Source of the DNA: Neptunicoccus sediminis
GTDB taxonomy: Bacteria; Pseudomonadota; Alphaproteobacteria; Rhodobacterales; Rhodobacteraceae
Assembly: GCF_001719615.1 (NCBI RefSeq)
Contig: NZ_MDVX01000002.1
Location: forward strand, 434,001-498,000
Direction: 5' to 3'
DNA: 64,000 nucleotides
Below are positions 1 through 64,000 of the stretch, piece by piece. The notes beneath the pieces are model-generated. The model did no database searches. It was not told the origin of the DNA and saw nothing but the letters and a program-made list of their open reading frames with translations. The position numbers were made by a program, and so were the translations under genes. Position 1 is the first letter of the stretch. Every line of letters starts with the position of its first letter.

Positions 1-1559
1 CGCTGGGGGTGACAGCCGCTGCCGCTTATACGCTGATCGGCACCCCGATGGCCGAGGCTGCGGCCCACGGTGCCAAGCCCAAGATGGGTGGCACGATGCG
101 CATTCAGATGACCTGTAAGGCGCTGAAAGATCCCCGCGCCTACGACTGGTCCGAAATCGCGAACTTCACCCGTGGCTGGCTGGAATATCTGGTCCAGATC
201 AATGCCGACGGTTCGTTTGAGGGGCGTCTTCTGGAAAGCTGGGAGGCCAATGAGGATGCAACAGAAATCACCCTCAACGTGCGCAAGGGCGTAAAGTGGA
301 ACAATGGCGATGATTTCACCGCCGAAGACGTCGCCCGCAATATTCGCGGCTGGTGTGACAAGGCCATGGAAGGCAATTCCATGGCCGGACGTATGGCCAC
401 GCTGATCGGGGAAGACGGCACGGCTGCCGAAGGCGCGATCACGGTAGCGGATTCCCATACTGTGATCCTGAAACCGTCCGATCCCGACATCACCCTGATC
501 CCGGGCATGGCGGATTATCCGGCGGCGATTGTCCATTCCTCCCATGATCCTGAAAACATGGTTGGCAATCCGATCGGCACCGGCCCTTACATCCCTGAAT
601 CCTTTGAAGCAGGTGTGAAAGGTGTCGTTGTGCGCAACGAGGACCACACCTGGTGGGATGCAGAGGCCAACGGCCCCTATGTAGACCGGATCGAATACAT
701 CGACTTTGGCACGGAACCTGCCGCTTGGGTCGCCGGGGCGGAATCCGAAGAATACGATATGGGCTATCGCACAGACGGCGAGTATATCGAAATCTTCGAA
801 ACGCTGGAGGGCTGGAACAAATCCACCACAGTGACCGCCAACACCATCGTTGCCCGCTGCAACCAAGTGGCCGAAGTGGACGGTATGGTGCCCTATAAGG
901 ACAAACGTGTCCGCAAGGCACTGGCGATGGCGGTGGACAATGCGGTTGTGCTGGAGCTTGGCTTTGCCAATAACGGCGTGCCTGCGGCGAACCATCAGGT
1001 CGCGCCGATCCATCCGGAATACGCCGATATTGGCCCCCATGTTGCCGACCCCGAAGGCGCCAAGGCGCTGATGGAAGAGGCTGGCATGGCCGATTTCGAG
1101 CACGAGCTGATCTCGCTCGACAGTGACTGGCGCAAGGATTCCACGGATGCCATTGGCGACCAGATCCGTCAGGCGGGGATCAACATCAAACGCACGGTCC
1201 TGCCCGGCTCTACCTTCTGGAACGACTGGGCGAAATATCCGTTCTCGACCACCAACTGGAACCAGCGCCCGCTGGGGATTCAGGTGCTGGCCCTTGCCTT
1301 CCGCTCCGGTGAGGCGTGGAACGAAAGCGCCTATGCCAACCCCGAATTTGACGCGGCTGTGACAGAGGCAATGGCGATTGCCGATGCGGACAAGCGGCGC
1401 GAGGTTATGGCCCGTCTGGAACAAATGCTGGTTGATGACGGTGTGATCATCCAACCCTACTGGCAAAGCGTCAGCCGCTTTTACAAGGACGGCGTGGTCG
1501 GGGCAGACATGCACCCCTCCTTTGAAATCCATGTCCATAAGCTCGGCTTTGCGGCCTGA
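1..1559 (+). CDS. Peptide/nickel-type ABC transporter substrate-binding protein (5' end outside window)
   Basis: This is the periplasmic binding protein of a Dpp/Opp-type importer (SBP family 5), which would capture a peptide-like solute and deliver it to the permeases encoded just downstream. The frame is open from the first bases, and the visible N-terminus (LGV, an alanine run, YTLIG) looks like the hydrophobic core and end of an export signal. The real start, perhaps with a Tat-type motif, therefore lies upstream of the window, and the GTG at base 9 is probably internal. Family-like stretches follow, including [12 protein letters not shown] and GTGPY. About 516 residues are visible, near the usual family length. 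A strong terminator follows, so much of the message may stop before the permease genes. The exact substrate cannot be read from the sequence. Confidence 0.88.
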
Positions 1560-1570
1560 TAGAAAACGAC

Positions 1571-1600
1571 AAAAGGCCAGAGCATCGCTCTGGCCTTTTT
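1571..1600 (+). terminator. Rho-independent terminator or attenuator after the binding-protein gene
   Basis: A 13-bp perfect stem with a 3-base ATC loop (AAAAGGCCAGAGC against its complement) ends in a T run, 11 bases after the stop codon. It lies between the binding protein and the permease genes. This is a common arrangement that keeps the binding protein in excess over the membrane parts. Confidence 0.85.
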
Positions 1601-1716
1601 CGTCAATCGCTACAGTTGTCTGACGATCAACCAACAATAAACCACAGGCCCGGACCCCGCTGACCCGCAATCAGGCAGCCAAATCAAGGCCACAGGACCA
1701 AGCAACAGGGAAATCT

Positions 1717-2799
1717 ATGGGAAGATTTATTCTCCGGCGAACAGGGGTCATGCTGCTGACAGCCCTGTGCCTGACTTTCATCGTGTTTTTCATGACGAAC
1801 CTTTATCCGAACCTTGAAAAACTGGCGAAAACCGAAGGCAATATGCGGATGACCGACGAACAGGTCGAAAGCTGGCTGGTAAATCGCGGATATACCCAGA
1901 ACGTTTTTCTTAAGTACGGCCAGTGGCTTGGCGTAATGCCCTCACCCAAAATCGAAGTCGACGGAGAGATCCACACCCGCTGTTCCCGCCCCGGAGTACC
2001 GGATGAAGAGATCGGGAATTACTGCGGCGTGTTACAGGGAAACTTTGGATTTTCCACAGTTTTCAAAGGCGAGGTTTCGGATATTATCGCCAAGAGGCTG
2101 GCGCTGACGGGCTGGCTGATGCTGTTTGTACTGATTGTGATGGTGCCTATGGCGCTGGTGATCGGGATACTTGCAGGAATGCGGGAAGGATCGCGCACGG
2201 ACAGATCGCTTTCAACTTTTGCAATCGCCACGACGGCTACGCCGGAATATGTGTCCGGTGTGATCTTTGTAGTGTTGTTTGCCTCCTCGCGCACCGGCCT
2301 CTCCCCGATCCTGCACGAATGGGGCTGGATTGAGAAGAAAACCCTGTTCAAAGGGCTGGCCTCAACCGCTGCCAATGACATTACATTTGCCAATTTCACC
2401 CTGCCCGTGATGGCGCTGGCGCTTTACGGGGTGGGGTATATCGCGCGGATGACACGGGCCTCTATGGCCGAAGTGATGACCGCGCAATACATCCGCACCG
2501 CCCGCTTGAAAGGGGTCAGCTTTCGCAACATCGTCTTGAAACACGCACTGCGCAATGCGCTGATTGCGCCGTTTACCGTCATCATGCTGCAAATCCCGTG
2601 GTTGCTGACCGGCGTTGTGATTGTCGAGACCCTGTTCAATTACAAAGGCTTTGGCTGGACGCTGGTTCAGGCCGCCGGAAACAACGACATAGAGCTGTTG
2701 CTCGGCGTTTCGGTGGTGGCTGTTCTGGTGGTGCTGGTAACGCAGCTCATATCCGACATCGGCTATGTTTTTCTCAACCCGCGCATCCGCGTCAGCTAA
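1717..2799 (+). CDS. ABC transporter permease, DppB/OppB type
   Basis: An inner-membrane subunit of the peptide-type importer, 360 residues. It starts with a hydrophobic segment (about residues 9-28), has a periplasmic stretch, then the binding-protein-dependent permease domain with about five further membrane segments. An EAA-like coupling loop is visible near residues 255-280 (RTARLKGVSF, then LRNAL), where the ATPase docks. The start ATG has an AGGGAA ribosome site. Only 15 bases separate its stop from the next permease gene, so the two are surely co-transcribed. A cysteine pair in the periplasmic region (the Cys of CSRPG and the Cys of NYCG) could form a disulfide; that is inference. Confidence 0.92.
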   Translation: MGRFILRRTGVMLLTALCLTFIVFFMTNLYPNLEKLAKTEGNMRMTDEQVESWLVNRGYTQNVFLKYGQWLGVMPSPKIEVDGEIHTRCSRPGVPDEEIGNYCGVLQGNFGFSTVFKGEVSDIIAKRLALTGWLMLFVLIVMVPMALVIGILAGMREGSRTDRSLSTFAIATTATPEYVSGVIFVVLFASSRTGLSPILHEWGWIEKKTLFKGLASTAANDITFANFTLPVMALALYGVGYIARMTRASMAEVMTAQYIRTARLKGVSFRNIVLKHALRNALIAPFTVIMLQIPWLLTGVVIVETLFNYKGFGWTLVQAAGNNDIELLLGVSVVAVLVVLVTQLISDIGYVFLNPRIRVS

Positions 2800-2814
2800 G
2801 GAAGGGACACTATT

Positions 2815-4020
2815 ATGGAACCTCTCACATCCCTTCAAATCGTCGGTTATGTGTTCATGCAGTTCATCCCTGTCTGGGTCGGAATGCTGGTGATTTTCGC
2901 CCTGTCAATCATGACCAAGAACAAGACCGGACTTTATGGCAAGCTGTTTGACAGCCCGATTGGAATGGTCGGCTTTGCGCTGGTGCTGTTCTGGGTGCTG
3001 ACGGCCATTTTTGCCGATGCCATCATGACACACGCCGCGCTGGAAACCGCGTCGGGTATGAAAAACAAACTGCCCGGCACCCCCCTGCGCGGCGCGACCG
3101 AGGGCGATTTCCAGTGGTATCTGTTTGGCGGCGATAACCTTGCACGGGATGTGTTCTCGCGCATGGTGGCCGGTTCACGGATCGTGCTGATCATCGCGCC
3201 TGCGGCCACGCTGTTTGCCTTTATGGTGGGTATCACCCTTGGCCTGCCTGCGGGATATTTCGGCGGGCGCACCGACACAGTGCTGTCATTTCTGGCGAAC
3301 CTCGTGCTCGCCTTTCCGGTGATCCTGCTGTTCTACCTGCTGGTCACACCGGAGATCCGCGCAGCAGGGGCCGAGATCCGCATCTGGGGCGGCAACACTT
3401 GGGTCACGTCGATCCCGAATATACTGGCGGCAATCCTGTTCCTGTTCCCGATCCTGTTCTTGCTGATCCTGTTCCAGTCGCGGTTTTTCACCCGTCCGAT
3501 GCTGCGCAACATCCTGATCGCGGGCACCTTGCTGGCAGGCGCTTGGATGTATTCGGGACTGGCGTTCAATGCCGATCCGCTCGGCCTGCTGGGGATGGAC
3601 CCGAACCTGTTGAACATCTTTGTCTCGGTTGTGTTTGTGAACTCCCCCACGGTATTCCGGATCGTGCGGGGGCTGGCGCTCGACATTCAGACGCGGGACT
3701 ATGTGGCAGCGGCGCAGACCCGTGGCGAGGGTCCGTGGTATATCATGCTTTGGGAAATCCTGCCCAACGCGCGCGGACCGCTGATCGTAGATTTCTGTCT
3801 GCGCATCGGCTATACCACCATCCTGCTCGGGACATTGGGCTTTTTCGGCCTTGGCCTCTCGCCGGAAAGTCCGGACTGGGGGTCTACCATCAACGAGGGG
3901 CGCAAGCTGCTGACCCTTTATCCCCACCCTGCCCTGATCCCTGCCCTTGCCCTGATGTCTATGGTGCTGGGGTTGAACCTGCTGGCCGACGGCCTGCGTG
4001 AACAATCACTCAAAGACTAA
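2815..4020 (+). CDS. ABC transporter permease, DppC/OppC type
   Basis: The second membrane subunit of the importer, 401 residues, longer than the typical 300. The extra length comes from two added hydrophobic regions: one N-terminal (residues about 8-30), and one in the middle (about residues 195-250) that interrupts the usual permease domain. The C-terminal coupling loop (RGEGPWYIMLWEILPNA) and the final segment ending in ADGLREQSLKD are typical of DppC. It is followed after 12 bases by the ATPase gene, with a GGGAGACGCGGA ribosome site between them. Confidence 0.9.
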   Translation: MEPLTSLQIVGYVFMQFIPVWVGMLVIFALSIMTKNKTGLYGKLFDSPIGMVGFALVLFWVLTAIFADAIMTHAALETASGMKNKLPGTPLRGATEGDFQWYLFGGDNLARDVFSRMVAGSRIVLIIAPAATLFAFMVGITLGLPAGYFGGRTDTVLSFLANLVLAFPVILLFYLLVTPEIRAAGAEIRIWGGNTWVTSIPNILAAILFLFPILFLLILFQSRFFTRPMLRNILIAGTLLAGAWMYSGLAFNADPLGLLGMDPNLLNIFVSVVFVNSPTVFRIVRGLALDIQTRDYVAAAQTRGEGPWYIMLWEILPNARGPLIVDFCLRIGYTTILLGTLGFFGLGLSPESPDWGSTINEGRKLLTLYPHPALIPALALMSMVLGLNLLADGLREQSLKD

Positions 4021-4032
4021 GGGAGACGCGGA

Positions 4033-6123
4033 ATGACTAAATGGGATTATGACGGCCCGATCCTTGAAATCGAAAACCTGTCGATTTCCTTCTTCACCCG
4101 CGCCGGAGAAATCCCCGCGGTGATGGATTTCTCCACCACGGTCATGCCCGGTGAAGCAATGGGGCTGGTCGGGGAATCCGGCTGCGGCAAATCCACCGTT
4201 GCGCTGGGGGTGATGCAGGATCTGGGAAAGAACGGGAAGATCGTCGGCGGCAGCATCAAGTTCAAGGGACGCGATCTGAACACGATGAGCGAGGAAGAGT
4301 TACGCGACCTGCGCGGCTCTGAAATCGCGATGATCTATCAAGAGCCGATGGCCTCTCTCAATCCGGCAATGCGCATCGGCAAGCAACTGATGGAAGTGCC
4401 GATGATCCATGAAGGCACCTCCAAGGATCAGGCCCGCCAGATGGCGATTGAAGTGATCAACGATGTGAAACTGCCCGATCCGGAACGGATACTCGATGCC
4501 TATCCGCACCAGCTTTCGGGTGGGCAACAGCAGCGTATTGTGATCGCAATGGCACTGATGTCCAAACCATCGCTGCTGATCCTTGACGAACCGACAACCG
4601 CATTGGACGTGACGGTAGAGGCAGGGATCGTCGATCTGGTAAAGGGGCTGGGCGAGAAATACGGCACATCCATGCTGTTCATTTCCCATAATCTCGGGCT
4701 GGTGCTGGATACCTGTGACCGTCTGTGCGTGATGTATTCCGGTGAAGCGGTGGAAACCGGATCTATCGAGGATGTGTTCGACAAGATGCGTCACCCCTAC
4801 ACGCAAGCGCTGTTCCGCTCTATTCCGCTGCCGGGGGCAGACAAAAACGCCTCTCCTTTGATCGCCATTCCGGGCAATTTCCCCCTGCCTCATGAACGCC
4901 CGCCCGGCTGTAATTTCGGACCGCGCTGCGATTATTTTGTCAACGGGCTGTGCAACAAAGGCGCTATCCCGATGGTCGCCGTAGAAGGCGGTGGCCGCGA
5001 CCGCCATGAAAGCCGCTGCCTGCGGGTGGACGAGATCAACTGGAAGGCCCCGCCTGCCGTTGCAGACAACACCTCAAAGACCGAACCGGGCGAAGTGGTT
5101 TTGAAAGTGGACGGGTTGAAAAAATACTATGAAGTGGCCGCAAATGCCATTTTCGGCGGCGGCGATGTTCGGGTTGTGAAAGCCAATGAGACCCTGTCCT
5201 TTGAAGCCCGCGAGAGCGAGACACTGGCCATCGTGGGGGAGTCCGGTTGCGGTAAATCCACGCTTGCCAAGGTGTTGATGGGGCTGGAGACCGCTACCGA
5301 CGGTTCCGTGACGCTGAACAACAACCAGATTGAAAACACCCCGATTGAAAACCGCGACACGGATACGGTGGCCTCTATCCAGATGGTGTTCCAGAACCCG
5401 TTTGACACGCTCAACCCCTCTATGACGGTGGGCAGCCAGATCATTCGTGCACTGGAGATTTTCAAGGTCGGAAACACCGCCGCTGAACGCCGCCAGAGGA
5501 TGCTGGAACTGCTCGATTTGGTGAAACTGCCCCGCGCCTTTGCGGACCGGATGCCCCGTCAGTTGTCAGGCGGGCAGAAACAGCGGGTCGGCATCGCGCG
5601 GGCCTTTGCCGGATCAGCGCAAATTGTGGTGGCGGATGAACCTGTGTCTGCGCTGGACGTATCTGTGCAGGCGGCGGTGACGGACCTGCTGATGGAAATC
5701 CAGCGAGAGAACAAAACCACCCTGCTGTTCATCAGCCATGATCTGTCCATTGTGCGCTACCTCGCGGATCGGGTCATGGTGATGTACCTTGGTCATGTGG
5801 TGGAAATGGGCACTACAGAAGAAGTCTTCTCACCGCCCTATCACCCCTACACCGAGGCGCTGCTCTCTGCTGTGCCGATTGCCGATACCAGCGTGCTGAA
5901 AAAGCGGATTGTGTTGGAAGGCGACATTCCGTCCGCCATGAACCCGCCAAGCGGCTGCCCGTTCCAGACGCGCTGCCCCCACAAGGTTAACGTAGCCGGA
6001 AACCTGTGCGAAACCGAAGTCCCGCCAATGCGCGATCTGGCAGGCAGCCAGCAGATTAAGTGCCATCTGGCGCAAAGCTATCTGGACCAGATGGAGCCCG
6101 TAATCAAAATCGCGGCGGAATAG
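4033..6123 (+). CDS. ABC transporter ATPase, DppD-DppF-like fusion with two nucleotide-binding domains
   Basis: One 696-residue polypeptide carries both ATP-binding cassettes that power the importer; in many bacteria these are two proteins (DppD and DppF). Each half has a Walker A (GESGCGKST, near residues 47-55 and 402-410) and an ABC signature (LSGGQQQR in the first half, LSGGQKQR in the second). Each also has a Walker B (LLILDEP, IVVADEP) and the cysteine-containing oligopeptide-transporter C-terminal extension (CNFGPRCDYF, CPFQTRCPHK). Both cassettes look catalytically complete. It is the last gene of the operon. Confidence 0.93.
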   Translation: MTKWDYDGPILEIENLSISFFTRAGEIPAVMDFSTTVMPGEAMGLVGESGCGKSTVALGVMQDLGKNGKIVGGSIKFKGRDLNTMSEEELRDLRGSEIAMIYQEPMASLNPAMRIGKQLMEVPMIHEGTSKDQARQMAIEVINDVKLPDPERILDAYPHQLSGGQQQRIVIAMALMSKPSLLILDEPTTALDVTVEAGIVDLVKGLGEKYGTSMLFISHNLGLVLDTCDRLCVMYSGEAVETGSIEDVFDKMRHPYTQALFRSIPLPGADKNASPLIAIPGNFPLPHERPPGCNFGPRCDYFVNGLCNKGAIPMVAVEGGGRDRHESRCLRVDEINWKAPPAVADNTSKTEPGEVVLKVDGLKKYYEVAANAIFGGGDVRVVKANETLSFEARESETLAIVGESGCGKSTLAKVLMGLETATDGSVTLNNNQIENTPIENRDTDTVASIQMVFQNPFDTLNPSMTVGSQIIRALEIFKVGNTAAERRQRMLELLDLVKLPRAFADRMPRQLSGGQKQRVGIARAFAGSAQIVVADEPVSALDVSVQAAVTDLLMEIQRENKTTLLFISHDLSIVRYLADRVMVMYLGHVVEMGTTEEVFSPPYHPYTEALLSAVPIADTSVLKKRIVLEGDIPSAMNPPSGCPFQTRCPHKVNVAGNLCETEVPPMRDLAGSQQIKCHLAQSYLDQMEPVIKIAAE

Positions 6124-6205
6124 CGTGGGGCGGCGCGTCAAAACAGGGTGACAGCGGGCTTTTCGGGGTGGCATAGTCCGCCTAACCCATCGCAAAGGCC
6201 CGCCC

Positions 6206-6541
6206 ATGTCCCGTTTCGCCCCCCTGCCCGAACCGCCTTATTACGCAGTCATATTCACCGCACAGCGCAGGGGTGCGGACAATGGTTACGGCGCAATGGC
6301 CGAAAAGATGGGCGAACTGGCCGCCGCCCAGCCTGGCTATCTCGGGGTGGAATCCACGCGGGATGAGCACGGTCTGGGGATCACCGTATCTTACTGGCAG
6401 GACGAAGCGGCGCTGAAGAACTGGAAACAGGTTTCAGAGCATTTGTTCGCGCAAAAGATGGGGCGCGAGAAATGGTATGAACATTACACCCTGCGTGTTG
6501 CCAAGGTTGAACGCCATTACGACGGACCGGAGGGGCGCTGA
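6206..6541 (+). CDS. Antibiotic-biosynthesis-monooxygenase (ABM) fold protein
   Basis: A 111-residue single-domain protein of the dimeric alpha/beta-barrel ABM superfamily. Typical features are the opening beta strand (YYAVIFTA), the helix with MAEKMGELAAAQPGYLGVES, and the later ITVSYWQDEAALKNWK pattern. Members include small cofactor-free oxygenases and haem-degrading enzymes, but many have no known function; nothing here fixes the substrate. The gene stands alone and converges on the antiporter gene, with only 12 bases between them. Confidence 0.8.
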   Translation: MSRFAPLPEPPYYAVIFTAQRRGADNGYGAMAEKMGELAAAQPGYLGVESTRDEHGLGITVSYWQDEAALKNWKQVSEHLFAQKMGREKWYEHYTLRVAKVERHYDGPEGR

Positions 6542-6553
6542 ATCTGACGCGGT

Positions 6554-7756
6554 TCAATCCTGCGGCGCGTCATCCTTTTGCGCGAATGTCCGTGCCAGCG
6601 GGGCCGCAGAAATACCATGGGCCAGGATGGACAATAACACCGTCACCACCACGCAGGCCTGTATCTCATCCGCGAACGGAATATCGTAGTCCTCTACCAC
6701 CAGCAGCGCAAACAGGATAGAGGCCAGTCCCCGTGGCCCGAACCAGCCCAAAAACAGCCGTTCCCGCAGGATTAGCGGACTGCCCAGCAGCGACAGCATA
6801 ATCGGGACGATCCGCACCACCGTCAGGAACAGAACCGCCAGCAGGACCGCCGACAGGCTGATGTGTGCGATGCCCACAGGCAGCAGCACGGCACCGAAAA
6901 TCACAAAAGCCCCGATGGTGGCAAGCTGGCCCTGACTTTCCATAAATTCGGTAATGAAACTGGCGTCATAGCGGTAGGTATTGCCAAAAACCGCACCGGC
7001 AACAAAAGCCGCAATGAACCCGTTGCCCCCGATGACCGAAGCCAGCAGATAGGCGGCAAAGGCTGTGGCGAGAAAGACAATCGCCTCGCTCTCCTCATTG
7101 GCCCAACCTGCCTGCTGCGCACGGTTCATCGCGCGGGCTATGCCCCAGCCAACCGCCAGACCTGCCAGCGGCCCGAGGATCACCTGCAACAGCGCATCCA
7201 GCGCCAAGGCTCCGGTTCCGTCGCCGCTGCCCGCCAAAATCGCGCCGAACAGCACAAAGGGCAGCGCCAGCCCGTCGTTCAGCCCGCTTTCCACATTGAT
7301 GGTCTGGCGCAAACGGTCCGGCAGCTTGTCGGAATTGACCACACTCGCCCCCAGTGCGGCATCTGTCGGGGTCAGCACCGCCGCAATCAGCAGTGCCACC
7401 GCCCAGCCACCCGAGGGGAAAATTACATAGGCCACCAATGTGCCCAGCCCGACTGTAAGCGGCATCCCGATCACCAGCATCCGCAGCGGTAAAAAGACGC
7501 TTTCCCCAAGATGCTTGGGGCGAAAATGGCTCGCATCTGCGAACAGGACAATGACCAGCGTCACCTCTGCCACCACGCGGGCAATCTCTCGCAGGGCGTG
7601 TTCTTCGGCCAGCAGACCAATAGGATAGGACATGGCGAATCCGGTGGCGGTGAAAATCATCGGCAGGGTAATCGCGGATTTCTCCAGTCGCGCCGCCGAA
7701 AGCGCCCAGAGGATCACGACACACAGCAGTCCAAGCACCAGAAGTTCAGTCGGCAT
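6554..7756 (-). CDS. Cation:proton antiporter, CPA1 (NhaP-like) family
   Basis: A polytopic inner-membrane exchanger of about 400 residues with roughly 12 hydrophobic segments, expected to swap Na+ or K+ for protons. The segment NVESGLNDGLALPF holds the Asn-Asp pair typical of CPA1 ion-binding sites, and an earlier LTPTDAALGASV segment is also family-typical. I chose the ATG at 7756 over the upstream TTG because a GGGGGA ribosome site sits just before it. Only a short cytoplasmic tail follows, so the large regulatory domains of some NhaP proteins are absent. Confidence 0.9.
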   Translation of the reverse strand: MPTELLVLGLLCVVILWALSAARLEKSAITLPMIFTATGFAMSYPIGLLAEEHALREIARVVAEVTLVIVLFADASHFRPKHLGESVFLPLRMLVIGMPLTVGLGTLVAYVIFPSGGWAVALLIAAVLTPTDAALGASVVNSDKLPDRLRQTINVESGLNDGLALPFVLFGAILAGSGDGTGALALDALLQVILGPLAGLAVGWGIARAMNRAQQAGWANEESEAIVFLATAFAAYLLASVIGGNGFIAAFVAGAVFGNTYRYDASFITEFMESQGQLATIGAFVIFGAVLLPVGIAHISLSAVLLAVLFLTVVRIVPIMLSLLGSPLILRERLFLGWFGPRGLASILFALLVVEDYDIPFADEIQACVVVTVLLSILAHGISAAPLARTFAQKDDAPQD

Positions 7757-7909
7757 AGGGTCCCCCAATCGTCAGTCCACGGCTATGCGGTTGAAAAACC
7801 CTAAGCATTCCCGCGACCCATTTGCAAGCAAACCTGCTGACACAACTTGGCAGGACCGATGGGCTACACCGGAGTCACCCATGACAACCAACCCTGAAAG
7901 GACATTACA

Positions 7910-8296
7910 ATGATCGACCATTCCGGTATCAGCGTTTCGGATTTTGACGCCGCCAAAGCATTTTATCTCGCAGCTCTCGCCCCTCTGGACGGGAAAATGC
8001 TGATGGAAATACCAAGCGAACACACAGGCGGCGTAAAAGTAGCCGGATTTGGCCGCGACGCGCCAACCTTCTGGATCAGCGAAAACGGCCAGCAAAAACC
8101 CGCGATGCACGTGGCTTTTGCCGCCAGAAACCACACCGAGGTGGATGCCTTCTACAAAGCGGCCATTGCTGCGGGTGGCGAAGACAACGGGGCCCCCGGC
8201 CCGCGCCCCCATTATCACGAGCATTACTACGGCGCCTTTGTGCGCGACCCCGATGGCAACAATGTAGAAGCGGTCTGCCACGCGCCGCAATCCTGA
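7910..8296 (+). CDS. Glyoxalase/bleomycin-resistance (VOC) family protein
   Basis: A 128-residue vicinal-oxygen-chelate fold protein. It begins MIDHSGISVSDFDAAKAFY, the typical first beta-alpha unit with a metal-ligand-like histidine at residue 4, and ends with FVRDPDGNNVEAVC, where the glutamate is a usual metal ligand. The middle HHxHE-like segment HYHEHYYGAF is also characteristic. VOC members include glyoxalases, dioxygenases and antibiotic-binding proteins; the reaction cannot be assigned. A GAAAGGA ribosome site precedes the ATG. Confidence 0.85.
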   Translation: MIDHSGISVSDFDAAKAFYLAALAPLDGKMLMEIPSEHTGGVKVAGFGRDAPTFWISENGQQKPAMHVAFAARNHTEVDAFYKAAIAAGGEDNGAPGPRPHYHEHYYGAFVRDPDGNNVEAVCHAPQS

Positions 8297-8443
8297 TCCG
8301 TTACACACCCGCCGCGCACCGGCCGCATTGTCCTGCCGGTGTGCATGCGACACCTCTCGCGCTTGTCAGTTGCGTCCTGTCAGTCTAAACCGCGCCCATC
8401 TGCCCGTATTAGCAAAGCCTGTCAGACAAAGGACACTCGCTTC

Positions 8444-9748
8444 ATGATCCCACGTTATTCCCGTCCCGAAATGGTTGCCATCTGGTCGCCGGAAACGAAA
8501 TTCAAAATCTGGTACGAGATCGAGGCCCACGCCTGTGAGGCAATGGCCAACATCGGCGTCATTCCCCGCGAAAACGCCGACGCCGTCTGGAAGGCCAAAG
8601 ACGTAGAATTCGACGTGGCCCGCATCGACGAAATCGAAGCAGTGACCAAACATGACGTCATCGCCTTTCTGACCCATCTGGCCGAACATGTGGGCAGCGA
8701 TGAAGCCCGATTTGTCCATCAGGGCATGACATCATCTGACGTGCTGGACACCTGTTTCAACGTGCAACTGGTGCGGGCGTCTGACATCCTGATCGCAGAT
8801 GTAGAGGCGCTTTTGGCGGCGCTGAAACGCCGCGCACTGGAGCATAAAGACACGGTACGTGTGGGTCGCAGCCACGGCATCCACGCTGAACCAACGACAA
8901 TGGGCCTGACCTTTGCGCGGTTCTATGCGGAGATGGATCGCAACCTGACCCGCCTTAAAACCGCCCGTGAAGAAATCGGCACCGGCGCAATTTCCGGCGC
9001 GGTTGGCACCTTTGCCAATATTGATCCCGCGGTTGAAGAACACGTCTGCAAACAGCTTGGCCTGAAGCCCGAGCCGATCAGCACCCAAGTCATTCCCCGC
9101 GACCGTCACGCCGCCTTCTTTGCGACACTTGGTCTGGTGGCAAGCTCAATCGAGAACATCGCGACCGAAGTGCGTCACATGCAGCGCACCGAAGTCCTGG
9201 AAGGTGCGGAATTCTTCTCGGCGGGGCAAAAGGGGTCTTCGGCCATGCCACACAAGAAAAACCCGATCCTGACAGAGAACCTGACAGGTCTGGCCCGTAC
9301 TGTACGTATGGCCGTGATCCCTGCGATGGAAAATGTGACCCTGTGGCACGAGCGGGACATCTCCCATTCCTCCGTGGAACGGGCCATCGGGCCGGATGCG
9401 ACTATCACGCTCGACTTTGCGCTGAACCGTCTGACTGGCGTGATCGACAAAATGCTGATCTATCCGGAAAACATGCTGGCGAATATGAACAAGTTCAGCG
9501 GTCTGGTGATGTCACAACGGGTGCTACTGGCGCTGACGCAAGCCGGCGTTTCGCGGGAGGACAGCTACAAACTGGTGCAGCGCAATGCGATGAAAGTCTG
9601 GGAACACGGCGCGGATTTCAAAACCGAGCTGCTGGGCGACGACGAAGTGCTCGCCGCGCTGTCGCCAGAGGAAATCGAAGAGAAGTTCGACCTTGGCTAT
9701 CACACCAAACATGTGGACACGATCTTCAAACGGGTCTTCAAGTATTGA
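8444..9748 (+). CDS. purB: Adenylosuccinate lyase
   Basis: This enzyme splits SAICAR to AICAR plus fumarate, and adenylosuccinate to AMP plus fumarate, so it acts twice in purine synthesis. The signature loop SSAMPHKKNP of the fumarase/aspartase superfamily is present around residues 264-273, and the TSSDVLDT and GRSHGIHAEP active-site segments precede it. I chose the ATG at 8444 (MIPRYSRPEM), which gives 434 residues, the family's length, with an AAAGGA ribosome site upstream. The longer open frame to 8339 has no support. An 11-bp hairpin follows the stop. Confidence 0.96.
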   Translation: MIPRYSRPEMVAIWSPETKFKIWYEIEAHACEAMANIGVIPRENADAVWKAKDVEFDVARIDEIEAVTKHDVIAFLTHLAEHVGSDEARFVHQGMTSSDVLDTCFNVQLVRASDILIADVEALLAALKRRALEHKDTVRVGRSHGIHAEPTTMGLTFARFYAEMDRNLTRLKTAREEIGTGAISGAVGTFANIDPAVEEHVCKQLGLKPEPISTQVIPRDRHAAFFATLGLVASSIENIATEVRHMQRTEVLEGAEFFSAGQKGSSAMPHKKNPILTENLTGLARTVRMAVIPAMENVTLWHERDISHSSVERAIGPDATITLDFALNRLTGVIDKMLIYPENMLANMNKFSGLVMSQRVLLALTQAGVSREDSYKLVQRNAMKVWEHGADFKTELLGDDEVLAALSPEEIEEKFDLGYHTKHVDTIFKRVFKY

Positions 9749-9771
9749 ACACCTGCCGTTGCGTAAACGGG

Positions 9772-9798
9772 TGAATCACTACTTTCAGTGGTGATTCA
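9772..9798 (+). terminator. Hairpin after purB
   Basis: An 11-bp inverted repeat (TGAATCACTAC paired with GTGGTGATTCA, one G-U) with a TTTCA loop lies 24 bases past the purB stop. There is no T run after it, so it may act as an RNA-end stabiliser or a Rho-assisted stop rather than a classic intrinsic terminator. Confidence 0.5.
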
Positions 9799-9991
9799 TC
9801 TGAAACACTTAACAATGGATTGTTGCGCATAGCGAAACAGCAAAGTCTCAAAAATCGACACAAACGCCCAAAAACCGTTAATGTTTTTAGACCACTTGAT
9901 AAATAACCTTAAAAAGAGTGACGTTTATCACTTTTTATATGGCAGAAATAAGGGTATTTTTAGGCATACCTTTTCAAGTAGCCATATTTAC

Positions 9992-10112
9992 AGTCGGTGT
10001 TGGGGGTCGGGTAACTGATCTTCGAGGAATTTAGCTTCAGTGGCTGGCGTGTTGTGTCGCTTATACCGACTTTTTGTTAATAAGGGCCCTCGCTTTCGCG
10101 GGGGCCCTTTTT
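9992..10112 (+). ncRNA. Candidate structured small RNA between purB and the zeta-subunit gene
   Basis: The roughly 410 bases between 9749 and 10159 hold no credible gene and are AT-rich. Within them AGTCGGT (9992-9998) can pair with ACCGACT (10065-10071), which is followed by TTTT. Nested inside, ACTGA (10014-10018) pairs with TCAGT (10037-10041). A very strong intrinsic terminator follows directly on the plus strand, although no plus-strand gene needs one there: purB ended 330 bases earlier. A closed long-range stem with nested helices plus a terminator suggests an independent RNA. I see no match to tmRNA, SRP RNA or RNase P. The 5' end is unknown and no clear promoter was found. Confidence 0.35.
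10082..10112 (+). terminator. Strong rho-independent terminator
   Basis: AAGGGCCC (10082-10089) pairs with GGGCCCTT (10102-10109), with an inner CGC/GCG pair closed by a TTTC loop, followed by more T. It points on the plus strand, away from the convergent zeta-subunit gene, and probably ends the candidate RNA or long read-through from purB. Confidence 0.85.
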
Positions 10113-10159
10113 CATTGCAGCGTCATTGTGGCGGTGCACTCTGCACCCCGAAACGGTCT

Positions 10160-10474
10160 TTAGACTTCGGTCATGATCTCGGCTTTGGCCTGAATTTTCA
10201 GGGTCTGCATCTTCTCGCGGATGGTGGCTTCGTCCGCCTTGCCGTTCAGATCCCCTGACACCTTGCGGAAGACATCCTCGTCGCCGGCTTCCTCAAAATC
10301 GGATTTCACCACTTCTGCGGCATAGGCCTCTGCTTCGGACCCGGTTTTTCCCATTAGGTCAGCGGCCCAGAGCCCCAGCAATTTGTTCCGGCGCGCCTCG
10401 GCGCGGAACTGCATTTCCGCGTCATGGGCGAATTTGTTTTCAAAAGCCTTTTCGCGATCGTCGAATGTGCTCAT
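10160..10474 (-). CDS. F1-ATPase inhibitor subunit zeta (DUF1476)
   Basis: A 104-residue soluble, mostly helical protein of the DUF1476 family, which in alphaproteobacteria is the zeta subunit that inhibits ATP hydrolysis by the F1 sector. The N-terminus (MSTFDDREKAFENKFAHD) is the conserved inhibitory segment, and the rest fits the four-helix bundle with an acidic middle. AGGAG lies nine bases before the ATG. It is divergent from purC across about 210 bases. The ATP synthase operon itself is not in the window; family knowledge, not context, gives the role. Confidence 0.88.
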   Translation of the reverse strand: MSTFDDREKAFENKFAHDAEMQFRAEARRNKLLGLWAADLMGKTGSEAEAYAAEVVKSDFEEAGDEDVFRKVSGDLNGKADEATIREKMQTLKIQAKAEIMTEV

Positions 10475-10687
10475 CAGGGTGGTCTCCTTGTGATAACTGT
10501 CTCTTCAATCTAGGGTGCCGTCCCTGCAAAAGAAAGCTCCCGATTGTGGAAAATCACAAAGGTTTGTCAGGCACAGGGCTGCCCTGCATTGACGCAGCGG
10601 CCAGCCCCTGCAGTGCAAACCGCTTGCCGCTTCGACGAACAAACCCTATAGAACCCCCAAACCCCCGACACTGATGTGGAACCGATC

Positions 10688-11446
10688 ATGGCGCGACGCA
10701 CAAAAATTTACGAAGGCAAGGCGAAAATCCTGTACGAAGGACCGGAGCCCGGAACAATCGTACAATACTTCAAAGATGACGCCACTGCGTTCAATGCGCA
10801 GAAGAAGGACGTAATCGAAGGCAAAGGCGTGCTGAACAACCGCCTGTGTGAATATTTCATGAACGGTCTGACCGCGCTGGGTATTCCCAACCACTTCATC
10901 AAACGCCTGAACATGCGAGAGCAGCTTTGCCATCAGGTGGAAATCATTCCTCTGGAAGTGATCGTGCGCAACGTGGCTGCGGGATCGCTGTGCAAGATGC
11001 TCGGGATTGAAGAAGGCACGCAATTGCCCCGCCCCATTGTTGAGTTTTGCTACAAGGACGATTCCCTTGGCGACCCGCTGGTGGCCGAAGAACACATCCT
11101 CGCCTTTAACTGGGCCAGCCAGCAGGATCTGGACGATATGGTGGCCATCGCCTTGCGGGTGAACGACTATCTGTCCGGCCTGATGTATGGCGTCGGGATC
11201 AAACTGGTGGATTTCAAGATTGAAATCGGTCGCCAGTTTGAAGGTGACTTCCAGCGCCTGATCGTCGCGGATGAGATTTCGCCTGACAGCTGTCGGCTTT
11301 GGGATCTGAAAACCGGCCAGAAACTGGACAAAGACGTGTTCCGCCGTGATCTTGGCGATCTGGCAGACGCCTATACCGAAGTCGCACGGCGTCTGGGCCT
11401 AATGCCAACCAATAACATCACCGAAGGTCCGAAACTGGTGAACTAG
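10688..11446 (+). CDS. purC: Phosphoribosylaminoimidazole-succinocarboxamide synthase (SAICAR synthetase)
   Basis: This enzyme joins aspartate to CAIR using ATP to form SAICAR, a middle step of purine synthesis. The protein starts [17 protein letters not shown], the nucleotide-binding opening of PurC, and contains the family segments [17 protein letters not shown] and [10 protein letters not shown]. The ATG at 10688 gives 252 residues, matching the family; a GTG at 10676 would add four residues. It lies upstream of purS-purQ but is separated from them by a terminator, so the three may not share all transcripts. Confidence 0.96.
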
Positions 11447-11473
11447 GCGCAGGCATTACCGTTAAGCCTCATT

Positions 11474-11502
11474 ACCCCGCAGCCAAGGTTGCGGGGTTTT
11501 TC
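11474..11502 (+). terminator. Rho-independent terminator after purC
   Basis: ACCCCGCA (11474-11481) pairs with TGCGGGGT (11490-11497), with an 8-base loop and a following T run, 27 bases past the purC stop. Confidence 0.8.
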
Positions 11503-11612
11503 GTTTTGGCGGCCTTTACACACTCATTCCCCCCGCGACACCCGTGCCTCTTGCCTCAATCGCGGCTTGGCGCTATCACGCCGCCATACCTCTTGGCCAA
11601 AGGAATCCCCTG

Positions 11613-11852
11613 ATGAAAGCTCGTGTGCACGTTACCCTGAAAAACGGTGTTCTTGATCCTCAAGGGGCGGCTGTCGCCCATTCGCTTGGGGCGCTTGGCT
11701 TTGAGGGCGTCAATGACGTGCGTCAGGGCAAGGTGATCGAACTGGATCTGGCCGAAACCGACAAGGCGCAGGCCGAAGCCAGCGTCAAGCAGATGTGCGA
11801 AAAGCTGCTCGCCAATACTGTGATCGAAAACTACTCGGTTGAGATTCTCTGA
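11613..11852 (+). CDS. purS: Phosphoribosylformylglycinamidine synthase, PurS subunit
   Basis: A small 79-residue protein that bridges PurQ and PurL in the three-part FGAM synthase. It has the typical [18 protein letters not shown] opening and the [19 protein letters not shown] pattern. I set the start at the ATG at 11613, with AAAGGA nine bases upstream; the longer open frame to 11544 is upstream leader. Its TGA overlaps the ATG of purQ, so translation is coupled. The PurL partner is not in this window. Confidence 0.95.
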
Positions 11853-12529
11853 TGCGTGCGGCGGTAATCCAGTTTCCCGGCTCCAACTGTGATCGGGATA
11901 TGGCGGTGGCACTGGCGAATGTCGCTGGCGGCGCCAAGAATGTTTCGATGGTCTGGCACAAGGACGCAGAACTGCCCAAAGGGTTGGACGTTATCGGCAT
12001 CCCCGGCGGCTTTTCCTTTGGTGATTACCTGCGCTGCGGCGCGATTGCTGCGCGCTCCCCGATCATGGATGCAGTTGTAGAGTTCGCAAATAAGGGCGGC
12101 TATGTGTTCGGCCTGTGCAACGGCTTTCAGATCCTTACGGAATCCGGCCTGCTGCCGGGCGTTCTGATGCGCAATGCGGGGCTGAAATACATCTGTAAGG
12201 ACGTAGAACTGCGGGTGGAAACCACCGCATCGCCTTTCACCTCCCGCTATACGGTGGGCGAAGTGGTGACAGTTCCTGTGGCCCACCATGACGGCAATTA
12301 TTCCGCCGATCCCGATACCCTGAAACGTCTGGTCGGGGATGATCGGGTCGCGTTCCGCTATACCGAAACGCCCAACGGTTCGATGGATGACATCGCCGGT
12401 ATTCTGTCTGCCAACAAACGGGTTCTGGGCATGATGCCCCACCCCGAACGTCGGGCAGATGCGCAACTGGGCGGCACCGATGGCGTGCGCTTCTTTGAGG
12501 GCATCGCGGATGCGCTGGTTTCTGCCTGA
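11852..12529 (+). CDS. purQ: Phosphoribosylformylglycinamidine synthase, glutaminase subunit
   Basis: A class I glutamine amidotransferase of 225 residues that supplies ammonia to PurL for FGAM formation. The nucleophile Cys89 is in FGLCNGFQ, and the His-Glu pair of the triad is in MMPHPER near the C-terminus. The oxyanion-side loop [15 protein letters not shown] is also present. It overlaps purS by the sequence TGATG and is followed after about 50 bases by an unrelated histidine kinase gene. Confidence 0.96.
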
Positions 12530-12578
12530 TCCACAGGCAAAGCTTGAGCAACCGCGCCCTGCGCCCTAGATTGGCAGA

Positions 12579-14345
12579 ATGAACATAACCCAGCCAGTAC
12601 CGCGCAGCCGCCGCAGCCATTGGATGCTTCGCGCAGGTGTGCTTGCCTTTCTGGTTGGCACAGGTGTTCTGATCTGGCTGTCCAACATCTATTTCACCCA
12701 GCGTTTCTCTGAGGCGACCCGTGCGGATGCCGAGGCGCAGATGACGCTGTATTCAGGCCGTCTGGTCAGTGAATTACATCGAAATTCCGTTGTTCCGCTG
12801 TTGTTGTCACGGGACACGACACTTATTTCGGCGCTGAACACGGATGATTACGTTGGCACCTCGCAGCGGCTGATTTCCTACAAGGAAGAAATCGGCGCGA
12901 AATCTATCGTGCTGCTGGACGATGGCGGCCGCGTTGTTGCGGCTTCGGACCGGCGAGAGTTGGGTACGGTGCTGCGGGATTCCACCTTTTTCGTAGAGGC
13001 GCTGCGCTCTCCGGATACGGTCTTCACCACCAACGGCGTCAAGGAAGGCGCGCTCGGGTTTTATTACTCTCGCAAGATGCAGAGCCAGAAAGAGACCGTT
13101 GGCGTCATCCTGATCGAAGTGGATCTGGATCAGTTGTTTGACCGCTGGTCCACACGGGACAGCATCATTTTCGTTTCTGACAGCGAGGGCGTCATCATCC
13201 TGAGCACAGAACGCCAGTTCCGCCATCAGACCCTAGAGGCAGCCCTGGCCAACCAGCCGGCCCTTTCCGCGGTGGAGCGGGCGTGGCAGGCGACTGGCGA
13301 CTGGAACCGCAGTGTGGTGAACGCCAACTTTCAGGGGCAACCGCTGTTCCGGCTGGATCAGAAAATTCCGTTTCAGGGCTGGAAGCTAAGCTATCTCGCC
13401 TCTTTTGAAGACGTCCGTGCAAGGGTGAACGCGGTGCTGGCGCTGGAACTGATGGTGCTGGCCATTGTGACCGCGCTCGGGTTTTATTATCTGTCCCGCC
13501 GCGCCATCCGCCAGTCCTTTCTGTTTCAGGCCGAAAGCCGCGAATTGCGGGCCCTGAACGAGCGTCTGCAAGCCGAAATTGCCGAACGGGAGCGCGTGGA
13601 GAAGGATCTGGAAGTGGCAGAGCAAAGCCTTGCTCAATCATCCAAACTGGCCGCGCTGGGGGAGATGTCCGCCGCTGTCAGCCACGAGCTGAACCAGCCG
13701 CTGGCCGCCATGCGGACCTATCTGGCGGGCGCCAAACTTCTGTTGCAACGCCGTCGCCCAGCCGAGGCCATGTCCTCTTTCCAGCGGATTGACGATCTGA
13801 TCGAACGGATGGGGGCGATCACGCGGCAGTTGAAATCCTATGCCCGTAAAGGCGGGGATGATCTGATCGCTGTGGACATGCGCGACGCGGTGAACGCCTC
13901 GCTTTCGATGATGTCTCCCCAGCTTAGCCAGATGAAGGTGGAAATCCTCTCTAGCCTGCCGCCGGAGCCTGTCATGGTGCTGGCCGATCAGGTGCGGGTA
14001 GAACAGGTTATCGTAAACCTGTTGCGAAATGCGCTGGATGCGACCAAACTGCAAGAGGACCGCCGCATCGCGATTACCCTAACTGGGGGCAGCACGATCA
14101 AGCTGGCGGTTGAAGACAACGGCAAGGGCATTGAGAACCTCGACGAGCTGTTCGAGCCGTTTTACACCACCAAGAAACCCGGCGACGGTGTCGGTCTCGG
14201 ACTGGCCATTTCATCGGGGATCGCCAAAGACCTCGGTGGGCGACTTATTGCCAGAAATTCACAATCCGGTGGCGCGGTCTTTGAGTTTTGGCTACCCGAA
14301 CTAGATAAGTCACAGATCAAAGCACAGACTCAGGCAGCAGAATAG
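12579..14345 (+). CDS. DctB-like sensor histidine kinase
   Basis: A 588-residue membrane sensor. A transmembrane helix at about residues 17-40 is followed by a roughly 240-residue periplasmic region of double-PAS (dCache-like) type and a second helix near residue 290. A coiled linker leads to the kinase core. The phospho-acceptor is His369 in AAVSHELNQPLAAM, the version typical of DctB and its relatives, and the ATP lid shows N, G1 (DNGKG) and G2 (GLGLAIS) boxes. The response-regulator gene starts 8 bases downstream. In the DctB family the ligand is often a C4-dicarboxylate, but no Dct transporter gene is present here, so the signal is not certain. Confidence 0.88.
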   Translation: MNITQPVPRSRRSHWMLRAGVLAFLVGTGVLIWLSNIYFTQRFSEATRADAEAQMTLYSGRLVSELHRNSVVPLLLSRDTTLISALNTDDYVGTSQRLISYKEEIGAKSIVLLDDGGRVVAASDRRELGTVLRDSTFFVEALRSPDTVFTTNGVKEGALGFYYSRKMQSQKETVGVILIEVDLDQLFDRWSTRDSIIFVSDSEGVIILSTERQFRHQTLEAALANQPALSAVERAWQATGDWNRSVVNANFQGQPLFRLDQKIPFQGWKLSYLASFEDVRARVNAVLALELMVLAIVTALGFYYLSRRAIRQSFLFQAESRELRALNERLQAEIAERERVEKDLEVAEQSLAQSSKLAALGEMSAAVSHELNQPLAAMRTYLAGAKLLLQRRRPAEAMSSFQRIDDLIERMGAITRQLKSYARKGGDDLIAVDMRDAVNASLSMMSPQLSQMKVEILSSLPPEPVMVLADQVRVEQVIVNLLRNALDATKLQEDRRIAITLTGGSTIKLAVEDNGKGIENLDELFEPFYTTKKPGDGVGLGLAISSGIAKDLGGRLIARNSQSGGAVFEFWLPELDKSQIKAQTQAAE

Positions 14346-14353
14346 AGAGCCCC

Positions 14354-15691
14354 ATGGCAGAACAGATGACAATCGCGATCGTTGATGACGAACAGGATAT
14401 GCGCGAAAGCATTTCCCAGTGGTTGACCCTTTCGGGCTATCGCACCCAAACGTTTTCCAGTGCGGAAGAAGCGCTGAAAAATATCGACGGCGACTTCCCC
14501 GGAATCTTCATTTCCGACATCAAAATGCCCGGCATGGATGGGATTACCTTTCTTAAACGCCTGCAAAGCATCGACAACCAGCTTCCGGTGATCATGATCA
14601 CAGGCCACGGCGATGTGTCTATGGCGGTAGAGGCCATGCGCATCGGGGCCTATGACTTTCTTGAGAAACCATTTGACCCCGAACGTATGGCAGAGCTGAC
14701 AAAACGGGCAGTGCACACCCGCCGCCTGACACTGGACAACCGCACGCTGCGGCGTGAACTGTCTGATGGCACGGTGTTGCTGCGAAAGCTGATGGGCTCC
14801 AGTCCGGTGATGGAACGGCTGCGCGAGGATATTCTCGATCTGGCACAGGCGGACGGACATATTCTGGTTTCGGGCGAAACCGGTTCGGGCAAAAGCCTGA
14901 TCGCCCATGCCCTGCATGCCTGCGGTCCCCGTCAGGGTAAGAAATTTGTCATGGTGAACTGCGCGGCCTTTGCCGAAGAGGAACTGGCCCGCCGTCTGTT
15001 CGGTCCGATGGACGATGGCACGCCAGCGCTTGAGGCATCCCTCGGCGGCACATTGTGCCTTGAAGACGTCGAAAGCCTGCCAGCGTCCATTCAGGCCCGC
15101 CTAATCGGCGCTCTGGAGGATCACGACCGTGGCTCGGATACCTCGCCGCTGCGCATCATCGCGATTTCCAACGAACCGGACCCGAACACATCCTTGGAAG
15201 AAACGATCCGGCAGGATCTCTACTTCCGTCTGGCCGCAATGCAGATCACCCCGCCGCCCCTGCGCGCACGGGGGGAGGATATTCTCAACCTGTTCAACCG
15301 CTACGTGGAAACCTTTGCCGATGAATACGGCGTAGAAGGGCCGGATGTTTCCGCCAAGGACGCGGCGCAACTGCTGCAAGCGCCCTGGCCCGGCAATATC
15401 CGCCAGCTGATCAATCTGGCCGAACGGGCCGTGCTGCAACACCGGCGCGGCAGCTATTCCATTGCCAACCTGCTGATGGATGATACCTCGGAACCAACGC
15501 CCGATGTGATCGCTGAAGGCAAGCCGCTGAAGGAATATGTCGAAGCGTTCGAGCGGATGCTGATCGACAACACCATGCGCCGCCACAAAGGGTCTATCCA
15601 ATCGGTGATGGAGGAACTTTCCCTGCCGCGCCGGACCCTGAACGAGAAAATGGCGAAATACGGGCTAAGCCGCAGCAACTACGTGGGTTGA
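14354..15691 (+). CDS. DctD/NtrC-type response regulator with an atypical AAA+ domain
   Basis: A 445-residue regulator with three domains: a receiver with phospho-acceptor Asp55 (FISDIKMPG), an AAA+ domain with Walker A GETGSGKS (174-181), and a Fis-type helix-turn-helix at the C-terminus. The sigma-54 contact loop is missing. After ELARRLFG the protein runs through MDDGTPALEASLGG directly to the Walker B, with no GAFTGA. The Walker B acidic pair reads Glu-Asp (LCLEDVE, about 237-238) instead of Asp-Glu. It may therefore not remodel sigma-54 holoenzyme in the classic way. It is paired with the kinase gene just upstream. Confidence 0.88.
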   Translation: MAEQMTIAIVDDEQDMRESISQWLTLSGYRTQTFSSAEEALKNIDGDFPGIFISDIKMPGMDGITFLKRLQSIDNQLPVIMITGHGDVSMAVEAMRIGAYDFLEKPFDPERMAELTKRAVHTRRLTLDNRTLRRELSDGTVLLRKLMGSSPVMERLREDILDLAQADGHILVSGETGSGKSLIAHALHACGPRQGKKFVMVNCAAFAEEELARRLFGPMDDGTPALEASLGGTLCLEDVESLPASIQARLIGALEDHDRGSDTSPLRIIAISNEPDPNTSLEETIRQDLYFRLAAMQITPPPLRARGEDILNLFNRYVETFADEYGVEGPDVSAKDAAQLLQAPWPGNIRQLINLAERAVLQHRRGSYSIANLLMDDTSEPTPDVIAEGKPLKEYVEAFERMLIDNTMRRHKGSIQSVMEELSLPRRTLNEKMAKYGLSRSNYVG

Positions 15692-15766
15692 GTTTTCAGG
15701 GTGTCGTGGCACAAAACCCGACACCCGAACGCACCGCGCACTGAGCTTTCAAGGCGCTGACAGCGT

Positions 15767-17221
15767 TCAATATTCGATATTTAGTTCAGGCGTATCAGAC
15801 AGGTCCAATCCTTCGAGGATGATAATTCCCCGTGGATGCGCCAGTATCAGGTTGCCGTCTTCTTCGACAAACTCAATGGCGGTTTCGGGCACCCCGTTCA
15901 GGCGGATCATGTCCGCATCCACGTCAAAGTCCGTTACTGTGTCAGTGCCCTGACTTTTTTTACCGACCGCAAAGAACTCGAAGGTATCCGCGCCCTTGCC
16001 GCCTGTTAGCCGGTCATCACCGCTGCCGCCGGTAATCGTGTCCTGTCCGGACCCCCCGTCGATAATGTCGTCCCCTGCCCCGCCTTCCAGCCGGTCCTTA
16101 CCCGCGCCGCCCTCAATAGCGTCGTCGCCGCCGCCACCGTTGATCCGGTCGTTGCCCTGGTCTCCCCCGATGCTATCGGCACCGGCACCGCCGTCGATAG
16201 CATCCTTTCCGCTACCACCAAAGAGCGTGTCATCACCGCCGCCGCCATCCAGTGTGTCGCCACCGCGACCGCCAAATTGCGTGTCATCTCCCTTGCCGCC
16301 ATAGAGAAAATCATTCCCGTTGCCGCCAAAGTTTCGATCATTCCCGGCACCGGACTCGATGAAATCATCCATCGCGCCGCCCTCGTTCCGGTCATTTCCA
16401 CTGCCTGATTTGATCGTATCGTCTCCACTGCCGCCGTAATTCCGGTCGTTCCCGCCGCCACTGTAAAATGTGTCATTCCCGTCTGAACCATGAAACACGT
16501 TGACAAAATCATCCCCGATGAAAGTGTCATCACGGATCGTCCCGAAGCCGCCTTCAATATTCTTGATATCAATCGTTTCTGTTTCTGTTTCGCCTCCCCC
16601 ATCACCCGCTGTCGCAAGAACGACAAGTGACAAAAGAAGGTTCAGTGTAAGAGAGTAGTCGACGAGCTCAAAACCTGTGACCAGATCCTTTCCCTTGCCC
16701 CCGTTTATCGAATCGTTCCCAATACCATCGGCATTTTCGTGAAGAATAAATGCATCCTTCCCCTTGCCGCCGATCAAGACATCCCTGCCAAAGCTTGCTT
16801 CCAGCACGTCCTTCCCATCGGTTCCCGTAACGGTTGAACCATAGGGTCCCATCAAGATTTCCAAGAAATCCCGATAGGCGTCGGTGTTGTAGCCGGCCGT
16901 GACATCTTCAGCCGCCGCCCGCATCGCCCCTATGTCAAAGCGCGCCCCTTCTATCCGTACAGCCTTGTAGGGAGAGGACGGAAAGAACATATCAACTGCA
17001 TTAACCTCGCCGCTAAAGCTGTCTCCGTCGATCGCCAGTCCTGTACCGAAAAACCGGAAGGTCGGTTGATCCCCTAGGGTCGGCCCCACAGAAATAGAAG
17101 ACGCCGTACCAGCCGGTTCAAACCGCCACCTCACCGTGGCGCTGGTGACTGCATCGACTATGTGCTCTACCATAAATCGCTGAAAGCTGGTGGTGATACC
17201 GGATAACATTGTGACGTGCAT
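15767..17221 (-). CDS. RTX (haemolysin-type calcium-binding) repeat protein
   Basis: A 484-residue acidic protein without an N-terminal signal, as expected for type I secretion. Residues 1-125 form a domain I do not recognise. From about residue 130 come glycine-aspartate nonapeptide repeats (GGxGxDxLx), dense from about 225 to 430, which should fold into a Ca2+-bound beta-roll. The C-terminal 55 residues, ending in a hydrophobic-acidic stretch, likely carry the export signal. Three blocks have the unusual NDRN form (see findings). No T1SS transporter genes are adjacent and no catalytic motif is visible. Its function could be adhesion or a surface layer; that is a guess. Confidence 0.85.
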   Translation of the reverse strand: MHVTMLSGITTSFQRFMVEHIVDAVTSATVRWRFEPAGTASSISVGPTLGDQPTFRFFGTGLAIDGDSFSGEVNAVDMFFPSSPYKAVRIEGARFDIGAMRAAAEDVTAGYNTDAYRDFLEILMGPYGSTVTGTDGKDVLEASFGRDVLIGGKGKDAFILHENADGIGNDSINGGKGKDLVTGFELVDYSLTLNLLLSLVVLATAGDGGGETETETIDIKNIEGGFGTIRDDTFIGDDFVNVFHGSDGNDTFYSGGGNDRNYGGSGDDTIKSGSGNDRNEGGAMDDFIESGAGNDRNFGGNGNDFLYGGKGDDTQFGGRGGDTLDGGGGDDTLFGGSGKDAIDGGAGADSIGGDQGNDRINGGGGDDAIEGGAGKDRLEGGAGDDIIDGGSGQDTITGGSGDDRLTGGKGADTFEFFAVGKKSQGTDTVTDFDVDADMIRLNGVPETAIEFVEEDGNLILAHPRGIIILEGLDLSDTPELNIEY

Positions 17222-17383
17222 TGAAATTAACTCCCTGAAATTAACCTGAAACAGACGGTAAAAATTCAGTCGAGACTGCTTGCGCTAGCCAAGAATTTGA
17301 ATTTTGTAGGAATTAATATCGATTAAACGTCATTTTCGCGTTTTTCGCAAGTTAAGGCCTGTCCAAAGCTTTGAAAGGCGCAA

Positions 17384-18034
17384 TTACCCCTTTCCCGACA
17401 GGTGCTCCAGCGCGGTTTGCAGATCGCCATAGCCGGTGAACCGCCGCTCCAGCGGCAGGCCCAGTTTGTCCGCGCAGGCTTGGGCCTTGGCGTCGAGCGC
17501 GGGATCGTTGGTCTGCGCCTGATAAATCATCTTGGTGTAATTGCCAAACAGCATGTCGCGCAGTTCGGGATGCCTGTCCAACCCCATCGGTTTCCACACA
17601 AAGGCATCGAACTGTTTGACCAGAAAATCTGTCAGGTAGAAGGCCGTGATCTCGTCCTCGGCGGTCTGGGCGAAGGCGTCATTTCCTTTAAAAAAGGAAT
17701 AACAATGGGGACCGGCTATCATTTCGACGCCCAGTTCTTCGCATTTGGCCTGCAACAACCCGCCGGTGCCGCAATCTGCATAGGCCACGAAAATCTGCGC
17801 ATATTCATCGCGGTGTTTCTCAACCGCCTTGGCGACCTCCTGGGTGATCCGCTCCGGATACAGATGCAGTTTCGCCGGCAGGCAGGTCAGGTCCATATGG
17901 TCCCAGTTGTTCAGCCGGAATAGCGCAAGGATTTCCCGCGCCAGCGCACCGCAGGCCAGAACGAGAATGCGCGCAGGTTTCTCACTGCGCGCATCCAATC
18001 CGTCTTCGGTCAATGTATCGTCATCAACCTGCAT
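17384..18034 (-). CDS. DUF1638 protein linked to corrinoid methyl transfer
   Basis: A 216-residue soluble protein of the DUF1638 family. It has conserved-looking ILVLACGALAREI, YADCGTGG and GPHCYSFF segments, with cysteines that could bind metal or a cofactor. The gene starts 6 bases after the corrinoid-protein stop, so the two are co-transcribed. The family often sits beside methyltransferase corrinoid proteins, including in methanogens; the biochemical role is not established. A part in reactivating or loading the corrinoid protein is inference from position only. Confidence 0.8.
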   Translation of the reverse strand: MQVDDDTLTEDGLDARSEKPARILVLACGALAREILALFRLNNWDHMDLTCLPAKLHLYPERITQEVAKAVEKHRDEYAQIFVAYADCGTGGLLQAKCEELGVEMIAGPHCYSFFKGNDAFAQTAEDEITAFYLTDFLVKQFDAFVWKPMGLDRHPELRDMLFGNYTKMIYQAQTNDPALDAKAQACADKLGLPLERRFTGYGDLQTALEHLSGKG

Positions 18035-18040
18035 GGCGCA

Positions 18041-18742
18041 TCACGCGCTGACTTGATTGTGTTTTTTGGCCATGAATTCCTTGGCCGTTTCCACCGCAAC
18101 AGCAGCGTCACGACAATAGGCATCCGCGCCAATCGCCTTGCCGAATTCCTCGTTCAGGGGGGCACCGCCCACAAGAACCGTGTAGTCGTCCCGCATGCCT
18201 TTTTCGACCATCGTGTCGATCACGACCTTCATATAAGGCATTGTGGTGGTCAGCAGGGCAGACATACCAAGAATGTCGAACTCGCCGGTTTCCAGCGCTT
18301 CGATGTAGTTCTCAACAGGGTTGTTGATCCCCAGATCCTTCACCTCAAATCCGGCACCTTCCATCATCATGGTGACAAGGTTCTTGCCGATGTCATGAAT
18401 ATCGCCCTTTACGGTGCCAATCACCATATTGCCCAAACGGGGCGCGCCGGTTTCTGCCAGCAGAGGTTTCAGGATCGCCATCCCGCCCTTCATCGCATTG
18501 GCCGCCAGAAGCACTTCGGGCACAAACAGGATACCATCGCGGAAGTCGATCCCGACGATGCGCATGCCTTCCACCAGTGCTTTGGTCAGCACGTCGTATG
18601 GCTGCCATCCCCGTTCCAGCAGGATGTTGACGCCTTCTTCGATCTCTTCCTTCAGACCGTCATAAAGATCGTCATGCATTTGCAGCGTGAGTTCCTCGTC
18701 ACTGAGTTCCGAGAGGATGATTTCGTCTTCTTCTTCAGACAT
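18041..18742 (-). CDS. Corrinoid (B12-binding) protein, probable part of a split methionine synthase
   Basis: A 233-residue methyl-carrier protein: a helical cap domain (about 15-100), then a Rossmann-like B12 domain with the lower-ligand motif Asp114-x-His116-x-x-Gly119 (GDIHDIG), and the later VLVGGAPLNE loop. I placed the start at the ATG at 18742 (MSEEEDE), which avoids a nine-residue extension without support. Neighbours are a homocysteine methyltransferase gene upstream and a DUF1638 gene downstream on the same strand. In other Rhodobacterales, separate homocysteine-binding, B12-binding and pterin-binding proteins together replace MetH; this would be the B12 part. The pterin-binding part is not in the window. 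Confidence 0.87.
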   Translation of the reverse strand: MSEEEDEIILSELSDEELTLQMHDDLYDGLKEEIEEGVNILLERGWQPYDVLTKALVEGMRIVGIDFRDGILFVPEVLLAANAMKGGMAILKPLLAETGAPRLGNMVIGTVKGDIHDIGKNLVTMMMEGAGFEVKDLGINNPVENYIEALETGEFDILGMSALLTTTMPYMKVVIDTMVEKGMRDDYTVLVGGAPLNEEFGKAIGADAYCRDAAVAVETAKEFMAKKHNQVSA

Positions 18743-18878
18743 TTGGCAAAATCCCACTAGTTTTGGCACCCGGCACCGGGCGGCTCTGGCCCCACGTTAC
18801 CTGCGGGACCCTTTCATTCTGCGAAATAAGCGACATTTGTGTTTCACAATCCGACCGCTCTTCGCATTTTAAGATGGA

Positions 18879-19889
18879 TTAGTCGCGGCGGCGGCGTCTT
18901 GTACGTGTCTCGCCGGTTCTGGCGGTCGTGCCGTCGTCTGCGGACGAAAAATCGCCCATCCGCTCCGCGATGAGCGCCAGATCCGGCGTTTCGCCTTTTT
19001 GCGTGGACTCGAGCGACTTGCGCATGGCGGCAAGATGTTCGGGCATCGTGCCACAGCACCCGCCAATAATAGAGGCCCCGCAATCCCGCGCCAGAACAGC
19101 GTATTCCGCCATCAGCGTGGGCGTCCCGTTGTAATGGATATGACCATCCACATACTTTGGAATCCCCGCATTGCCCTTGGCGATCAGCGGACGGTCCGGA
19201 TTGGCCGCTGACATACCCAGAATGGTGCGCAGCAGGTCAGAGGCCCCGACCCCGCAGTTTGCACCAAAGGCAAAGGGTTTATAGTCCATGCCGTTAACCA
19301 TATCGACCATACCGTTGGATGTGACACCCATCATGGTCCGACCGGCGGTGTCAAAGCTCATTGTGCCACACCAGGGCGCGCCGATATTGCCGATTGCTTC
19401 GGCGGCGGCGGCATATTCTTCGGGGGCGGAAATGGTTTCCACCCAAAGCACATCTGCCCCGCCTTCCACCAAACCTGTGGCCTGTTCTTCAAAAATTTCG
19501 ACCGCATCCGCATGGGACAGGGTGCCAACCGGCAGCATAATGTCCCCCGTCGGACCCATCGATCCGGCAACGATCACATCGCGCCCGGCCTTATCCGCCA
19601 CTTCCCGACCGATCTCGGCCGAAATGCGGGACAGTTCCCGCGCACGGCTCTGGGCGTTGTGCAGCTTAAGTCGCGCGGCGTTGCCGCCGAAACTGTTGGT
19701 CAGAAACATATCGGAACCGGCGTCTACAGCCCCCTGATACAATTTGGTGATCCGGTCGGGATGCCAGTCGTTCCACATCTCGGGCGCTTCACCGGCTTCC
19801 AGACCCATGTTGAACAGGTTGGTCCCTGTCGCACCATCGGTCAGGATCCAGCCTTGGGTATCCAGAAGTTTCTGTAGTTTCTCAGACAT
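18879..19889 (-). CDS. Homocysteine S-methyltransferase (betaine-homocysteine methyltransferase family), probable part of a split methionine synthase
   Basis: A 336-residue zinc methyltransferase that would pass a methyl group to homocysteine to make methionine. The (beta/alpha)8 barrel opens with ILTDGATGTNL. The three zinc cysteines are visible as Cys212 (GANCG) and Cys278-Cys279 (GGCCG). The C-terminal tail ends in an arginine-rich stretch (RTRRRRRD) after the barrel. The start has GGAG six bases before the ATG, and directly before that lies a 7-bp hairpin. The corrinoid partner follows 136 bases downstream. Whether the methyl donor is the corrinoid protein or a betaine is not proven by sequence. 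Confidence 0.88.
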   Translation of the reverse strand: MSEKLQKLLDTQGWILTDGATGTNLFNMGLEAGEAPEMWNDWHPDRITKLYQGAVDAGSDMFLTNSFGGNAARLKLHNAQSRARELSRISAEIGREVADKAGRDVIVAGSMGPTGDIMLPVGTLSHADAVEIFEEQATGLVEGGADVLWVETISAPEEYAAAAEAIGNIGAPWCGTMSFDTAGRTMMGVTSNGMVDMVNGMDYKPFAFGANCGVGASDLLRTILGMSAANPDRPLIAKGNAGIPKYVDGHIHYNGTPTLMAEYAVLARDCGASIIGGCCGTMPEHLAAMRKSLESTQKGETPDLALIAERMGDFSSADDGTTARTGETRTRRRRRD

Positions 19890-19899
19890 ATATTGCTCC

Positions 19900-19927
19900 G
19901 CGTAAGGCCGTATTAGCCAGCTTACGC
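19900..19927 (-). promoter_or_regulatory. Hairpin abutting the ribosome site of the homocysteine methyltransferase gene
   Basis: On the minus strand GCGTAAG and CTTACGC form a perfect 7-bp stem with a 14-base loop. The stem ends one base from the GGAG ribosome site (19899-19896) of the methyltransferase ATG at 19889. A structure there could limit ribosome access. I could not match it to SAM-II, SAH or SAM/SAH riboswitch patterns. Confidence 0.35.
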
Positions 19928-19977
19928 CTCCGTGTCACATGGACCGGCAGGGCGCAAATTCTTTCTTAGCATATTGA

Positions 19978-20409
19978 TTATGAATCTGCCGCGAGTTTGC
20001 GCTGTGCGAGGGATTGAATCCGCACGATCATCGCCCGCAAACCGTTGGACCGCTGCGCTGAAAGGTGCTGATCCAGACCCAGTTGCGCAAAGGCCGCCGC
20101 CGCATCCGTATCGACAACCTGCTGCACCGTCACATTGTTAAACAGCGCATGCAGGATCGCGATCAGGCCGCGCACAATCATTGCATCGCTTTCCCCCTGA
20201 AAGGTGAACACCGCTTCCGGCCCGTCCCCTTCGATATGGGGCACGATCCAGACCTGCGAGGCGCAACCGTCCACTTTGGTAGCGGGCACCCGCAGTGCCT
20301 CGTTCAGTTCGGGCATCGCCTTGCCCATGTCGATGACATGGCGGTAGCGGTCCTCCCAGTCGTCAAGGAATTCAAATGTTTCCACGATTTCCTGAAAATC
20401 TTCAGTCAT
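19978..20409 (-). CDS. sufE: Fe-S cluster assembly sulfur acceptor SufE
   Basis: A 143-residue SufE-family protein that takes persulfide sulfur from the cysteine desulfurase SufS and delivers it for Fe-S cluster assembly. The acceptor is Cys49 in KVDGCASQVW, with the typical DWEDRYRHVIDMGK helix before it and a RSNGLRAM segment near the end. The suf operon itself is not here, so it is a stand-alone copy, as is common in Rhodobacterales. Confidence 0.93.
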   Translation of the reverse strand: MTEDFQEIVETFEFLDDWEDRYRHVIDMGKAMPELNEALRVPATKVDGCASQVWIVPHIEGDGPEAVFTFQGESDAMIVRGLIAILHALFNNVTVQQVVDTDAAAAFAQLGLDQHLSAQRSNGLRAMIVRIQSLAQRKLAADS

Positions 20410-20566
20410 TCTTAACCGTTCCTGCGTAAATCCTGTGGGATACCTAAGTCCCCTGCCCGATCAGGTCCACCAATAATTCGACACCGCGTCACTCGGCCCT
20501 TTTCTTTGAAACCCGTTTTGGCTAACACTTGGCCCGTAAATAAAAGACCAACAACGGGGTCGGCAG

Positions 20567-21112
20567 ATGAAAAAACTTATAGGCGCAGTTCTCCTTGTCG
20601 GGATGGTCTCCTCTTGCGGCTTGGGCAACAGCGCAGGCAATAGCGCGGGTAGCAGTGCCGGCAGCAGCGCCAACAGCGCCGGTTCCGCAAGCAGTGCAGG
20701 ATCCGCCGGAAGCGCCAGTTCAGCAGGCAGCTTTGGCAACCTGTTTGGCCGCCGCAACCGTGTGGACCAGCGGGTTGATCCGGTAATCCAGAACAATGGC
20801 GGCCTGATCAGCGTCATTAAAGAGGCCCGTTTTGAACGGGCTCGGGGTGGCGCAATCATCCGCGCCCGTGGTGTGGCCCCCCGTCAGGGGTATTATGACG
20901 CCAGCCTCTACAGCGCGACCGGCCTGAAACCCGATGCAAACGGCGATATAACGCTGGAGTTTCGCGCCAAGGAACCGCAGTTCCAAACCAATGTTCTGGG
21001 AGAGCATAGCCGCGAAATAGATGTGGGAATTTTCATCTCGAACCAGAAGCTGAACGCTGCAAACGCCATTCGCGTGGTCGGGCGCCAGAACCAGATCAGC
21101 CTGAGACGCTGA
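20567..21112 (+). CDS. Hypothetical lipoprotein with a Ser-Ala-Gly repeat linker
   Basis: 181 residues. The start MKKLIGAVLLVGMVSSCG is a lipoprotein signal with lipobox VSSC (Cys17). Next comes a low-complexity tether of repeated Ser-Ala-Gly(-Asn) units (about residues 21-56). A globular part (about 60-181) follows with an alternating pattern that suggests beta strands. It stands alone between sufE and rnd. I do not recognise the globular domain. The flexible linker suggests it is held away from the membrane. Confidence 0.75.
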   Translation: MKKLIGAVLLVGMVSSCGLGNSAGNSAGSSAGSSANSAGSASSAGSAGSASSAGSFGNLFGRRNRVDQRVDPVIQNNGGLISVIKEARFERARGGAIIRARGVAPRQGYYDASLYSATGLKPDANGDITLEFRAKEPQFQTNVLGEHSREIDVGIFISNQKLNAANAIRVVGRQNQISLRR

Positions 21113-21171
21113 TCGCGGCACCAGTTCAGGACGAACCACCGGCCCTGTCGCTTGCGCCAGGGCCGTTTTAG

Positions 21172-22329
21172 TTAGATATGTACGATTTTCACGCTGCTGC
21201 CATCCGCAGACAGGGCCACCTTGCCATCGCAAAGGTCCTTGGCATCCTTGCCGAACACCTCGTTTCGCCAGCCGCGAAACACCTGATCCGCACCCAGACC
21301 CGCCGCAATATCATCAAGATCAGAGGCATTGGCGATCAGCTTTTGCGCAACGCCGGATTCCTCGGCCTTGGCTTTCAGAAGCACGCGCAAGAGATCCGCC
21401 AGACCTTCACTGCCCTGCGGACGCTGCCTTGCCTTGGCGACATGGGGCAGTTTGTCATTCGGGATCGCATCGGCCGCTTTGACCGCCGCCAGAATACCTT
21501 CACCAATGGCGCCCTTGCGGGCCTCGCGCAGCAACAGACGGGATTTGCCCAGATCGCCAAGCACCTTGGGTCGTGTGGCCGCAACCTCCATCAACGCATC
21601 ATCCTTGAATACGCGGTTGCGCGGGATGTTGCGTTCCTGGGCATAGGACTCGCGGAATTTGGCGAGTTCTTGCACCGTTGCCAGAAAACGTCGGGAATTG
21701 CTGCGGGTTTTCAACCGCTTCCACGCATCGTCAGGATTGGCGTTATAGGTTTCGGGATTGGTCAGGATCTCGACCTCTTCCTCCACCCAAGAGGTGCGCT
21801 TCGTCTGGTGCAGCTTGCGCTTTAGAAACTCGTAAATCTCGCGCAGATGGGTCACATCGCCCAACGCGTAATGCTTTTGCTTGTCCGACAAAGGCCGCGC
21901 CGACCAGTCGGTAAACCGCGAGGATTTGTCCAACTGCGCCTTGGCAATCTTGCGCACCAGCGTTTCATAGCCGACCTGTTCGCCAAAACCGCAAACCATC
22001 GCCGCCACTTGCGTATCAAAGAAGGGTTTCGGAAAAATCCCGCGATCCACGTAGAAAATCTCAAGATCCTGCCGCGCCGCGTGAAATACTTTCACCACGC
22101 TTTCGTCCTGAAACAGCGCATAAAGCGGATCAAGGGACAGCCCGGGTTCAAGCACGTCGATCAGCACAGCGCCCTCATCCCCTTCACCGGGATGGGCCAT
22201 CTGGATCAGACAAAGCTTGGAATAATAGGTGCGCTCCCGCAGGAACTCGGTGTCGAGTGTGACATAATCGAATTGGGCGCAATGGGCACAAAACTCTGCC
22301 AGCTGTTCGGTGGTTGTTATTGTTCTCAT
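21172..22329 (-). CDS. rnd: Ribonuclease D
   Basis: A 385-residue 3'-5' exoribonuclease that trims tRNA precursors and other stable RNA. The DEDDy active site is visible as DTEF (ExoI) near residue 21, HAARQDLEI (ExoII), and YALGDVTHL (ExoIII) with its tyrosine. HRDC-type domains follow from about residue 205. The gene lies upstream of, and on the same strand as, a tRNA-Asn gene; the product may process such tRNAs in general. Confidence 0.95.
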   Translation of the reverse strand: MRTITTTEQLAEFCAHCAQFDYVTLDTEFLRERTYYSKLCLIQMAHPGEGDEGAVLIDVLEPGLSLDPLYALFQDESVVKVFHAARQDLEIFYVDRGIFPKPFFDTQVAAMVCGFGEQVGYETLVRKIAKAQLDKSSRFTDWSARPLSDKQKHYALGDVTHLREIYEFLKRKLHQTKRTSWVEEEVEILTNPETYNANPDDAWKRLKTRSNSRRFLATVQELAKFRESYAQERNIPRNRVFKDDALMEVAATRPKVLGDLGKSRLLLREARKGAIGEGILAAVKAADAIPNDKLPHVAKARQRPQGSEGLADLLRVLLKAKAEESGVAQKLIANASDLDDIAAGLGADQVFRGWRNEVFGKDAKDLCDGKVALSADGSSVKIVHI

Positions 22330-22396
22330 AAACAGGGCTTAGTTTTTTTCGCTGCGATCTTCAAGGTATGAAAACCGCAGTCGGTCAGGGGAAAAA

Positions 22397-22471
22397 TGGC
22401 TCCGGCGGTAGGGATCGAACCTACGACCAATTGATTAACAGTCAACTGCTCTACCGCTGAGCTACGCCGGA
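22397..22471 (-). tRNA. tRNA-Asn (GTT)
   Basis: A 75-base cloverleaf on the minus strand with encoded CCA. The acceptor TCCGGCG pairs with CGCCGGA, the anticodon loop is CTGTTAA (anticodon GTT) and the T arm contains GTTCGATCC. No inserted element follows its 3' end. Confidence 0.96.
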
Positions 22472-22546
22472 ACATTTTTACCTTGCGGTGATGGGCGTAT
22501 AGCAAAGGCTATTTGGGGCGTCCATAGGCATTTTGCCTGTTTTTGA

Positions 22547-23473
22547 TTATTTTTCAAAGAACACCGCATCGACGCTGATCGGGCGGTCTGCTTGCACGAG
22601 ATTTCGCTCTGACAGGTCGATCAAATGGGCAAAAACATTGCGTGTTGCGGCGGGGATCAGGCGGGGGTCTACATCCGTGTAAATCTGTTCGGCCAGTTGC
22701 AGCGCGGTTGCGGGATTACCCCCTGCGAGTGCCTGACGAATCTGGCTCTCGCGGGATTTGCGGTGGCGAATCTGATGCGAGACCATAGCGGCGGGATCTT
22801 TGATCGCCCCGCCGTGACCGGGAAAATAAACGCTGTCCCCGTCCCGCGCGGCCAGTTTTTCCATCGAGGCCATAAAGCTGGTCAAATCACCGTCCGGCGG
22901 CGACACCATCGTTGTGGCCCAGCCCATGACATGATCGCCCGTCAGCACCGCGCCTGTGCCCTGCACGGCGAAGCACAGGTGGTTGGACAGATGTCCGGGC
23001 GTATGTATCGCCTCCAGCGCCCAGCCATCGCCCTTGATGACTTCGCCGTCTGCAATCTTGCGATCCGGTGCGAATCCTTCGTCGATGCCTTCATTGCCGC
23101 CAAGGTTGCCTTGGGCGGCCAGCCGCTCCATCACCGCACTGCGCCCTTCGTTTGCGGTGCCAAACCCCAGCACAGGTGCGCCGGTGGCGTCGGACAGGCG
23201 GCGACACAGGGGCGAGTGGTCCACATGGGAGTGGGTCACAAGGATATGGCTGACCGGCCGCCCGTCAATCGCCCGCAGCAAAGCCTCTAGGTGGGCGTCA
23301 TTGTCCGGCCCCGGATCCACCACCGCCAGCGCACCCTGCCCCACCAGATAGGTCTGGGTGCCGGTAAAGGTCATCGGTCCGGCATTGGGCGCTGTGACAA
23401 CGCCGATCAGCGGCGTCAGTTGCACCAGCTCTCCGGTTTTCGGGGTATAATTGCGATCAAACGGATCAGACAT
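22547..23473 (-). CDS. MBL-fold metal hydrolase, LACTB2/glyoxalase-II-like
   Basis: A 308-residue metallo-beta-lactamase-fold protein. The metal motif THSHVDHSPL (HxHxDH) is at about residues 84-93, a further histidine is in HTPGHLSNHL, and a GDHVMGW aspartate segment follows. A helical C-terminal domain of the LACTB2 type comes next. I set the start at the ATG at 23473 with GGAG before it; the open frame upstream to 24250 is only the reverse of the kinase gene. It is divergent from that kinase gene with about 60 bases between the starts. The substrate is unknown; related proteins act on thioesters or nucleic acid. Confidence 0.87.
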   Translation of the reverse strand: MSDPFDRNYTPKTGELVQLTPLIGVVTAPNAGPMTFTGTQTYLVGQGALAVVDPGPDNDAHLEALLRAIDGRPVSHILVTHSHVDHSPLCRRLSDATGAPVLGFGTANEGRSAVMERLAAQGNLGGNEGIDEGFAPDRKIADGEVIKGDGWALEAIHTPGHLSNHLCFAVQGTGAVLTGDHVMGWATTMVSPPDGDLTSFMASMEKLAARDGDSVYFPGHGGAIKDPAAMVSHQIRHRKSRESQIRQALAGGNPATALQLAEQIYTDVDPRLIPAATRNVFAHLIDLSERNLVQADRPISVDAVFFEK

Positions 23474-23533
23474 CAGCGGCTCTCCAGCTTTGGGTTGCAC
23501 AGGGGCGGTTCCGCCCGTAACGCTGTTGTGGTG

Positions 23534-24853
23534 ATGTTTAACAAATGGCTCAAGCCCTATCTGCCCCGCTCTCTGTTCGGCCGCGCCTTTATGATCCTTG
23601 CGGTGCCCATTGTGCTGATTCAGGTCGTGGTGGGCGTGGTTTTTGTGGAACGGCTGTTTCAGGACGTGACGCGGCAGATGACACAATCCACATCCCTTGA
23701 CCTCAACCACCTGATTGCACTGCTGGAATCCGGACAGGACACCACTCAGGCGGCGCGGGATCTGCAAATCACGCTGCGCCCTGTGCCCGATGCGGATCTG
23801 GACGCGCCCGACCGGTTGAAGGACAGTCTGGATTTTTCGGGACGCTACGTCATTGAAACATTGCGCGCCGAAGTGCCGGAGGCCCGCGTCATAGACCTTG
23901 CCAACCCCAAAAGCACCGTGACCCTTATCGCAGAGGTGAACAGCACCCCTTATGCGTTCACCCTGCCCCGCAAGCGGGTCTCTGCCGCCAACCCGCACCA
24001 GTTGCTGGTGGCGATGGTGGCAGCGGCGATTTTCCTGACAGCCCTGGCGGCGGCCTTTCTGCGCAACCAGATCAGCCCCGTACGCCGTCTGGCCCGTGCT
24101 GCGGATGCCTTCGGGAAAGGCCAGTCCCTGCCGCTCTATCCCCGTGGCGCCTCCGAAGTGCGGGCGGCCACCAATGCGTTTTTGTCCATGCGATCCCGGA
24201 TTGAGCGGCAGATCGAACAGCGCACGCTGATGCTGTCGGGTGTCAGCCACGACCTGCGCACGCCGCTCACACGGTTGAAACTGTCCCTGTCGCTGCTGGA
24301 TTCAGACGACGAAGAGACCACCCTGATGGCGCGGGATCTGGACGAGATGGAGGACATCCTGAACGAGTTTCTGGCCTTTGCCAAAGGCGACAGCGAGGAA
24401 CAGGATGAAATGGTGTCCCCCCTTGCGCTGGCCGAGCAGGTCGTCGCCAATGCAGAGCGCGGCGGTCGGGTTGTGCCGCTGAACCTTGAAGGGGCCGAAG
24501 CCGCAGAGGAACCCGTCAAAATGCGCCGCCCCGCCGTGCAGCGGGCGATTGCAAACCTGCTGTCCAATGCGGCGAAATACGGCGACCAAAGCGAGCTGAC
24601 CCTATACACGGGGGCGGGTTTTGTAGAGTTCGTGGTGGAAGACAACGGCCCCGGCATCCACCCCGATCAACGGGAAACCGCCGTAAAACCCTTCGCCCGC
24701 CTCGACACCGCGCGCAATCAGGACAAAGGCAGCGGAGTGGGACTCGGCCTCGCCATAGCCGCCGATATTGCGAGAAGTCACGGGGGGAGTTTGAACCTCG
24801 GCGACAGTGAGAGACTGGGTGGTTTGAAGGCAGCGTTTAGGTTACCTAGGTAG
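23534..24853 (+). CDS. EnvZ-like sensor histidine kinase without an adjacent regulator
   Basis: A 439-residue membrane kinase: helix about 15-40, a short periplasmic sensor region, helix about 155-180, HAMP, then a HisKA domain with GVSHDLRTPLTRL and an ATPase domain with NAAKYG, DNGPGI and GVGLGLAIA boxes. The ATG at 23534 is preceded by two GTG codons in frame, so the start may be 3-6 bases earlier. Such kinases normally sit beside an OmpR-type regulator; here the next plus-strand space is taken by an AT-rich islet and no regulator is visible within the window on either side. Confidence 0.87.
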   Translation: MFNKWLKPYLPRSLFGRAFMILAVPIVLIQVVVGVVFVERLFQDVTRQMTQSTSLDLNHLIALLESGQDTTQAARDLQITLRPVPDADLDAPDRLKDSLDFSGRYVIETLRAEVPEARVIDLANPKSTVTLIAEVNSTPYAFTLPRKRVSAANPHQLLVAMVAAAIFLTALAAAFLRNQISPVRRLARAADAFGKGQSLPLYPRGASEVRAATNAFLSMRSRIERQIEQRTLMLSGVSHDLRTPLTRLKLSLSLLDSDDEETTLMARDLDEMEDILNEFLAFAKGDSEEQDEMVSPLALAEQVVANAERGGRVVPLNLEGAEAAEEPVKMRRPAVQRAIANLLSNAAKYGDQSELTLYTGAGFVEFVVEDNGPGIHPDQRETAVKPFARLDTARNQDKGSGVGLGLAIAADIARSHGGSLNLGDSERLGGLKAAFRLPR

Positions 24854-24869
24854 GGGTTGGTGGGTGCTG

Positions 24870-26120
24870 CTAAATCTTCAAAATTTCTTTCCGAACCTTT
24901 TCGTCTTCTACCTTCAACATAGTGCATATAGCCATACGAACCTTAGGACTGGCCAAACGGTACGCGTCATCAGTCGGAAGGCGCTTCAATAAAGGATTTT
25001 CTCCTTTCGCCAATTTAGACAACTCGCCCGAAATATTTAAGGAAACGCCCGATGTAGTTGTTGGAAAGAGTTTCCTGATTAGCGCCTCTACATCTTTGTA
25101 CGAAAAGCTCTCCTTGTCCAAAACTCCACAAGCATAAATACACTGGTTTCTTCTTGATACTTTGGTTTCCCTCGAATTTAACCTATTTGAAACCATTACG
25201 CAGTAAGCTCTAATAGAGTTTTTAGCCCATTTTTCTACTGCTCGGTTTAGAACATTCTGATCAATCACCCCATTTTTCTTTAAAGCTTCCTTCGCTATTC
25301 TCAAGCCCAATCCTTGAAGCTCTAAGGCGATCCGATCCGTTATACTTAGCATTCGCTCATAGAAAACTTGTGAATTCCCGAGGACGGACAGTTTCAACTG
25401 ATCCTCAAGCCCTCTACGCATCAATAACTTTGCCTCTGTAACACTCATCCGTTCGACTTCGGGTATCTCTTTCAGACGTGTAGATATTGTTTGGATATTT
25501 CCATTCCTAGACAGAATCTCATCGATTCCAACCGGGGTCCCCACAACCACAATTTTCACATCGTAATTGGCGTATATCGGGTCGTCTAAAAGAACCACGC
25601 AGTTAGAGACTTGCTTGCAGAGTTCAGGTTCGTCAGCAATTTGCTCAAAATTGTCGAAAACTATTACTGCTCTCCCTCTTCCGGCCGATTTCCTTAAGTA
25701 TGCCAGAAGTTTCTCAAATGGTTCCTTCTTCCCTCTAACCAATTTCCATGTACCTATGAAATCGAAACCAATACCGGCAGGTTTGGCACCGGCCGATTTG
25801 GAAACCTCATACTCTTGTCGTTCTAGTTCTTCTCTCCGCGAAAGCTTATCATTAAAAGCAGCACCTAATGACCCAAGGGTTGATGCTTGAACTAAGTTAA
25901 CCACTTCGCAAGTTACATTTTCTTGTTTAAAAACTTTTTTGTATAGCCATGACTTTCCGTTACCGCTCTCACCAAATATGACTAGGTGTTGGCTCTCAGA
26001 TAATCCCTCTATCAATTCCTCTTCTAAGTCAGGCCTAGGAATATAAAGATTGGGATTAACGTCTGCCGACCGAGGTGTGAACACTTCATCTGGCTTTAAC
26101 TTTGATGAAAAAAGAACCAA
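24870..26120 (-). CDS. Orphan P-loop (AAA/STAND-like) ATPase in an AT-rich islet
   Basis: A 416-residue ATPase. Walker A is GESGNGKS (residues 50-57), Walker B is AVIVFDNFEQ with Asp156, and a sensor-1-like strand VKIVVVGTP follows near 188-196. The last 200 residues are helical, with a pattern that could be a winged-helix end. Upstream of the P-loop is YIPRPDLEEELIEGL, the 'phosphate-loop-preceding' helix typical of ORC/STAND ATPases. The gene is plainly richer in AT and codon-shifted relative to neighbours, suggesting transfer. It has no partner gene, so an effector may be elsewhere or in the C-terminal part. I do not recognise the exact family. Confidence 0.75.
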   Translation of the reverse strand: MVLFSSKLKPDEVFTPRSADVNPNLYIPRPDLEEELIEGLSESQHLVIFGESGNGKSWLYKKVFKQENVTCEVVNLVQASTLGSLGAAFNDKLSRREELERQEYEVSKSAGAKPAGIGFDFIGTWKLVRGKKEPFEKLLAYLRKSAGRGRAVIVFDNFEQIADEPELCKQVSNCVVLLDDPIYANYDVKIVVVGTPVGIDEILSRNGNIQTISTRLKEIPEVERMSVTEAKLLMRRGLEDQLKLSVLGNSQVFYERMLSITDRIALELQGLGLRIAKEALKKNGVIDQNVLNRAVEKWAKNSIRAYCVMVSNRLNSRETKVSRRNQCIYACGVLDKESFSYKDVEALIRKLFPTTTSGVSLNISGELSKLAKGENPLLKRLPTDDAYRLASPKVRMAICTMLKVEDEKVRKEILKI

Positions 26121-26242
26121 TTTAACCGATCCATCTTATAAAATACGCACGCAGTATAGGTGCACATCTACCATCAGTTCGTTGGGGAATCCAATAGCTT
26201 AAGACAAGGCGTTCAAACATAACCTCTTCTTGCTTAAAAAGA

Positions 26243-27871
26243 TCACCCCTCCAACGCCCGTAACTCCCGCCGCATGATCTTGCTCGTTGCAGTCATTGGC
26301 ATTTCCGTCAGGAATCTGACAGAGCGAGGGGCGACGTGGGGGGAGACTTTTTGTTTTACCCGATCAATCAGCACCTGTTCCATGCCCTCCGGTGACACCC
26401 CTTCGCGCAGGACGATGAAGGCTTTGACCACCTCGCCCCGTATCTCGTCCGGCACGCCGATCACGCCAGCAAAGACCACGTCTTCGTGGCCACCAAGGCA
26501 GGCTTCGATCTCGCTCGGCCCGACGCGGTAACCGGCAGAGGTGATCACATCGTCATCGCGCGATGAAAAGGCGAAGAAGCCGTCTTCGTCGCAGGTGCCG
26601 ATGTCGCCCGTGCGCATCCATTCGCCGCTGAATTTGGCGGCGGTTTTTTCCGGTGCGTTCCAGTATTTCAGGAACATGGCCTTATGGCTGCGGTGGATGG
26701 CTATTTCTCCGGTCTCTCCGGGTTCCAGCGGGATGCCGTCGGGGCCAAGGATCACCACCTCGGCGCCGGGCACCGCCTGCCCCATGCTGTTGGGTTTGGG
26801 ATCAAAGCTGCGCACGCAATTGCCCAGCACAAGGTTGCATTCGGTCTGGCCGTAAATCTCGTTAATGGTCAGCCCCAGCCCCTTGCGCCCCCAGTCAAGA
26901 ATATCCGCGCCCAGTGCCTCACCGCCAGAGAGGACGGATCGCAGGGTTGTTGCGCCGGGTGCCGGCACCTGCCGCATCAGTTTCAGCGCCGTGGGCGGCA
27001 GAAAGGCGTTGCGGATGGAATGGGCGGCGATCAGGTCATAAACCCGTTCAGGATCGAATTTGCCCATGCGGTAGGCCACCACCGGCACGCCGTAATAAAG
27101 GCTCGGCATCAGGGTGTTCATCAATCCGCCCATCCACGCCCAATCCGCCGGCGTCCAATGCAGGTCACCTTTGATGGGAAAGAAATTATGGGCGGTTTCG
27201 ATGCAGGGCAGATGCCCGATCAGCACGCGATGCCCGTGGAGCGCGCCTTTGGGCGGGCCTGTCGTGCCCGAGGTATAGACCAGCAATGCGGGATCATCGG
27301 GGCTGGTGGCCTTCGTGCGAAAACTGTCAGAGGCGGCGTTCAGATCGGCGTGAAAGTCCCGCGCCTGTGGTCCTGCGCCGTCGATACAATAGATGGTTTC
27401 AAGGTCGGGCAGGCGGTTGCGAATCTCCAGCAGTTTGGGCAGGTTGGCGCTGTCCGTCACCACCACCCGCGCCCCGCTGTCGCGCAGCCGGAACTCCAGC
27501 GCGTCGGCCCCGAACAGGGTAAACAGCGGTAGCGCCACGCCTGCGGTTTTGTAGATTCCGAAATGGCAGACAGCGGTTTCAAGGGATTGTTGCAACAGGA
27601 TGGCACAGCGGTCCCCCCGCCCTGCCCCGCCCGCCGTCAGAACATTGGCAAAGCGGTTGGCGAGCCGGTCCAACTGCTGGAACGTGACCGGCGTGGCCGT
27701 GCCGCAATCATTAAGGCAGATCAGCGCCGTACGTTCAGGATCCTGCCGCGCCCAGCGTTCCACACAGGCGCTCGCCATGTTGAAACGGTCCAGTTCCGGC
27801 CATTCAAACGCCACGCGCATCGCCCCCCAACTGTCGCGGCGCGGCACCAGCGGATCGGCAAACCGGATCAT
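26243..27871 (-). CDS. AMP-forming acyl-CoA synthetase
   Basis: A 542-residue ANL-superfamily enzyme that activates a carboxylic acid with ATP and joins it to CoA. Visible motifs are the P-loop YTSGTTGPPKGALHGH, the A5 segment NEIYGQTE, the A7 TGDIG, the A8 hinge SSRDDDVITSAGYRVGPSEIE and the catalytic lysine in ATSKIMRREL. The overall pattern is like medium-chain or acetyl/propionyl synthetases; the acid is not fixed. Its start overlaps the stop of the lipoprotein gene by 4 bases, so those two genes are one operon. Confidence 0.92.
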   Translation of the reverse strand: MIRFADPLVPRRDSWGAMRVAFEWPELDRFNMASACVERWARQDPERTALICLNDCGTATPVTFQQLDRLANRFANVLTAGGAGRGDRCAILLQQSLETAVCHFGIYKTAGVALPLFTLFGADALEFRLRDSGARVVVTDSANLPKLLEIRNRLPDLETIYCIDGAGPQARDFHADLNAASDSFRTKATSPDDPALLVYTSGTTGPPKGALHGHRVLIGHLPCIETAHNFFPIKGDLHWTPADWAWMGGLMNTLMPSLYYGVPVVAYRMGKFDPERVYDLIAAHSIRNAFLPPTALKLMRQVPAPGATTLRSVLSGGEALGADILDWGRKGLGLTINEIYGQTECNLVLGNCVRSFDPKPNSMGQAVPGAEVVILGPDGIPLEPGETGEIAIHRSHKAMFLKYWNAPEKTAAKFSGEWMRTGDIGTCDEDGFFAFSSRDDDVITSAGYRVGPSEIEACLGGHEDVVFAGVIGVPDEIRGEVVKAFIVLREGVSPEGMEQVLIDRVKQKVSPHVAPRSVRFLTEMPMTATSKIMRRELRALEG

Positions 27872-28374
27872 CGAATGAACACCCGCACCGTGACCAGATC
27901 GGTGATCGGCACGCCCAGCACCTGCATCGCCGCAATAGAAAGCTGCGATCCCGACCCCGATTCCCCCCCGCTGGGCAACAGGCGGAGGTTCACCGACGCC
28001 CCCGAGGGTTCCAGCACAACGCGCCCGTCTGCCTCGGATGTGACCAGCGGTGTGCGCAGCCAGAACCCGTCCCGCTCCAACAGACCAAGAGAAGCCACGG
28101 TGGTGCCCTTGTCCTGTTCGGGCCGTTCCACAGGTTTGGTCGCCTCTGCCAGCGCAGTCTCGCTTACCGCGCCGGCGGCTTCCTGTGTCAGTGCACCGCC
28201 TGCGTTCAGGGCGGGCGCATCGGGGCGCTGCTTGGGCCGCACATCGGTTTCGGCGGGGGCCTGCACCACAGGCTCCGGCCCGCGTTCTGCCCGTTTGAAC
28301 AGTCCCGGACCGCTATCGCCGCAACCGGCCAGCGCCAGAGTTGCGGCTATGAAGAAAAAGAGGGGTCGGGTCAT
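27868..28374 (-). CDS. Hypothetical lipoprotein
   Basis: 168 residues from the ATG at 28374. MTRPLFFFIAATLALAGCG is a lipoprotein signal with lipobox LAGC. A proline/alanine/glutamate-rich, probably disordered middle is followed by a compact C-terminal part with FWLRTPLV and a final strand-like TDLVTVRVFIR. The open frame extends 11 residues further upstream, but that would break the signal. It overlaps the acyl-CoA synthetase start. I do not recognise the domain. Confidence 0.75.
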   Translation of the reverse strand: MTRPLFFFIAATLALAGCGDSGPGLFKRAERGPEPVVQAPAETDVRPKQRPDAPALNAGGALTQEAAGAVSETALAEATKPVERPEQDKGTTVASLGLLERDGFWLRTPLVTSEADGRVVLEPSGASVNLRLLPSGGESGSGSQLSIAAMQVLGVPITDLVTVRVFIR

Positions 28375-28534
28375 AACGGGTATCCTGTTTGTGCGCGAAA
28401 GGGTCATTTGTCGTGGCTGGCATAGAGCGGGTCGGCGTCAATCCCGACGATAGGTCCGCAGGCCCTGCAATTCAACTCCCCGTAAACGGTGGAAACCCCT
28501 TGATGCGCTGGCAGTCACCCCCTAGGTTCCCCCT

Positions 28535-29548
28535 ATGACAGATGCACCCAGACTAGTAGACCCGTTCCAACGCGCCATCACTTACTTGCGGGTTTCCGTA
28601 ACCGACAGGTGTGATTTCCGCTGTGTGTATTGCATGTCAGAGAACATGACCTTCCTGCCCAAGAAAGAGCTTCTGACGCTGGAGGAACTGGACCGTCTGT
28701 GCACGGCTTTTGTGGAACAGGGTGTGCGCAAGCTGCGGATCACAGGGGGCGAGCCGCTGGTGCGCCGTGGCATTATGGAATATTTCCGCGCTATGAGCCG
28801 CCATATCGACAGCGGCAAACTGGACGAACTGACCCTGACCACTAACGGATCTCAACTGCGCCGCTTTGCACAGGAACTGGCGGATTGTGGCGTGCGGCGG
28901 GTGAACATCTCGCTTGATACGCTGGACGAACAGAAATTCGCCAAGATCACCCGCTGGGGTCGTCTGGCACAGGTGCTTGACGGGATCGACGCAGCGCAAG
29001 AGGCCGGCCTGCGGGTTAAAATCAACGTGGTTGCGCTGAAAGGCGGCAATGAGGACGAACTGGAAACCATCGTAAAATGGTGTGCGGATCGTGGCATGGA
29101 CCTGACCTTTATCGAGGTAATGCCAATGGGCGATCTCGGGAATGAGGACCGTCTGGACCAATACTGGTCCCTCAAAGACCTGCGGGCACGGCTGGAACAG
29201 ACATGGTCGCTGTCCGACCTGTCGGAAAATACCGGCGGCCCGGCCCGTTATGTGCGGGTGAATGAAACGGGGCAGAAAATCGGCTTTATCACCCCCCTGA
29301 CCCATAATTTCTGCGAAAGCTGCAACCGCGTGCGCCTGACCTGCACCGGCCAGTTGTTTCAGTGTCTGGGACAGGAAGACGAAGCCGACCTGCGCCGCGT
29401 GCTGCGGGACAACCCCGAAGACAACACCCCGCTGATCCGCGCCATCCACGCCGCCATCGCGAAAAAGCCCAAAGGCCATGATTTCGACTACTCACGGCAG
29501 GAAGTGGCAGGGACAATGACACGGCATATGAGTCATACTGGCGGGTGA
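28535..29548 (+). CDS. moaA: GTP 3',8-cyclase (molybdenum cofactor synthesis)
   Basis: A 337-residue radical SAM enzyme that starts molybdopterin synthesis from GTP. The N-terminal cluster ligands are Cys26, Cys30 and Cys33 (CDFRCVYC). The second cluster is in the C-terminal part ([11 protein letters not shown], then FQC), and the protein ends in the conserved Gly-Gly. [12 protein letters not shown] is the SAM-binding segment. It stands alone; other moa genes are not in the window. An AT-rich islet starts about 100 bases after it. Confidence 0.95.
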
Positions 29549-29651
29549 TGGCTGGGGTAGTGGATTACTACTCCCTATTATCATACGCGTTAAATGAAGT
29601 AGCCTATAGGAAGGGTGGGAAACACAAGAGACTGATTGATTGCTCTGCACG

Positions 29652-30629
29652 TTAAAGGAGGTAAGAAGATACGTCTCTTGCGATTTTAAATCGAACTTTA
29701 TCTTTAAGTCCTTGTAAGTCAGACGGATTTTCGGTTTTGTGTATCATGCGATGACGGGTCGGGCAGAGAACTAGAAAGTCATTTTGAATACTGTACCTTC
29801 GTGTTTCTCCTTCGGACAGACCGGACAGCGGAGCTGCGTGGTGTACGTCAAGTGGTGTCTTATGAACGGGCCCATTAAAGCCGTAGTCCCGTTTAGGATC
29901 CAAGCCACAACTCTCGCAAATCGCAGGTCTGACTGAAAGGACCTGTTTGCGCACTCGCGCAGATCGTTCTATTCGTCGAGATAAAACGTATCGGCGTGTC
30001 TCTTCAATATCTTTCCCCCCCGCCTCCTCGTGCATAACTTCGCTCGGAGTTGTTCCCCCGCGAGATACTAAAGTTTCATATAGTTCGAGCATGTGATACA
30101 AGTCATCCGAAAGCTCCGTTTCCGTGAGGCTACTACCCTGCATTGTTTTGCCAAACGCATGCCCAGCCTCATATCCCGCTGGCAAACCAGCTGTGGAACT
30201 AAGGGTTATCGGATCATCGGTAAAATGATTTTTAAACTCTGCCACACGGTCGGCCATATCTTTTGCGCGCCTGCTAAGTATCTCACGCCCTCTAAACTGG
30301 CCAAATTCGTTGTAGATCGCGGTAGTCCCCTGGTTCATCGACAAGATTACTGTCTGCTCGTCTGGGTTAATCAAAATGACCACATAAAATCCCTGCGTAG
30401 CCGTCTCGGTGATTAATGGATCAAAAAAACCAAGCCAAGGCACCGAGGCCCACACCCCCTGACCTACGCTAGCCTTTACTTTTAAGTCAAAGTGCCAGAG
30501 TGACAGCGCCATTTTGGCATCCATTGCAATGTCGTGTCTTACGAAATCTGCAAAAGCTGAACCAGTAAACGGTTTTGCACGTTCGTATGTAAATTCAGTA
30601 GCAAGACGGAGTAAGTTTGCAGCCAGCAT
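29652..30629 (-). CDS. MrcB_N-HNH endonuclease, probable type IV restriction enzyme
   Basis: A 325-residue protein with two recognisable parts. Residues about 15-185 match the MrcB N-terminal (DUF3578) pattern: GQGVWASVPWLGFFDP, a GFYVVILINPD strand and LSMNQGT, the part that in McrB-like enzymes reads modified cytosine. The C-terminal part (about 235-315) is an HNH nuclease: CESC, the LDVHHAAPL histidine pair, then NDFLVLCPTRHRMIH. The gene is AT-richer than its neighbours and lies alone between moaA and a yrhK-like gene. GAAAGG precedes the ATG. The target modification is unknown. Confidence 0.85.
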   Translation of the reverse strand: MLAANLLRLATEFTYERAKPFTGSAFADFVRHDIAMDAKMALSLWHFDLKVKASVGQGVWASVPWLGFFDPLITETATQGFYVVILINPDEQTVILSMNQGTTAIYNEFGQFRGREILSRRAKDMADRVAEFKNHFTDDPITLSSTAGLPAGYEAGHAFGKTMQGSSLTETELSDDLYHMLELYETLVSRGGTTPSEVMHEEAGGKDIEETRRYVLSRRIERSARVRKQVLSVRPAICESCGLDPKRDYGFNGPVHKTPLDVHHAAPLSGLSEGETRRYSIQNDFLVLCPTRHRMIHKTENPSDLQGLKDKVRFKIARDVSSYLL

Positions 30630-30785
30630 AAATTACCTTTCACCTAAAAACTTACTCAACTTTAAATAGATTTTTTAGGGTAGCAAGAAATTTCTTAACG
30701 CCCCCTCTCCCCTAATCGTGGCGGAACTTCAACCCATGCAGTTTGTTAACCCGTGAAAGAACCCTCCATAACTCAGGAGACAAAC

Positions 30786-31064
30786 ATGCAATTATTCGAT
30801 CCGGATACACGAAATCTGAGCGAGCGACATAAGAAGATTTATGCCTATTTTGAATTGGCCTATACGGTGGTCGATGTCACAGCGGCCTCTATGTTTGTTG
30901 TAGGCAGCGTCCTGTTTTTCAGGGAATCGACGTCTTTGGCCGGGACATGGCTTTTCCTGATCGGCTCAATCCTGTTTGGCCTGCGACCGACCCTGAAGCT
31001 CATTCGGGAATACGCTTATCTACGGGTGGGCAAGTATGAAGATGTCGCGATCAAGCGACCCTAG
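30786..31064 (+). CDS. YrhK-family small membrane protein
   Basis: A 92-residue protein with two predicted membrane helices (about 25-45 and 52-70), including FVVGSVLFF and WLFLIGSILFGLRP, which match the YrhK domain pattern. I chose the ATG at 30786 because AGGAGA precedes it; the frame is open 33 bases further upstream. Its function is unknown. It converges with the acyltransferase gene. Confidence 0.8.
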   Translation: MQLFDPDTRNLSERHKKIYAYFELAYTVVDVTAASMFVVGSVLFFRESTSLAGTWLFLIGSILFGLRPTLKLIREYAYLRVGKYEDVAIKRP

Positions 31065-31084
31065 CGGATAAGCCGCAAGACCCC

Positions 31085-31855
31085 TCACCGCGCATCCGCC
31101 CTTAACAACTCTGCCCGCCGCTGCGGGATCTTCGCAATCTCCACCCCTGTGAAGACGTGAAACGTGCCAAGGGCACGGTCTATAACGGCGTGGTCGGACA
31201 CCCAGCCCCCCATCCCCAGATAGGTGCGCAGCAGGCTTGGGACAGGCTTTCTGCCAGCCCCAAGTCCTGTGCAATCGTCTGAAACCAGCGGGCGTGTCTC
31301 GGGGGCTTTGGGTCTCGGGGCCCAATGCGCCGGCGCAAGGTGGCGTTTGTGCAGCAGTGCAAGTGCAGCGCTGTAGGGTTTTGTGTCGTTGCCCGGAAAA
31401 GACGAACAGCCAAACATCATGCCGATGCTATGGGCATCCACATAGCGGGTCAGCATGGCCCAGCCAAGACGGATCACGTCAGGATCGTTCACGCCTTCAG
31501 CGGTGCAAAACCGGCCGATCTCCAGCATGGGATCCCTGTAGCTGCGCAGATTGTTAAGATCATAGAATTGCGCCGAATAGCTGATGCCCAAATCCGCGCC
31601 GGTGTTCAGATGCAAAAAACGGAAACAGGCAAGGATCGCGCCGGTGTCCGTATCTTCGACCAGCACATGCTGGCACTTGGGATCAAACCCGTCCGCGTCG
31701 AGCGCGCCTGCCTCTGCCGCCCTCGCCCCGGAAAACATTCTGTGGCGCAACCGCTGGGCGGCCTGCACATCCTGCGCCCCTGTCGCCATACGCGCCTGCA
31801 ACCGGCCTCTGGTCACGGCTGGTACAGACGCGATCTTGCTGTCAAAAGCGGTCAT
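31085..31855 (-). CDS. GNAT-family acyltransferase, OlsB-like (ornithine acyl-ACP N-acyltransferase)
   Basis: A 256-residue enzyme of the OlsB/Acetyltransf_5 group, which in related bacteria transfers a 3-hydroxyacyl chain from acyl-ACP to ornithine, the first step in ornithine lipid synthesis. Family-like segments are LRHRMFSG near residue 37, ACFRFLHL, EIGRFCTAEG, and MMFGCSSFPGND. The second-step gene olsA is not nearby, so the identity rests on sequence alone. The ATG at 31855 follows an in-frame TTG. The gene is divergent from msrB. Confidence 0.8.
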   Translation of the reverse strand: MTAFDSKIASVPAVTRGRLQARMATGAQDVQAAQRLRHRMFSGARAAEAGALDADGFDPKCQHVLVEDTDTGAILACFRFLHLNTGADLGISYSAQFYDLNNLRSYRDPMLEIGRFCTAEGVNDPDVIRLGWAMLTRYVDAHSIGMMFGCSSFPGNDTKPYSAALALLHKRHLAPAHWAPRPKAPETRPLVSDDCTGLGAGRKPVPSLLRTYLGMGGWVSDHAVIDRALGTFHVFTGVEIAKIPQRRAELLRADAR

Positions 31856-31959
31856 CAATCACCATTCATTGATCGGACCGCTTGCAGCCGCCCTGTTTCA
31901 CTATATCTATGGGACCAAGGACTAAACGACAACGTCGATATTCGATGAAGGAGCATGAC

Positions 31960-32355
31960 GTGACAGATAAGATTGTAAAAAGCGATGAAGAATGGCGCGC
32001 ACAACTGTCCGATCTGGCCTATAAAGTAACCCGCAAGGGCGGCACGGAACGGGCCTTCACCAATGACAACTACCCCAAGGCCCCCGGCGTATTTCACTGT
32101 GTCTGCTGTGATGCGCCGCTGTTTGATGCAGAAGCCAAATTTGACAGCGGCACCGGCTGGCCGTCTTTTTACGAACCTGCAAGCGGGGAAGCCGTGGAAG
32201 AGCGCGAAGACAACGGCTGGTTCATGCGCCGCACCGAAGTGGTCTGCGCCCGTTGTGACGCCCATTTGGGTCATGTGTTCAACGATGGTCCGCAACCGAC
32301 CGGCCTGCGGTATTGCATGAACGGCGCTGCGCTGAACTTTGAGCAAGAGGGTTAA
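31960..32355 (+). CDS. msrB: Peptide-methionine (R)-S-oxide reductase
   Basis: A 131-residue enzyme that reduces methionine-R-sulfoxide in proteins. The zinc site pairs are in FHCVCCDAPLF and CARCDAHLGH, and the catalytic cysteine is in RYCMNGAALNF near the end. I favour the GTG at 31960 because AAGGAG lies at 31948-31953, six bases upstream; the ATG at 31945 (five residues more) would overlap that site. It is followed by a terminator. Confidence 0.93.
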   Translation: MTDKIVKSDEEWRAQLSDLAYKVTRKGGTERAFTNDNYPKAPGVFHCVCCDAPLFDAEAKFDSGTGWPSFYEPASGEAVEEREDNGWFMRRTEVVCARCDAHLGHVFNDGPQPTGLRYCMNGAALNFEQEG

Positions 32356-32393
32356 CACCCTGTCGCAAAACACTGAAAAGACTGATTAAAAAC

Positions 32394-32422
32394 GGCCCGC
32401 CCTGCATCCGGCGGGCCTTTTC
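32394..32422 (+). terminator. Rho-independent terminator between msrB and bamE
   Basis: GGCCCGCC (32394-32401) and GGCGGGCC (32410-32417) form an 8-bp stem followed by TTTTC. It lies between convergent genes and could also slow transcription coming from bamE. Confidence 0.8.
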
Positions 32423-32452
32423 ATTGGGATTACCTTAAGATCATCCCCATGA

Positions 32453-32914
32453 TCACCCGTCGAGCAGTTGTTCCGCATTGATGTTGCCAAAGTTGCCAAG
32501 CAACTGACGGAAGATGTTGGTCCCCTGCACGCCGCTGTCGGTCACACGACGGGAAAAGGTGATGACCCGTCCGTCCTCCAGACCAAAGCGTTCGATGTTG
32601 CTGACCTTGTCATTGGCATCAAAAGACACCGCGAGGATCGTCCGCTCTACCGTTTCCGGTTTGTTGTAGGTGTAATATTTGATCCGGCTGGACATATAGT
32701 ACCACGCCCCGTCCGACAGAACACCGGTTGAAGACGGGTGCCCGACGATTTCGGCAACCGTCTCGCGGGTGTCGGTACCCACGATAATATTCTCAAGCTC
32801 CAGCTCGGTTGGAACATAGCCGTGGTTGGTATAGGTTGCCGAACAAGCGACAGTCACGGACAGGCCGATGATCGCGAGTGTGGTTCTGATCTTTCTCGCA
32901 TGCTTGAATTGCAT
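32453..32914 (-). CDS. bamE: Outer-membrane assembly lipoprotein BamE (SmpA/OmlA)
   Basis: A 153-residue lipoprotein of the BAM complex that helps insert beta-barrel proteins. It has a signal with lipobox VACS (about residues 20-24). The SmpA/OmlA domain has the NIIVGTDTRETVAEIVGHPS helix and the WYYMSSRIKYYTYNKP strand. It is divergent from yceD across about 110 bases. The pairing with the yceD-rpmF-plsX run is typical for Rhodobacterales. Confidence 0.9.
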   Translation of the reverse strand: MQFKHARKIRTTLAIIGLSVTVACSATYTNHGYVPTELELENIIVGTDTRETVAEIVGHPSSTGVLSDGAWYYMSSRIKYYTYNKPETVERTILAVSFDANDKVSNIERFGLEDGRVITFSRRVTDSGVQGTNIFRQLLGNFGNINAEQLLDG

Positions 32915-33026
32915 GTTGCCTGCGCCCCGTTTCTTATGTCACTGGCGTGTCATAGCTTGCTCTCGCCCGACAATCAAATATCTTATGGAACAGAGCAATG
33001 CAAAACTGACGATATGAGGGGTCAAA

Positions 33027-33617
33027 ATGGCCAATTCCGACGGCAAACCAGCAGCCAAATCCGCCAAGGGACCAAAGCGGGTAGAGACACGCGCCCAAAT
33101 TCCCGTAGCCGACATGCCTTCCGGACGGAGCATCGACTTTGATCTGGTCTTCGATCAGGCACAGTTGGAAGCGGCGCAGGAAAAGCTCGATATTCTCGGG
33201 GTGCAGAAGCTGCGTCTGACAGGTACGCTGTCCCCGCGCGGGCGCAGTGACTGGTCCTTGAAGGCAGATCTTGGCGCGACGATCACGCAGGCCTGTGTGG
33301 TCACGCTTGATCCGGTCAAGACGCGGCTTGATGAAACCGTCACCCGCACTTTTGTGGCCGACTGGCACGAACCTGACCCCGACACGGTGGTCGAGATGCC
33401 AGAGGATGTGGATCAGGACCCGCTTGGCACTGTGATCGACCTTGAGGGCATCGCAATCGAATCTGTTGCGCTTGCCATGCCGGACTATCCCCGCAGCGAA
33501 AGTGCGGCGCTGGAAGAATCGGTTTTCGCAGAACCGGGCGTCAAACCGATGAGCGACGAAGACGCTAAACCCTTTGCAGGGCTGGCCGCGTTAAAAGAAA
33601 AAATGGACAAATCGTAA
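33027..33617 (+). CDS. DUF177/YceD-family protein
   Basis: A 196-residue protein of the YceD family, which in most bacteria precedes rpmF and is thought to affect 23S rRNA maturation or L32 dosage. The typical segment TQACVVTLDPVKTRLDETV carries the conserved cysteine (about residue 90), and an acidic DPDTVVEMPEDVDQDPL stretch follows. GAGGGG precedes the start. The rpmF gene follows after 155 bases containing two hairpins. Confidence 0.9.
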   Translation: MANSDGKPAAKSAKGPKRVETRAQIPVADMPSGRSIDFDLVFDQAQLEAAQEKLDILGVQKLRLTGTLSPRGRSDWSLKADLGATITQACVVTLDPVKTRLDETVTRTFVADWHEPDPDTVVEMPEDVDQDPLGTVIDLEGIAIESVALAMPDYPRSESAALEESVFAEPGVKPMSDEDAKPFAGLAALKEKMDKS

Positions 33618-33694
33618 AAACAAAGGGAAAAGGGGTTGCGAAGACACAGTATCTTTGTATTTTCGCGGCTCTTATCTTCAGGCGGGAAATGACG

Positions 33695-33752
33695 CCTTGT
33701 TCTTGCGACGAACAAGGGTTACATCACCGCGCATCCGGGTAGTGTTTACCCG
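33695..33752 (+). promoter_or_regulatory. Two perfect hairpins in the rpmF leader
   Basis: CCTTGTTC (33695-33702) pairs with GAACAAGG (33710-33717) across a 7-base loop, and CGGGTA (33736-33741) pairs with TACCCG (33747-33752) across GTGTT. The second ends 20 bases before the rpmF ATG. Neither has a T run, so they look like mRNA leader structure or processing sites, not terminators. Confidence 0.45.
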
Positions 33753-33772
33753 CCATATCTTGAGGTTGTGAC

Positions 33773-33979
33773 ATGGCTGTCCCACAGAATAAAATTACCC
33801 GCTCCCGCCGCGGAAACCGTCGGTCCCACGATTCCCTCGTTGCGGACAATCCGAACGAATGCCCGAACTGCGGTGAGCTGAAACGCCCTCACCACGTTTG
33901 TGGTGCTTGCGGCCACTATGCCGACCGTGAAGTAGTTGCCGTTGTGGACGACGTCGAAATCGACGAAGACGCAGCCTGA
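33773..33979 (+). CDS. rpmF: 50S ribosomal protein L32
   Basis: A 68-residue ribosomal protein. The opening [20 protein letters not shown] is the L32 signature, and the zinc-type cysteine set is in [18 protein letters not shown]. The acidic C-terminal tail fits alphaproteobacterial versions. It lies 26 bases before plsX, so the two are co-transcribed, a widely conserved arrangement. Confidence 0.97.
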
Positions 33980-34005
33980 GCAAAGAGAGATTGAGCTGAC
34001 CAGAC

Positions 34006-35112
34006 ATGCAAACCAGCGTAACTGTCGGCTCTGATTCTGCTTCAAAAACAGTCATTTCTATTGACGCGATGGGCGGCGACCTCGGGGTCGCCGTTGTCGT
34101 TGATGGAATGGCGTCTGCGGCAGCAGAAAATGCCGGTATCTCCTTTATTGTGCATGGCGACCAACCCACACTGGAGCCGCTGATCAAGCGGAAATCCGTG
34201 CTGGAAGGCCGCGTAAGCATCTGTCACGCCGATGGTGTTGTGGATATGCACGACCGTCCGAGCCACGTCATGCGGCACGGCAAAGGAACCTCTATGTGGT
34301 CTGCGCTGGAATCAGTGCGCACCAAAGAGGCCAGCGTCGCCGTTTCCTGCGGCAATACCGGCGCGCTGATGGCGCTTTCGATGATTCGACTGCGCAAGGC
34401 ACCCGGCGTGAAGCGCCCTGCCATTGCGGTGCTCTGGCCCTCTCTCAATCCGCAAAATTTCAATGTGATGCTGGATGTGGGCGCCGATATTCGCGCCGAT
34501 GCACAGGATCTCAAGGTTTTTGCGCTGATGGGCGCCTCTTATGCCCGCAACGGGCTGGGTCTGAAGCGTCCGCGCATCGGCCTGCTGAATGTGGGCACCG
34601 AAGAACATAAGGGCCGTCCCGAACTTCACGAAGCCAATGACATCATCGAAGAAGATGCGGCGCTGAATGATTTTGAATACGTCGGCTTCGTTGAAGGCGG
34701 CGATATTCATTCCGATAAGGTTGATGTGATCGTCACCGACGGTTTTACCGGCAATATCGCCCTGAAAACCGGTGAAGGCACGGCAGGGATGATTTCCCTG
34801 CGCATGCGCGAGTCCTTCAAAAACAGCCTGCTGTCGCGTCTGTCAGCCGTTTTCGCCTACCCGAGCCTGCGCCGCCTGCAGCACCGGATCGACCCCCGCC
34901 GCGTGAATGGCGGTGTGTTTTTGGGATTGAACGGCACAGTAATCAAATCCCACGGCGCGGCCGATGCCACCAGCGTTGCCGCTGCAATCCGGCTGGCCCA
35001 ACAGCTCGCCCAATTGCGCTTTACCGAAAAACTGGCAGCGCGTGTTGCATCCGGCATGCAGAACAGACAAGATGAGGACGACTCCAAAGGCTCTTCTGCC
35101 GACGGCTCCTAA
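34006..35112 (+). CDS. plsX: Phosphate acyltransferase PlsX
   Basis: A 368-residue peripheral membrane enzyme making acyl-phosphate from acyl-ACP, the acyl donor for PlsY at the start of phospholipid synthesis. Conserved segments are ISIDAMGGDLG, the SCGNTGALMA loop, and FTGNIALKTGEGTA. It begins with about 13 extra residues before ISIDAMGGD and has a charged tail. fabH follows after 23 bases, so phospholipid and fatty-acid initiation are in one operon. Confidence 0.96.
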   Translation: MQTSVTVGSDSASKTVISIDAMGGDLGVAVVVDGMASAAAENAGISFIVHGDQPTLEPLIKRKSVLEGRVSICHADGVVDMHDRPSHVMRHGKGTSMWSALESVRTKEASVAVSCGNTGALMALSMIRLRKAPGVKRPAIAVLWPSLNPQNFNVMLDVGADIRADAQDLKVFALMGASYARNGLGLKRPRIGLLNVGTEEHKGRPELHEANDIIEEDAALNDFEYVGFVEGGDIHSDKVDVIVTDGFTGNIALKTGEGTAGMISLRMRESFKNSLLSRLSAVFAYPSLRRLQHRIDPRRVNGGVFLGLNGTVIKSHGAADATSVAAAIRLAQQLAQLRFTEKLAARVASGMQNRQDEDDSKGSSADGS

Positions 35113-35135
35113 AAACCACCGGGAAATTCTGAATA

Positions 35136-36113
35136 ATGACGACGATCCGATCAGTTGCAATTGGCATTGGGCACTATCTGCCCGAACGTGTTGTTCCAAA
35201 CGAGGAATTTGCAGCGAAACTGGATACATCAGATGAGTGGATTAAGTCCCGCTCCGGTATTGAGCGCCGCCATTTCGCCGCCGAAGGGGAATTCACCTCT
35301 GATCTGGCTGTGAAAGCTGCCCAAAACGCGCTGACGAACGCCGGACTTCAAGGTGCGGATATTGACGCCATCGTGCTGGCGACCTCTACCCCGGATCAAA
35401 CCTTCCCGTCTACCGCCACCAAGGTGCAGCATCGTCTGGGCATGACGGGCGGCTTTGCCTTTGACATTCAGGCGGTCTGCGCCGGGTTCGCCTTTGCGCT
35501 GGCCAATGCGGATGCGCTTGTCGTGTCGGGTCAGGCCAAACGGGTTCTGGTGATCGGTGCGGAAACCTTCAGCCGGATTATGAACTGGGAAGACCGCACC
35601 ACCTGTGTCCTGTTCGGAGACGGTGCAGGGGCGCTGATCCTTGAAGCACAGGAAGGTAGCGGCGAAAGCAGCGACCGGGGCATTCTGGCGACGGATCTGA
35701 ACTCTGACGGGCAGTACAATGATTTGCTTTACGTGAATGGTGGCGTGTCCTCGACCCAGTCCACCGGTCATCTGGTGATGGAAGGACGCGAGGTCTTCAA
35801 ACACGCGGTCTCCAAACTGGCCGCAACCGCCAATGCCTCTTTGCACAAAGCCGGCCTGACCCATGAGGACGTGGATTGGGTGGTGCCCCATCAGGCAAAC
35901 CTGCGCATTATCAAAAGCACAGCCAGCAAGCTCGGGGTGCCGATGGAAAAGGTTGTGGTCACGGTGCAGGATCACGGAAACACCTCTGCTGCCTCTATTC
36001 CACTGGCCCTGTCCGTGGCGGTGGAAAAAGGTATGATCCGCAAGAACCAGCTTCTGGTGGCCGAAGCCATCGGCGGCGGTCTGGCTTGGGGCTCTGTGGT
36101 TCTGCGCTGGTGA
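35136..36113 (+). CDS. fabH: Beta-ketoacyl-ACP synthase III
   Basis: A 325-residue thiolase-fold enzyme that starts fatty-acid chains by joining acetyl-CoA to malonyl-ACP. The catalytic triad is visible: Cys115 (QAVCAGF), the histidine of VPHQANLRI and the asparagine of [10 protein letters not shown]. The end [13 protein letters not shown] is the family C-terminus. It is the last gene of the plsX operon before a 180-base gap and ihfA. Confidence 0.97.
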
Positions 36114-36238
36114 TTCGCACCGCAAATGCGTTTTCTCCATACGGTTCAGCCGCTTGACCCGTCCAGCGAAACTCCTGCCCCCTCAAGGGGTTTCCCCGAA
36201 CTGACGCTAATTATTTCTTAAGTACCAATGCGTTGCAG

Positions 36239-36267
36239 TTGACAGGTAAATCTGATTTCTCCTAGTG
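36239..36267 (+). promoter_or_regulatory. Possible promoter of ihfA
   Basis: A perfect TTGACA -35 box at 36239-36244 is followed after 17 bases by CTAGTG, a poor -10 box. The spacing is right and the site is 27 bases before the ihfA start. The weak -10 keeps this a tentative call. Confidence 0.3.
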
Positions 36268-36293
36268 TTCGTGCATAGAACAGGGAGACAGTT

Positions 36294-36596
36294 ATGGGCG
36301 GTAAGACCTTAACACGTATGGATTTGAGTGAATCCGTGTTTCGCGAAGTAGGACTATCACGCAATGAATCAGCCGATCTGGTGGAAAGCGTGCTGGATAA
36401 TATCTCGGACGCTTTGGTCAGCGGCGAAAATGTAAAGATTTCGTCATTCGGCACGTTCAGCATCCGCGACAAGACCGAACGCATCGGTCGCAACCCGAAA
36501 ACAGGCGAAGAGGTGCCAATCCGGCCCCGCCGCGTGTTGACCTTCCGGCCTTCTCATCTGATGAAGGACCGTGTGGCCAACGGTAACAAGTCCTAA
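36294..36596 (+). CDS. ihfA: Integration host factor subunit alpha
   Basis: A 100-residue DNA-bending HU/IHF-family protein. The beta-arm segment [22 protein letters not shown] with the intercalating proline ([12 protein letters not shown]) is visible, and [17 protein letters not shown] is the typical alpha-subunit N-terminus. GGGAGA precedes the start. The MerR gene follows after 15 bases, a conserved pairing. Confidence 0.95.
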
Positions 36597-36611
36597 AGGG
36601 ACCAAGAGTAA

Positions 36612-37529
36612 ATGAGTAAATCTCCAGACGCGTTTCGCACCATTTCAGAGGTTTCTGAATGGCTAGACACGCCAACATATGTCCTGCGCTTCTGGGAAAG
36701 TCGCTTTCCCCAGATCAAACCGGTGAAACGCGCCGGCGGCCGGCGGTATTATCGCCCCGAGGATATGATGCTGCTGGGGGGCATCAAGAAACTGCTGCAT
36801 TTTGACGAGCTGACAATCAAGGCGGCCAAGGCGCTTTTGAAGGATAAGGGCGTCAAACATGTGATGGAACTGTCACCGGATATCAACACGCCCGTGGTCA
36901 CACCGCAGTCTTCGGCGGATGCTGCGGATAAGGCGGATATTGCCAAGATGGTGCAGGAAACCGCACAGGACGCGCCCAAGGCCAAGCCCGCCGTAGAGGT
37001 GCGCGTGGTCAAAAAGGCCAAACCAGCCGCAGAACCGGAAGAAGAAACCATCGCGCCAGCGGCTGCGGAACCGGTAACAGAATCAGCCCCTTCCCCGGAG
37101 GAAACGCCGATGACCCAGGATACACCCGAAGAAGAACCCGCCGTCGCCAAGACAAAAGCAGACACACCGGCTCCACAAGAACCCGCGCAGGAGCCGGCTG
37201 ACGCCGCTGAAACGGACGCCACAGACGCCGGTGCAGATACAGACGCTGATACCGTCAGCGATCCAGCAATGCAGGCCAAAGCAACAGAGGCAGAACGTCA
37301 AGCCGCCGCCCAACAAGCAGCACAGGCCAAAGCCGCCGCAGATGAAGAAGCCGAGGACTGGGCCGGACTGGTGCCCGATATGGTCATGAACGCCCCCTAT
37401 CGGATCGGTACTCCGGATGATTACGATTCCAAAACCATGGGCGAAATCGAAATGCTGTATTACAGCCTGCGCATGGCCCGCAACAAAATGCGCCGCTCTA
37501 TCAACCAGCGGGAAAACCGGCCGTCATAA
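36612..37529 (+). CDS. MerR-family regulator with a long disordered tail
   Basis: A 305-residue protein with an N-terminal MerR winged helix (about 8-75; [15 protein letters not shown], then [21 protein letters not shown]). A long alanine/proline/glutamate-rich tail (about 95-245) follows, with a conserved-looking helical end carrying [21 protein letters not shown]. The position after ihfA is typical for alphaproteobacteria. No metal- or drug-binding C-terminal domain is present. The regulated genes are unknown. Confidence 0.88.
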
Positions 37530-37595
37530 CTTGTTGGTTCGGTGCAGTTCTGACTTGCAGAGCCGCGCGCAAACCCTTACATGATCGCCAAGTGT

Positions 37596-37672
37596 CGGGC
37601 TATAGCGCAGCTTGGTAGCGCGTTCGTCTGGGGGACGAGAGGTCGCAGGTTCGAATCCTGCTAGCCCGACCA
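37596..37672 (+). tRNA. tRNA-Pro (GGG)
   Basis: A 77-base cloverleaf with encoded CCA. The acceptor CGGGCTA pairs with TAGCCCG, the anticodon loop is CTGGGGG (anticodon GGG), and the T arm has GTTCGAATC. No integrated element is seen downstream. Confidence 0.96.
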
Positions 37673-37757
37673 TTTCCCCCACCAACTCCTCCGGTCAATT
37701 CAGTCACAAACCGCGGCCCGACCGGGGCTGGCGGCCCCGGACCCCGCGGATATTTTG

Positions 37758-37807
37758 CCAAAAAGAGCCGTCAGCGTTCAAGGTGCGCGGGGTGCGGCTC
37801 TTTTTGG
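37758..37807 (+). terminator. Terminator-like long inverted repeat before dcd
   Basis: CCAAAAAGAGCCG (37758-37770) and CGGCTCTTTTTGG (37795-37807) form a perfect 13-bp inverted repeat with a 24-base loop. The T run in the right arm fits a terminator for the tRNA-Pro transcript. The rest of the 250-base gap up to 37923 shows no gene. Confidence 0.65.
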
Positions 37808-37923
37808 GTCAAATATCCAATTCCCGCCCTGTCCACACACCTGTGCCGCTCGAAACTTTTTTTAAGTGCAGCGCGGCTTAAAATACGGCATAAGCCCCGT
37901 AAAACGCAGGGTAAGGGATCGTT

Positions 37924-39003
37924 ATGACAACAAAAGGCGTAGTTTCCAGCCAGTCCATTGCAAAGATGCTGGAGCGCGGAGAAATCCGCAGCACAGTTCC
38001 CCCTGTAGAGGGACAAATTCAGCCGGCCTCTCTCGACCTGCGTCTGGGCACAAAGGCGTGGCGGGTGCGGGCCTCTTTCCTTTCGGGGGCCAATGGCACC
38101 GTGGCAGAGCGTTTGCAGGAATTCCAGATGCACGAGATTGACTTGCGTCAGGGTGCGGTGCTGGAAAAGGGCTGTGTCTATGTGGTTCCGCTGATGGAAT
38201 CCCTGAACCTGCCGCCCGAAGTGAACGCAGTGGCCAACGCCAAAAGCTCGACCGGACGGCTTGATCTGTTCACCCGCTGTATCACGGATCACGGGATCGA
38301 ATTCGACCGGATTGAAAAGGGCTACACAGGCCCGCTTTATGCCGAAATCAGCCCGCGCAGTTTTTCCGTTCTGGTGCGCCCGGGCATGCGATTGAACCAG
38401 ATCCGCTTTCGCCGTGGCAAATCGGAACTGTCTGACGACGCTCTGGCCGCCCTGCACGAAGAAATCGGCCTTGTGGACGGCATTGCCCAGATCGACAACG
38501 GACTGGGGTTCTCGGTGGATCTGAACGGCGATAAAAACGGTCTGGTGGGGTATCGCGCCAAACCCCATACCGGATTGATTGATCTGGACCGGATCAATCA
38601 TTACGATCCGGCAGAGTTTTGGGAACCTGTGACCACACGCACTGGCGGCATCATCCTTGATCCCGGGGCGTTTTACATCCTTGTCAGCCGCGAGGCGGTC
38701 CATATTCCGCCCAATTGCGCAGCGGAAATGGCACCCTATCTGGCGATGGTGGGGGAATTCCGCGTCCATTATGCAGGCTTTTTCGATCCCGGATTCGGCC
38801 ATTCCGCCGCCGGGGGCACCGGATCACGGGGCGTGCTGGAAGTGCGCTGCCACGAGGCCCCTTTCGCGCTGGAACACGGCCAAAGCGTCGGGCGACTGGT
38901 TTATGAATATATGGCAGAAGTGCCGGATGTTCTTTATGGCGCTGACCTTAAATCCAATTATCAGGGTCAGGGTCTGAAATTGTCCAAACACTTCCGCATG
39001 TAG
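37924..39003 (+). CDS. dcd: 2'-deoxycytidine 5'-triphosphate deaminase, long form
   Basis: A 359-residue dCTP deaminase, nearly twice the length of the E. coli enzyme; it turns dCTP into dUTP for thymidylate synthesis. Two trimer-fold repeats are apparent: IQPASLDLRLG and AKSSTGRLDLFTR in the first half, then VGEFRVHYAGFFDPGFGH in the second, which holds the usual nucleotide-binding and catalytic segment. The long form is common in alphaproteobacteria. It stands alone after the tRNA-Pro gene. Confidence 0.9.
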   Translation: MTTKGVVSSQSIAKMLERGEIRSTVPPVEGQIQPASLDLRLGTKAWRVRASFLSGANGTVAERLQEFQMHEIDLRQGAVLEKGCVYVVPLMESLNLPPEVNAVANAKSSTGRLDLFTRCITDHGIEFDRIEKGYTGPLYAEISPRSFSVLVRPGMRLNQIRFRRGKSELSDDALAALHEEIGLVDGIAQIDNGLGFSVDLNGDKNGLVGYRAKPHTGLIDLDRINHYDPAEFWEPVTTRTGGIILDPGAFYILVSREAVHIPPNCAAEMAPYLAMVGEFRVHYAGFFDPGFGHSAAGGTGSRGVLEVRCHEAPFALEHGQSVGRLVYEYMAEVPDVLYGADLKSNYQGQGLKLSKHFRM

Positions 39004-39007
39004 CGCC

Positions 39008-39256
39008 CTACATCCGGTCTATCGGATCATTCTTGCGCTTTTGCTTTTCAGCCTGTTTGCGCGCCAGTTTCTTCTGGCGCCTGAACTCCTGAAACTCGGC
39101 TTCTTCTTCGGGTGTCATGGGCGGGCGGCTTTGTTTGGCCTGATTGCGGGACTTGTTGCCGCCCCGCGCCATTCCCATACCCTTGTTGATCCCCGCGTTA
39201 ATACCGCGCCGCATGATCATCCGGATGATCAGGTTTACAATCTGGTTTACATTCAT
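39008..39256 (-). CDS. Conserved small hypothetical protein
   Basis: 82 residues. The N-terminal half (MNVNQIVNLIIRMIMRRGIN, then GMGMARGG) is short and hydrophobic-basic. The C-terminal half is a charged helix (TPEEEAEFQEFRRQKKLARK). I chose the ATG at 39256 because AGGAG lies 12 bases upstream. It is convergent with dcd by 5 bases and in line with scpB. I do not recognise its function. Confidence 0.65.
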   Translation of the reverse strand: MNVNQIVNLIIRMIMRRGINAGINKGMGMARGGNKSRNQAKQSRPPMTPEEEAEFQEFRRQKKLARKQAEKQKRKNDPIDRM

Positions 39257-39329
39257 TGCATTGGCTCCTGCCCGCATTATGCCTCTGTCAGAGTATAGAG
39301 CGTCGCGCCCCACATTCCAATTGGCCGGA

Positions 39330-39986
39330 TCAGCCGAACATATCGTCTTGTTCTTCGGCCCTGTCGGGATCGTCGCTCGGGATTTGCAACGCGCCCGGAG
39401 GTGGACGGTTGTCCAGCAGCCCCGCATCGCGCAATTCCTTGACGCCCGGAAGATCGCGGGCGTTTTCAAGGCCGAAGTGATCCAGAAACACCTGTGTGAC
39501 GATAAAGGTAACGGGCCGTCCCGGTGTCATGCGGCGGCGGCCAAGTTTGATCCAGTCCAGTTCCATCAGCATGTCAATCGTACCGGAAGATACAGAAACC
39601 CCACGAATTTCCTCGATCTCGGCGCGGGTGACGGGTTGGTGATAGGCGATAATGGCGAGGGTTTCGATGGCAGCACGGCTGAGCTTGCGGGTCTCCACCT
39701 GCTCTTTTTGCATCAGGAAGCCCAGATCGGCGGCGGTGCGAAAGGCCCAAGCCTCCCCCACGCGCACCAGATTTACGCCGCGCCCGTCATAGCGTTTGCG
39801 CAGGCGGGTGATTGCCTCGGCCACGTCGGAGCCGTGAGGCATCCGGTTTTCAATCTGCAACTTGGTTTGCGGCGTATTGGTGGCAAAAAGGATCGCTTCG
39901 ATCATCCGTTCCTGTTCGGCCATCGGGGGCGCTTCAAACAGGCTCTCGGTGATGTTGGCGGGCTGTTCCGGTTTATCATCGGACAT
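39330..39986 (-). CDS. scpB: Segregation and condensation protein B
   Basis: A 218-residue winged-helix protein that joins ScpA in the SMC condensin complex. Family segments are IEAILFATNTP near residue 27, then KLSRAAIETLAIIAYHQPVTRAEIEEIRGV and LGRRRMTPGRPVTF. It follows scpA on the same strand with 2 bases between stop and start. The SMC gene is elsewhere. Confidence 0.94.
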   Translation of the reverse strand: MSDDKPEQPANITESLFEAPPMAEQERMIEAILFATNTPQTKLQIENRMPHGSDVAEAITRLRKRYDGRGVNLVRVGEAWAFRTAADLGFLMQKEQVETRKLSRAAIETLAIIAYHQPVTRAEIEEIRGVSVSSGTIDMLMELDWIKLGRRRMTPGRPVTFIVTQVFLDHFGLENARDLPGVKELRDAGLLDNRPPPGALQIPSDDPDRAEEQDDMFG

Positions 39987-39988
39987 GC

Positions 39989-40789
39989 TCAGATCCCTTT
40001 TTTGCGCAGCTCGATGGGCGCGAATGTGTCGGACTGGCGAATCTCGAGCGAGCCGTTCTTGACCAGTTCCAGCGCCGCCGCAAAAGAAGCTGCCGTGGCA
40101 GAGCGTCGTTTTTTCGGATCATCAGACCAGCCGTCGGGCAGGAATTGTGACAGGTCGGACCATTCGAGAGCATGGCCCATCAGGGATTTCATCCGCTCCA
40201 GCGCCTGTTCCATCGTCAGGACGCTATCCCGTTCGGCGTAATGCAGGGGCGCAAAACTGTCTTTGGTTTTCAGCCGTGCATAGGCTTGCATCAGGTCTAG
40301 CACAGTGGCCTTGTAGACGACGGTTTTCTTGACGCCAGTGTCTTCGGGCAGGCCGCGTGCGAAAAAGTCCCGCCCCAATTGGTCCCGTGCCATCAGCTTG
40401 GCCGCCGCACGGCGCATTGCCTCAAGCCGTTCCAGCTGGAACGCCAGATGCGCGGCAAGTTCTTCCCCCGAAGGTCCGTCTTCCTGCGGGTCAACCGGCA
40501 GCAGCAAGCGGGATTTCAGGAAGGCCAGCCAAGCCGCCATCACCAGATAATCCGCCGCCAGTTCGATCCGCAGGGTTTTCGCACGATCCACAAAGGAAAG
40601 GTATTGCTCCGCCAGCGCCAGCACCGAAATCTTGCGCAGGTCCACCTTTTGCGTCCGCGCCAGCGTCAGCAGCAGGTCAAGCGGTCCCTCATAGCCGTCC
40701 ACATCAATCAGCAACGCCTCTGAAGCGATCCGCGCCTGTGTTGCGTCCAGCACGGCATCTGTTCCGTCGGGGGAGGTTTGTTCAACCAT
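39989..40789 (-). CDS. scpA: Segregation and condensation protein A
   Basis: A 266-residue kleisin that links the SMC heads. The YEGPLDLLLTLARTQKVDL opening is the family signature, and AADYLVMAAWLAFLKSRLLLP is the second. I used the ATG at 40789 (MVEQTSPDG) over the longer frame. Its start overlaps the end of nagZ by 8 bases, so nagZ, scpA and scpB are translated from one message. Confidence 0.94.
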   Translation of the reverse strand: MVEQTSPDGTDAVLDATQARIASEALLIDVDGYEGPLDLLLTLARTQKVDLRKISVLALAEQYLSFVDRAKTLRIELAADYLVMAAWLAFLKSRLLLPVDPQEDGPSGEELAAHLAFQLERLEAMRRAAAKLMARDQLGRDFFARGLPEDTGVKKTVVYKATVLDLMQAYARLKTKDSFAPLHYAERDSVLTMEQALERMKSLMGHALEWSDLSQFLPDGWSDDPKKRRSATAASFAAALELVKNGSLEIRQSDTFAPIELRKKGI

Positions 40790-41789
40790 GAACCGCGTCT
40801 TCCCGCAACAGTGCCAGCGCATCTTCGGCTTGCGTCGGATCGAAGGGTTCTGGCGTGTGGCGCTGCGCCAGTGCGGCCTCCGCGCGGGTTGCAGCCAGAC
40901 CGGACAGCGCGGGTGTTTCGCTCAGGATCGGTTCCATCTCCGCCCGCTCTCCGTTGCAGTGCAGAACCACATCACAGCCCGCCGTCAGCGCACGGGCGGT
41001 GCGATCCTCAAAGCTGCCGGACAGCGCCTTCATTGACAGATCATCGGTCATCAGCAGTCCGCCAAAGCCGATGTCCTGCCGGATCACGTCAATCACTGCA
41101 GGGGACAGGGTGGCGCAGTTCTGCGGGTCGATGGCGGAATAGATAATATGGGCCGTCATTGCCATTGGCAGGTCCGACAAGCGCGAGAACGGCACGAAAT
41201 CAGAGGCTTGCAGGTCCGCCAGCGGCGTGTCGAGTTTGGGGAGGTCAAAATGACTGTCGAGCGATGCCCGCCCGTGGCCCGGAATATGTTTGATGATCGG
41301 CAACACGCCGCCCGCCAGTTGGCCTTCGGCCAGTGCCCGTCCGTTGGCGGCAACCGTTTCGGGATCATGGCCGTAACAGCGATTCAGGATAATTTCGTGG
41401 CTGTCGTCCGTGGCCACATCCAGCATCGGTGCGCAATTCACATCTATGCCGAGGTCATAAAGCTCGGCCGCAATCATCCGCCCGCGCAGGTGCATGGCCT
41501 GTGGTGCGTTGGCCCCTGCCCGCTGTGCAAAGTCAAGAGCCGCATCCCATTCCCGCCAGTGGGGGGGGCGCAACCGCGCAACACGACCGCCTTCCTGATC
41601 TATCAGGATCGGGGCGTCACGGCCCACAGACTCGCGCAAGTGGGCGGTCAGTTTGCGCAACTGGTCCGGTGTTTCGATGTTGCGGGCAAAGAGGATGAAC
41701 CCCCATGGGTCCGCGTCCCGAAAAAAGGCCGTTTCCGCGGCGGATAGCACAGGGCCGAGACAGCCGAATATGGCAGCACGGGGCGCCAT
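40782..41789 (-). CDS. nagZ: Beta-N-acetylhexosaminidase (glycoside hydrolase family 3)
   Basis: A 335-residue cytoplasmic enzyme that removes GlcNAc from anhydro-muropeptides in cell-wall recycling. The flexible catalytic loop KHIPGHGRASLDSH and the nucleophile aspartate in LLMTDDLSM are present, and LIDQEGGRVARL binds the sugar. The ATG at 41789 overlaps the stop of the SPOR gene by one base (TAATG). It lies in the SPOR-nagZ-scpA-scpB operon. Confidence 0.95.
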   Translation of the reverse strand: MAPRAAIFGCLGPVLSAAETAFFRDADPWGFILFARNIETPDQLRKLTAHLRESVGRDAPILIDQEGGRVARLRPPHWREWDAALDFAQRAGANAPQAMHLRGRMIAAELYDLGIDVNCAPMLDVATDDSHEIILNRCYGHDPETVAANGRALAEGQLAGGVLPIIKHIPGHGRASLDSHFDLPKLDTPLADLQASDFVPFSRLSDLPMAMTAHIIYSAIDPQNCATLSPAVIDVIRQDIGFGGLLMTDDLSMKALSGSFEDRTARALTAGCDVVLHCNGERAEMEPILSETPALSGLAATRAEAALAQRHTPEPFDPTQAEDALALLREDAVHG

Positions 41790-42757
41790 TACCGGGCCGT
41801 CACGGGAATACAGGGCGTGCCAACCGCCAGCAGCGCAGAACAAAGCGCACGGGATTCATCCAGCGAGTCAAATCCGGCAGCCCGCAGACGATAGAACTTG
41901 CGCCCGCCGGACTTCGCCGCAATCACCAACCGCTTTTTGTCTTCCAGCAGGTGGTTGTGTTTCTTGAGCAGTTTCAGCCAGTCCGCTTTGGCCAGTTCCG
42001 CACTGTCATAGGCGCCAAGCTGGATCAGCCGTGTTCCTGCGGGAACGGAGTCCACGCTTTGGAATTCCGGCACTTCGTCCGCTTGGGAGGAGGTCGGCTG
42101 CACGCGGGTGATCTGGGTTTCAAGATTATTCGGGCGCACCTGCGGACGGGACGATGCCGAAGGAGAATATTGCGTGCCGCGAATATTGCGGCGCGGGATC
42201 GTGGCAGGGTCCACATTGGCCTGTTCCCGCTCGGCCAGTTGTTCTGCCACGTCTTCTACGATCTCAAGCGCGTCGAGATCGGCTTCGGCGGGTTCGTCCT
42301 CGGCACTTTCAATTTCTACGTCGATGTCGGTTTCTTCGTTGATGGCCTCAAGGCTGGTGTCGTCCTCTGCCTTGGCAGAGACACGGGTGATCTGTGCCGC
42401 TTCACCCGCGGGCAGGTCATCTTGTGACAGTCGAGCCGGTTCAGGTGCCAGCACCACAGTATTTGCAGGGGCTGCAACGCCCCCTTCCGCCTGTACCGAG
42501 TTCACCGCCAGCCCCTGATGGGACGCCTGCATGCCGCCCGGATCTTCCGGCGCAATACGGGACGGGCCGACCATCGCACGGATGATGGGAACGTCATGGG
42601 GGTCGCGGGTGCCAAGGCTGACCGTCCAGTACACAAAGCCGCCGACGACAGCGACTGACAGGCCAGCGACACCCCAGTTGACCGCAGTTCGCACAACACC
42701 CAAACCTCCGACAGCTTCCGTCGGTTTGGATTTCGACTCCGTTTTCTTCTTGGACAT
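41789..42757 (-). CDS. SPOR-domain membrane protein
   Basis: A 322-residue protein with a charged cytoplasmic start (MSKKKTESKSKPTEA), one membrane helix (about 28-50), a long acidic disordered region and a C-terminal SPOR domain (about 245-322; LIQLGAYDSAELAKADWLKLL). SPOR domains bind denuded peptidoglycan at the septum, so a role in division or wall remodelling is likely. It is followed by nagZ in the same operon. Confidence 0.88.
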   Translation of the reverse strand: MSKKKTESKSKPTEAVGGLGVVRTAVNWGVAGLSVAVVGGFVYWTVSLGTRDPHDVPIIRAMVGPSRIAPEDPGGMQASHQGLAVNSVQAEGGVAAPANTVVLAPEPARLSQDDLPAGEAAQITRVSAKAEDDTSLEAINEETDIDVEIESAEDEPAEADLDALEIVEDVAEQLAEREQANVDPATIPRRNIRGTQYSPSASSRPQVRPNNLETQITRVQPTSSQADEVPEFQSVDSVPAGTRLIQLGAYDSAELAKADWLKLLKKHNHLLEDKKRLVIAAKSGGRKFYRLRAAGFDSLDESRALCSALLAVGTPCIPVTAR

Positions 42758-42931
42758 CAGTTTCGCCTCTTTACTCGCACAGGCTCTCGCATGTGCTTAA
42801 CTGCTCAGCCCCCGAAACAAGCGGTTATTCCGCCTTTTATGTGCGTTTCGGGACTGTTACTCTTGATACCACCCGAACCCCTGCGGGCCGGTGCCTGTGG
42901 ACGTTTTCTTTTCAGTCGCAAAACGCCCGAT

Positions 42932-44674
42932 TTACATTTCTGTCATCGGGGTCACGCCCAGAATACCAAGACCGGCGGATAAAACAACCGAAACGGCACG
43001 GATCAGGGCAATTTTAGACAGGGACAGATCGGTATTATCCGCCTGCCAGAAGCGCAGTTGCGGTTCGGCTTTGCCCAGATTGTGCAGGGAATGGTATTCC
43101 GCTGCCAGCTCATAAAGGTAGAAAGACACGCGGTGCGGTTCGTTGTGTTTTGCAGCCAGTTCCAGCAAACGCGGCCATTCTGCCAGTTTGCGGGCCAGCG
43201 CCAGTTCCGCCGGATGGGTGTTCGCGCCCATATCCGCCGCTGCAAGGATCGCATCAGATGTGTCCACGCCAGCCTCGTTCGCCTTGCGCATCACTGAACA
43301 GATCCGCGCATTGGCGTATTGCACGTAGAACACAGGGTTTTCTTTGGATTGCTCCAGCACTTTGTCGAAATCAAAGTCTAGCGGCGCGTCCTGTTTGCGG
43401 GTCAGCATGTGAAAGCGGGTCACATCGGGGCCCACCTGTTCCACCACATCGCGCAGGGTGATGAACGTCCCTGCCCGTTTGGACATTTTGAACGGCTCAC
43501 CGTCTTTGAACAATTTGACAAGCTGGGTCAGCTTGATGTCCACCGGCACCTGACCTTCAGACAGGGCCGAGACCGCCGCTTTCATCCGTTTCACGTAACC
43601 GCCGTGATCGGCACCGAAAATGTCGATCAATTCGTCAAAGCCGCGGGAAATCTTGTCGTAGTGATAGGCGATGTCGGGGGCAAAATAGGTCCATGACCCG
43701 TCCGATTTTTTCACCGGACGGTCCACATCATCGCCGTGTTCGGTGGATTTGAACAGGGTTTGTTCGCGCGGTTCCCAGTCTTCGGGCTTCTTGCCTTTCG
43801 GGGGTTCCAACACGCCCTCGTAGATCAGGCCCTTGTCTTTCAGACTGTCGATCGCCACCTCGATCCGGCCCGTGCCGTAAAGCGACTTCTCGGAATAGAA
43901 CACATCCATTTCAATGTTGAGCGCCTTCAGGTCAGCGCGGATCATATCCATCATCGCCTCGGTGCCAAAGGCCCGCAGATCGGCCAGCCATTCGGATTCC
44001 GGTTTGCCCACAAGGCTATCGCCGTATTTTTCCTTCAGCGCCTCCCCCACAGGGATCAGATAGTCGCCGGGATAGGTGCCGTCTTCAAAGGCCACTTCCT
44101 GTCCGTTGGCTTCCAGATACCGCAGATAGGCAGAACGGGCGAGCACATCCACCTGCGCACCGCCATCGTTGATGTAATATTCCCGCGTCACGTCATAACC
44201 GGCAAAATCCAGCAGGCTGGCCAGCGCATCGCCAAAGACCGCGCCGCGCGTATGGCCTACGTGCAGCGGACCTGTGGGGTTGGCAGAGACATATTCCACG
44301 TTAACCTTCTTGCCCTGCCCCATGTCAGAGCGCCCGAAATCCGCACCGGATTTGATCGCTTGAGGCACAATCGCAGTCCAGCTTGCAGGGTCGAGCGTCA
44401 GGTTCAAAAAGCCCGGCCCAGCCACATCCGCAGCTTTAATCCGGTCGTCCTGCAACAGTTTCGCGGCCAGCGCCTCGGCAATGTCGCGGGGTTTGGATTT
44501 GGCAGGTTTCGCCAGCACCATCGCCGCATTGGTGGCCATATCCCCGTGCAGGGCATCGCGGGGCGGTTCTACCGCGACGTTGGTGAAATCCAGATCGCCC
44601 GGAAGCACGCCTTCGGACTGAAGGGCTGTCAGGCTGTCGAGCACAAGTGTTCTGATGTCTGCAAAAAGGTTCAT
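42932..44674 (-). CDS. argS: Arginyl-tRNA synthetase
   Basis: A 580-residue class I synthetase. The HIGH motif is HVGH at 138-141 ([11 protein letters not shown]) and the KMSKS equivalent is KMSKRAG. The N-terminal Add1 domain (about 1-115) and C-terminal anticodon-binding domain with [16 protein letters not shown] are in place. The gene dgt lies upstream by 48 bases on the same strand. About 170 bases without a gene follow its stop before the SPOR gene. Confidence 0.97.
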
Positions 44675-44722
44675 GGCGCTTTCCTATGTATCAGGCGGGG
44701 TTTAGCATGTTGGCGCAAAGGG

Positions 44723-45853
44723 TCAACTCACCCCGCCCCACTCCTTGTGCAATTTCAGCGCAAAGCGGTCTGTCATGCCCGAAACGTAATCCGCCACCAG
44801 TCGGGCGCGGGCGAAATCGTCGCTATAGGGGGTCCAGCCCTCGGGCAGCAATTCGGGGTGGTCCATAAAACGGTGGAACAGATCGCGCAGCACGGCAGTC
44901 ATTTCCTCACGCACCACCAGAACGTCCGCGTGGCGGTACATATTGGCGTAAAGAAACTCTCGGATTGCGTTCAGACCGGACAGCAGTTCGTCTGAAAAGG
45001 CAATCACCGGATGGTCCAGATTGCGTATGTCCTGCGCAGTTTGCGCGCCGGATTTTTCCAGCCAGATGCGGCTTTCGGTCAGCAGGTCCTCTACCATCAG
45101 ACCAAAGACACGGCGCAGGGATTCATGGCGACGGCGGTCGGGGTCCAGATTGGGGTACTTGCGGTCCACCTCGGCAAAGCAGGGTTTGACCAGCGGCAGG
45201 TGCAGAATGTCGTCAATCTGGAAAAGACCTGCACGTAGCCCGTCATCAAGATCGTGATTGTTATAGGCGATGTCATCGGACAGGGCGGCGACCTGTGCCT
45301 CGGCACTCGCGTGGGTGTGCAGTTCCAGATCGTGTTTGGCGTTATATTCCGCCAGCGCGAAGGGGATTTCCCCCAACACCGGACCATTGTGTTTGGCGAT
45401 GCCTTCCAGACATTCCCACGTCAGGTTCAGACCGTCAAATTCCGCATAATGGCGCTCCAGATCGGTGACGATCTTGATGGCCTGCGCGTTGTGGTCAAAC
45501 CCGCCGTAAGGCGCCATACATTCATCAAGCGCATCTTCTCCGGCGTGACCGAACGGCGTGTGGCCCAGATCATGGGCCAGCGCCACCGCCTCTGTCAGTT
45601 CGACGTTCAGGCCCAGTGCACCGGAAATCGTCCGCGCCACCTGCCCGACCTCGATGGAATGGGTCAGACGGGTGCGGTTGTGATCACCTTCATGCTCTAC
45701 AAAAACCTGCGTTTTATGTTTAAGACGGCGGAAGGCCGTGGAGTGGATGATCCGGTCCCGATCCCGCTGAAAGGCCGAGCGGTGGGCCGAGTGCCCCTCA
45801 TCCACAAGCCGACCCCTGCTATTCGCAGGATTACTGGCATAATTCGCTAACAT
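44723..45853 (-). CDS. dGTPase-like HD-domain triphosphohydrolase
   Basis: A 376-residue HD enzyme that removes triphosphate from dNTPs. The N-terminal segment HRSAFQRDRDRIIHSTAFRRL, the first histidine in TRLTHSIEVGQ and the HD pair in ALAHDLGHTPFGHAGE are visible. The family is annotated as a deoxyguanosinetriphosphate triphosphohydrolase-like protein; substrate preference is not certain. It is divergent from the A-type Fe-S carrier gene by about 100 bases. Confidence 0.92.
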   Translation of the reverse strand: MLANYASNPANSRGRLVDEGHSAHRSAFQRDRDRIIHSTAFRRLKHKTQVFVEHEGDHNRTRLTHSIEVGQVARTISGALGLNVELTEAVALAHDLGHTPFGHAGEDALDECMAPYGGFDHNAQAIKIVTDLERHYAEFDGLNLTWECLEGIAKHNGPVLGEIPFALAEYNAKHDLELHTHASAEAQVAALSDDIAYNNHDLDDGLRAGLFQIDDILHLPLVKPCFAEVDRKYPNLDPDRRRHESLRRVFGLMVEDLLTESRIWLEKSGAQTAQDIRNLDHPVIAFSDELLSGLNAIREFLYANMYRHADVLVVREEMTAVLRDLFHRFMDHPELLPEGWTPYSDDFARARLVADYVSGMTDRFALKLHKEWGGVS

Positions 45854-45955
45854 TTGATTGAGGCCCCGATCTAAACGTCTGTCTTGTCCTTGATGCCGCG
45901 TTTATCGCAGCCTATGTTTAGGGAAACCTTACACGATTGATGTGGACGTTAACAG

Positions 45956-46291
45956 ATGGACTTGTCCCTGCCCCCTAAAGTAACCGACCGCGCGTTTGAA
46001 CGGCTTGCCGAAATCAACGAAGGCGCAACTGCGGCCCAATGCCTGCGCGTCGCCGTTGAAGGCGGCGGCTGTTCGGGCTTTCAGTACGAAATCAAGCTGG
46101 AAGAGACGGCTGCCGATGACGATCTGATCCTTGAAAAAGACGGACAGAAGGTGCTGGTGGACAGTGTGTCCCTGCCCTTTTTGACCAATGCGGTGATTGA
46201 TTTCAGTCAGGAACTGATCGGCGCACGCTTTGTGATCGAAAACCCAAATGCCAGCAGCTCTTGTGGTTGTGGCACCAGCTTCAGCATGTAA
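45956..46291 (+). CDS. A-type iron-sulfur carrier (IscA/ErpA family)
   Basis: A 111-residue carrier that passes Fe-S clusters to target enzymes. The three cluster cysteines are in GGCSGFQYEI and the C-terminal CGCG (SSCGCGTSFSM). FLTNAVIDFSQELIGARFVIENPNA is the family strand pattern. It resembles ErpA most closely, but the exact subtype is not certain. Confidence 0.92.
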   Translation: MDLSLPPKVTDRAFERLAEINEGATAAQCLRVAVEGGGCSGFQYEIKLEETAADDDLILEKDGQKVLVDSVSLPFLTNAVIDFSQELIGARFVIENPNASSSCGCGTSFSM

Positions 46292-46374
46292 ACCGCCCCT
46301 CGCGGGTCCGGTTTGCGCTTGTTCTCTGACAGGATTGCCGCGATATTTGCGCGGCAATCAAAGGACCAACCCAC

Positions 46375-47157
46375 ATGAAAATCGCCAGCTTCAATATCAA
46401 CGGGATCAAAGCCCGCCTGCCTGCCCTTTTGCAGTGGCTGGAAGAGGCGAAACCGGATGTGGCCCTGTTGCAGGAAATCAAATCGGTGGATGAAAACTTC
46501 CCCCGCGAACCGATTGAGGATCTGGGCTACCAAGTGGAAACCCACGGGCAGAAATCCTTTAACGGTGTGGCGATCCTTTCCAAACTGCCGTTGGAAGACA
46601 TCACACGTGGCCTGCCCGGTGATGACGAAGACGACCACGCCCGTTGGATTGAAGCTACGGTGATCGGGGACAAAACGGCTGTTCGTGTCTGTGGGTTGTA
46701 CCTGCCCAACGGCAATCCGGCCCCCGGACCGAAATACGACTACAAGCTGGCCTGGATGGAGCGTCTGCACGCCCGCGCCCGCGATCTGATGAATGCTGAA
46801 GAACCGGCACTGATGGCTGGCGATTACAATGTGATCCCCCAGCCCGAAGATTGTTGGGATGTGAAACCGTGGCTGGAGGATGCGCTCTATCTGCCCCAGT
46901 CCCGCGCTGCATTTGAGCGAATCAAGAACCTCGGCTTTACCGAAGCTTTCCGCGCCCGCAATCAGGCGCCGATGAATTTCACCTTCTGGGATTATCAGGC
47001 GGGCCGCTGGAACAAAAACCAAGGCATCCGCATCGACCACTTCCTGCTGACCCCGCAATGCGCCGACCTGTTGCTAGACTGCCAGATCGACCGCGACACG
47101 CGGGGTCGCGAGAAACCCAGCGATCACGTCCCGATCTGGGTCGAACTGGACGCGTAA
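46375..47157 (+). CDS. xthA: Exodeoxyribonuclease III
   Basis: A 260-residue AP endonuclease/3'-5' exonuclease of base-excision repair. The active site is complete: NINGIKA, LLQEIK, AGDYNVIPQ, RIDHFLL and SDHVPIW. The last 113 bases of coding sequence (47041-47153) are repeated 980 bp downstream with one synonymous change. The active gene therefore uses the upstream copy as its 3' end, and this copy ends GCG-TAA where the downstream one ends GCC-TGA. A terminator follows directly. Confidence 0.96.
   Translation: MKIASFNINGIKARLPALLQWLEEAKPDVALLQEIKSVDENFPREPIEDLGYQVETHGQKSFNGVAILSKLPLEDITRGLPGDDEDDHARWIEATVIGDKTAVRVCGLYLPNGNPAPGPKYDYKLAWMERLHARARDLMNAEEPALMAGDYNVIPQPEDCWDVKPWLEDALYLPQSRAAFERIKNLGFTEAFRARNQAPMNFTFWDYQAGRWNKNQGIRIDHFLLTPQCADLLLDCQIDRDTRGREKPSDHVPIWVELDA
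47041..47153 (+). repeat. Direct repeat copy 1 (3' end of xthA)
   Basis: 113 bases matching 48021-48133 except for C at 47082 against T at 48062. The mismatch leaves the cysteine codon synonymous. It encodes the last 38 residues of XthA including the catalytic histidine of SDH. Confidence 0.97.
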
Positions 47158-47161
47158 ACCC

Positions 47162-47188
47162 ACTGACTATCAACGACCGTCAGTTTTT
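47162..47188 (+). terminator. Terminator after xthA, inside the islet
   Basis: ACTGAC (47162-47167) pairs with GTCAGT (47179-47184) over an 11-base loop and runs into TTTT. It separates xthA from the foreign gene. Confidence 0.55.
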
Positions 47189-47216
47189 CTTCACATAAGA
47201 ATTCTTCACATAAGAA
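47187..47216. promoter_or_regulatory. Tandem 15-bp palindromic site upstream of the HEPN-like gene
   Basis: The 15-base TTCTTCACATAAGAA occurs twice without a gap (47187-47201 and 47202-47216). Each copy is an inverted repeat, TTCTT-N5-AAGAA, and the junction makes a further palindrome AAGAATTCTT. Two adjacent dyads 50 bases before the start suggest an operator, or binding sites for a recombination protein. The site lies in the promoter region of the islet gene. Confidence 0.5.
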
Positions 47217-47265
47217 AACGAATGCCAAGTTAATTTTAGAAATTATTTCATTGAGGATTGCGGCT

Positions 47266-47964
47266 ATGAACAAACCTTTGCCAGAATTAAAGCTAACTGT
47301 ACCTGGTCTTAGAATTATTGCTCCTCAACACATTAAAGATAATTTAAAAAAGAAATGGGAATATTCAGCTAGAGAATTTGTGACTGAATTGACGGAAGAG
47401 TACTGTTCCGCATGGGCGAGTCTAATTCTTTTCTCCCGCTACCATGACACGCACACCAAGCGGGCACTATTCGAAGCGGAGTTAGCCGAGAAAGGCAACC
47501 AAGAAGCGCTTCGCGAGGCGCAACAAAATCGATACCCATCAGCGATAGAAAACCACTTTTACAAAATACAACGCGACGCCTTTGTCTTTACCGTGGTGCG
47601 AACAATAAACATAATTAAGTTGGGACCTGCCACCGATTCCGACGATCTCATTGACGTAGATTTTTCACCTTTCAAAGAGCAACTGGAAAATGCGTTCCCT
47701 GATGCGAGGGACGTTCGAAATTCTATTGCTCACGCGGAAGAAAGACGGCGGAAAATAAAAAATGGAGGCAAGCCTATGCCTCCGCATATATCTATTGTGG
47801 GCGCACAAACAGGTGACAGCCTCACAACCATAGGGGCGGACGGAATACCAAAATCTATAAGTTTCTCCGCAGAATCACTAATTAAACTTAAGAATATATT
47901 AAATGAATTGTTTGCGGTTTTTGAATGGTATGGAGAGCCTGAGAAGTGGCCATTAGATTACTAA
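47266..47964 (+). CDS. HEPN-like protein in an AT-rich islet within the xthA locus
   Basis: 232 residues, mostly helical. The segment DVRNSIAHAEERR contains R151-x4-H156, the catalytic motif of HEPN RNases. It sits in the right context: after a helix rich in acidic and hydrophobic residues, with a basic follow-up. An aromatic helix bundle lies before it (WEYSAREFVTELTEEYCSAW) and another at the end (FAVFEWYGEPEKWP). The gene has clearly AT-rich codons, unlike its neighbours. No antitoxin gene is adjacent, so it could be a solitary defence RNase. The HEPN call is based on motif and shape only. The ATG at 47266 is used; a TTG at 47251 is possible. It is bounded by the 113-bp repeats. Confidence 0.65.
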   Translation: MNKPLPELKLTVPGLRIIAPQHIKDNLKKKWEYSAREFVTELTEEYCSAWASLILFSRYHDTHTKRALFEAELAEKGNQEALREAQQNRYPSAIENHFYKIQRDAFVFTVVRTINIIKLGPATDSDDLIDVDFSPFKEQLENAFPDARDVRNSIAHAEERRRKIKNGGKPMPPHISIVGAQTGDSLTTIGADGIPKSISFSAESLIKLKNILNELFAVFEWYGEPEKWPLDY

Positions 47965-48020
47965 TTACTGCAAAATCTAAACTCATAAATAATCTACCGT
48001 TTTGGCATTGCAATCCACGG

Positions 48021-48136
48021 TTCCTGCTGACCCCGCAATGCGCCGACCTGTTGCTAGACTGTCAGATCGACCGCGACACGCGGGGTCGCGAGAAACCCAG
48101 CGATCACGTCCCGATCTGGGTCGAACTGGACGCCTG
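48021..48136 (+). pseudogene. Second 3' end of xthA (direct repeat copy 2)
   Basis: The last 38 codons and stop of an xthA gene, in frame internally but without a start. The first 113 bases (48021-48133) match copy 1. The native-looking GC-rich hairpin directly after its stop suggests this is the original 3' end of the chromosomal gene, and that the upstream copy came in with the islet. Confidence 0.9.
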
Positions 48137-48316
48137 AGCCAGCGCAGCAGCGCTGGCGGCATGGGCGGGGTGAAGGGCGGGCGGACCGCCATCGTCTTCC
48201 CAACGGGCCAGACAGGACGGTGACGGTTTCTTGAAAACAATCCTTGCGCGGCCGGCCGAGGGGCGTCTTTTCGACCTTAACTCGGGTGATTTGAAATGGT
48301 TTTGGCGGATCAACAT
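48104..48316 (-). CDS. Possible small gene, convergent with xthA
   Basis: 70 residues from the ATG at 48316, with an excellent AGAGGAG ribosome site seven bases before it. The product starts MLIRQNHFKSPELRSKRRP and has basic and proline-rich parts, then ARWEDDGGPP, and an alanine-rich end. The last codons read through the opposite strand of xthA copy 2. No family is recognised. The strong ribosome site is the main support, so the call is uncertain. Confidence 0.4.
   Translation of the reverse strand: MLIRQNHFKSPELRSKRRPSAGRARIVFKKPSPSCLARWEDDGGPPALHPAHAASAAALAQASSSTQIGT
48138..48157. terminator. GC-rich hairpin after xthA copy 2
   Basis: GCCAGCGC and GCGCTGGC form a perfect 8-bp stem with an AGCA loop, one base after the copy-2 stop codon. 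No T run follows. It is probably the original transcript end of xthA. Confidence 0.5.
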
Positions 48317-48398
48317 GTCGCAACTCCTCTGAAACGTAACGGGATTTTCTGAACAGCGCGTCACCTGTAAATCGGGGACGCGCGAACGGGGCGTGGCG

Positions 48399-48710
48399 TT
48401 AACCGGCCTGATGGATCCCGTCGGCTTCAGGCGTGGCCGCTGTTGCGCGGCTCACGGGGGTCATGCCCAGTTCCTCGTCAGTGAAGCGGCCCACCACATA
48501 GCGGATCTCGCCGCGGCGGATGCCCATGTCGTGCAGCAACCGGTCATCCAGCGCCTGAAGCGCGTCGATCATCTTGCGGCGCTGCCAGCGGCGATACAAA
48601 GACCGTCCCAGATCCCCGATAATCCGCGCGACACGACCCCGTTGCCTGATCGCACCGGCATAGGGGGCGGCGGGAGAGAGGTAGTTACGTTGTGAAAGAT
48701 AGGTTTGCAT
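48399..48710 (-). CDS. DUF1127 small protein
   Basis: 103 residues with a DUF1127 region at about 40-72 (RWQRRKMIDALQALDDRLLHDMGIRRGEI), an arginine-rich helix typical of small alphaproteobacterial proteins linked to RNA turnover and phosphate/carbon control. It has a longer N- and C-terminal extension than the minimal 50-residue members. I chose the ATG at 48710, with GGAGAA upstream. The role here is not known. Confidence 0.8.
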   Translation of the reverse strand: MQTYLSQRNYLSPAAPYAGAIRQRGRVARIIGDLGRSLYRRWQRRKMIDALQALDDRLLHDMGIRRGEIRYVVGRFTDEELGMTPVSRATAATPEADGIHQAG

Positions 48711-49058
48711 GTCGTTCTCCGAAACTGTGAAGGTTCCAGACATGCGCAAAGCCGTCTCCGGCACGTGACCGGCAACGCGGTCACAGGCATTGCGGCGCCT
48801 GTTGCGCTCGTGTCTGGATTGAAAGAAGGAAATTCCAACATCACCCCGAGGTCAAAGCAGGCAAACAGCCCGCCTGACCCGGGGCTAACCGCGGTTCAGT
48901 AGATTTCCTGCGGGACGCAGGACCTTCTTATGACACAGTGTTATCGACATGCCTTGCATATGGGCGCTGCGGGCACCTGTTTCAAGAGGCCGCCCCGCGC
49001 TGCGACCTTCTGTCCGTTGCAGCCCGCCAGTCGCGGACGCGCAATCGAGCCAGTCGGG
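48711..49058. other. Intergenic stretch between DUF1127 and sulfotransferase-like genes
   Basis: About 350 bases without a supported gene; short open frames here lack good starts. A 7-bp hairpin (TCCTGCG/CGCAGGA, 48906-48922) lies in it but has no T run. The 48711-48790 part is likely the DUF1127 upstream region. Confidence 0.5.
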
Positions 49059-49808
49059 TCAGTCGGAAACGTAAGCCGGATAGCCAAGCTGCTGGAACAG
49101 GAACCATTCGCGATCCTGTACCGCCCGCAGCAGATCATCAGAGAGGACATCCTTGGCGTCATCCCGCTTTGAGGCGTTGATGCGGGCGTCAGACGTCATC
49201 AACTCGTTCACAGCCGCCTCTGCATCCTCAAACTTCGGCGCAAGTTCCGCCTTGATCAGCGCGGCAAGATCCCCGTTCAGGCTTTCGTTGCGGATCACCA
49301 CTTGGGGCAGGCCCTTGTTCTTGTACCGCCGGACCACCTGATCACGATCCTTGAACGCATTCAGTTCCTTGTGTTTTCCAGGCAACGCGAGGGTCAGGTA
49401 GCGATAGGTCATATATCCGAACAGTCCCGCATGGGTGTCGGCATAAGGCGCCTCGTAGAAATGGGCGTTCTGCGGGTCAAGCATGAACTCCAGCCATTTT
49501 GGAAAGCCCGCCGGACCATCGGCGTAAAGGCTGTTTCCCTCACTGAAGTGCCGGTCCAAACGGCGACGGATCGGGCTGCCGGTTTTGGTCAGGCCGAAAT
49601 AATACAGGCTTTTATACTGGTCGAGCGGGTCCCGCGCAGTGATGAAGTAAAACGTGCCGTCATCCTGTTTGACCTGTTTGAAAGACACGCGCCGGTGCTT
49701 GATAAACCTGACAGGCTCTTCCGCGATATGACGTTTGAGGAAATCGACGATAAAGCTCGATCCGGTCTTCTGGACATCAAGATAGCAAAAGGAACCGTAA
49801 TCGAGCAT
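49059..49808 (-). CDS. Sulfotransferase-like protein
   Basis: A 249-residue P-loop protein. The 5'-phosphosulfate loop is QKTGSSFIVDFL (13-24), and the 3'-phosphate segment is TARDPLDQYKSLYYFG with Arg59 and Ser67, both typical of PAPS-dependent sulfotransferases. No signal peptide is visible. The acceptor is unknown. The gene is 85 bases downstream of, and on the same strand as, the kinase-like gene, so the two may act on a surface glycan or small molecule together; that is inference. Confidence 0.75.
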   Translation of the reverse strand: MLDYGSFCYLDVQKTGSSFIVDFLKRHIAEEPVRFIKHRRVSFKQVKQDDGTFYFITARDPLDQYKSLYYFGLTKTGSPIRRRLDRHFSEGNSLYADGPAGFPKWLEFMLDPQNAHFYEAPYADTHAGLFGYMTYRYLTLALPGKHKELNAFKDRDQVVRRYKNKGLPQVVIRNESLNGDLAALIKAELAPKFEDAEAAVNELMTSDARINASKRDDAKDVLSDDLLRAVQDREWFLFQQLGYPAYVSD

Positions 49809-49893
49809 ATATTTTCCTGCTTTTGTGCCGCACCGCCCCCTGTTCGGACCCGCCCAGCTTCATTTAAATCTGTATCTCAGTGTTCAAGCAGGT

Positions 49894-50856
49894 TTACGTT
49901 GCAGCGACAAGCCCCTCTGTTTCGGCGTCTTTTGGCGCTCCTTCCAGAAAGGCGCGCATCCGCTGACGGGCAAATTCCTGTTTCTCGGCATCGGTTTCTC
50001 TGGCCACATAGACCCGCACCATTTGCTCTGCGATAAAGTAGCGGACCACACGCTTTTGCCGCAGGGCCACGCCGGCAGCTTTAAGAAACATTCGTGCCTC
50101 TTTCTCTGGCAGGCCGTGAAACAGCCTCTGCCCGTCCGGAGACGAGAAGAAATCCTTCATCACCAGAAAACGGGCCGCCATGCGCATCAGGGGCAGCCAG
50201 CGTTCCCTGTTGATGTCGATTGCATAAAGCCCGCCTTCCCAGATCTTGAGGTTCACCAAAGTCATGTCGTCATGGGCGCTGGTGTGATCCACCGGCTTGC
50301 CTTCTATCTGATCTGCAAGAGAAGCCATTTCCGCCAGCATCCCGTTCAACAGGGTGCGTTCTTCGCCGCTTAGGGTGTCGTTATCCGAAACGTCCAAACG
50401 GGACACAAACTGCGCGGCCCGCAGGGGTTTCTCTTTGCGCCGCAGATCGGCACAGGCTTTCAGCCAGCCTGCAACTTGTAGCACGATGGCTTCCCGTTCC
50501 GGCTGTTCTGCCGCATTATAGAGGGACCGCACCGTGTCCCCATCGACCCATTTCAGGATCACGACCCCCAGTTCCGGCACGGTCTCAAGGCAATTGTTGA
50601 CATAATAGGGTTCGGGCAGATTGGTCTCTAGAAATTGCAACTCTGTGCAGGCGCGTTTGGCGCTGACGGCAGCTTTGTCGCGGGGGTATTGTTTATAAAC
50701 CACCCGCTGCCCCTTGTAGGACCCCGTGGCAACAATGGAGCGATCTTCGATCTTTCTGACCCGCAATCCTCTGACGGCGAACAGCCCAAGTCTGGAGCAT
50801 AATTGCCACCGGAACCTTAAGGTCAGAGCAATTTTGCGCAGTCGCGTTGTCAGCAT
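49894..50856 (-). CDS. APH/Kdo-kinase-like small-molecule phosphotransferase
   Basis: A 320-residue protein with a eukaryotic-like kinase fold. Lys55 (RVVYKQYPRD) is the ATP lysine. The catalytic loop is H195-D196-D197 to N202 (AHDDMTLVN), and the metal aspartate is probably D214 (AIDIN). The catalytic loop has Asp-Asp where many have Asp only. The family includes aminoglycoside, choline and lipopolysaccharide core kinases; the substrate is unknown. A lipopolysaccharide kinase role would fit the basic N-terminus but is not proven. Confidence 0.75.
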   Translation of the reverse strand: MLTTRLRKIALTLRFRWQLCSRLGLFAVRGLRVRKIEDRSIVATGSYKGQRVVYKQYPRDKAAVSAKRACTELQFLETNLPEPYYVNNCLETVPELGVVILKWVDGDTVRSLYNAAEQPEREAIVLQVAGWLKACADLRRKEKPLRAAQFVSRLDVSDNDTLSGEERTLLNGMLAEMASLADQIEGKPVDHTSAHDDMTLVNLKIWEGGLYAIDINRERWLPLMRMAARFLVMKDFFSSPDGQRLFHGLPEKEARMFLKAAGVALRQKRVVRYFIAEQMVRVYVARETDAEKQEFARQRMRAFLEGAPKDAETEGLVAAT

Positions 50857-50920
50857 GATGATGTTTTCTCCCGGCCCGGCAACAAATGCAGGCAGTGCAT
50901 TGCAAGATGTTTGGAAAGAT

Positions 50921-50997
50921 TGGTAGGCCCGGTAGGACTCGAACCTACGACCAAAGCGTTATGAGCGCTCTGCTCTAACCAACTGAGCTACAGGCCC
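50921..50997 (-). tRNA. tRNA with CAT anticodon (elongator Met or lysidine-modified Ile2)
   Basis: A 77-base cloverleaf on the minus strand with encoded CCA. The acceptor GGGCCTG pairs with CGGGCCT (G-U pairs included), the anticodon loop is CTCATAA and the anticodon is CAT. The 5' end is not of initiator type. Whether it reads AUG or, after lysidine modification, AUA cannot be settled by eye. Confidence 0.9.
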
Positions 50998-51050
50998 CCG
51001 TAAGGGTGGGCAAAGCGATACCCAAGCACTGCGTCAGGGTCAAGCATCTT

Positions 51051-51950
51051 TCAGGCAGCCTTGCGGTACAATTGCTGTTCGCGAAAGATCACATAGAGCC
51101 CTGCGCCGATGGTGATGCAGATGCCGGTTGCCGCCAGTGGATCGGGCAGATCGTTAAAGATCAGATAGCCCACGATCGTCGCCATCGGAATTTCCAGATA
51201 CTGCATCGGGGCCAGTGTTGCAGAAGGGGCGAACCGCAGCGACCATGTCATCAACAGATGCGCTACCGTACCAAGCACGCCGATGGCAACCAGAAGACGC
51301 CATTCCTGTGTATTCGGGGCAATCGTTCCCAGCATCTCTATGTCGCTGCCGGAAAAGGCCAGCAGCACCGCACCGATCAGCAGCGCCGCGATCACGCCGG
51401 ACTGGGCTTGCAAGTTCATGGCATCCACCTCTTTGGCCACCCGCCGTGTTACCAGCATAAACAGCGCGAAGTTCACCGCCACACCAAGGGGCAGCAAAGC
51501 GGGCCAACCCACGGCGGCAAAGCTCGGCTGGATCACAAGGAGTGTGCCAATGAACCCCACCAGACAGGCCATAAGACGATGCGGGCCGACTTCTTCGTCC
51601 AGAACATAGCGGCCCAGTAGCAGCATGATAAAAGGCATCACAAAGGCGATGGCAATTGCATCGGCCAGCGGCAGGTAGCGCAGCGAGCTGAACATCATGC
51701 CAATGCCAAGAATATGTAAAAGCGTGCGCAGCACCATCAGCCAGAACAACCTGCGGGGCAAACGCACTGGCAATCGGGTGAACCAGATAACCGGCCAAAG
51801 CAGCATCGTCTGCGCCACAAAGCGCACCAGTAGCAACTGCAACAAAGGCACCGAATCGCCAAGCACTTTTGCAATGGCATCCCCAAGCGGGGCCAAGATA
51901 CAAAAGCCTGTCATAAAGGCTATTCCAAGAAGCGGGCGGTCCTGTGTCAT
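51051..51950 (-). CDS. EamA-family (DMT) transporter
   Basis: A 299-residue inner-membrane protein with ten hydrophobic segments in two EamA repeats (about 8-135 and 150-285). Typical parts are [16 protein letters not shown] in the first repeat and [26 protein letters not shown] in the second. The substrate is not known; members export metabolites or amino acids. It is divergent from purM by about 95 bases. Confidence 0.9.
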
Positions 51951-52044
51951 TCGGGCACTCTATTCCAGTCCCACCGCGGCGCAATGGCTGTTTTCAACGA
52001 AGCGCCCTTACGTTACAGGGATGCAAGAGATTCTGGAGGCCCAC

Positions 52045-53088
52045 ATGAACGACCGCAAGAACAGCCTGACCTACGCCGATGCCGGTGTAGACATTGATGC
52101 CGGTAACGCGCTGGTAGATCGCATCAAACCCGCTGCAAGCAGCACCAAACGCCCCGGCGTCATGGACGGGCTTGGCGGTTTTGGCGCGATGTTCGACCTG
52201 AAGGCTGCGGGCTTTAACGATCCGGTTCTGGTCAGCGCGACAGACGGGGTTGGCACCAAGCTGCGCATTGCCATTGATACAGGTCACGTGGGCACGGTCG
52301 GCATTGATCTGGTGGCTATGTGCGTCAACGATCTGATCTGTCAGGGCGCGGTGCCGCTGTTCTTCCTTGATTACTTCGCCACCGGGAAATTGGATGTCGA
52401 CAGTGCCGCCAAAGTGATCGAGGGCATTGCAGAGGGCTGCCGTCAGGCCAACACTGCACTGGTTGGCGGGGAAACCGCCGAAATGCCCGGCATGTATGAA
52501 GCGGATGATTTCGATCTGGCAGGCTTCTCGGTCGGCGCGATGGAACGGGGCGCAATGCTGCCCGCAAATGTCGCGCAAGGCGATGTGCTGATCGGGATGC
52601 CGTCAAGCGGTGTGCATTCCAACGGCTATTCGCTGGTGCGCAAGATTGTCGAACAGTCCGGTCTTGGCTGGGATGCGCCATCGCCATTCGGTGACGGCAC
52701 ACTGGGCGAAGCCTTGTTGGAACCGACAAAAATTTACGTCCGCCCTGCGGTGGCCGCGCTGGAAACCGGCGGACTGCACGGTCTGGCCCATATCACAGGC
52801 GGCGGTTTGACAGAAAACCTGCCCCGCGCCCTGCCCGAAGGTCTGGGGGCTGAAATCGACCTTGATGCCTGGACCCGCCTGCCCGTCTTTGACTGGTTGA
52901 TCAAAGGCGCCGGTCTGGATCAGGCTGAGGCGCTCAAAACCTTTAACTGCGGTCTGGGCATGATTGCCATTGCCGCTGCAGATCAGGCGCAGGACGTTCT
53001 GGCTGCACTGAAAGGTGAAGGTGTCGCCGCGATGACCATCGGCAAAGTTGTTGCTGGCAGTGGGGTATCCTACTCCGGTTCGCTCTGA
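52045..53088 (+). CDS. purM: Phosphoribosylformylglycinamidine cyclo-ligase (AIR synthetase)
   Basis: A 347-residue enzyme that closes the imidazole ring to make AIR using ATP. Conserved segments are [50 protein letters not shown] and [13 protein letters not shown] chose the ATG at 52045, with GGAGG upstream, over the longer frame. The stop overlaps the purN start (TGATG), so the two are coupled. Confidence 0.97.
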
Positions 53089-53660
53089 TGACGCGGGTTG
53101 CCATTTTCATCTCGGGCGGCGGTTCCAACATGCTGTCGCTGCTGGATGCGATGGAAGACCCGTCTTTCGGGGCGGAACCTGTGCTGGTGTTGGCCAATTC
53201 GTCAAAAGCCGGCGGGTTGGCCAAAGCGGACGCCCGCGGTGTGCCGACCGCCGCTGTAGATCACCGCGATTACAGTGACCGCGCCGGTTTTGAAGCGGAA
53301 ATCTCAAAAATTCTGGCGCAGTACAATCCCGACTTAATCTGTCTCGCTGGGTTTATGCGGGTTTTGACGCCTGAATTTACTGCGCAATGGGAAAACCGGA
53401 TGCTGAACATCCACCCTTCCCTGCTGCCGAAATATAAAGGGCTGCACACCCACCAGCGTGCCCTTGATGCGGGCGACACCGAAGCCGGGTGTTCCGTGCA
53501 TCTGGTCACAGCCGCGCTCGATGACGGCCCGATCCTTGGTCAAGCCCGCGTTCCGGTGCTGGACGGGGACACCGCCGATGACCTTGCCGCCCGTGTTCTG
53601 GTGGAGGAACATAAACTCTACCCGACCGCCCTGCGCAACTTTATCGCCCAACGCGGCTAA
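53088..53660 (+). CDS. purN: Phosphoribosylglycinamide formyltransferase
   Basis: A 190-residue enzyme that transfers a formyl group from 10-formyl-THF to GAR. The catalytic histidine of NIHPSLLPKYKG, the asparagine before it and the following DDGPILGQ segment with its aspartate are visible. The N-terminal VAIFISGGGSNM loop binds substrate phosphate. It overlaps purM by one base. Confidence 0.97.
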   Translation: MTRVAIFISGGGSNMLSLLDAMEDPSFGAEPVLVLANSSKAGGLAKADARGVPTAAVDHRDYSDRAGFEAEISKILAQYNPDLICLAGFMRVLTPEFTAQWENRMLNIHPSLLPKYKGLHTHQRALDAGDTEAGCSVHLVTAALDDGPILGQARVPVLDGDTADDLAARVLVEEHKLYPTALRNFIAQRG

Positions 53661-53976
53661 GACGCCTCTCTGCTTTATTATGGTTCGGAAACAGTGAGCG
53701 ACTTGCAAAGCGGGCTGTTTCCCCATCGGAAAACCGGCGAATCCGTCTCTGCTGGAATGTGCGGAAATTGTGACAATTCTCGGACAATTACACCTTAATC
53801 CGCACAACTAAAGGTTAACCAAACGTAAACGCTTAACTTTCCATGTAAAAACAATAACTTAAAAAATCAATAAAACTACGGAAATTTTTAATATTAACCC
53901 AATTCCTCCCACTTCTGACCGCATTTGCCCGACATATTGAGGGAAGCAAAGCAATTAGCCAGAAGGGAAGTTCGAC
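53661..53976. other. AT-rich intergenic region before tadE
   Basis: About 315 bases without a gene. The right half (53800-53905) is very AT-rich and holds several TTAA words, including TTAACCAAACGTAAA, which resembles the CtrA site TTAA-N7-TTAA but with only a partial second half. No clear -35/-10 pair was found. It is probably the tadE promoter region. Confidence 0.4.
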
Positions 53977-54381
53977 ATGCGTTCAAGCTTTTCCAAATTA
54001 TTAAAACGGACCCGACGCGACGAAGACGGCGGGGTGAGTGTGGAATTCATGCTCTGGGTTCCGGTGTTTGTCGCCCTGATGACAGGTGCGGTCGATGTGG
54101 GCACAATTTTTGCTTATAAAACAAATTACTGGGGTGTTGCGCGGGATACAGCCCGACAAGTCGCCCGACACGCCATGGATGAGACCGAGGCAGAAGCCTA
54201 CGCGAAGAAAATGGCTACATACTCCGGTGTTGAACCGGAAACAGAGGTAAAAATCACCGCGAATGACGTAACCGTTCGATTGATCGGATACGCCGACACA
54301 ATCGCGTCTTTCGGCATTTTCAAGGTTCTTCAGGGAACCGAAATCTCTGCCGAAGTCACCTATGCGCTAGAGCCGATTTAA
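53977..54381 (+). CDS. TadE-family pilus protein
   Basis: A 134-residue minor pilin-like protein of the Tad system. A charged start (RTRRDEDGG) leads to the conserved Glu at V-E-F (SVEFMLWVPVFVALMTGAVD) and a membrane helix (about 28-48), as in TadE. The C-terminal part is extracytoplasmic. It is followed by the TadG-like gene after 10 bases. The Tad secretion ATPase, secretin and platform genes are not in the window. Confidence 0.87.
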   Translation: MRSSFSKLLKRTRRDEDGGVSVEFMLWVPVFVALMTGAVDVGTIFAYKTNYWGVARDTARQVARHAMDETEAEAYAKKMATYSGVEPETEVKITANDVTVRLIGYADTIASFGIFKVLQGTEISAEVTYALEPI

Positions 54382-54391
54382 GGATAGACCC

Positions 54392-55921
54392 ATGACCCGT
54401 ATCAAGCATCAAATTTCCGATTTTCTGCGCGACGAAGACGGTGGCGCGACCGGCTGGAACCTTGCGTGGTTTGCCGTTTTGGCCGCCGGAGCCGGTTTTG
54501 CCATTGACGTCTCAAACGCCCGCAACGCCAAAGAGCACCTGACCGTCACCGCCGAAGCGGCCTCCCACGCGGGGCTGGTGGCGCTGATGAACACCGGATC
54601 CAAAGGCGAAGCGCGGGCGGCGGCAGTTGCCTCGGTCCAGCAGAACTATCCCAGCGATGTATTCGGTCCGGTCATCGCGAACGCCACCTCCGACATCAAG
54701 GTTGCCCATTACAACCCCAAAGATTCCAGCTGGAGCGACTCCGGCATGGCAAACGCGGTTGGCGTGACCCTGCGGCGCGATGAATCTACCAAAAACGGCG
54801 TATCGACCTTTCTTTTGAACTGGGTCGGGCTGGAAGAATGGACTTTTTCTGCATCCGCGGCCACTGCAATGGCGGGCACGCAAAAGTGCAGCAACACCGA
54901 AGGTCTGTTTGCCCAAGGCAATATCCAGCTTCGCTCTCACAATGAATTCGGACGGAATATCTGTCTGCACAGTGACGAATACGTGACCATGTCAAACCAC
55001 AATGCGTTTGAAGACGGGTCCTATGTCAGCATGCCCGACCTTAGCCTCTGTGCAAAATGTGACGATAATACCAAGAACCCCGGCATCGTCGAAGCGGCCT
55101 ATGAAACCAAATATATCATGCCCGATATTGCCGACTGGATCGAACGGACGGAAATGTCTTTTCTCGGCTCCGGTGACAGCGCTATCAAGGAAGCCTTCTT
55201 TGAAGGGCGTGCGCTGGACCGCGATCTGTCCTCTCTTGCCGCGCTGAATTACGAAACCGCCTATCTGGAACGGGGCTCGGTTATCGAAATCTCTGCAACC
55301 GAATTTTCGCTGATGGACGATATTCCCGAAGGTCTGACCTATAATGTAAGCTGCACCGCCTCCGGTTCTTCCGGTTCGGGGAACGGCAACGGCAACGGAA
55401 ATGGGAATGGAAATGGCGGCGGCAATGGGAACGGCAAAGGCAAGAAAAAGAACCAGAGCGGCTCCGGAAGCGAGGTTGCCTCTGTGTCGTCGCTCGATTT
55501 TTCCAACGCGCCCTTGAAGGATTTGGCGGTGATCACGAATTGCCCTGTGAACTTTGGCAGATCAGCGGATTTACTGGGAACCATGATCGTTACCAGCAGT
55601 GAGAGCGGCATCTCCGGATCGTCCGGCACCACAATCGGCGCGTCGAACTATTCCTGCGATCCCTTGGATCGTGTGACGATCATGACCAATGCCGACGTGC
55701 ATATGGCGGCCAAGTTTCTGGCCACCAACCTGACGCTGGTTATTGACGGCGCGATCCATCTTGCCTCTGGCGGGTCGGGCAATTCGGATCACTACGGTGT
55801 GGGGATCCATACGTCCGGCGACATAGACGTGACGACCCATCACAACTATTACAGCTGCGACAATCCCAGCACCGAGGTTGCCCCGATCATGGGCGTTATC
55901 CGCCACGTTACCTCTGGCTGA
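54392..55921 (+). CDS. TadG-like pilus-associated protein with a Gly-Asn repeat
   Basis: A 509-residue protein. The N-terminal segment FLRDEDGGATGWNLAWFAVLAAG with a membrane helix (about 25-45) and SNARNAKEHLTVTAEAASHAG is typical of TadG-like proteins. The large extracytoplasmic region holds about nine cysteines in pairs and a Gly-Asn repeat of about 25 residues (near residues 330-352), coded by a GGCAAC/GGAAAT-type hexamer array (55380-55440). It ends soon after CDNPS without a von Willebrand domain. The operon is tadE-tadG only. Confidence 0.82.
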   Translation: MTRIKHQISDFLRDEDGGATGWNLAWFAVLAAGAGFAIDVSNARNAKEHLTVTAEAASHAGLVALMNTGSKGEARAAAVASVQQNYPSDVFGPVIANATSDIKVAHYNPKDSSWSDSGMANAVGVTLRRDESTKNGVSTFLLNWVGLEEWTFSASAATAMAGTQKCSNTEGLFAQGNIQLRSHNEFGRNICLHSDEYVTMSNHNAFEDGSYVSMPDLSLCAKCDDNTKNPGIVEAAYETKYIMPDIADWIERTEMSFLGSGDSAIKEAFFEGRALDRDLSSLAALNYETAYLERGSVIEISATEFSLMDDIPEGLTYNVSCTASGSSGSGNGNGNGNGNGNGGGNGNGKGKKKNQSGSGSEVASVSSLDFSNAPLKDLAVITNCPVNFGRSADLLGTMIVTSSESGISGSSGTTIGASNYSCDPLDRVTIMTNADVHMAAKFLATNLTLVIDGAIHLASGGSGNSDHYGVGIHTSGDIDVTTHHNYYSCDNPSTEVAPIMGVIRHVTSG

Positions 55922-55942
55922 ACAGGCCGTTCGGACAGGCAC

Positions 55943-55970
55943 AAAAAAGGGCCCCGCAGGGCCCTTTTTC
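55943..55970. terminator. Bidirectional terminator between tadG and ndk
   Basis: AAAAAAGGGCCC and GGGCCCTTTTT form a long stem with a CGCA loop, 22 bases past the tadG stop. A T run follows the stem on both strands, so it can serve both convergent genes. Confidence 0.85.
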
Positions 55971-56009
55971 TATGAGACAGGTAAATTCTGCCCCAAGAAA
56001 TCTGTCGGC

Positions 56010-56432
56010 TTAGCCAACCAGTTCCAGACCGGAGAAGAAATATGCGATTTCTTCAGCGGCTGTTTCAGGGGCATCGGAGCCGTGGATGGAGTTTTCGCCC
56101 AAGGACAGAGCGAAGGTTTTGCGGATCGTACCTTCGTCAGCATCGGCAGGGTTTGTTGCGCCCATGATTTCACGGTTGCGCAGGATGGCGTTTTCACCTT
56201 CCAGAACCTGAACAACGATCGGCTCGGAAACCATGAATTCACACAGTTCGTCGTAGAACGGACGCTCTTTGTGGACCGCGTAAAACGCCTGAGCTTGGGC
56301 AAGTGTCAGTTGGATGCGCTTTTGTGCGATGATGCGCAGGCCGCCGTCTTCCAGCATGGCACAGATTTTGCCAGTCAGGTTGCGTTTTGTTGCGTCTGGT
56401 TTGACGATAGAGAAAGTACGTTCGAGAGCCAT
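56010..56432 (-). CDS. ndk: Nucleoside diphosphate kinase
   Basis: A 140-residue enzyme balancing NTP pools. The phospho-histidine is His117 in NSIHGSD, and the opening [13 protein letters not shown] is the family start. I chose the ATG at 56432, which gives the family length; the longer frame to 56549 only reflects the reverse of the next gene's leader. It is divergent from the ABC-F gene. Confidence 0.97.
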
Positions 56433-56547
56433 TTTGACTGTCCTTTGGGTTGGTGAATTTGGCGGTGCGATAGCATGGAACATCCTTATTGGAAAGCACC
56501 CATTCAGCCCCTGTTGACAGTATCGGGTCACTGGGGCATTGCGAGGC

Positions 56548-58422
56548 ATGCTAAAGCTGACAGATATATCCTATTCGATTTCGGGCCGTCCCTTGTTTGA
56601 CGGCGCTTCCGCAACGATTCCGACCGGCCACAAAGTGGGCTTTGTCGGACGCAACGGGACGGGCAAAACGACCCTGTTCCACCTGATCACCGGCAAGCTG
56701 GCGATGGACGGGGGGAGTGTCGAAATTCCCCGTGGCGCCCGCATCGGCGGTGTCGCACAAGAGGCACCCGCATCGGACGACAGCCTGCTCGACACGGTTC
56801 TGATGGCCGACACCGAACGGGCCGCCCTGCTGGAAGAAGCTGAAACCACCACCGATCCGGTGCGCATTGCCGAAGTCCACGCACGGCTTGGCGATATTGA
56901 CGCCTATTCCGCCGAGGCCCGCGCCGCGGCCATTCTGCACGGTCTGGGGTTTGACAAAGAGGCCCAAGCCCGCCCCTGCGCCGATTTCTCCGGTGGCTGG
57001 CGAATGCGCGTTGCGCTTGCGGCTGTGCTGTTCTCCGAACCTGATGTGCTGCTGCTCGATGAGCCGACCAACTATCTTGACCTTGAAGGCACGCTTTGGC
57101 TGGAAGGGTATCTGGCGAAATACCCCCATACAGTGCTAGTGATCTCTCACGACCGCCAGTTGCTGAACCGCTCAGTCAATTCGATCCTGCACCTGATGGA
57201 CCAGAAGCTGACGCTTTATCAGGGGAATTACGACACGTTCGATGCGGTGCGCCGCGCAAAACTGGCGGAGCTGGCGGCAGCGGCCAAGAAACAGGCGGCA
57301 GAACGTGCCCATATGCAAAGTTTTGTGGACCGTTTCCGCGCCAAGGCATCCAAAGCGAAACAGGCCCAGTCCCGTCTGAAGATGCTGGAGCGGATGGAAC
57401 CCATCGCGGCCGCAACGGAAAACAACGTGGCCTCGTTCAACTTCCCCTCGCCCGAACAGCTTTCGCCGCCGATCATGAAACTGGACGGTGTGGATGTGGG
57501 CTATGACGATGTCACGATCCTGCGCAACCTGAACTTGCGGATTGATCAGGACGACCGGATCGCGCTGCTCGGGGCGAATGGTCAGGGTAAATCCACCCTG
57601 TCCAAACTGTTTGCCAATCGGCTAAAGCCACAAACCGGCGATGTTATTGCCTCCTCCAAGCTGCGTATCGGCTATTTTGCCCAGCATCAGGTGGACGAAT
57701 TGCATCTGGACGAAACCCCGCTGCAACATCTGGCACGGGAACGCCCCGAGATGCCACCTGCCAAGCTGCGCTCGCGGCTGGCGCAAGGCGGTGTTGGGCC
57801 GGAACAGGCCGAAACGCTGGTGGGCAAACTGTCGGGCGGGCAAAAGGCGCGGCTGTCGATGCTGCTGGCCACACTTGATGCGCCCCATCTGGTGATCCTT
57901 GACGAGCCGACAAACCACCTTGATATTGAAAGCCGCGAGGCACTGGTGCGTGCCTTGATGGATTATGACGGCGCGGTAATCCTTGTCAGCCATGACCCCC
58001 ATCTTGTGGGCATGGTGGCGGATCGTCTGTGGCTGGTGAAGGATGGCAGCGTCAAACCTTTCAACGAGGATCTGGACGCCTATCAGAAACTGCTGCTGAG
58101 CGAACGTGGCGGCGGCGGTGTCGCCGCAGCCCCCGAAAAGAAGAAACCCCGCGAGAAACGCAAGCCCGCCGCCGAACAACGCAAGGCGATTGCGCCCCTG
58201 CAGGCAGAAGTGTCCAAATGCGAAGCCCGCGTTGCCAAGCTGGAAGAGTTGAAAGCTAAAATCGAGGACCGGCTGGCCGATCCCGATCTTTACACCCCTG
58301 TTTACCGCGACAAACTGATGTTATTACAGGGCAAAGCCCGCGAAATTAATGACGGTTTGAAACGGGCCGAGGAACTGTGGATGGCCGCGTCCGAAGAACT
58401 GGAGCTTGCAAAGAGCCAATGA
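56548..58422 (+). CDS. ABC-F family ATPase (Uup/YheS-like)
   Basis: A 624-residue soluble protein with two ABC cassettes and no membrane domain: Walker [10 protein letters not shown] (about 33-41) and GANGQGKST, signatures [10 protein letters not shown] and [10 protein letters not shown], Walker [15 protein letters not shown] and [14 protein letters not shown] linker between the cassettes (about 235-300) and a charged coiled coil at the end (about 535-624) fit Uup/YheS-type ribosome-associated ABC-F proteins. marC overlaps its stop. Confidence 0.92.
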
Positions 58423-59036
58423 CGTTTGATCTGTTTGTCACTGCTTTCGTTACGATTTTTCTCGTTATCGACCCGATCGGCCTGCTGCCGTTCTACATCG
58501 CGCTGACAAGCGAGCATACAAAGTCCGAGCGCCGTGGCATTGCCCTGCGCTCTACCGGAATTTCGCTGTTTGTGCTGTTGCTGTTCGCCTTTGCAGGCGA
58601 TCAGATCCTGCAAGGCATTGGCATCGGCATGCCGGCCTTCCGAATTGCGGGGGGTGTTTTGCTGTTCATGACAGCGGTGGACATGCTGTTTGAAAAACGC
58701 GCAGAGCGGCGAGGCAACCAGACCGAAGCCTCTGACCGGCCCGATCCATCGGTCTTTCCGCTGGCCACACCGCTGATCGCGGGGCCGGGTTCCATCGCGG
58801 CTGTGATCCTGCTGGCGGGCGGCGGGAGCGACCGCGTGCAGGCGCTGTCGATCACCCTTGGCGCGTTGTTTCTGGTACTGGCCCTCGTACTGGCGCTGTT
58901 CTTTCTGGCGGGTCCTGTCGAACGCCTGCTCGGTAAGGTCGGGATCAATGTTGTGACCCGATTGTTGGGAATGCTGCTGGCGGCGCTCGCGGTTCAGTTC
59001 GTCGTAGACGGGATGCACGGGTTGGGCGTGATATGA
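58419..59036 (+). CDS. MarC-family membrane protein
   Basis: A 205-residue protein with six predicted membrane helices; it opens [24 protein letters not shown] and contains ATPLIAGPGSIAAVILL, both MarC signatures. The family's function is unresolved. The ATG overlaps the stop of the ABC-F gene (ATGA). The following protease gene overlaps its stop in the same way, so all three are one operon. Confidence 0.9.
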   Translation: MTFDLFVTAFVTIFLVIDPIGLLPFYIALTSEHTKSERRGIALRSTGISLFVLLLFAFAGDQILQGIGIGMPAFRIAGGVLLFMTAVDMLFEKRAERRGNQTEASDRPDPSVFPLATPLIAGPGSIAAVILLAGGGSDRVQALSITLGALFLVLALVLALFFLAGPVERLLGKVGINVVTRLLGMLLAALAVQFVVDGMHGLGVI

Positions 59037-59611
59037 GCGGTGACGAACGGGCCTATTTTTTCTATCTGACCCTGCTGCTGCTGTTTGTCGGCAGCGGCTT
59101 TTTGTTCGGGTATCGTCAGAAAATGGGCAAGTCGCTGCAACAGGCCGCGATCTGGGGGCTGATTTTTGTTGGCGTGATCATCGCCTACGGGTTTTCCGAC
59201 ACGCTGAAACAGCAGATCATGCCGTCCCGCGCTACCATCAGCAGTGACGGCTATGTGGTGCAGCGGGCACGGGACGGACACTTTTACCTTGCGCTGGAAG
59301 TGAACGGAAAAACTGTTCCATTTGTGGTAGATACCGGCGCAACTTCAATCGTTCTGAGCCGCCAGGATGCGATTAAAGTCGGCATTGATCCTGACAGTCT
59401 CAGCTATCTGGGGCGGGCGAATACCGCGAATGGTGTGGTTGAAACCGCCTCTACCGTGCTTGACCGCGTCGCGCTCGGGGAACTGGTGGATTACGATGTG
59501 CGGGCTTCGGTCAATGGCGGAGAAATGAACGGATCGCTACTGGGGATGGCCTATCTCAGCCGGTTTTCAGAGATCTCCATGCGCGGGGACAGGATGATCC
59601 TGCGGCCTTAG
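59033..59611 (+). CDS. Retropepsin-like aspartic protease (TIGR02281 family)
   Basis: A 192-residue membrane-anchored protease. Two hydrophobic segments (about 10-26 and 38-54) precede the protease domain. The catalytic motif is Asp100-Thr-Gly-Ala in FVVDTGATSIVLS, and NGSLLGMAYLSRF near the end is the family's second conserved segment. Such single-domain proteases act as dimers, like retroviral protease. It ends the ABC-F/marC operon. Confidence 0.9.
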   Translation: MSGDERAYFFYLTLLLLFVGSGFLFGYRQKMGKSLQQAAIWGLIFVGVIIAYGFSDTLKQQIMPSRATISSDGYVVQRARDGHFYLALEVNGKTVPFVVDTGATSIVLSRQDAIKVGIDPDSLSYLGRANTANGVVETASTVLDRVALGELVDYDVRASVNGGEMNGSLLGMAYLSRFSEISMRGDRMILRP

Positions 59612-59648
59612 GATCTGAGTATTTTTGGAACATTGAAGCAGGCCGGAA

Positions 59649-60116
59649 CTAACTGGCCGCTTTTTCCGCCTTTTTGATCCAGCGTCCGTCTTCCTGTGCC
59701 CAATACTGCGCCGCGATCCCGGCCGCGGTGAGGGTTTTCCAGTCTTCCCGTGCGGCCGTCAATTCATCGGAATTGTTGCCATCGAACATCAAGCAGACGC
59801 GGGCGTAGCGGGCGACTTCGTCGGGGGTGGTTTTTGCCCCGTTCGTCAGCAGCAATATTTCGGCCTGATTGGGGTTGTCGTCCGACAGCGTCAGCAGGAT
59901 CGGCTGTTCCGCGTCATGGGGGCCGCCGGCGATCCCGTGGGGCAGAAAAGACTCCTCGCGGTATTGCCAGAGGGCAGCATCCAGATGTTGCAACTTGCTA
60001 TCCTCCCTGCCCCGCACCAGCGCGCGCCAGGGTTTGGCGCGCACTTTCTCCAACAGGTCAGGCAGCGCCTGTTCCAGCCGGGAGCGGGTCAGGTGATAGA
60101 AAAAGACCTCAGCCAT
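59649..60116 (-). CDS. holC: DNA polymerase III chi subunit
   Basis: A 155-residue clamp-loader accessory protein that links the polymerase to SSB. The opening MAEVFFYHLTRSRLEQALP and AFLPHG-like segment SFLPHGIAGGPHDAEQPILL are typical. I set the start at the ATG at 60116, which overlaps the pepA stop by 8 bases; the longer frame is not supported. It follows pepA, a conserved pairing. Confidence 0.93.
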   Translation of the reverse strand: MAEVFFYHLTRSRLEQALPDLLEKVRAKPWRALVRGREDSKLQHLDAALWQYREESFLPHGIAGGPHDAEQPILLTLSDDNPNQAEILLLTNGAKTTPDEVARYARVCLMFDGNNSDELTAAREDWKTLTAAGIAAQYWAQEDGRWIKKAEKAAS

Positions 60117-61584
60117 CGACCTGTTCGTAGTTATCGGCAATCAGACGGTCGAGCGCACGAACGCCCCAGCCTGTTGCGCCCGCAGGGGCAAGGTCTGTGG
60201 CGGATTTGACCGAGGCCACACCAGCAATGTCGAGGTGAATCCACGGCATTTCAGGTTCAACAAAGCGTTGCAGGAACTGGCCCGCAGTGATGGACCCTGC
60301 CGCGCGGCCGCCGGTGTTTTTGATGTCGGCAATGCGCGATTTGATCAGCTTGTCATAGGCATCCCCGAGCGGCATGCGCCATGCGCCTTCAGTCTCGGCT
60401 TTGGCTGCTTTGAGGAAACGGTTGCACAGATCGTCGTTGTTGGAGAACACGCCCGCATTTTCATGGCCAAGCCCGATAATGATCGCGCCGGTCAGTGTGG
60501 CAAGGTTGATCATGCCCACAGGCTCATAGGTTTTCTGCGCGTACCAGAGCACATCTGCCAGTAGCAGACGGCCTTCGGCATCGGTGTTAATCACCTCGAT
60601 CGTGTCGCCCTTCATAGAGGTCACAACGTCTCCGGGGCGCTGTGCCTTGCCGTCGGGCATGTTTTCCACCAGCCCGACCAGACCGACTACATTGGCTTTC
60701 GCCTTGCGCAAAGCCAGCGTTTTCATCACGCCCGCCACAACACCGGCGCCACCCATGTCCATGGTCATGTCTTCCATACCGCCTGCGGGTTTCAGGCTGA
60801 TGCCGCCGGTGTCAAAGACAACGCCCTTGCCCACCAATGCGAAGGGTTTTTCATCCCCGCCGCCGTTCCATTCCATCACCACCATTTTGGACGGGCTGAC
60901 AGAGCCCTGCCCCACACCAAGCAGCGCGTGCATGCCCAGCTTTTCCATATCCGCTTCTTCCAGAACGGTGACTTTCAGGCCGATTTCTTCCATCTCTGTC
61001 AGACGGTTGGCAAATTCTGTTGTGGTCAGTACATTGGCAGGTTCATTGACCAGATCGCGGGTCATGAACACGCCTTCAGTGGCCGCCTGACGGGCGGCAT
61101 AGGCCGTTTTTGCCTCTTCTGCGTTGCTTACCAGAACCGTCAAACCGCCCTGATCGGTCTTTTCGCCGGATTTGTGATCGCTGAAATCATAAGCCCGCAG
61201 CACGTAGCCTTGGACCACATCAAGGGCCGCACGGTTTGCACCGGCCAGCAGCATGGCATCGGATTTGCCAACGGCCTTGGCGGCATCGGCACCGGCTTTG
61301 CGGGCCACATCCGCATCTGCCTTGCGTCCGAGTTTGACGATCACGATCGCTTTGGCAGCAATATTCGCAGGATAGTCCATCACCTGAACTGCGCCCGTCT
61401 TCATGCTTTCAAAGGCTTCTGATTCGGAGAACCGCGCCAGCACTCCGCGGGCCAGTTTGTTCACACGCCGCGCCAGCGGGTCTAGCCCGCCTGAAGGTGT
61501 GAGGAAACAGACGATTTTACCTTCAAATGCGTCGATCCGGTCCAGATCGGTTTCCACGAAGTCAGGAGAGATGGGAGAAGTCAT
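60109..61584 (-). CDS. pepA: Leucyl aminopeptidase
   Basis: A 491-residue M17 metallo-aminopeptidase. The signature NTDAEGRLLLADVL is present, with the metal-ligand lysine and aspartate segments GKGVVFDTGGISLKP and MDMGGAGVV. The N-terminal macro-like domain covers about residues 1-160. It is divergent from lptF by about 130 bases and overlaps holC downstream. Confidence 0.96.
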   Translation of the reverse strand: MTSPISPDFVETDLDRIDAFEGKIVCFLTPSGGLDPLARRVNKLARGVLARFSESEAFESMKTGAVQVMDYPANIAAKAIVIVKLGRKADADVARKAGADAAKAVGKSDAMLLAGANRAALDVVQGYVLRAYDFSDHKSGEKTDQGGLTVLVSNAEEAKTAYAARQAATEGVFMTRDLVNEPANVLTTTEFANRLTEMEEIGLKVTVLEEADMEKLGMHALLGVGQGSVSPSKMVVMEWNGGGDEKPFALVGKGVVFDTGGISLKPAGGMEDMTMDMGGAGVVAGVMKTLALRKAKANVVGLVGLVENMPDGKAQRPGDVVTSMKGDTIEVINTDAEGRLLLADVLWYAQKTYEPVGMINLATLTGAIIIGLGHENAGVFSNNDDLCNRFLKAAKAETEGAWRMPLGDAYDKLIKSRIADIKNTGGRAAGSITAGQFLQRFVEPEMPWIHLDIAGVASVKSATDLAPAGATGWGVRALDRLIADNYEQVDG

Positions 61585-61716
61585 TGAACGCCCTTTTCAT
61601 TTTGCGTGTTTTCCCCCGATTTAACGTTTTTCAGCCGATTTGACCACCTGCGTCTGTTGCCTCGGAAAAAAATGGGTTAGTTCAGGTGGACTTGAAGAAA
61701 ACAGAGGTCTGCACAG

Positions 61717-62826
61717 GTGAAACGGATAGACAGGTATGTTCTGCGCCAGTTGCTTGGGCCGTTTCTGTTTTTCATGGTCATCTTTGGCGGAATACTTTGG
61801 CTGAACCAAGCGCTGCGCATCGTGGATGTGGTGATCAGCAACGGCCAGTCGGGGCTCGTCTTCGGGGAACTCTCGCTTTATCTGCTGCCCAAAGTGCTGG
61901 AAACGGTCGTGCCTGTGGCCGCCTTTGCCTGCGCGATTTATCTGACCAACCGGCTTTATGCGGAATCCGAACTGGTTGTCTTTATGGGGGTCGGTCATGG
62001 TCCGGCCAATGCAACCAAGCCGTTTTTCGCCTTCGGTCTGATCTGTTTTCTGTTGATGAGCCTGCTTACCCATCTGGCGACACCGTGGTCCCTGTCCACA
62101 TTTCAGGACCGCCAGTATGAGATCAGCAAGGAATATCTGACACAATTCATCGTCGCCGGAGAGTTCGCCAGCCCTGCGGCGGGCGTGACTATCTTTTTCG
62201 GGGACACCACGCCAGAGGGCAATCTGCGGGACGTATTGATCAATGACAGGCGCGATGAAACGGTGATTGTCACCCATACGGCGGCTTCGGGTCAGCTGAT
62301 CTCGTCGGAAAACAAACCGAAACTGGTGCTGTTTGAAGGCTCTATCCAGCAGTTTGAACCAGAGGCCCGCACGCTGAGCACTATTCAGTTTGACAGTCTG
62401 AGCTATGACCTCAGCCAGTTTGCCAAAACCATCGGCGCCCGCAGCATTTCAGCCCGCGAGGAATACAGCTGGCAATTGCCGGCATCAGAGGCTACAGGCG
62501 CCATGCTTGAACTGCATGACCGGCTGGTGAAATCCCTGCTGGCGGTGATCGTGCCCGTGCTTGGGGCGGTGGTTCTGCTGTCTGCGGGGTTCAGCCGGAG
62601 CGGGTTTTTCCTGCGGATCGCGCTTGGCGTGGTGTTCATGGTGGCGATCAACTCTGCACGGGGGGTGTTTCAGGGATTTGCCGAAGAAACGCCCGCTGCA
62701 TGGCCGCTGCTCTATGTGCCGGTGATTGTCGCCTTCCTTGCCGTTTTGTTCATGATCCGGATGGGACAGGCACCGTGGAAATCGGGGCTTGGCGGTCTGC
62801 TCTTTCCAAACAAGAGCACGCCATGA
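61717..62826 (+). CDS. lptF: LPS export permease LptF
   Basis: A 369-residue YjgP/YjgQ-family inner-membrane protein that with LptG and LptB extracts LPS from the inner membrane. It has three helices at the N-terminus (including FLFFMVIFGGILWLNQ), a periplasmic beta-jellyroll part (about 130-270) and three C-terminal helices. I used the start at 61717. Its stop overlaps the lptG ATG (ATGA). Confidence 0.93.
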   Translation: MKRIDRYVLRQLLGPFLFFMVIFGGILWLNQALRIVDVVISNGQSGLVFGELSLYLLPKVLETVVPVAAFACAIYLTNRLYAESELVVFMGVGHGPANATKPFFAFGLICFLLMSLLTHLATPWSLSTFQDRQYEISKEYLTQFIVAGEFASPAAGVTIFFGDTTPEGNLRDVLINDRRDETVIVTHTAASGQLISSENKPKLVLFEGSIQQFEPEARTLSTIQFDSLSYDLSQFAKTIGARSISAREEYSWQLPASEATGAMLELHDRLVKSLLAVIVPVLGAVVLLSAGFSRSGFFLRIALGVVFMVAINSARGVFQGFAEETPAAWPLLYVPVIVAFLAVLFMIRMGQAPWKSGLGGLLFPNKSTP

Positions 62827-63923
62827 CCCTCTATTCCTATTTTGCCAAACGGTTCTTCAGCGCGTTTTTGCGTGTGTTTGCGGTTCTGGCGCTGCTGATC
62901 TTTGTGCTGGAAACGCTGGAAAACATCCGTGGCCTGTCCAAACACGGGGTGGATTTTGGTCAGGCTGCATGGCTCGCCGCGTTCAGTTCGCCGGAACTGG
63001 TGTTACAAGCGATGCCGATCATTGTGATGCTGGGCGGTCTGACCTTTTGTGTCGGGCTGGCGCGGTCGAACGAATTTGTCGTGACGCGGGCTGTGGGGGT
63101 TTCCGCCCTCAAAGCGATGATCGCACCTGCGCTCAGTGCTTTTGCGCTCGGGGTGGCGGCGATGCTGGTACTGAACCCGTTGTCGGCCTTTTTTGCTGTG
63201 CAACACGACAAGCTGCGCGAGACCTATACCAACGCCAACCGCGAGGCAGTCTCCTTTAGCGAGGACGGTTTCTGGTTGCGGCAAAAGGATGTGGACGGCC
63301 ATACGGTGATCCACGCCGAAAGCGCCAATTCACGGGGCACCAGCCTGCGCGGGGCGACGGCACTGGAATTTGACGCGGAAGGACAAATCGTTTCGCGCAT
63401 ATATTCGCGCACGGCGATCCTGCGGGAAGGCGAATGGGTATTCACCAACGGCAAATTCTGGCATACGGACCGGACCACCGCCAACCCCGAGAGCACATCG
63501 GAGGCTTTTGAAATCCGCCGCTTCCCCACTGATATTACCCCCGAGCGGATCCTTGACGGATACCCCAAGCCCGAAACCGTTCCGCTTTGGGACAAGTGGC
63601 GGACCATCCGCGCGATCGGGGATGCCGGTTTTTCCACCCTGCCCCATCGCATCCATCTGAATATGGAACTGGCGCGCCCCCTGATGCTGATGGCCATGAT
63701 GATTATCGGCGCAGCGTTTACCTTGCAAAACGCCCGTATGGGGAACCTCGGAATCTCGGTGTTTATCGCGTTAATTTGTGGTTTTTCACTCTACTTCCTA
63801 CAAAATCTTGCTATGACTTTGGGAGAAGCAGGAGAGATTCCCGTTTTCGCGGCGGCTTGGGCGCCTCCGCTCGCCGCTATTTTATTTGCCGTGGGGTTGT
63901 TCCTCAGTTTTGAGGACGGGTAA
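62823..63923 (+). CDS. lptG: LPS export permease LptG
   Basis: A 366-residue partner of LptF with the same YjgP/YjgQ topology: N-terminal helices (SAFLRVFAVLALLIFVLETL), a periplasmic beta part, and C-terminal helices ending LFLSFEDG. I placed the start at the ATG at 62823, which overlaps the lptF stop by 4 bases; the longer frame to 62700 runs inside lptF. The next gene starts 3 bases after its stop. Confidence 0.93.
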   Translation: MTLYSYFAKRFFSAFLRVFAVLALLIFVLETLENIRGLSKHGVDFGQAAWLAAFSSPELVLQAMPIIVMLGGLTFCVGLARSNEFVVTRAVGVSALKAMIAPALSAFALGVAAMLVLNPLSAFFAVQHDKLRETYTNANREAVSFSEDGFWLRQKDVDGHTVIHAESANSRGTSLRGATALEFDAEGQIVSRIYSRTAILREGEWVFTNGKFWHTDRTTANPESTSEAFEIRRFPTDITPERILDGYPKPETVPLWDKWRTIRAIGDAGFSTLPHRIHLNMELARPLMLMAMMIIGAAFTLQNARMGNLGISVFIALICGFSLYFLQNLAMTLGEAGEIPVFAAAWAPPLAAILFAVGLFLSFEDG

Positions 63924-63926
63924 GTC

Positions 63927-64000
63927 ATGAAACGTTGGGCATTTGTGTTACTTTGTGCCGCAAGCACCTCGTTTGCCATAACGGGGGCGCCGGTTGTGCA
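63927..64000 (+). CDS. lptD: Probable LPS-assembly outer-membrane protein LptD (3' end outside window)
   Basis: Only the first 24 codons are visible: MKRWAFVLLCAASTSFAIT, a typical Sec signal, then GAPVV. The start follows the lptG stop by three bases. In Rhodobacterales and many others lptD comes directly after lptF-lptG, which is the main support for the name; the visible residues alone cannot prove it. Confidence 0.65.
   Translation, partial: MKRWAFVLLCAASTSFAITGAPVV

Follow-up and report, generated by a model that had tools for sequence, protein, structure and literature searches.

We analyzed a 64,000-nucleotide stretch of the Neptunicoccus sediminis genome (the window), in which xthA, the gene for exodeoxyribonuclease III, is followed by a one-gene islet and then by a second copy of its own 3′ end (Table 1). 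Sequence comparison revealed that the two repeat copies are the same apart from a single position (C at 47082, T at 48062), as a preliminary description of this DNA had reported, with a start-to-start spacing of 980 bp and an identity of 97% when 120 nt are compared. That description was also correct that each copy ends in its own stop codon and that the change before it keeps alanine: copy 1 closes with GCG TAA and copy 2 with GCC TGA. The working gene does use the upstream copy, its reading frame being complete, and the XthA protein is 95 to 96% identical to those of the two closest congeners (genomes G012 and G002). In the direct-repeat comparison, the runner-up within the same 6 kb was only 29 nt long at 72%, and the 113-bp repeat is therefore far beyond chance. 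The copies form att-like direct repeats around the islet; equally, they constitute a homologous segment duplicated around foreign DNA, as a single crossover leaves. An extension of copy 2 leftward into diverged xthA was considered and rejected, the score there being no better than that of shuffled sequences, which matched it in 26 to 77% of trials. The second joint is thus devoid of further xthA homology, again as in a single-crossover product. On the strand opposite xthA, copy 2 could take part in a long imperfect hairpin (47955-48100, minus strand; DNA fold, z −2.6).

Table 1. Features at and behind the xthA 3′ end, in window coordinates
Feature	Position	Strand	Basis or remark
xthA (exodeoxyribonuclease III), 260 aa, intact, upstream repeat copy in use	46375..47157	+	ORF; PF03372 E 3.6e-29
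Repeat copy 1, working xthA 3′ end	47041..47153	+	GTAAAC follows
AT-rich islet	47158..48020	+	One place in genome
Terminator-like hairpin ACTGAC...GTCAGT, then T run, directly behind copy 1	47162..47184	+	Fold
15-bp palindrome TTCTTCACATAAGAA, two perfect tandem copies, upstream of islet gene	47187..47216		
Islet gene, HEPN-like motif RNSIAH, phrog_5322 relative	47266..47964	+	ORF and profile match
Repeat copy 2, displaced xthA 3′ end	48021..48133	+	CTGAG follows
GC-rich hairpin GCCAGCGC-AGCA-GCGCTGGC behind copy 2	48138..48157		Fold
Segment B, missing here in the two closest congeners	48138..49066		0.93 kb
Small protein gene in segment B	48399..48764	-	ORF; homologues in other genera

The DNA between the copies had been described as an AT-rich foreign stretch with one gene, and this held: GC content is 0.42 to 0.44 in two sampling windows inside the islet, compared with 0.53 to 0.62 in those clear of it, and there is a single substantial open reading frame. 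The islet DNA had no match in 383 other genomes of the family. The terminator-like hairpin behind copy 1 is absent from the consensus terminator scan, which limits loops to 8, the loop here being 11. The tandem palindromes represent a possible operator of the islet gene, and they could also be candidate arm sites for an integrase or excisionase; the 30-bp unit had no exact match in viral contigs. An Rfam scan matched tRNA alone.

The islet gene encodes a protein of 232 aa if translation begins at the ATG, or 237 aa from a TTG at 47251. The protein matched phrog_5322, a family of unknown function, with an E value of 3.3e-15, and gave no Pfam family over the cut-off and no NCBIfam family. Across 29 aligned sequences, residues R148, R151, N152 and H156 are invariant, and R151-N152-x-x-x-H156 conforms to an R-x4-6-H motif. 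The R-x4-H pattern is typical of HEPN ribonucleases. The PADLOC model CARF_HEPN matched with an E value of 0.0051, which agrees with the motif and is too weak to count; weak matches to Calici_coat_C (E 0.038), HamB (E 0.022) and two PDB entries (E 0.032 and 0.11) were set aside. Structure prediction gave a mostly helical model (mean pLDDT of 76.5), and its comparison with solved structures gave no HEPN entry among the 50 matches listed, a result that excludes nothing. The product is probably an RNA-cutting enzyme of the HEPN type, and the gene is perhaps an abortive-infection gene.

Relatives of the islet gene were found on small plasmids (6 plasmid records, four of them examined) and at 32 loci in a public genome collection. 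The gene is rare in its own family (one other of 394 genomes, with a weak match), and phrog_5322 matched one other of 289 genomes of the class (E 6.5e-4). The islet protein had no relative in phage records, and the 6 stretches of viral contigs that fit a pattern for it encode none. In a relaxed scan, an attC-like site followed the islet-gene relative in 8 of 28 loci, compared with a mean of 0.38 and a maximum of 3 in 500 shuffles. In one locus (L098), the relative lies among repeated attC-like sites (1850-3000), and in three others (L101, L103 and L104) relatives likewise stand before such sites. Together with the plasmid records, these sites indicate that some of the genes in this family move in integron cassettes and on small plasmids. 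On sequence grounds, a HEPN-like family that has no Pfam model is in part integron-borne. A different arrangement was seen in Pseudidiomarina marina (L082), where a 345-bp direct repeat (2506-2850 and 5766-6110; 99% identical) brackets approximately 2.9 kb containing an islet-gene relative.

Within the genus, the xthA end was matched in 28 of 33 genomes, only G012 and G002 exceeding 90% identity to the probe, and two copies were present in this genome only. In these congeners, the match to window 45400-47158 is 92.7% (G012) and 93.2% (G002) identical, and just 8 and 11 bp, respectively, separate the xthA-end match from the point at which the match resumes, window position 49067, where a convergent gene ends. 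Hence the window carries approximately 1.9 kb of extra DNA, comprising the islet, copy 2 and segment B. An empty site, which it had been suggested to look for in related genomes, is therefore evident in the two closest congeners, and the insertion is very likely genuine. The preliminary description had placed the end of the insert at 48136; its account of the islet stands, and the extra DNA runs on to about 49066. It had also proposed that recombination between the repeats would excise 980 bp and restore an intact xthA. The spacing is indeed 980 bp, but a further 0.93 kb lies behind copy 2, and excision would thus not recreate the arrangement of the congeners.

Segment B had no DNA match in the 32 other genomes of the genus, and in plasmids it matched just a 55-bp piece in Gemmobacter fulvus. 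Its small protein, which we take to be DUF1127-like, gave no family in the NCBIfam search and had weak matches in 4 of the 32 genus genomes (E 3.5e-5 to 7.9e-4); homologues in other genera were clearer, and at seven loci of these xthA was missing from the flanks of about 1.5 kb. Upstream of the small gene lies a 55-bp stretch (48878-48932), perhaps a promoter, with counterparts of up to 85% identity close to this gene in other genera. Segment B may have been gained here or lost in both congeners. The interval between xthA and a tRNA-Met gene (50921-50997), which here spans 47158-50921, is variable within the genus: the two genes lie about 100 bp apart in G020, whereas G002 and G012 carry between them a longer stretch matching window 49067-50857, to which the present genome adds 1.9 kb. 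An origin by integration at tRNA-Met was considered and set aside, as no copy of its 3′ end lies beside the islet and the nearest similar stretch is in another tRNA.

The bases of the repeat bear on the age of the duplication. Four bases (T47071, A47076, G47100 and T47106) are the same in both copies and different in G012 and G002. Two further genomes, G020 and G016, have G47100 and lack the other three, leaving three sites private to this lineage. As the shared bases differ from both congeners, the duplication is younger than the split from them, and both copies descend from the xthA of this lineage. Together with the empty site, these lineage-specific bases bear out the earlier claim of a recent arrival of foreign cargo at the xthA 3′ end. 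The sole internal difference lies in copy 2, which has T where copy 1 and four relatives have C. At the very end, copy 1 reads GCGTAAA, as in G012, and copy 2 reads GCCTGAG, as in G002. Such ends may reflect a donor and a resident with two alleles, the sites being so few that chance agreement may suffice. In a mosaic check of 44734-47157, this genome shared sites alternately with each congener, with no clear switch at the repeat.

We hold with moderate confidence that a single crossover between the xthA end and a donor molecule of xthA end plus cargo best explains this layout. The donor DNA would most likely have come from the same species, with the islet already standing behind xthA. A fragment of it would have been taken up and its ends joined, giving a circle of about 980 bp with the xthA 3′ end and one foreign gene, and one crossover inside the shared xthA end, presumably by the RecA-dependent machinery of the host, would have integrated it. 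Integration would leave xthA closing with the last codons of the donor and followed by the islet; behind this would come copy 2, which is the resident 3′ end in its displaced position, and then segment B, the DNA that stood downstream in the resident chromosome. Indeed, any integration of the 980-bp circle by one crossover yields this layout, whether through host recombination or through an integrase. There is precedent in Escherichia coli, where, in the excerpt available of the report (PMC3240628), 56 of 60 clones obtained from DNA sharing one chromosomal segment had duplicated that segment, with duplications of 109 to 950 bp in the 14 sequenced, and the authors' reading is one crossover with a circular molecule. 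Delivery by gene transfer agents would be plausible in this group; such agents are reported in Rhodobacteraceae in an excerpt of PMC8224337. Our set of one genome per species, from which very near records may be missing, gave no donor strain in which the islet follows xthA without a second copy. Two features count against the crossover: the position of the stop right at the end of the repeat, a feature that an integrase restoring gene ends leaves as well, and the tandem palindromes by the junction, which could be arm sites.

The same two features recur in a rival reading, which we consider rather unlikely, namely that this is a site-specific element devoid of a recombinase, for which the xthA 3′ end is the att site, the carried 113-bp copy restores the gene and an integrase acts in trans. 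The layout, the restored stop and the short cargo all fit, and the earlier claim that the islet has no recombinase gene was confirmed for tyrosine integrases: the genome has 12 tyrosine-integrase matches, 11 of them over the Phage_integrase cut-off, and none lies in the window. The 11 could supply the help, some of them being expected to be the housekeeping XerC/XerD. In addition to the palindromes beside copy 1, both copies contain a core-like inverted repeat, CGCGAC-N7-GTCGCG (47092-47110 in copy 1). However, when 1278 windows of 113 bp were scanned, 151 contained the start of a perfect inverted repeat with arms of 6 and a spacer of 5 to 9, and in G012 and G002 one arm is imperfect. The lack of a second example of the arrangement also speaks against such an element. 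A second xthA-end copy near xthA was found at none of 63 loci from 55 genomes, a survey of mostly 1.5-kb flanks and one genome per species, with some loci cut by contig ends and one (L015) reading N behind xthA, which would miss copies lying beyond a large island. Thus, large islands aside, there is no sign of xthA as a recurrent integration site. Neither other cargo between the same repeats, which it had been suggested to look for in relatives, nor a related recombinase-bearing element was found in these flanks, and relatives of the 11 integrases were absent from both the 63 loci and the window. The xthA end matched 393 of 394 family genomes at E values up to 10, paralogues included, and by eye this genome alone appears twice among the better matches listed. 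Phage records gave no match to the xthA end, and searches of viral contigs for exact matches gave none for the core-like 19-mer or for one degenerate xthA-end pattern. In plasmids it matched 250 records, the 15 matches listed having an xth or exodeoxyribonuclease III annotation, or none, under the match. Among papers listed for xthA as an integration site, one set had no mention of xthA and another had none of exodeoxyribonuclease III, which is no proof of absence from print; for Rhodobacteraceae prophages, an excerpt of PMC8224337 names tRNA integration sites. An integrase-less element mobilized in trans is thus possible and without positive support, and its minimal form, a probable defence gene plus the xthA 3′-end copy moved by a host integrase or by one from another element, with the xthA end as attachment site, is unlikely. 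The dedicated target-restoring insertion that the preliminary description favored is not supported, no second example having been seen and no helper shown, and ordinary recombination giving the same layout.

Three further explanations were considered. In homology-facilitated illegitimate recombination (HFIR) of linear DNA, which we judge improbable, the incoming molecule would pair through the xthA end and its other end would join illegitimately within xthA, at position 47041, so that the final 113 bp became duplicated. A circle is then not required and the joint without homology is accounted for, and something similar has been put forward to explain the displaced 3′ ends of Vibrio T6SS arrays (excerpt of PMC5361080); however, the 4 of 60 E. 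coli clones ascribed to HFIR had deletions, the duplications being ascribed to circles (excerpt of PMC3240628). We regard insertion of an integron cassette at a secondary site as very improbable. The attC-like sites of the relatives favor it, but the relaxed scans that find those sites give none behind the islet gene. A strict attC consensus scan was blind, returning none in the window and also none in the 28 relatives. No integron integrase exceeded the cut-off (TIGR02249 gave 8 matches, none over it), as was also true of 14 control genomes, so that this negative lacks a positive control. Cassette insertion, moreover, is not known to leave a 113-bp duplication of its target. There is similarly scant probability of an assembly error: the assembly is a draft in 72 contigs, but position 47082 and the ends distinguish the copies, each of which has its own flank, the locus lies within a 530-kb contig, and the islet and segment B are each single-copy.

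The single-crossover reading places the locus among known recombination products. Cis-mobilizable elements, like decayed islands at the 3′ ends of genes, have att-like direct repeats, no recombinase and a restored gene end. The present locus shares all three features, but we saw no autonomous relative that uses xthA, and this genome alone showed the repeat. Integron cassettes carrying islet-gene relatives share the protein family and the single-gene unit, whereas an attC-like site was not found here. As excerpted, the E. coli integrations of recircularized DNA (PMC3240628) are alike in placing foreign DNA within a direct duplication (109 to 950 bp there, 113 bp here) with no dedicated recombinase; they involved an engineered conjugative plasmid, whereas the islet here is a natural one with a single gene. 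At T6SS, Rhs and CDI loci, according to part of PMC5361080, a resident gene likewise receives a new module at its 3′ end and the old end remains downstream, but those modules swap the gene end, whereas here the restored end leaves the encoded protein unchanged and the cargo forms a gene of its own. The locus, a recent insertion of one gene that left a gene end duplicated, is in this sense a further example of a known recombination product. Most likely it is a side effect of ordinary uptake and recombination of DNA, and no novel type of mobile element is involved. The locus offers a clean and recent snapshot of an accessory gene that has settled beside a housekeeping gene, leaving it unharmed, and no mobility gene is visible. 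Proof of excision would make the locus a very small hitch-hiking element; failing that, the case shows that a target-restoring layout can come from ordinary recombination, and that the layout alone is not proof of an element.
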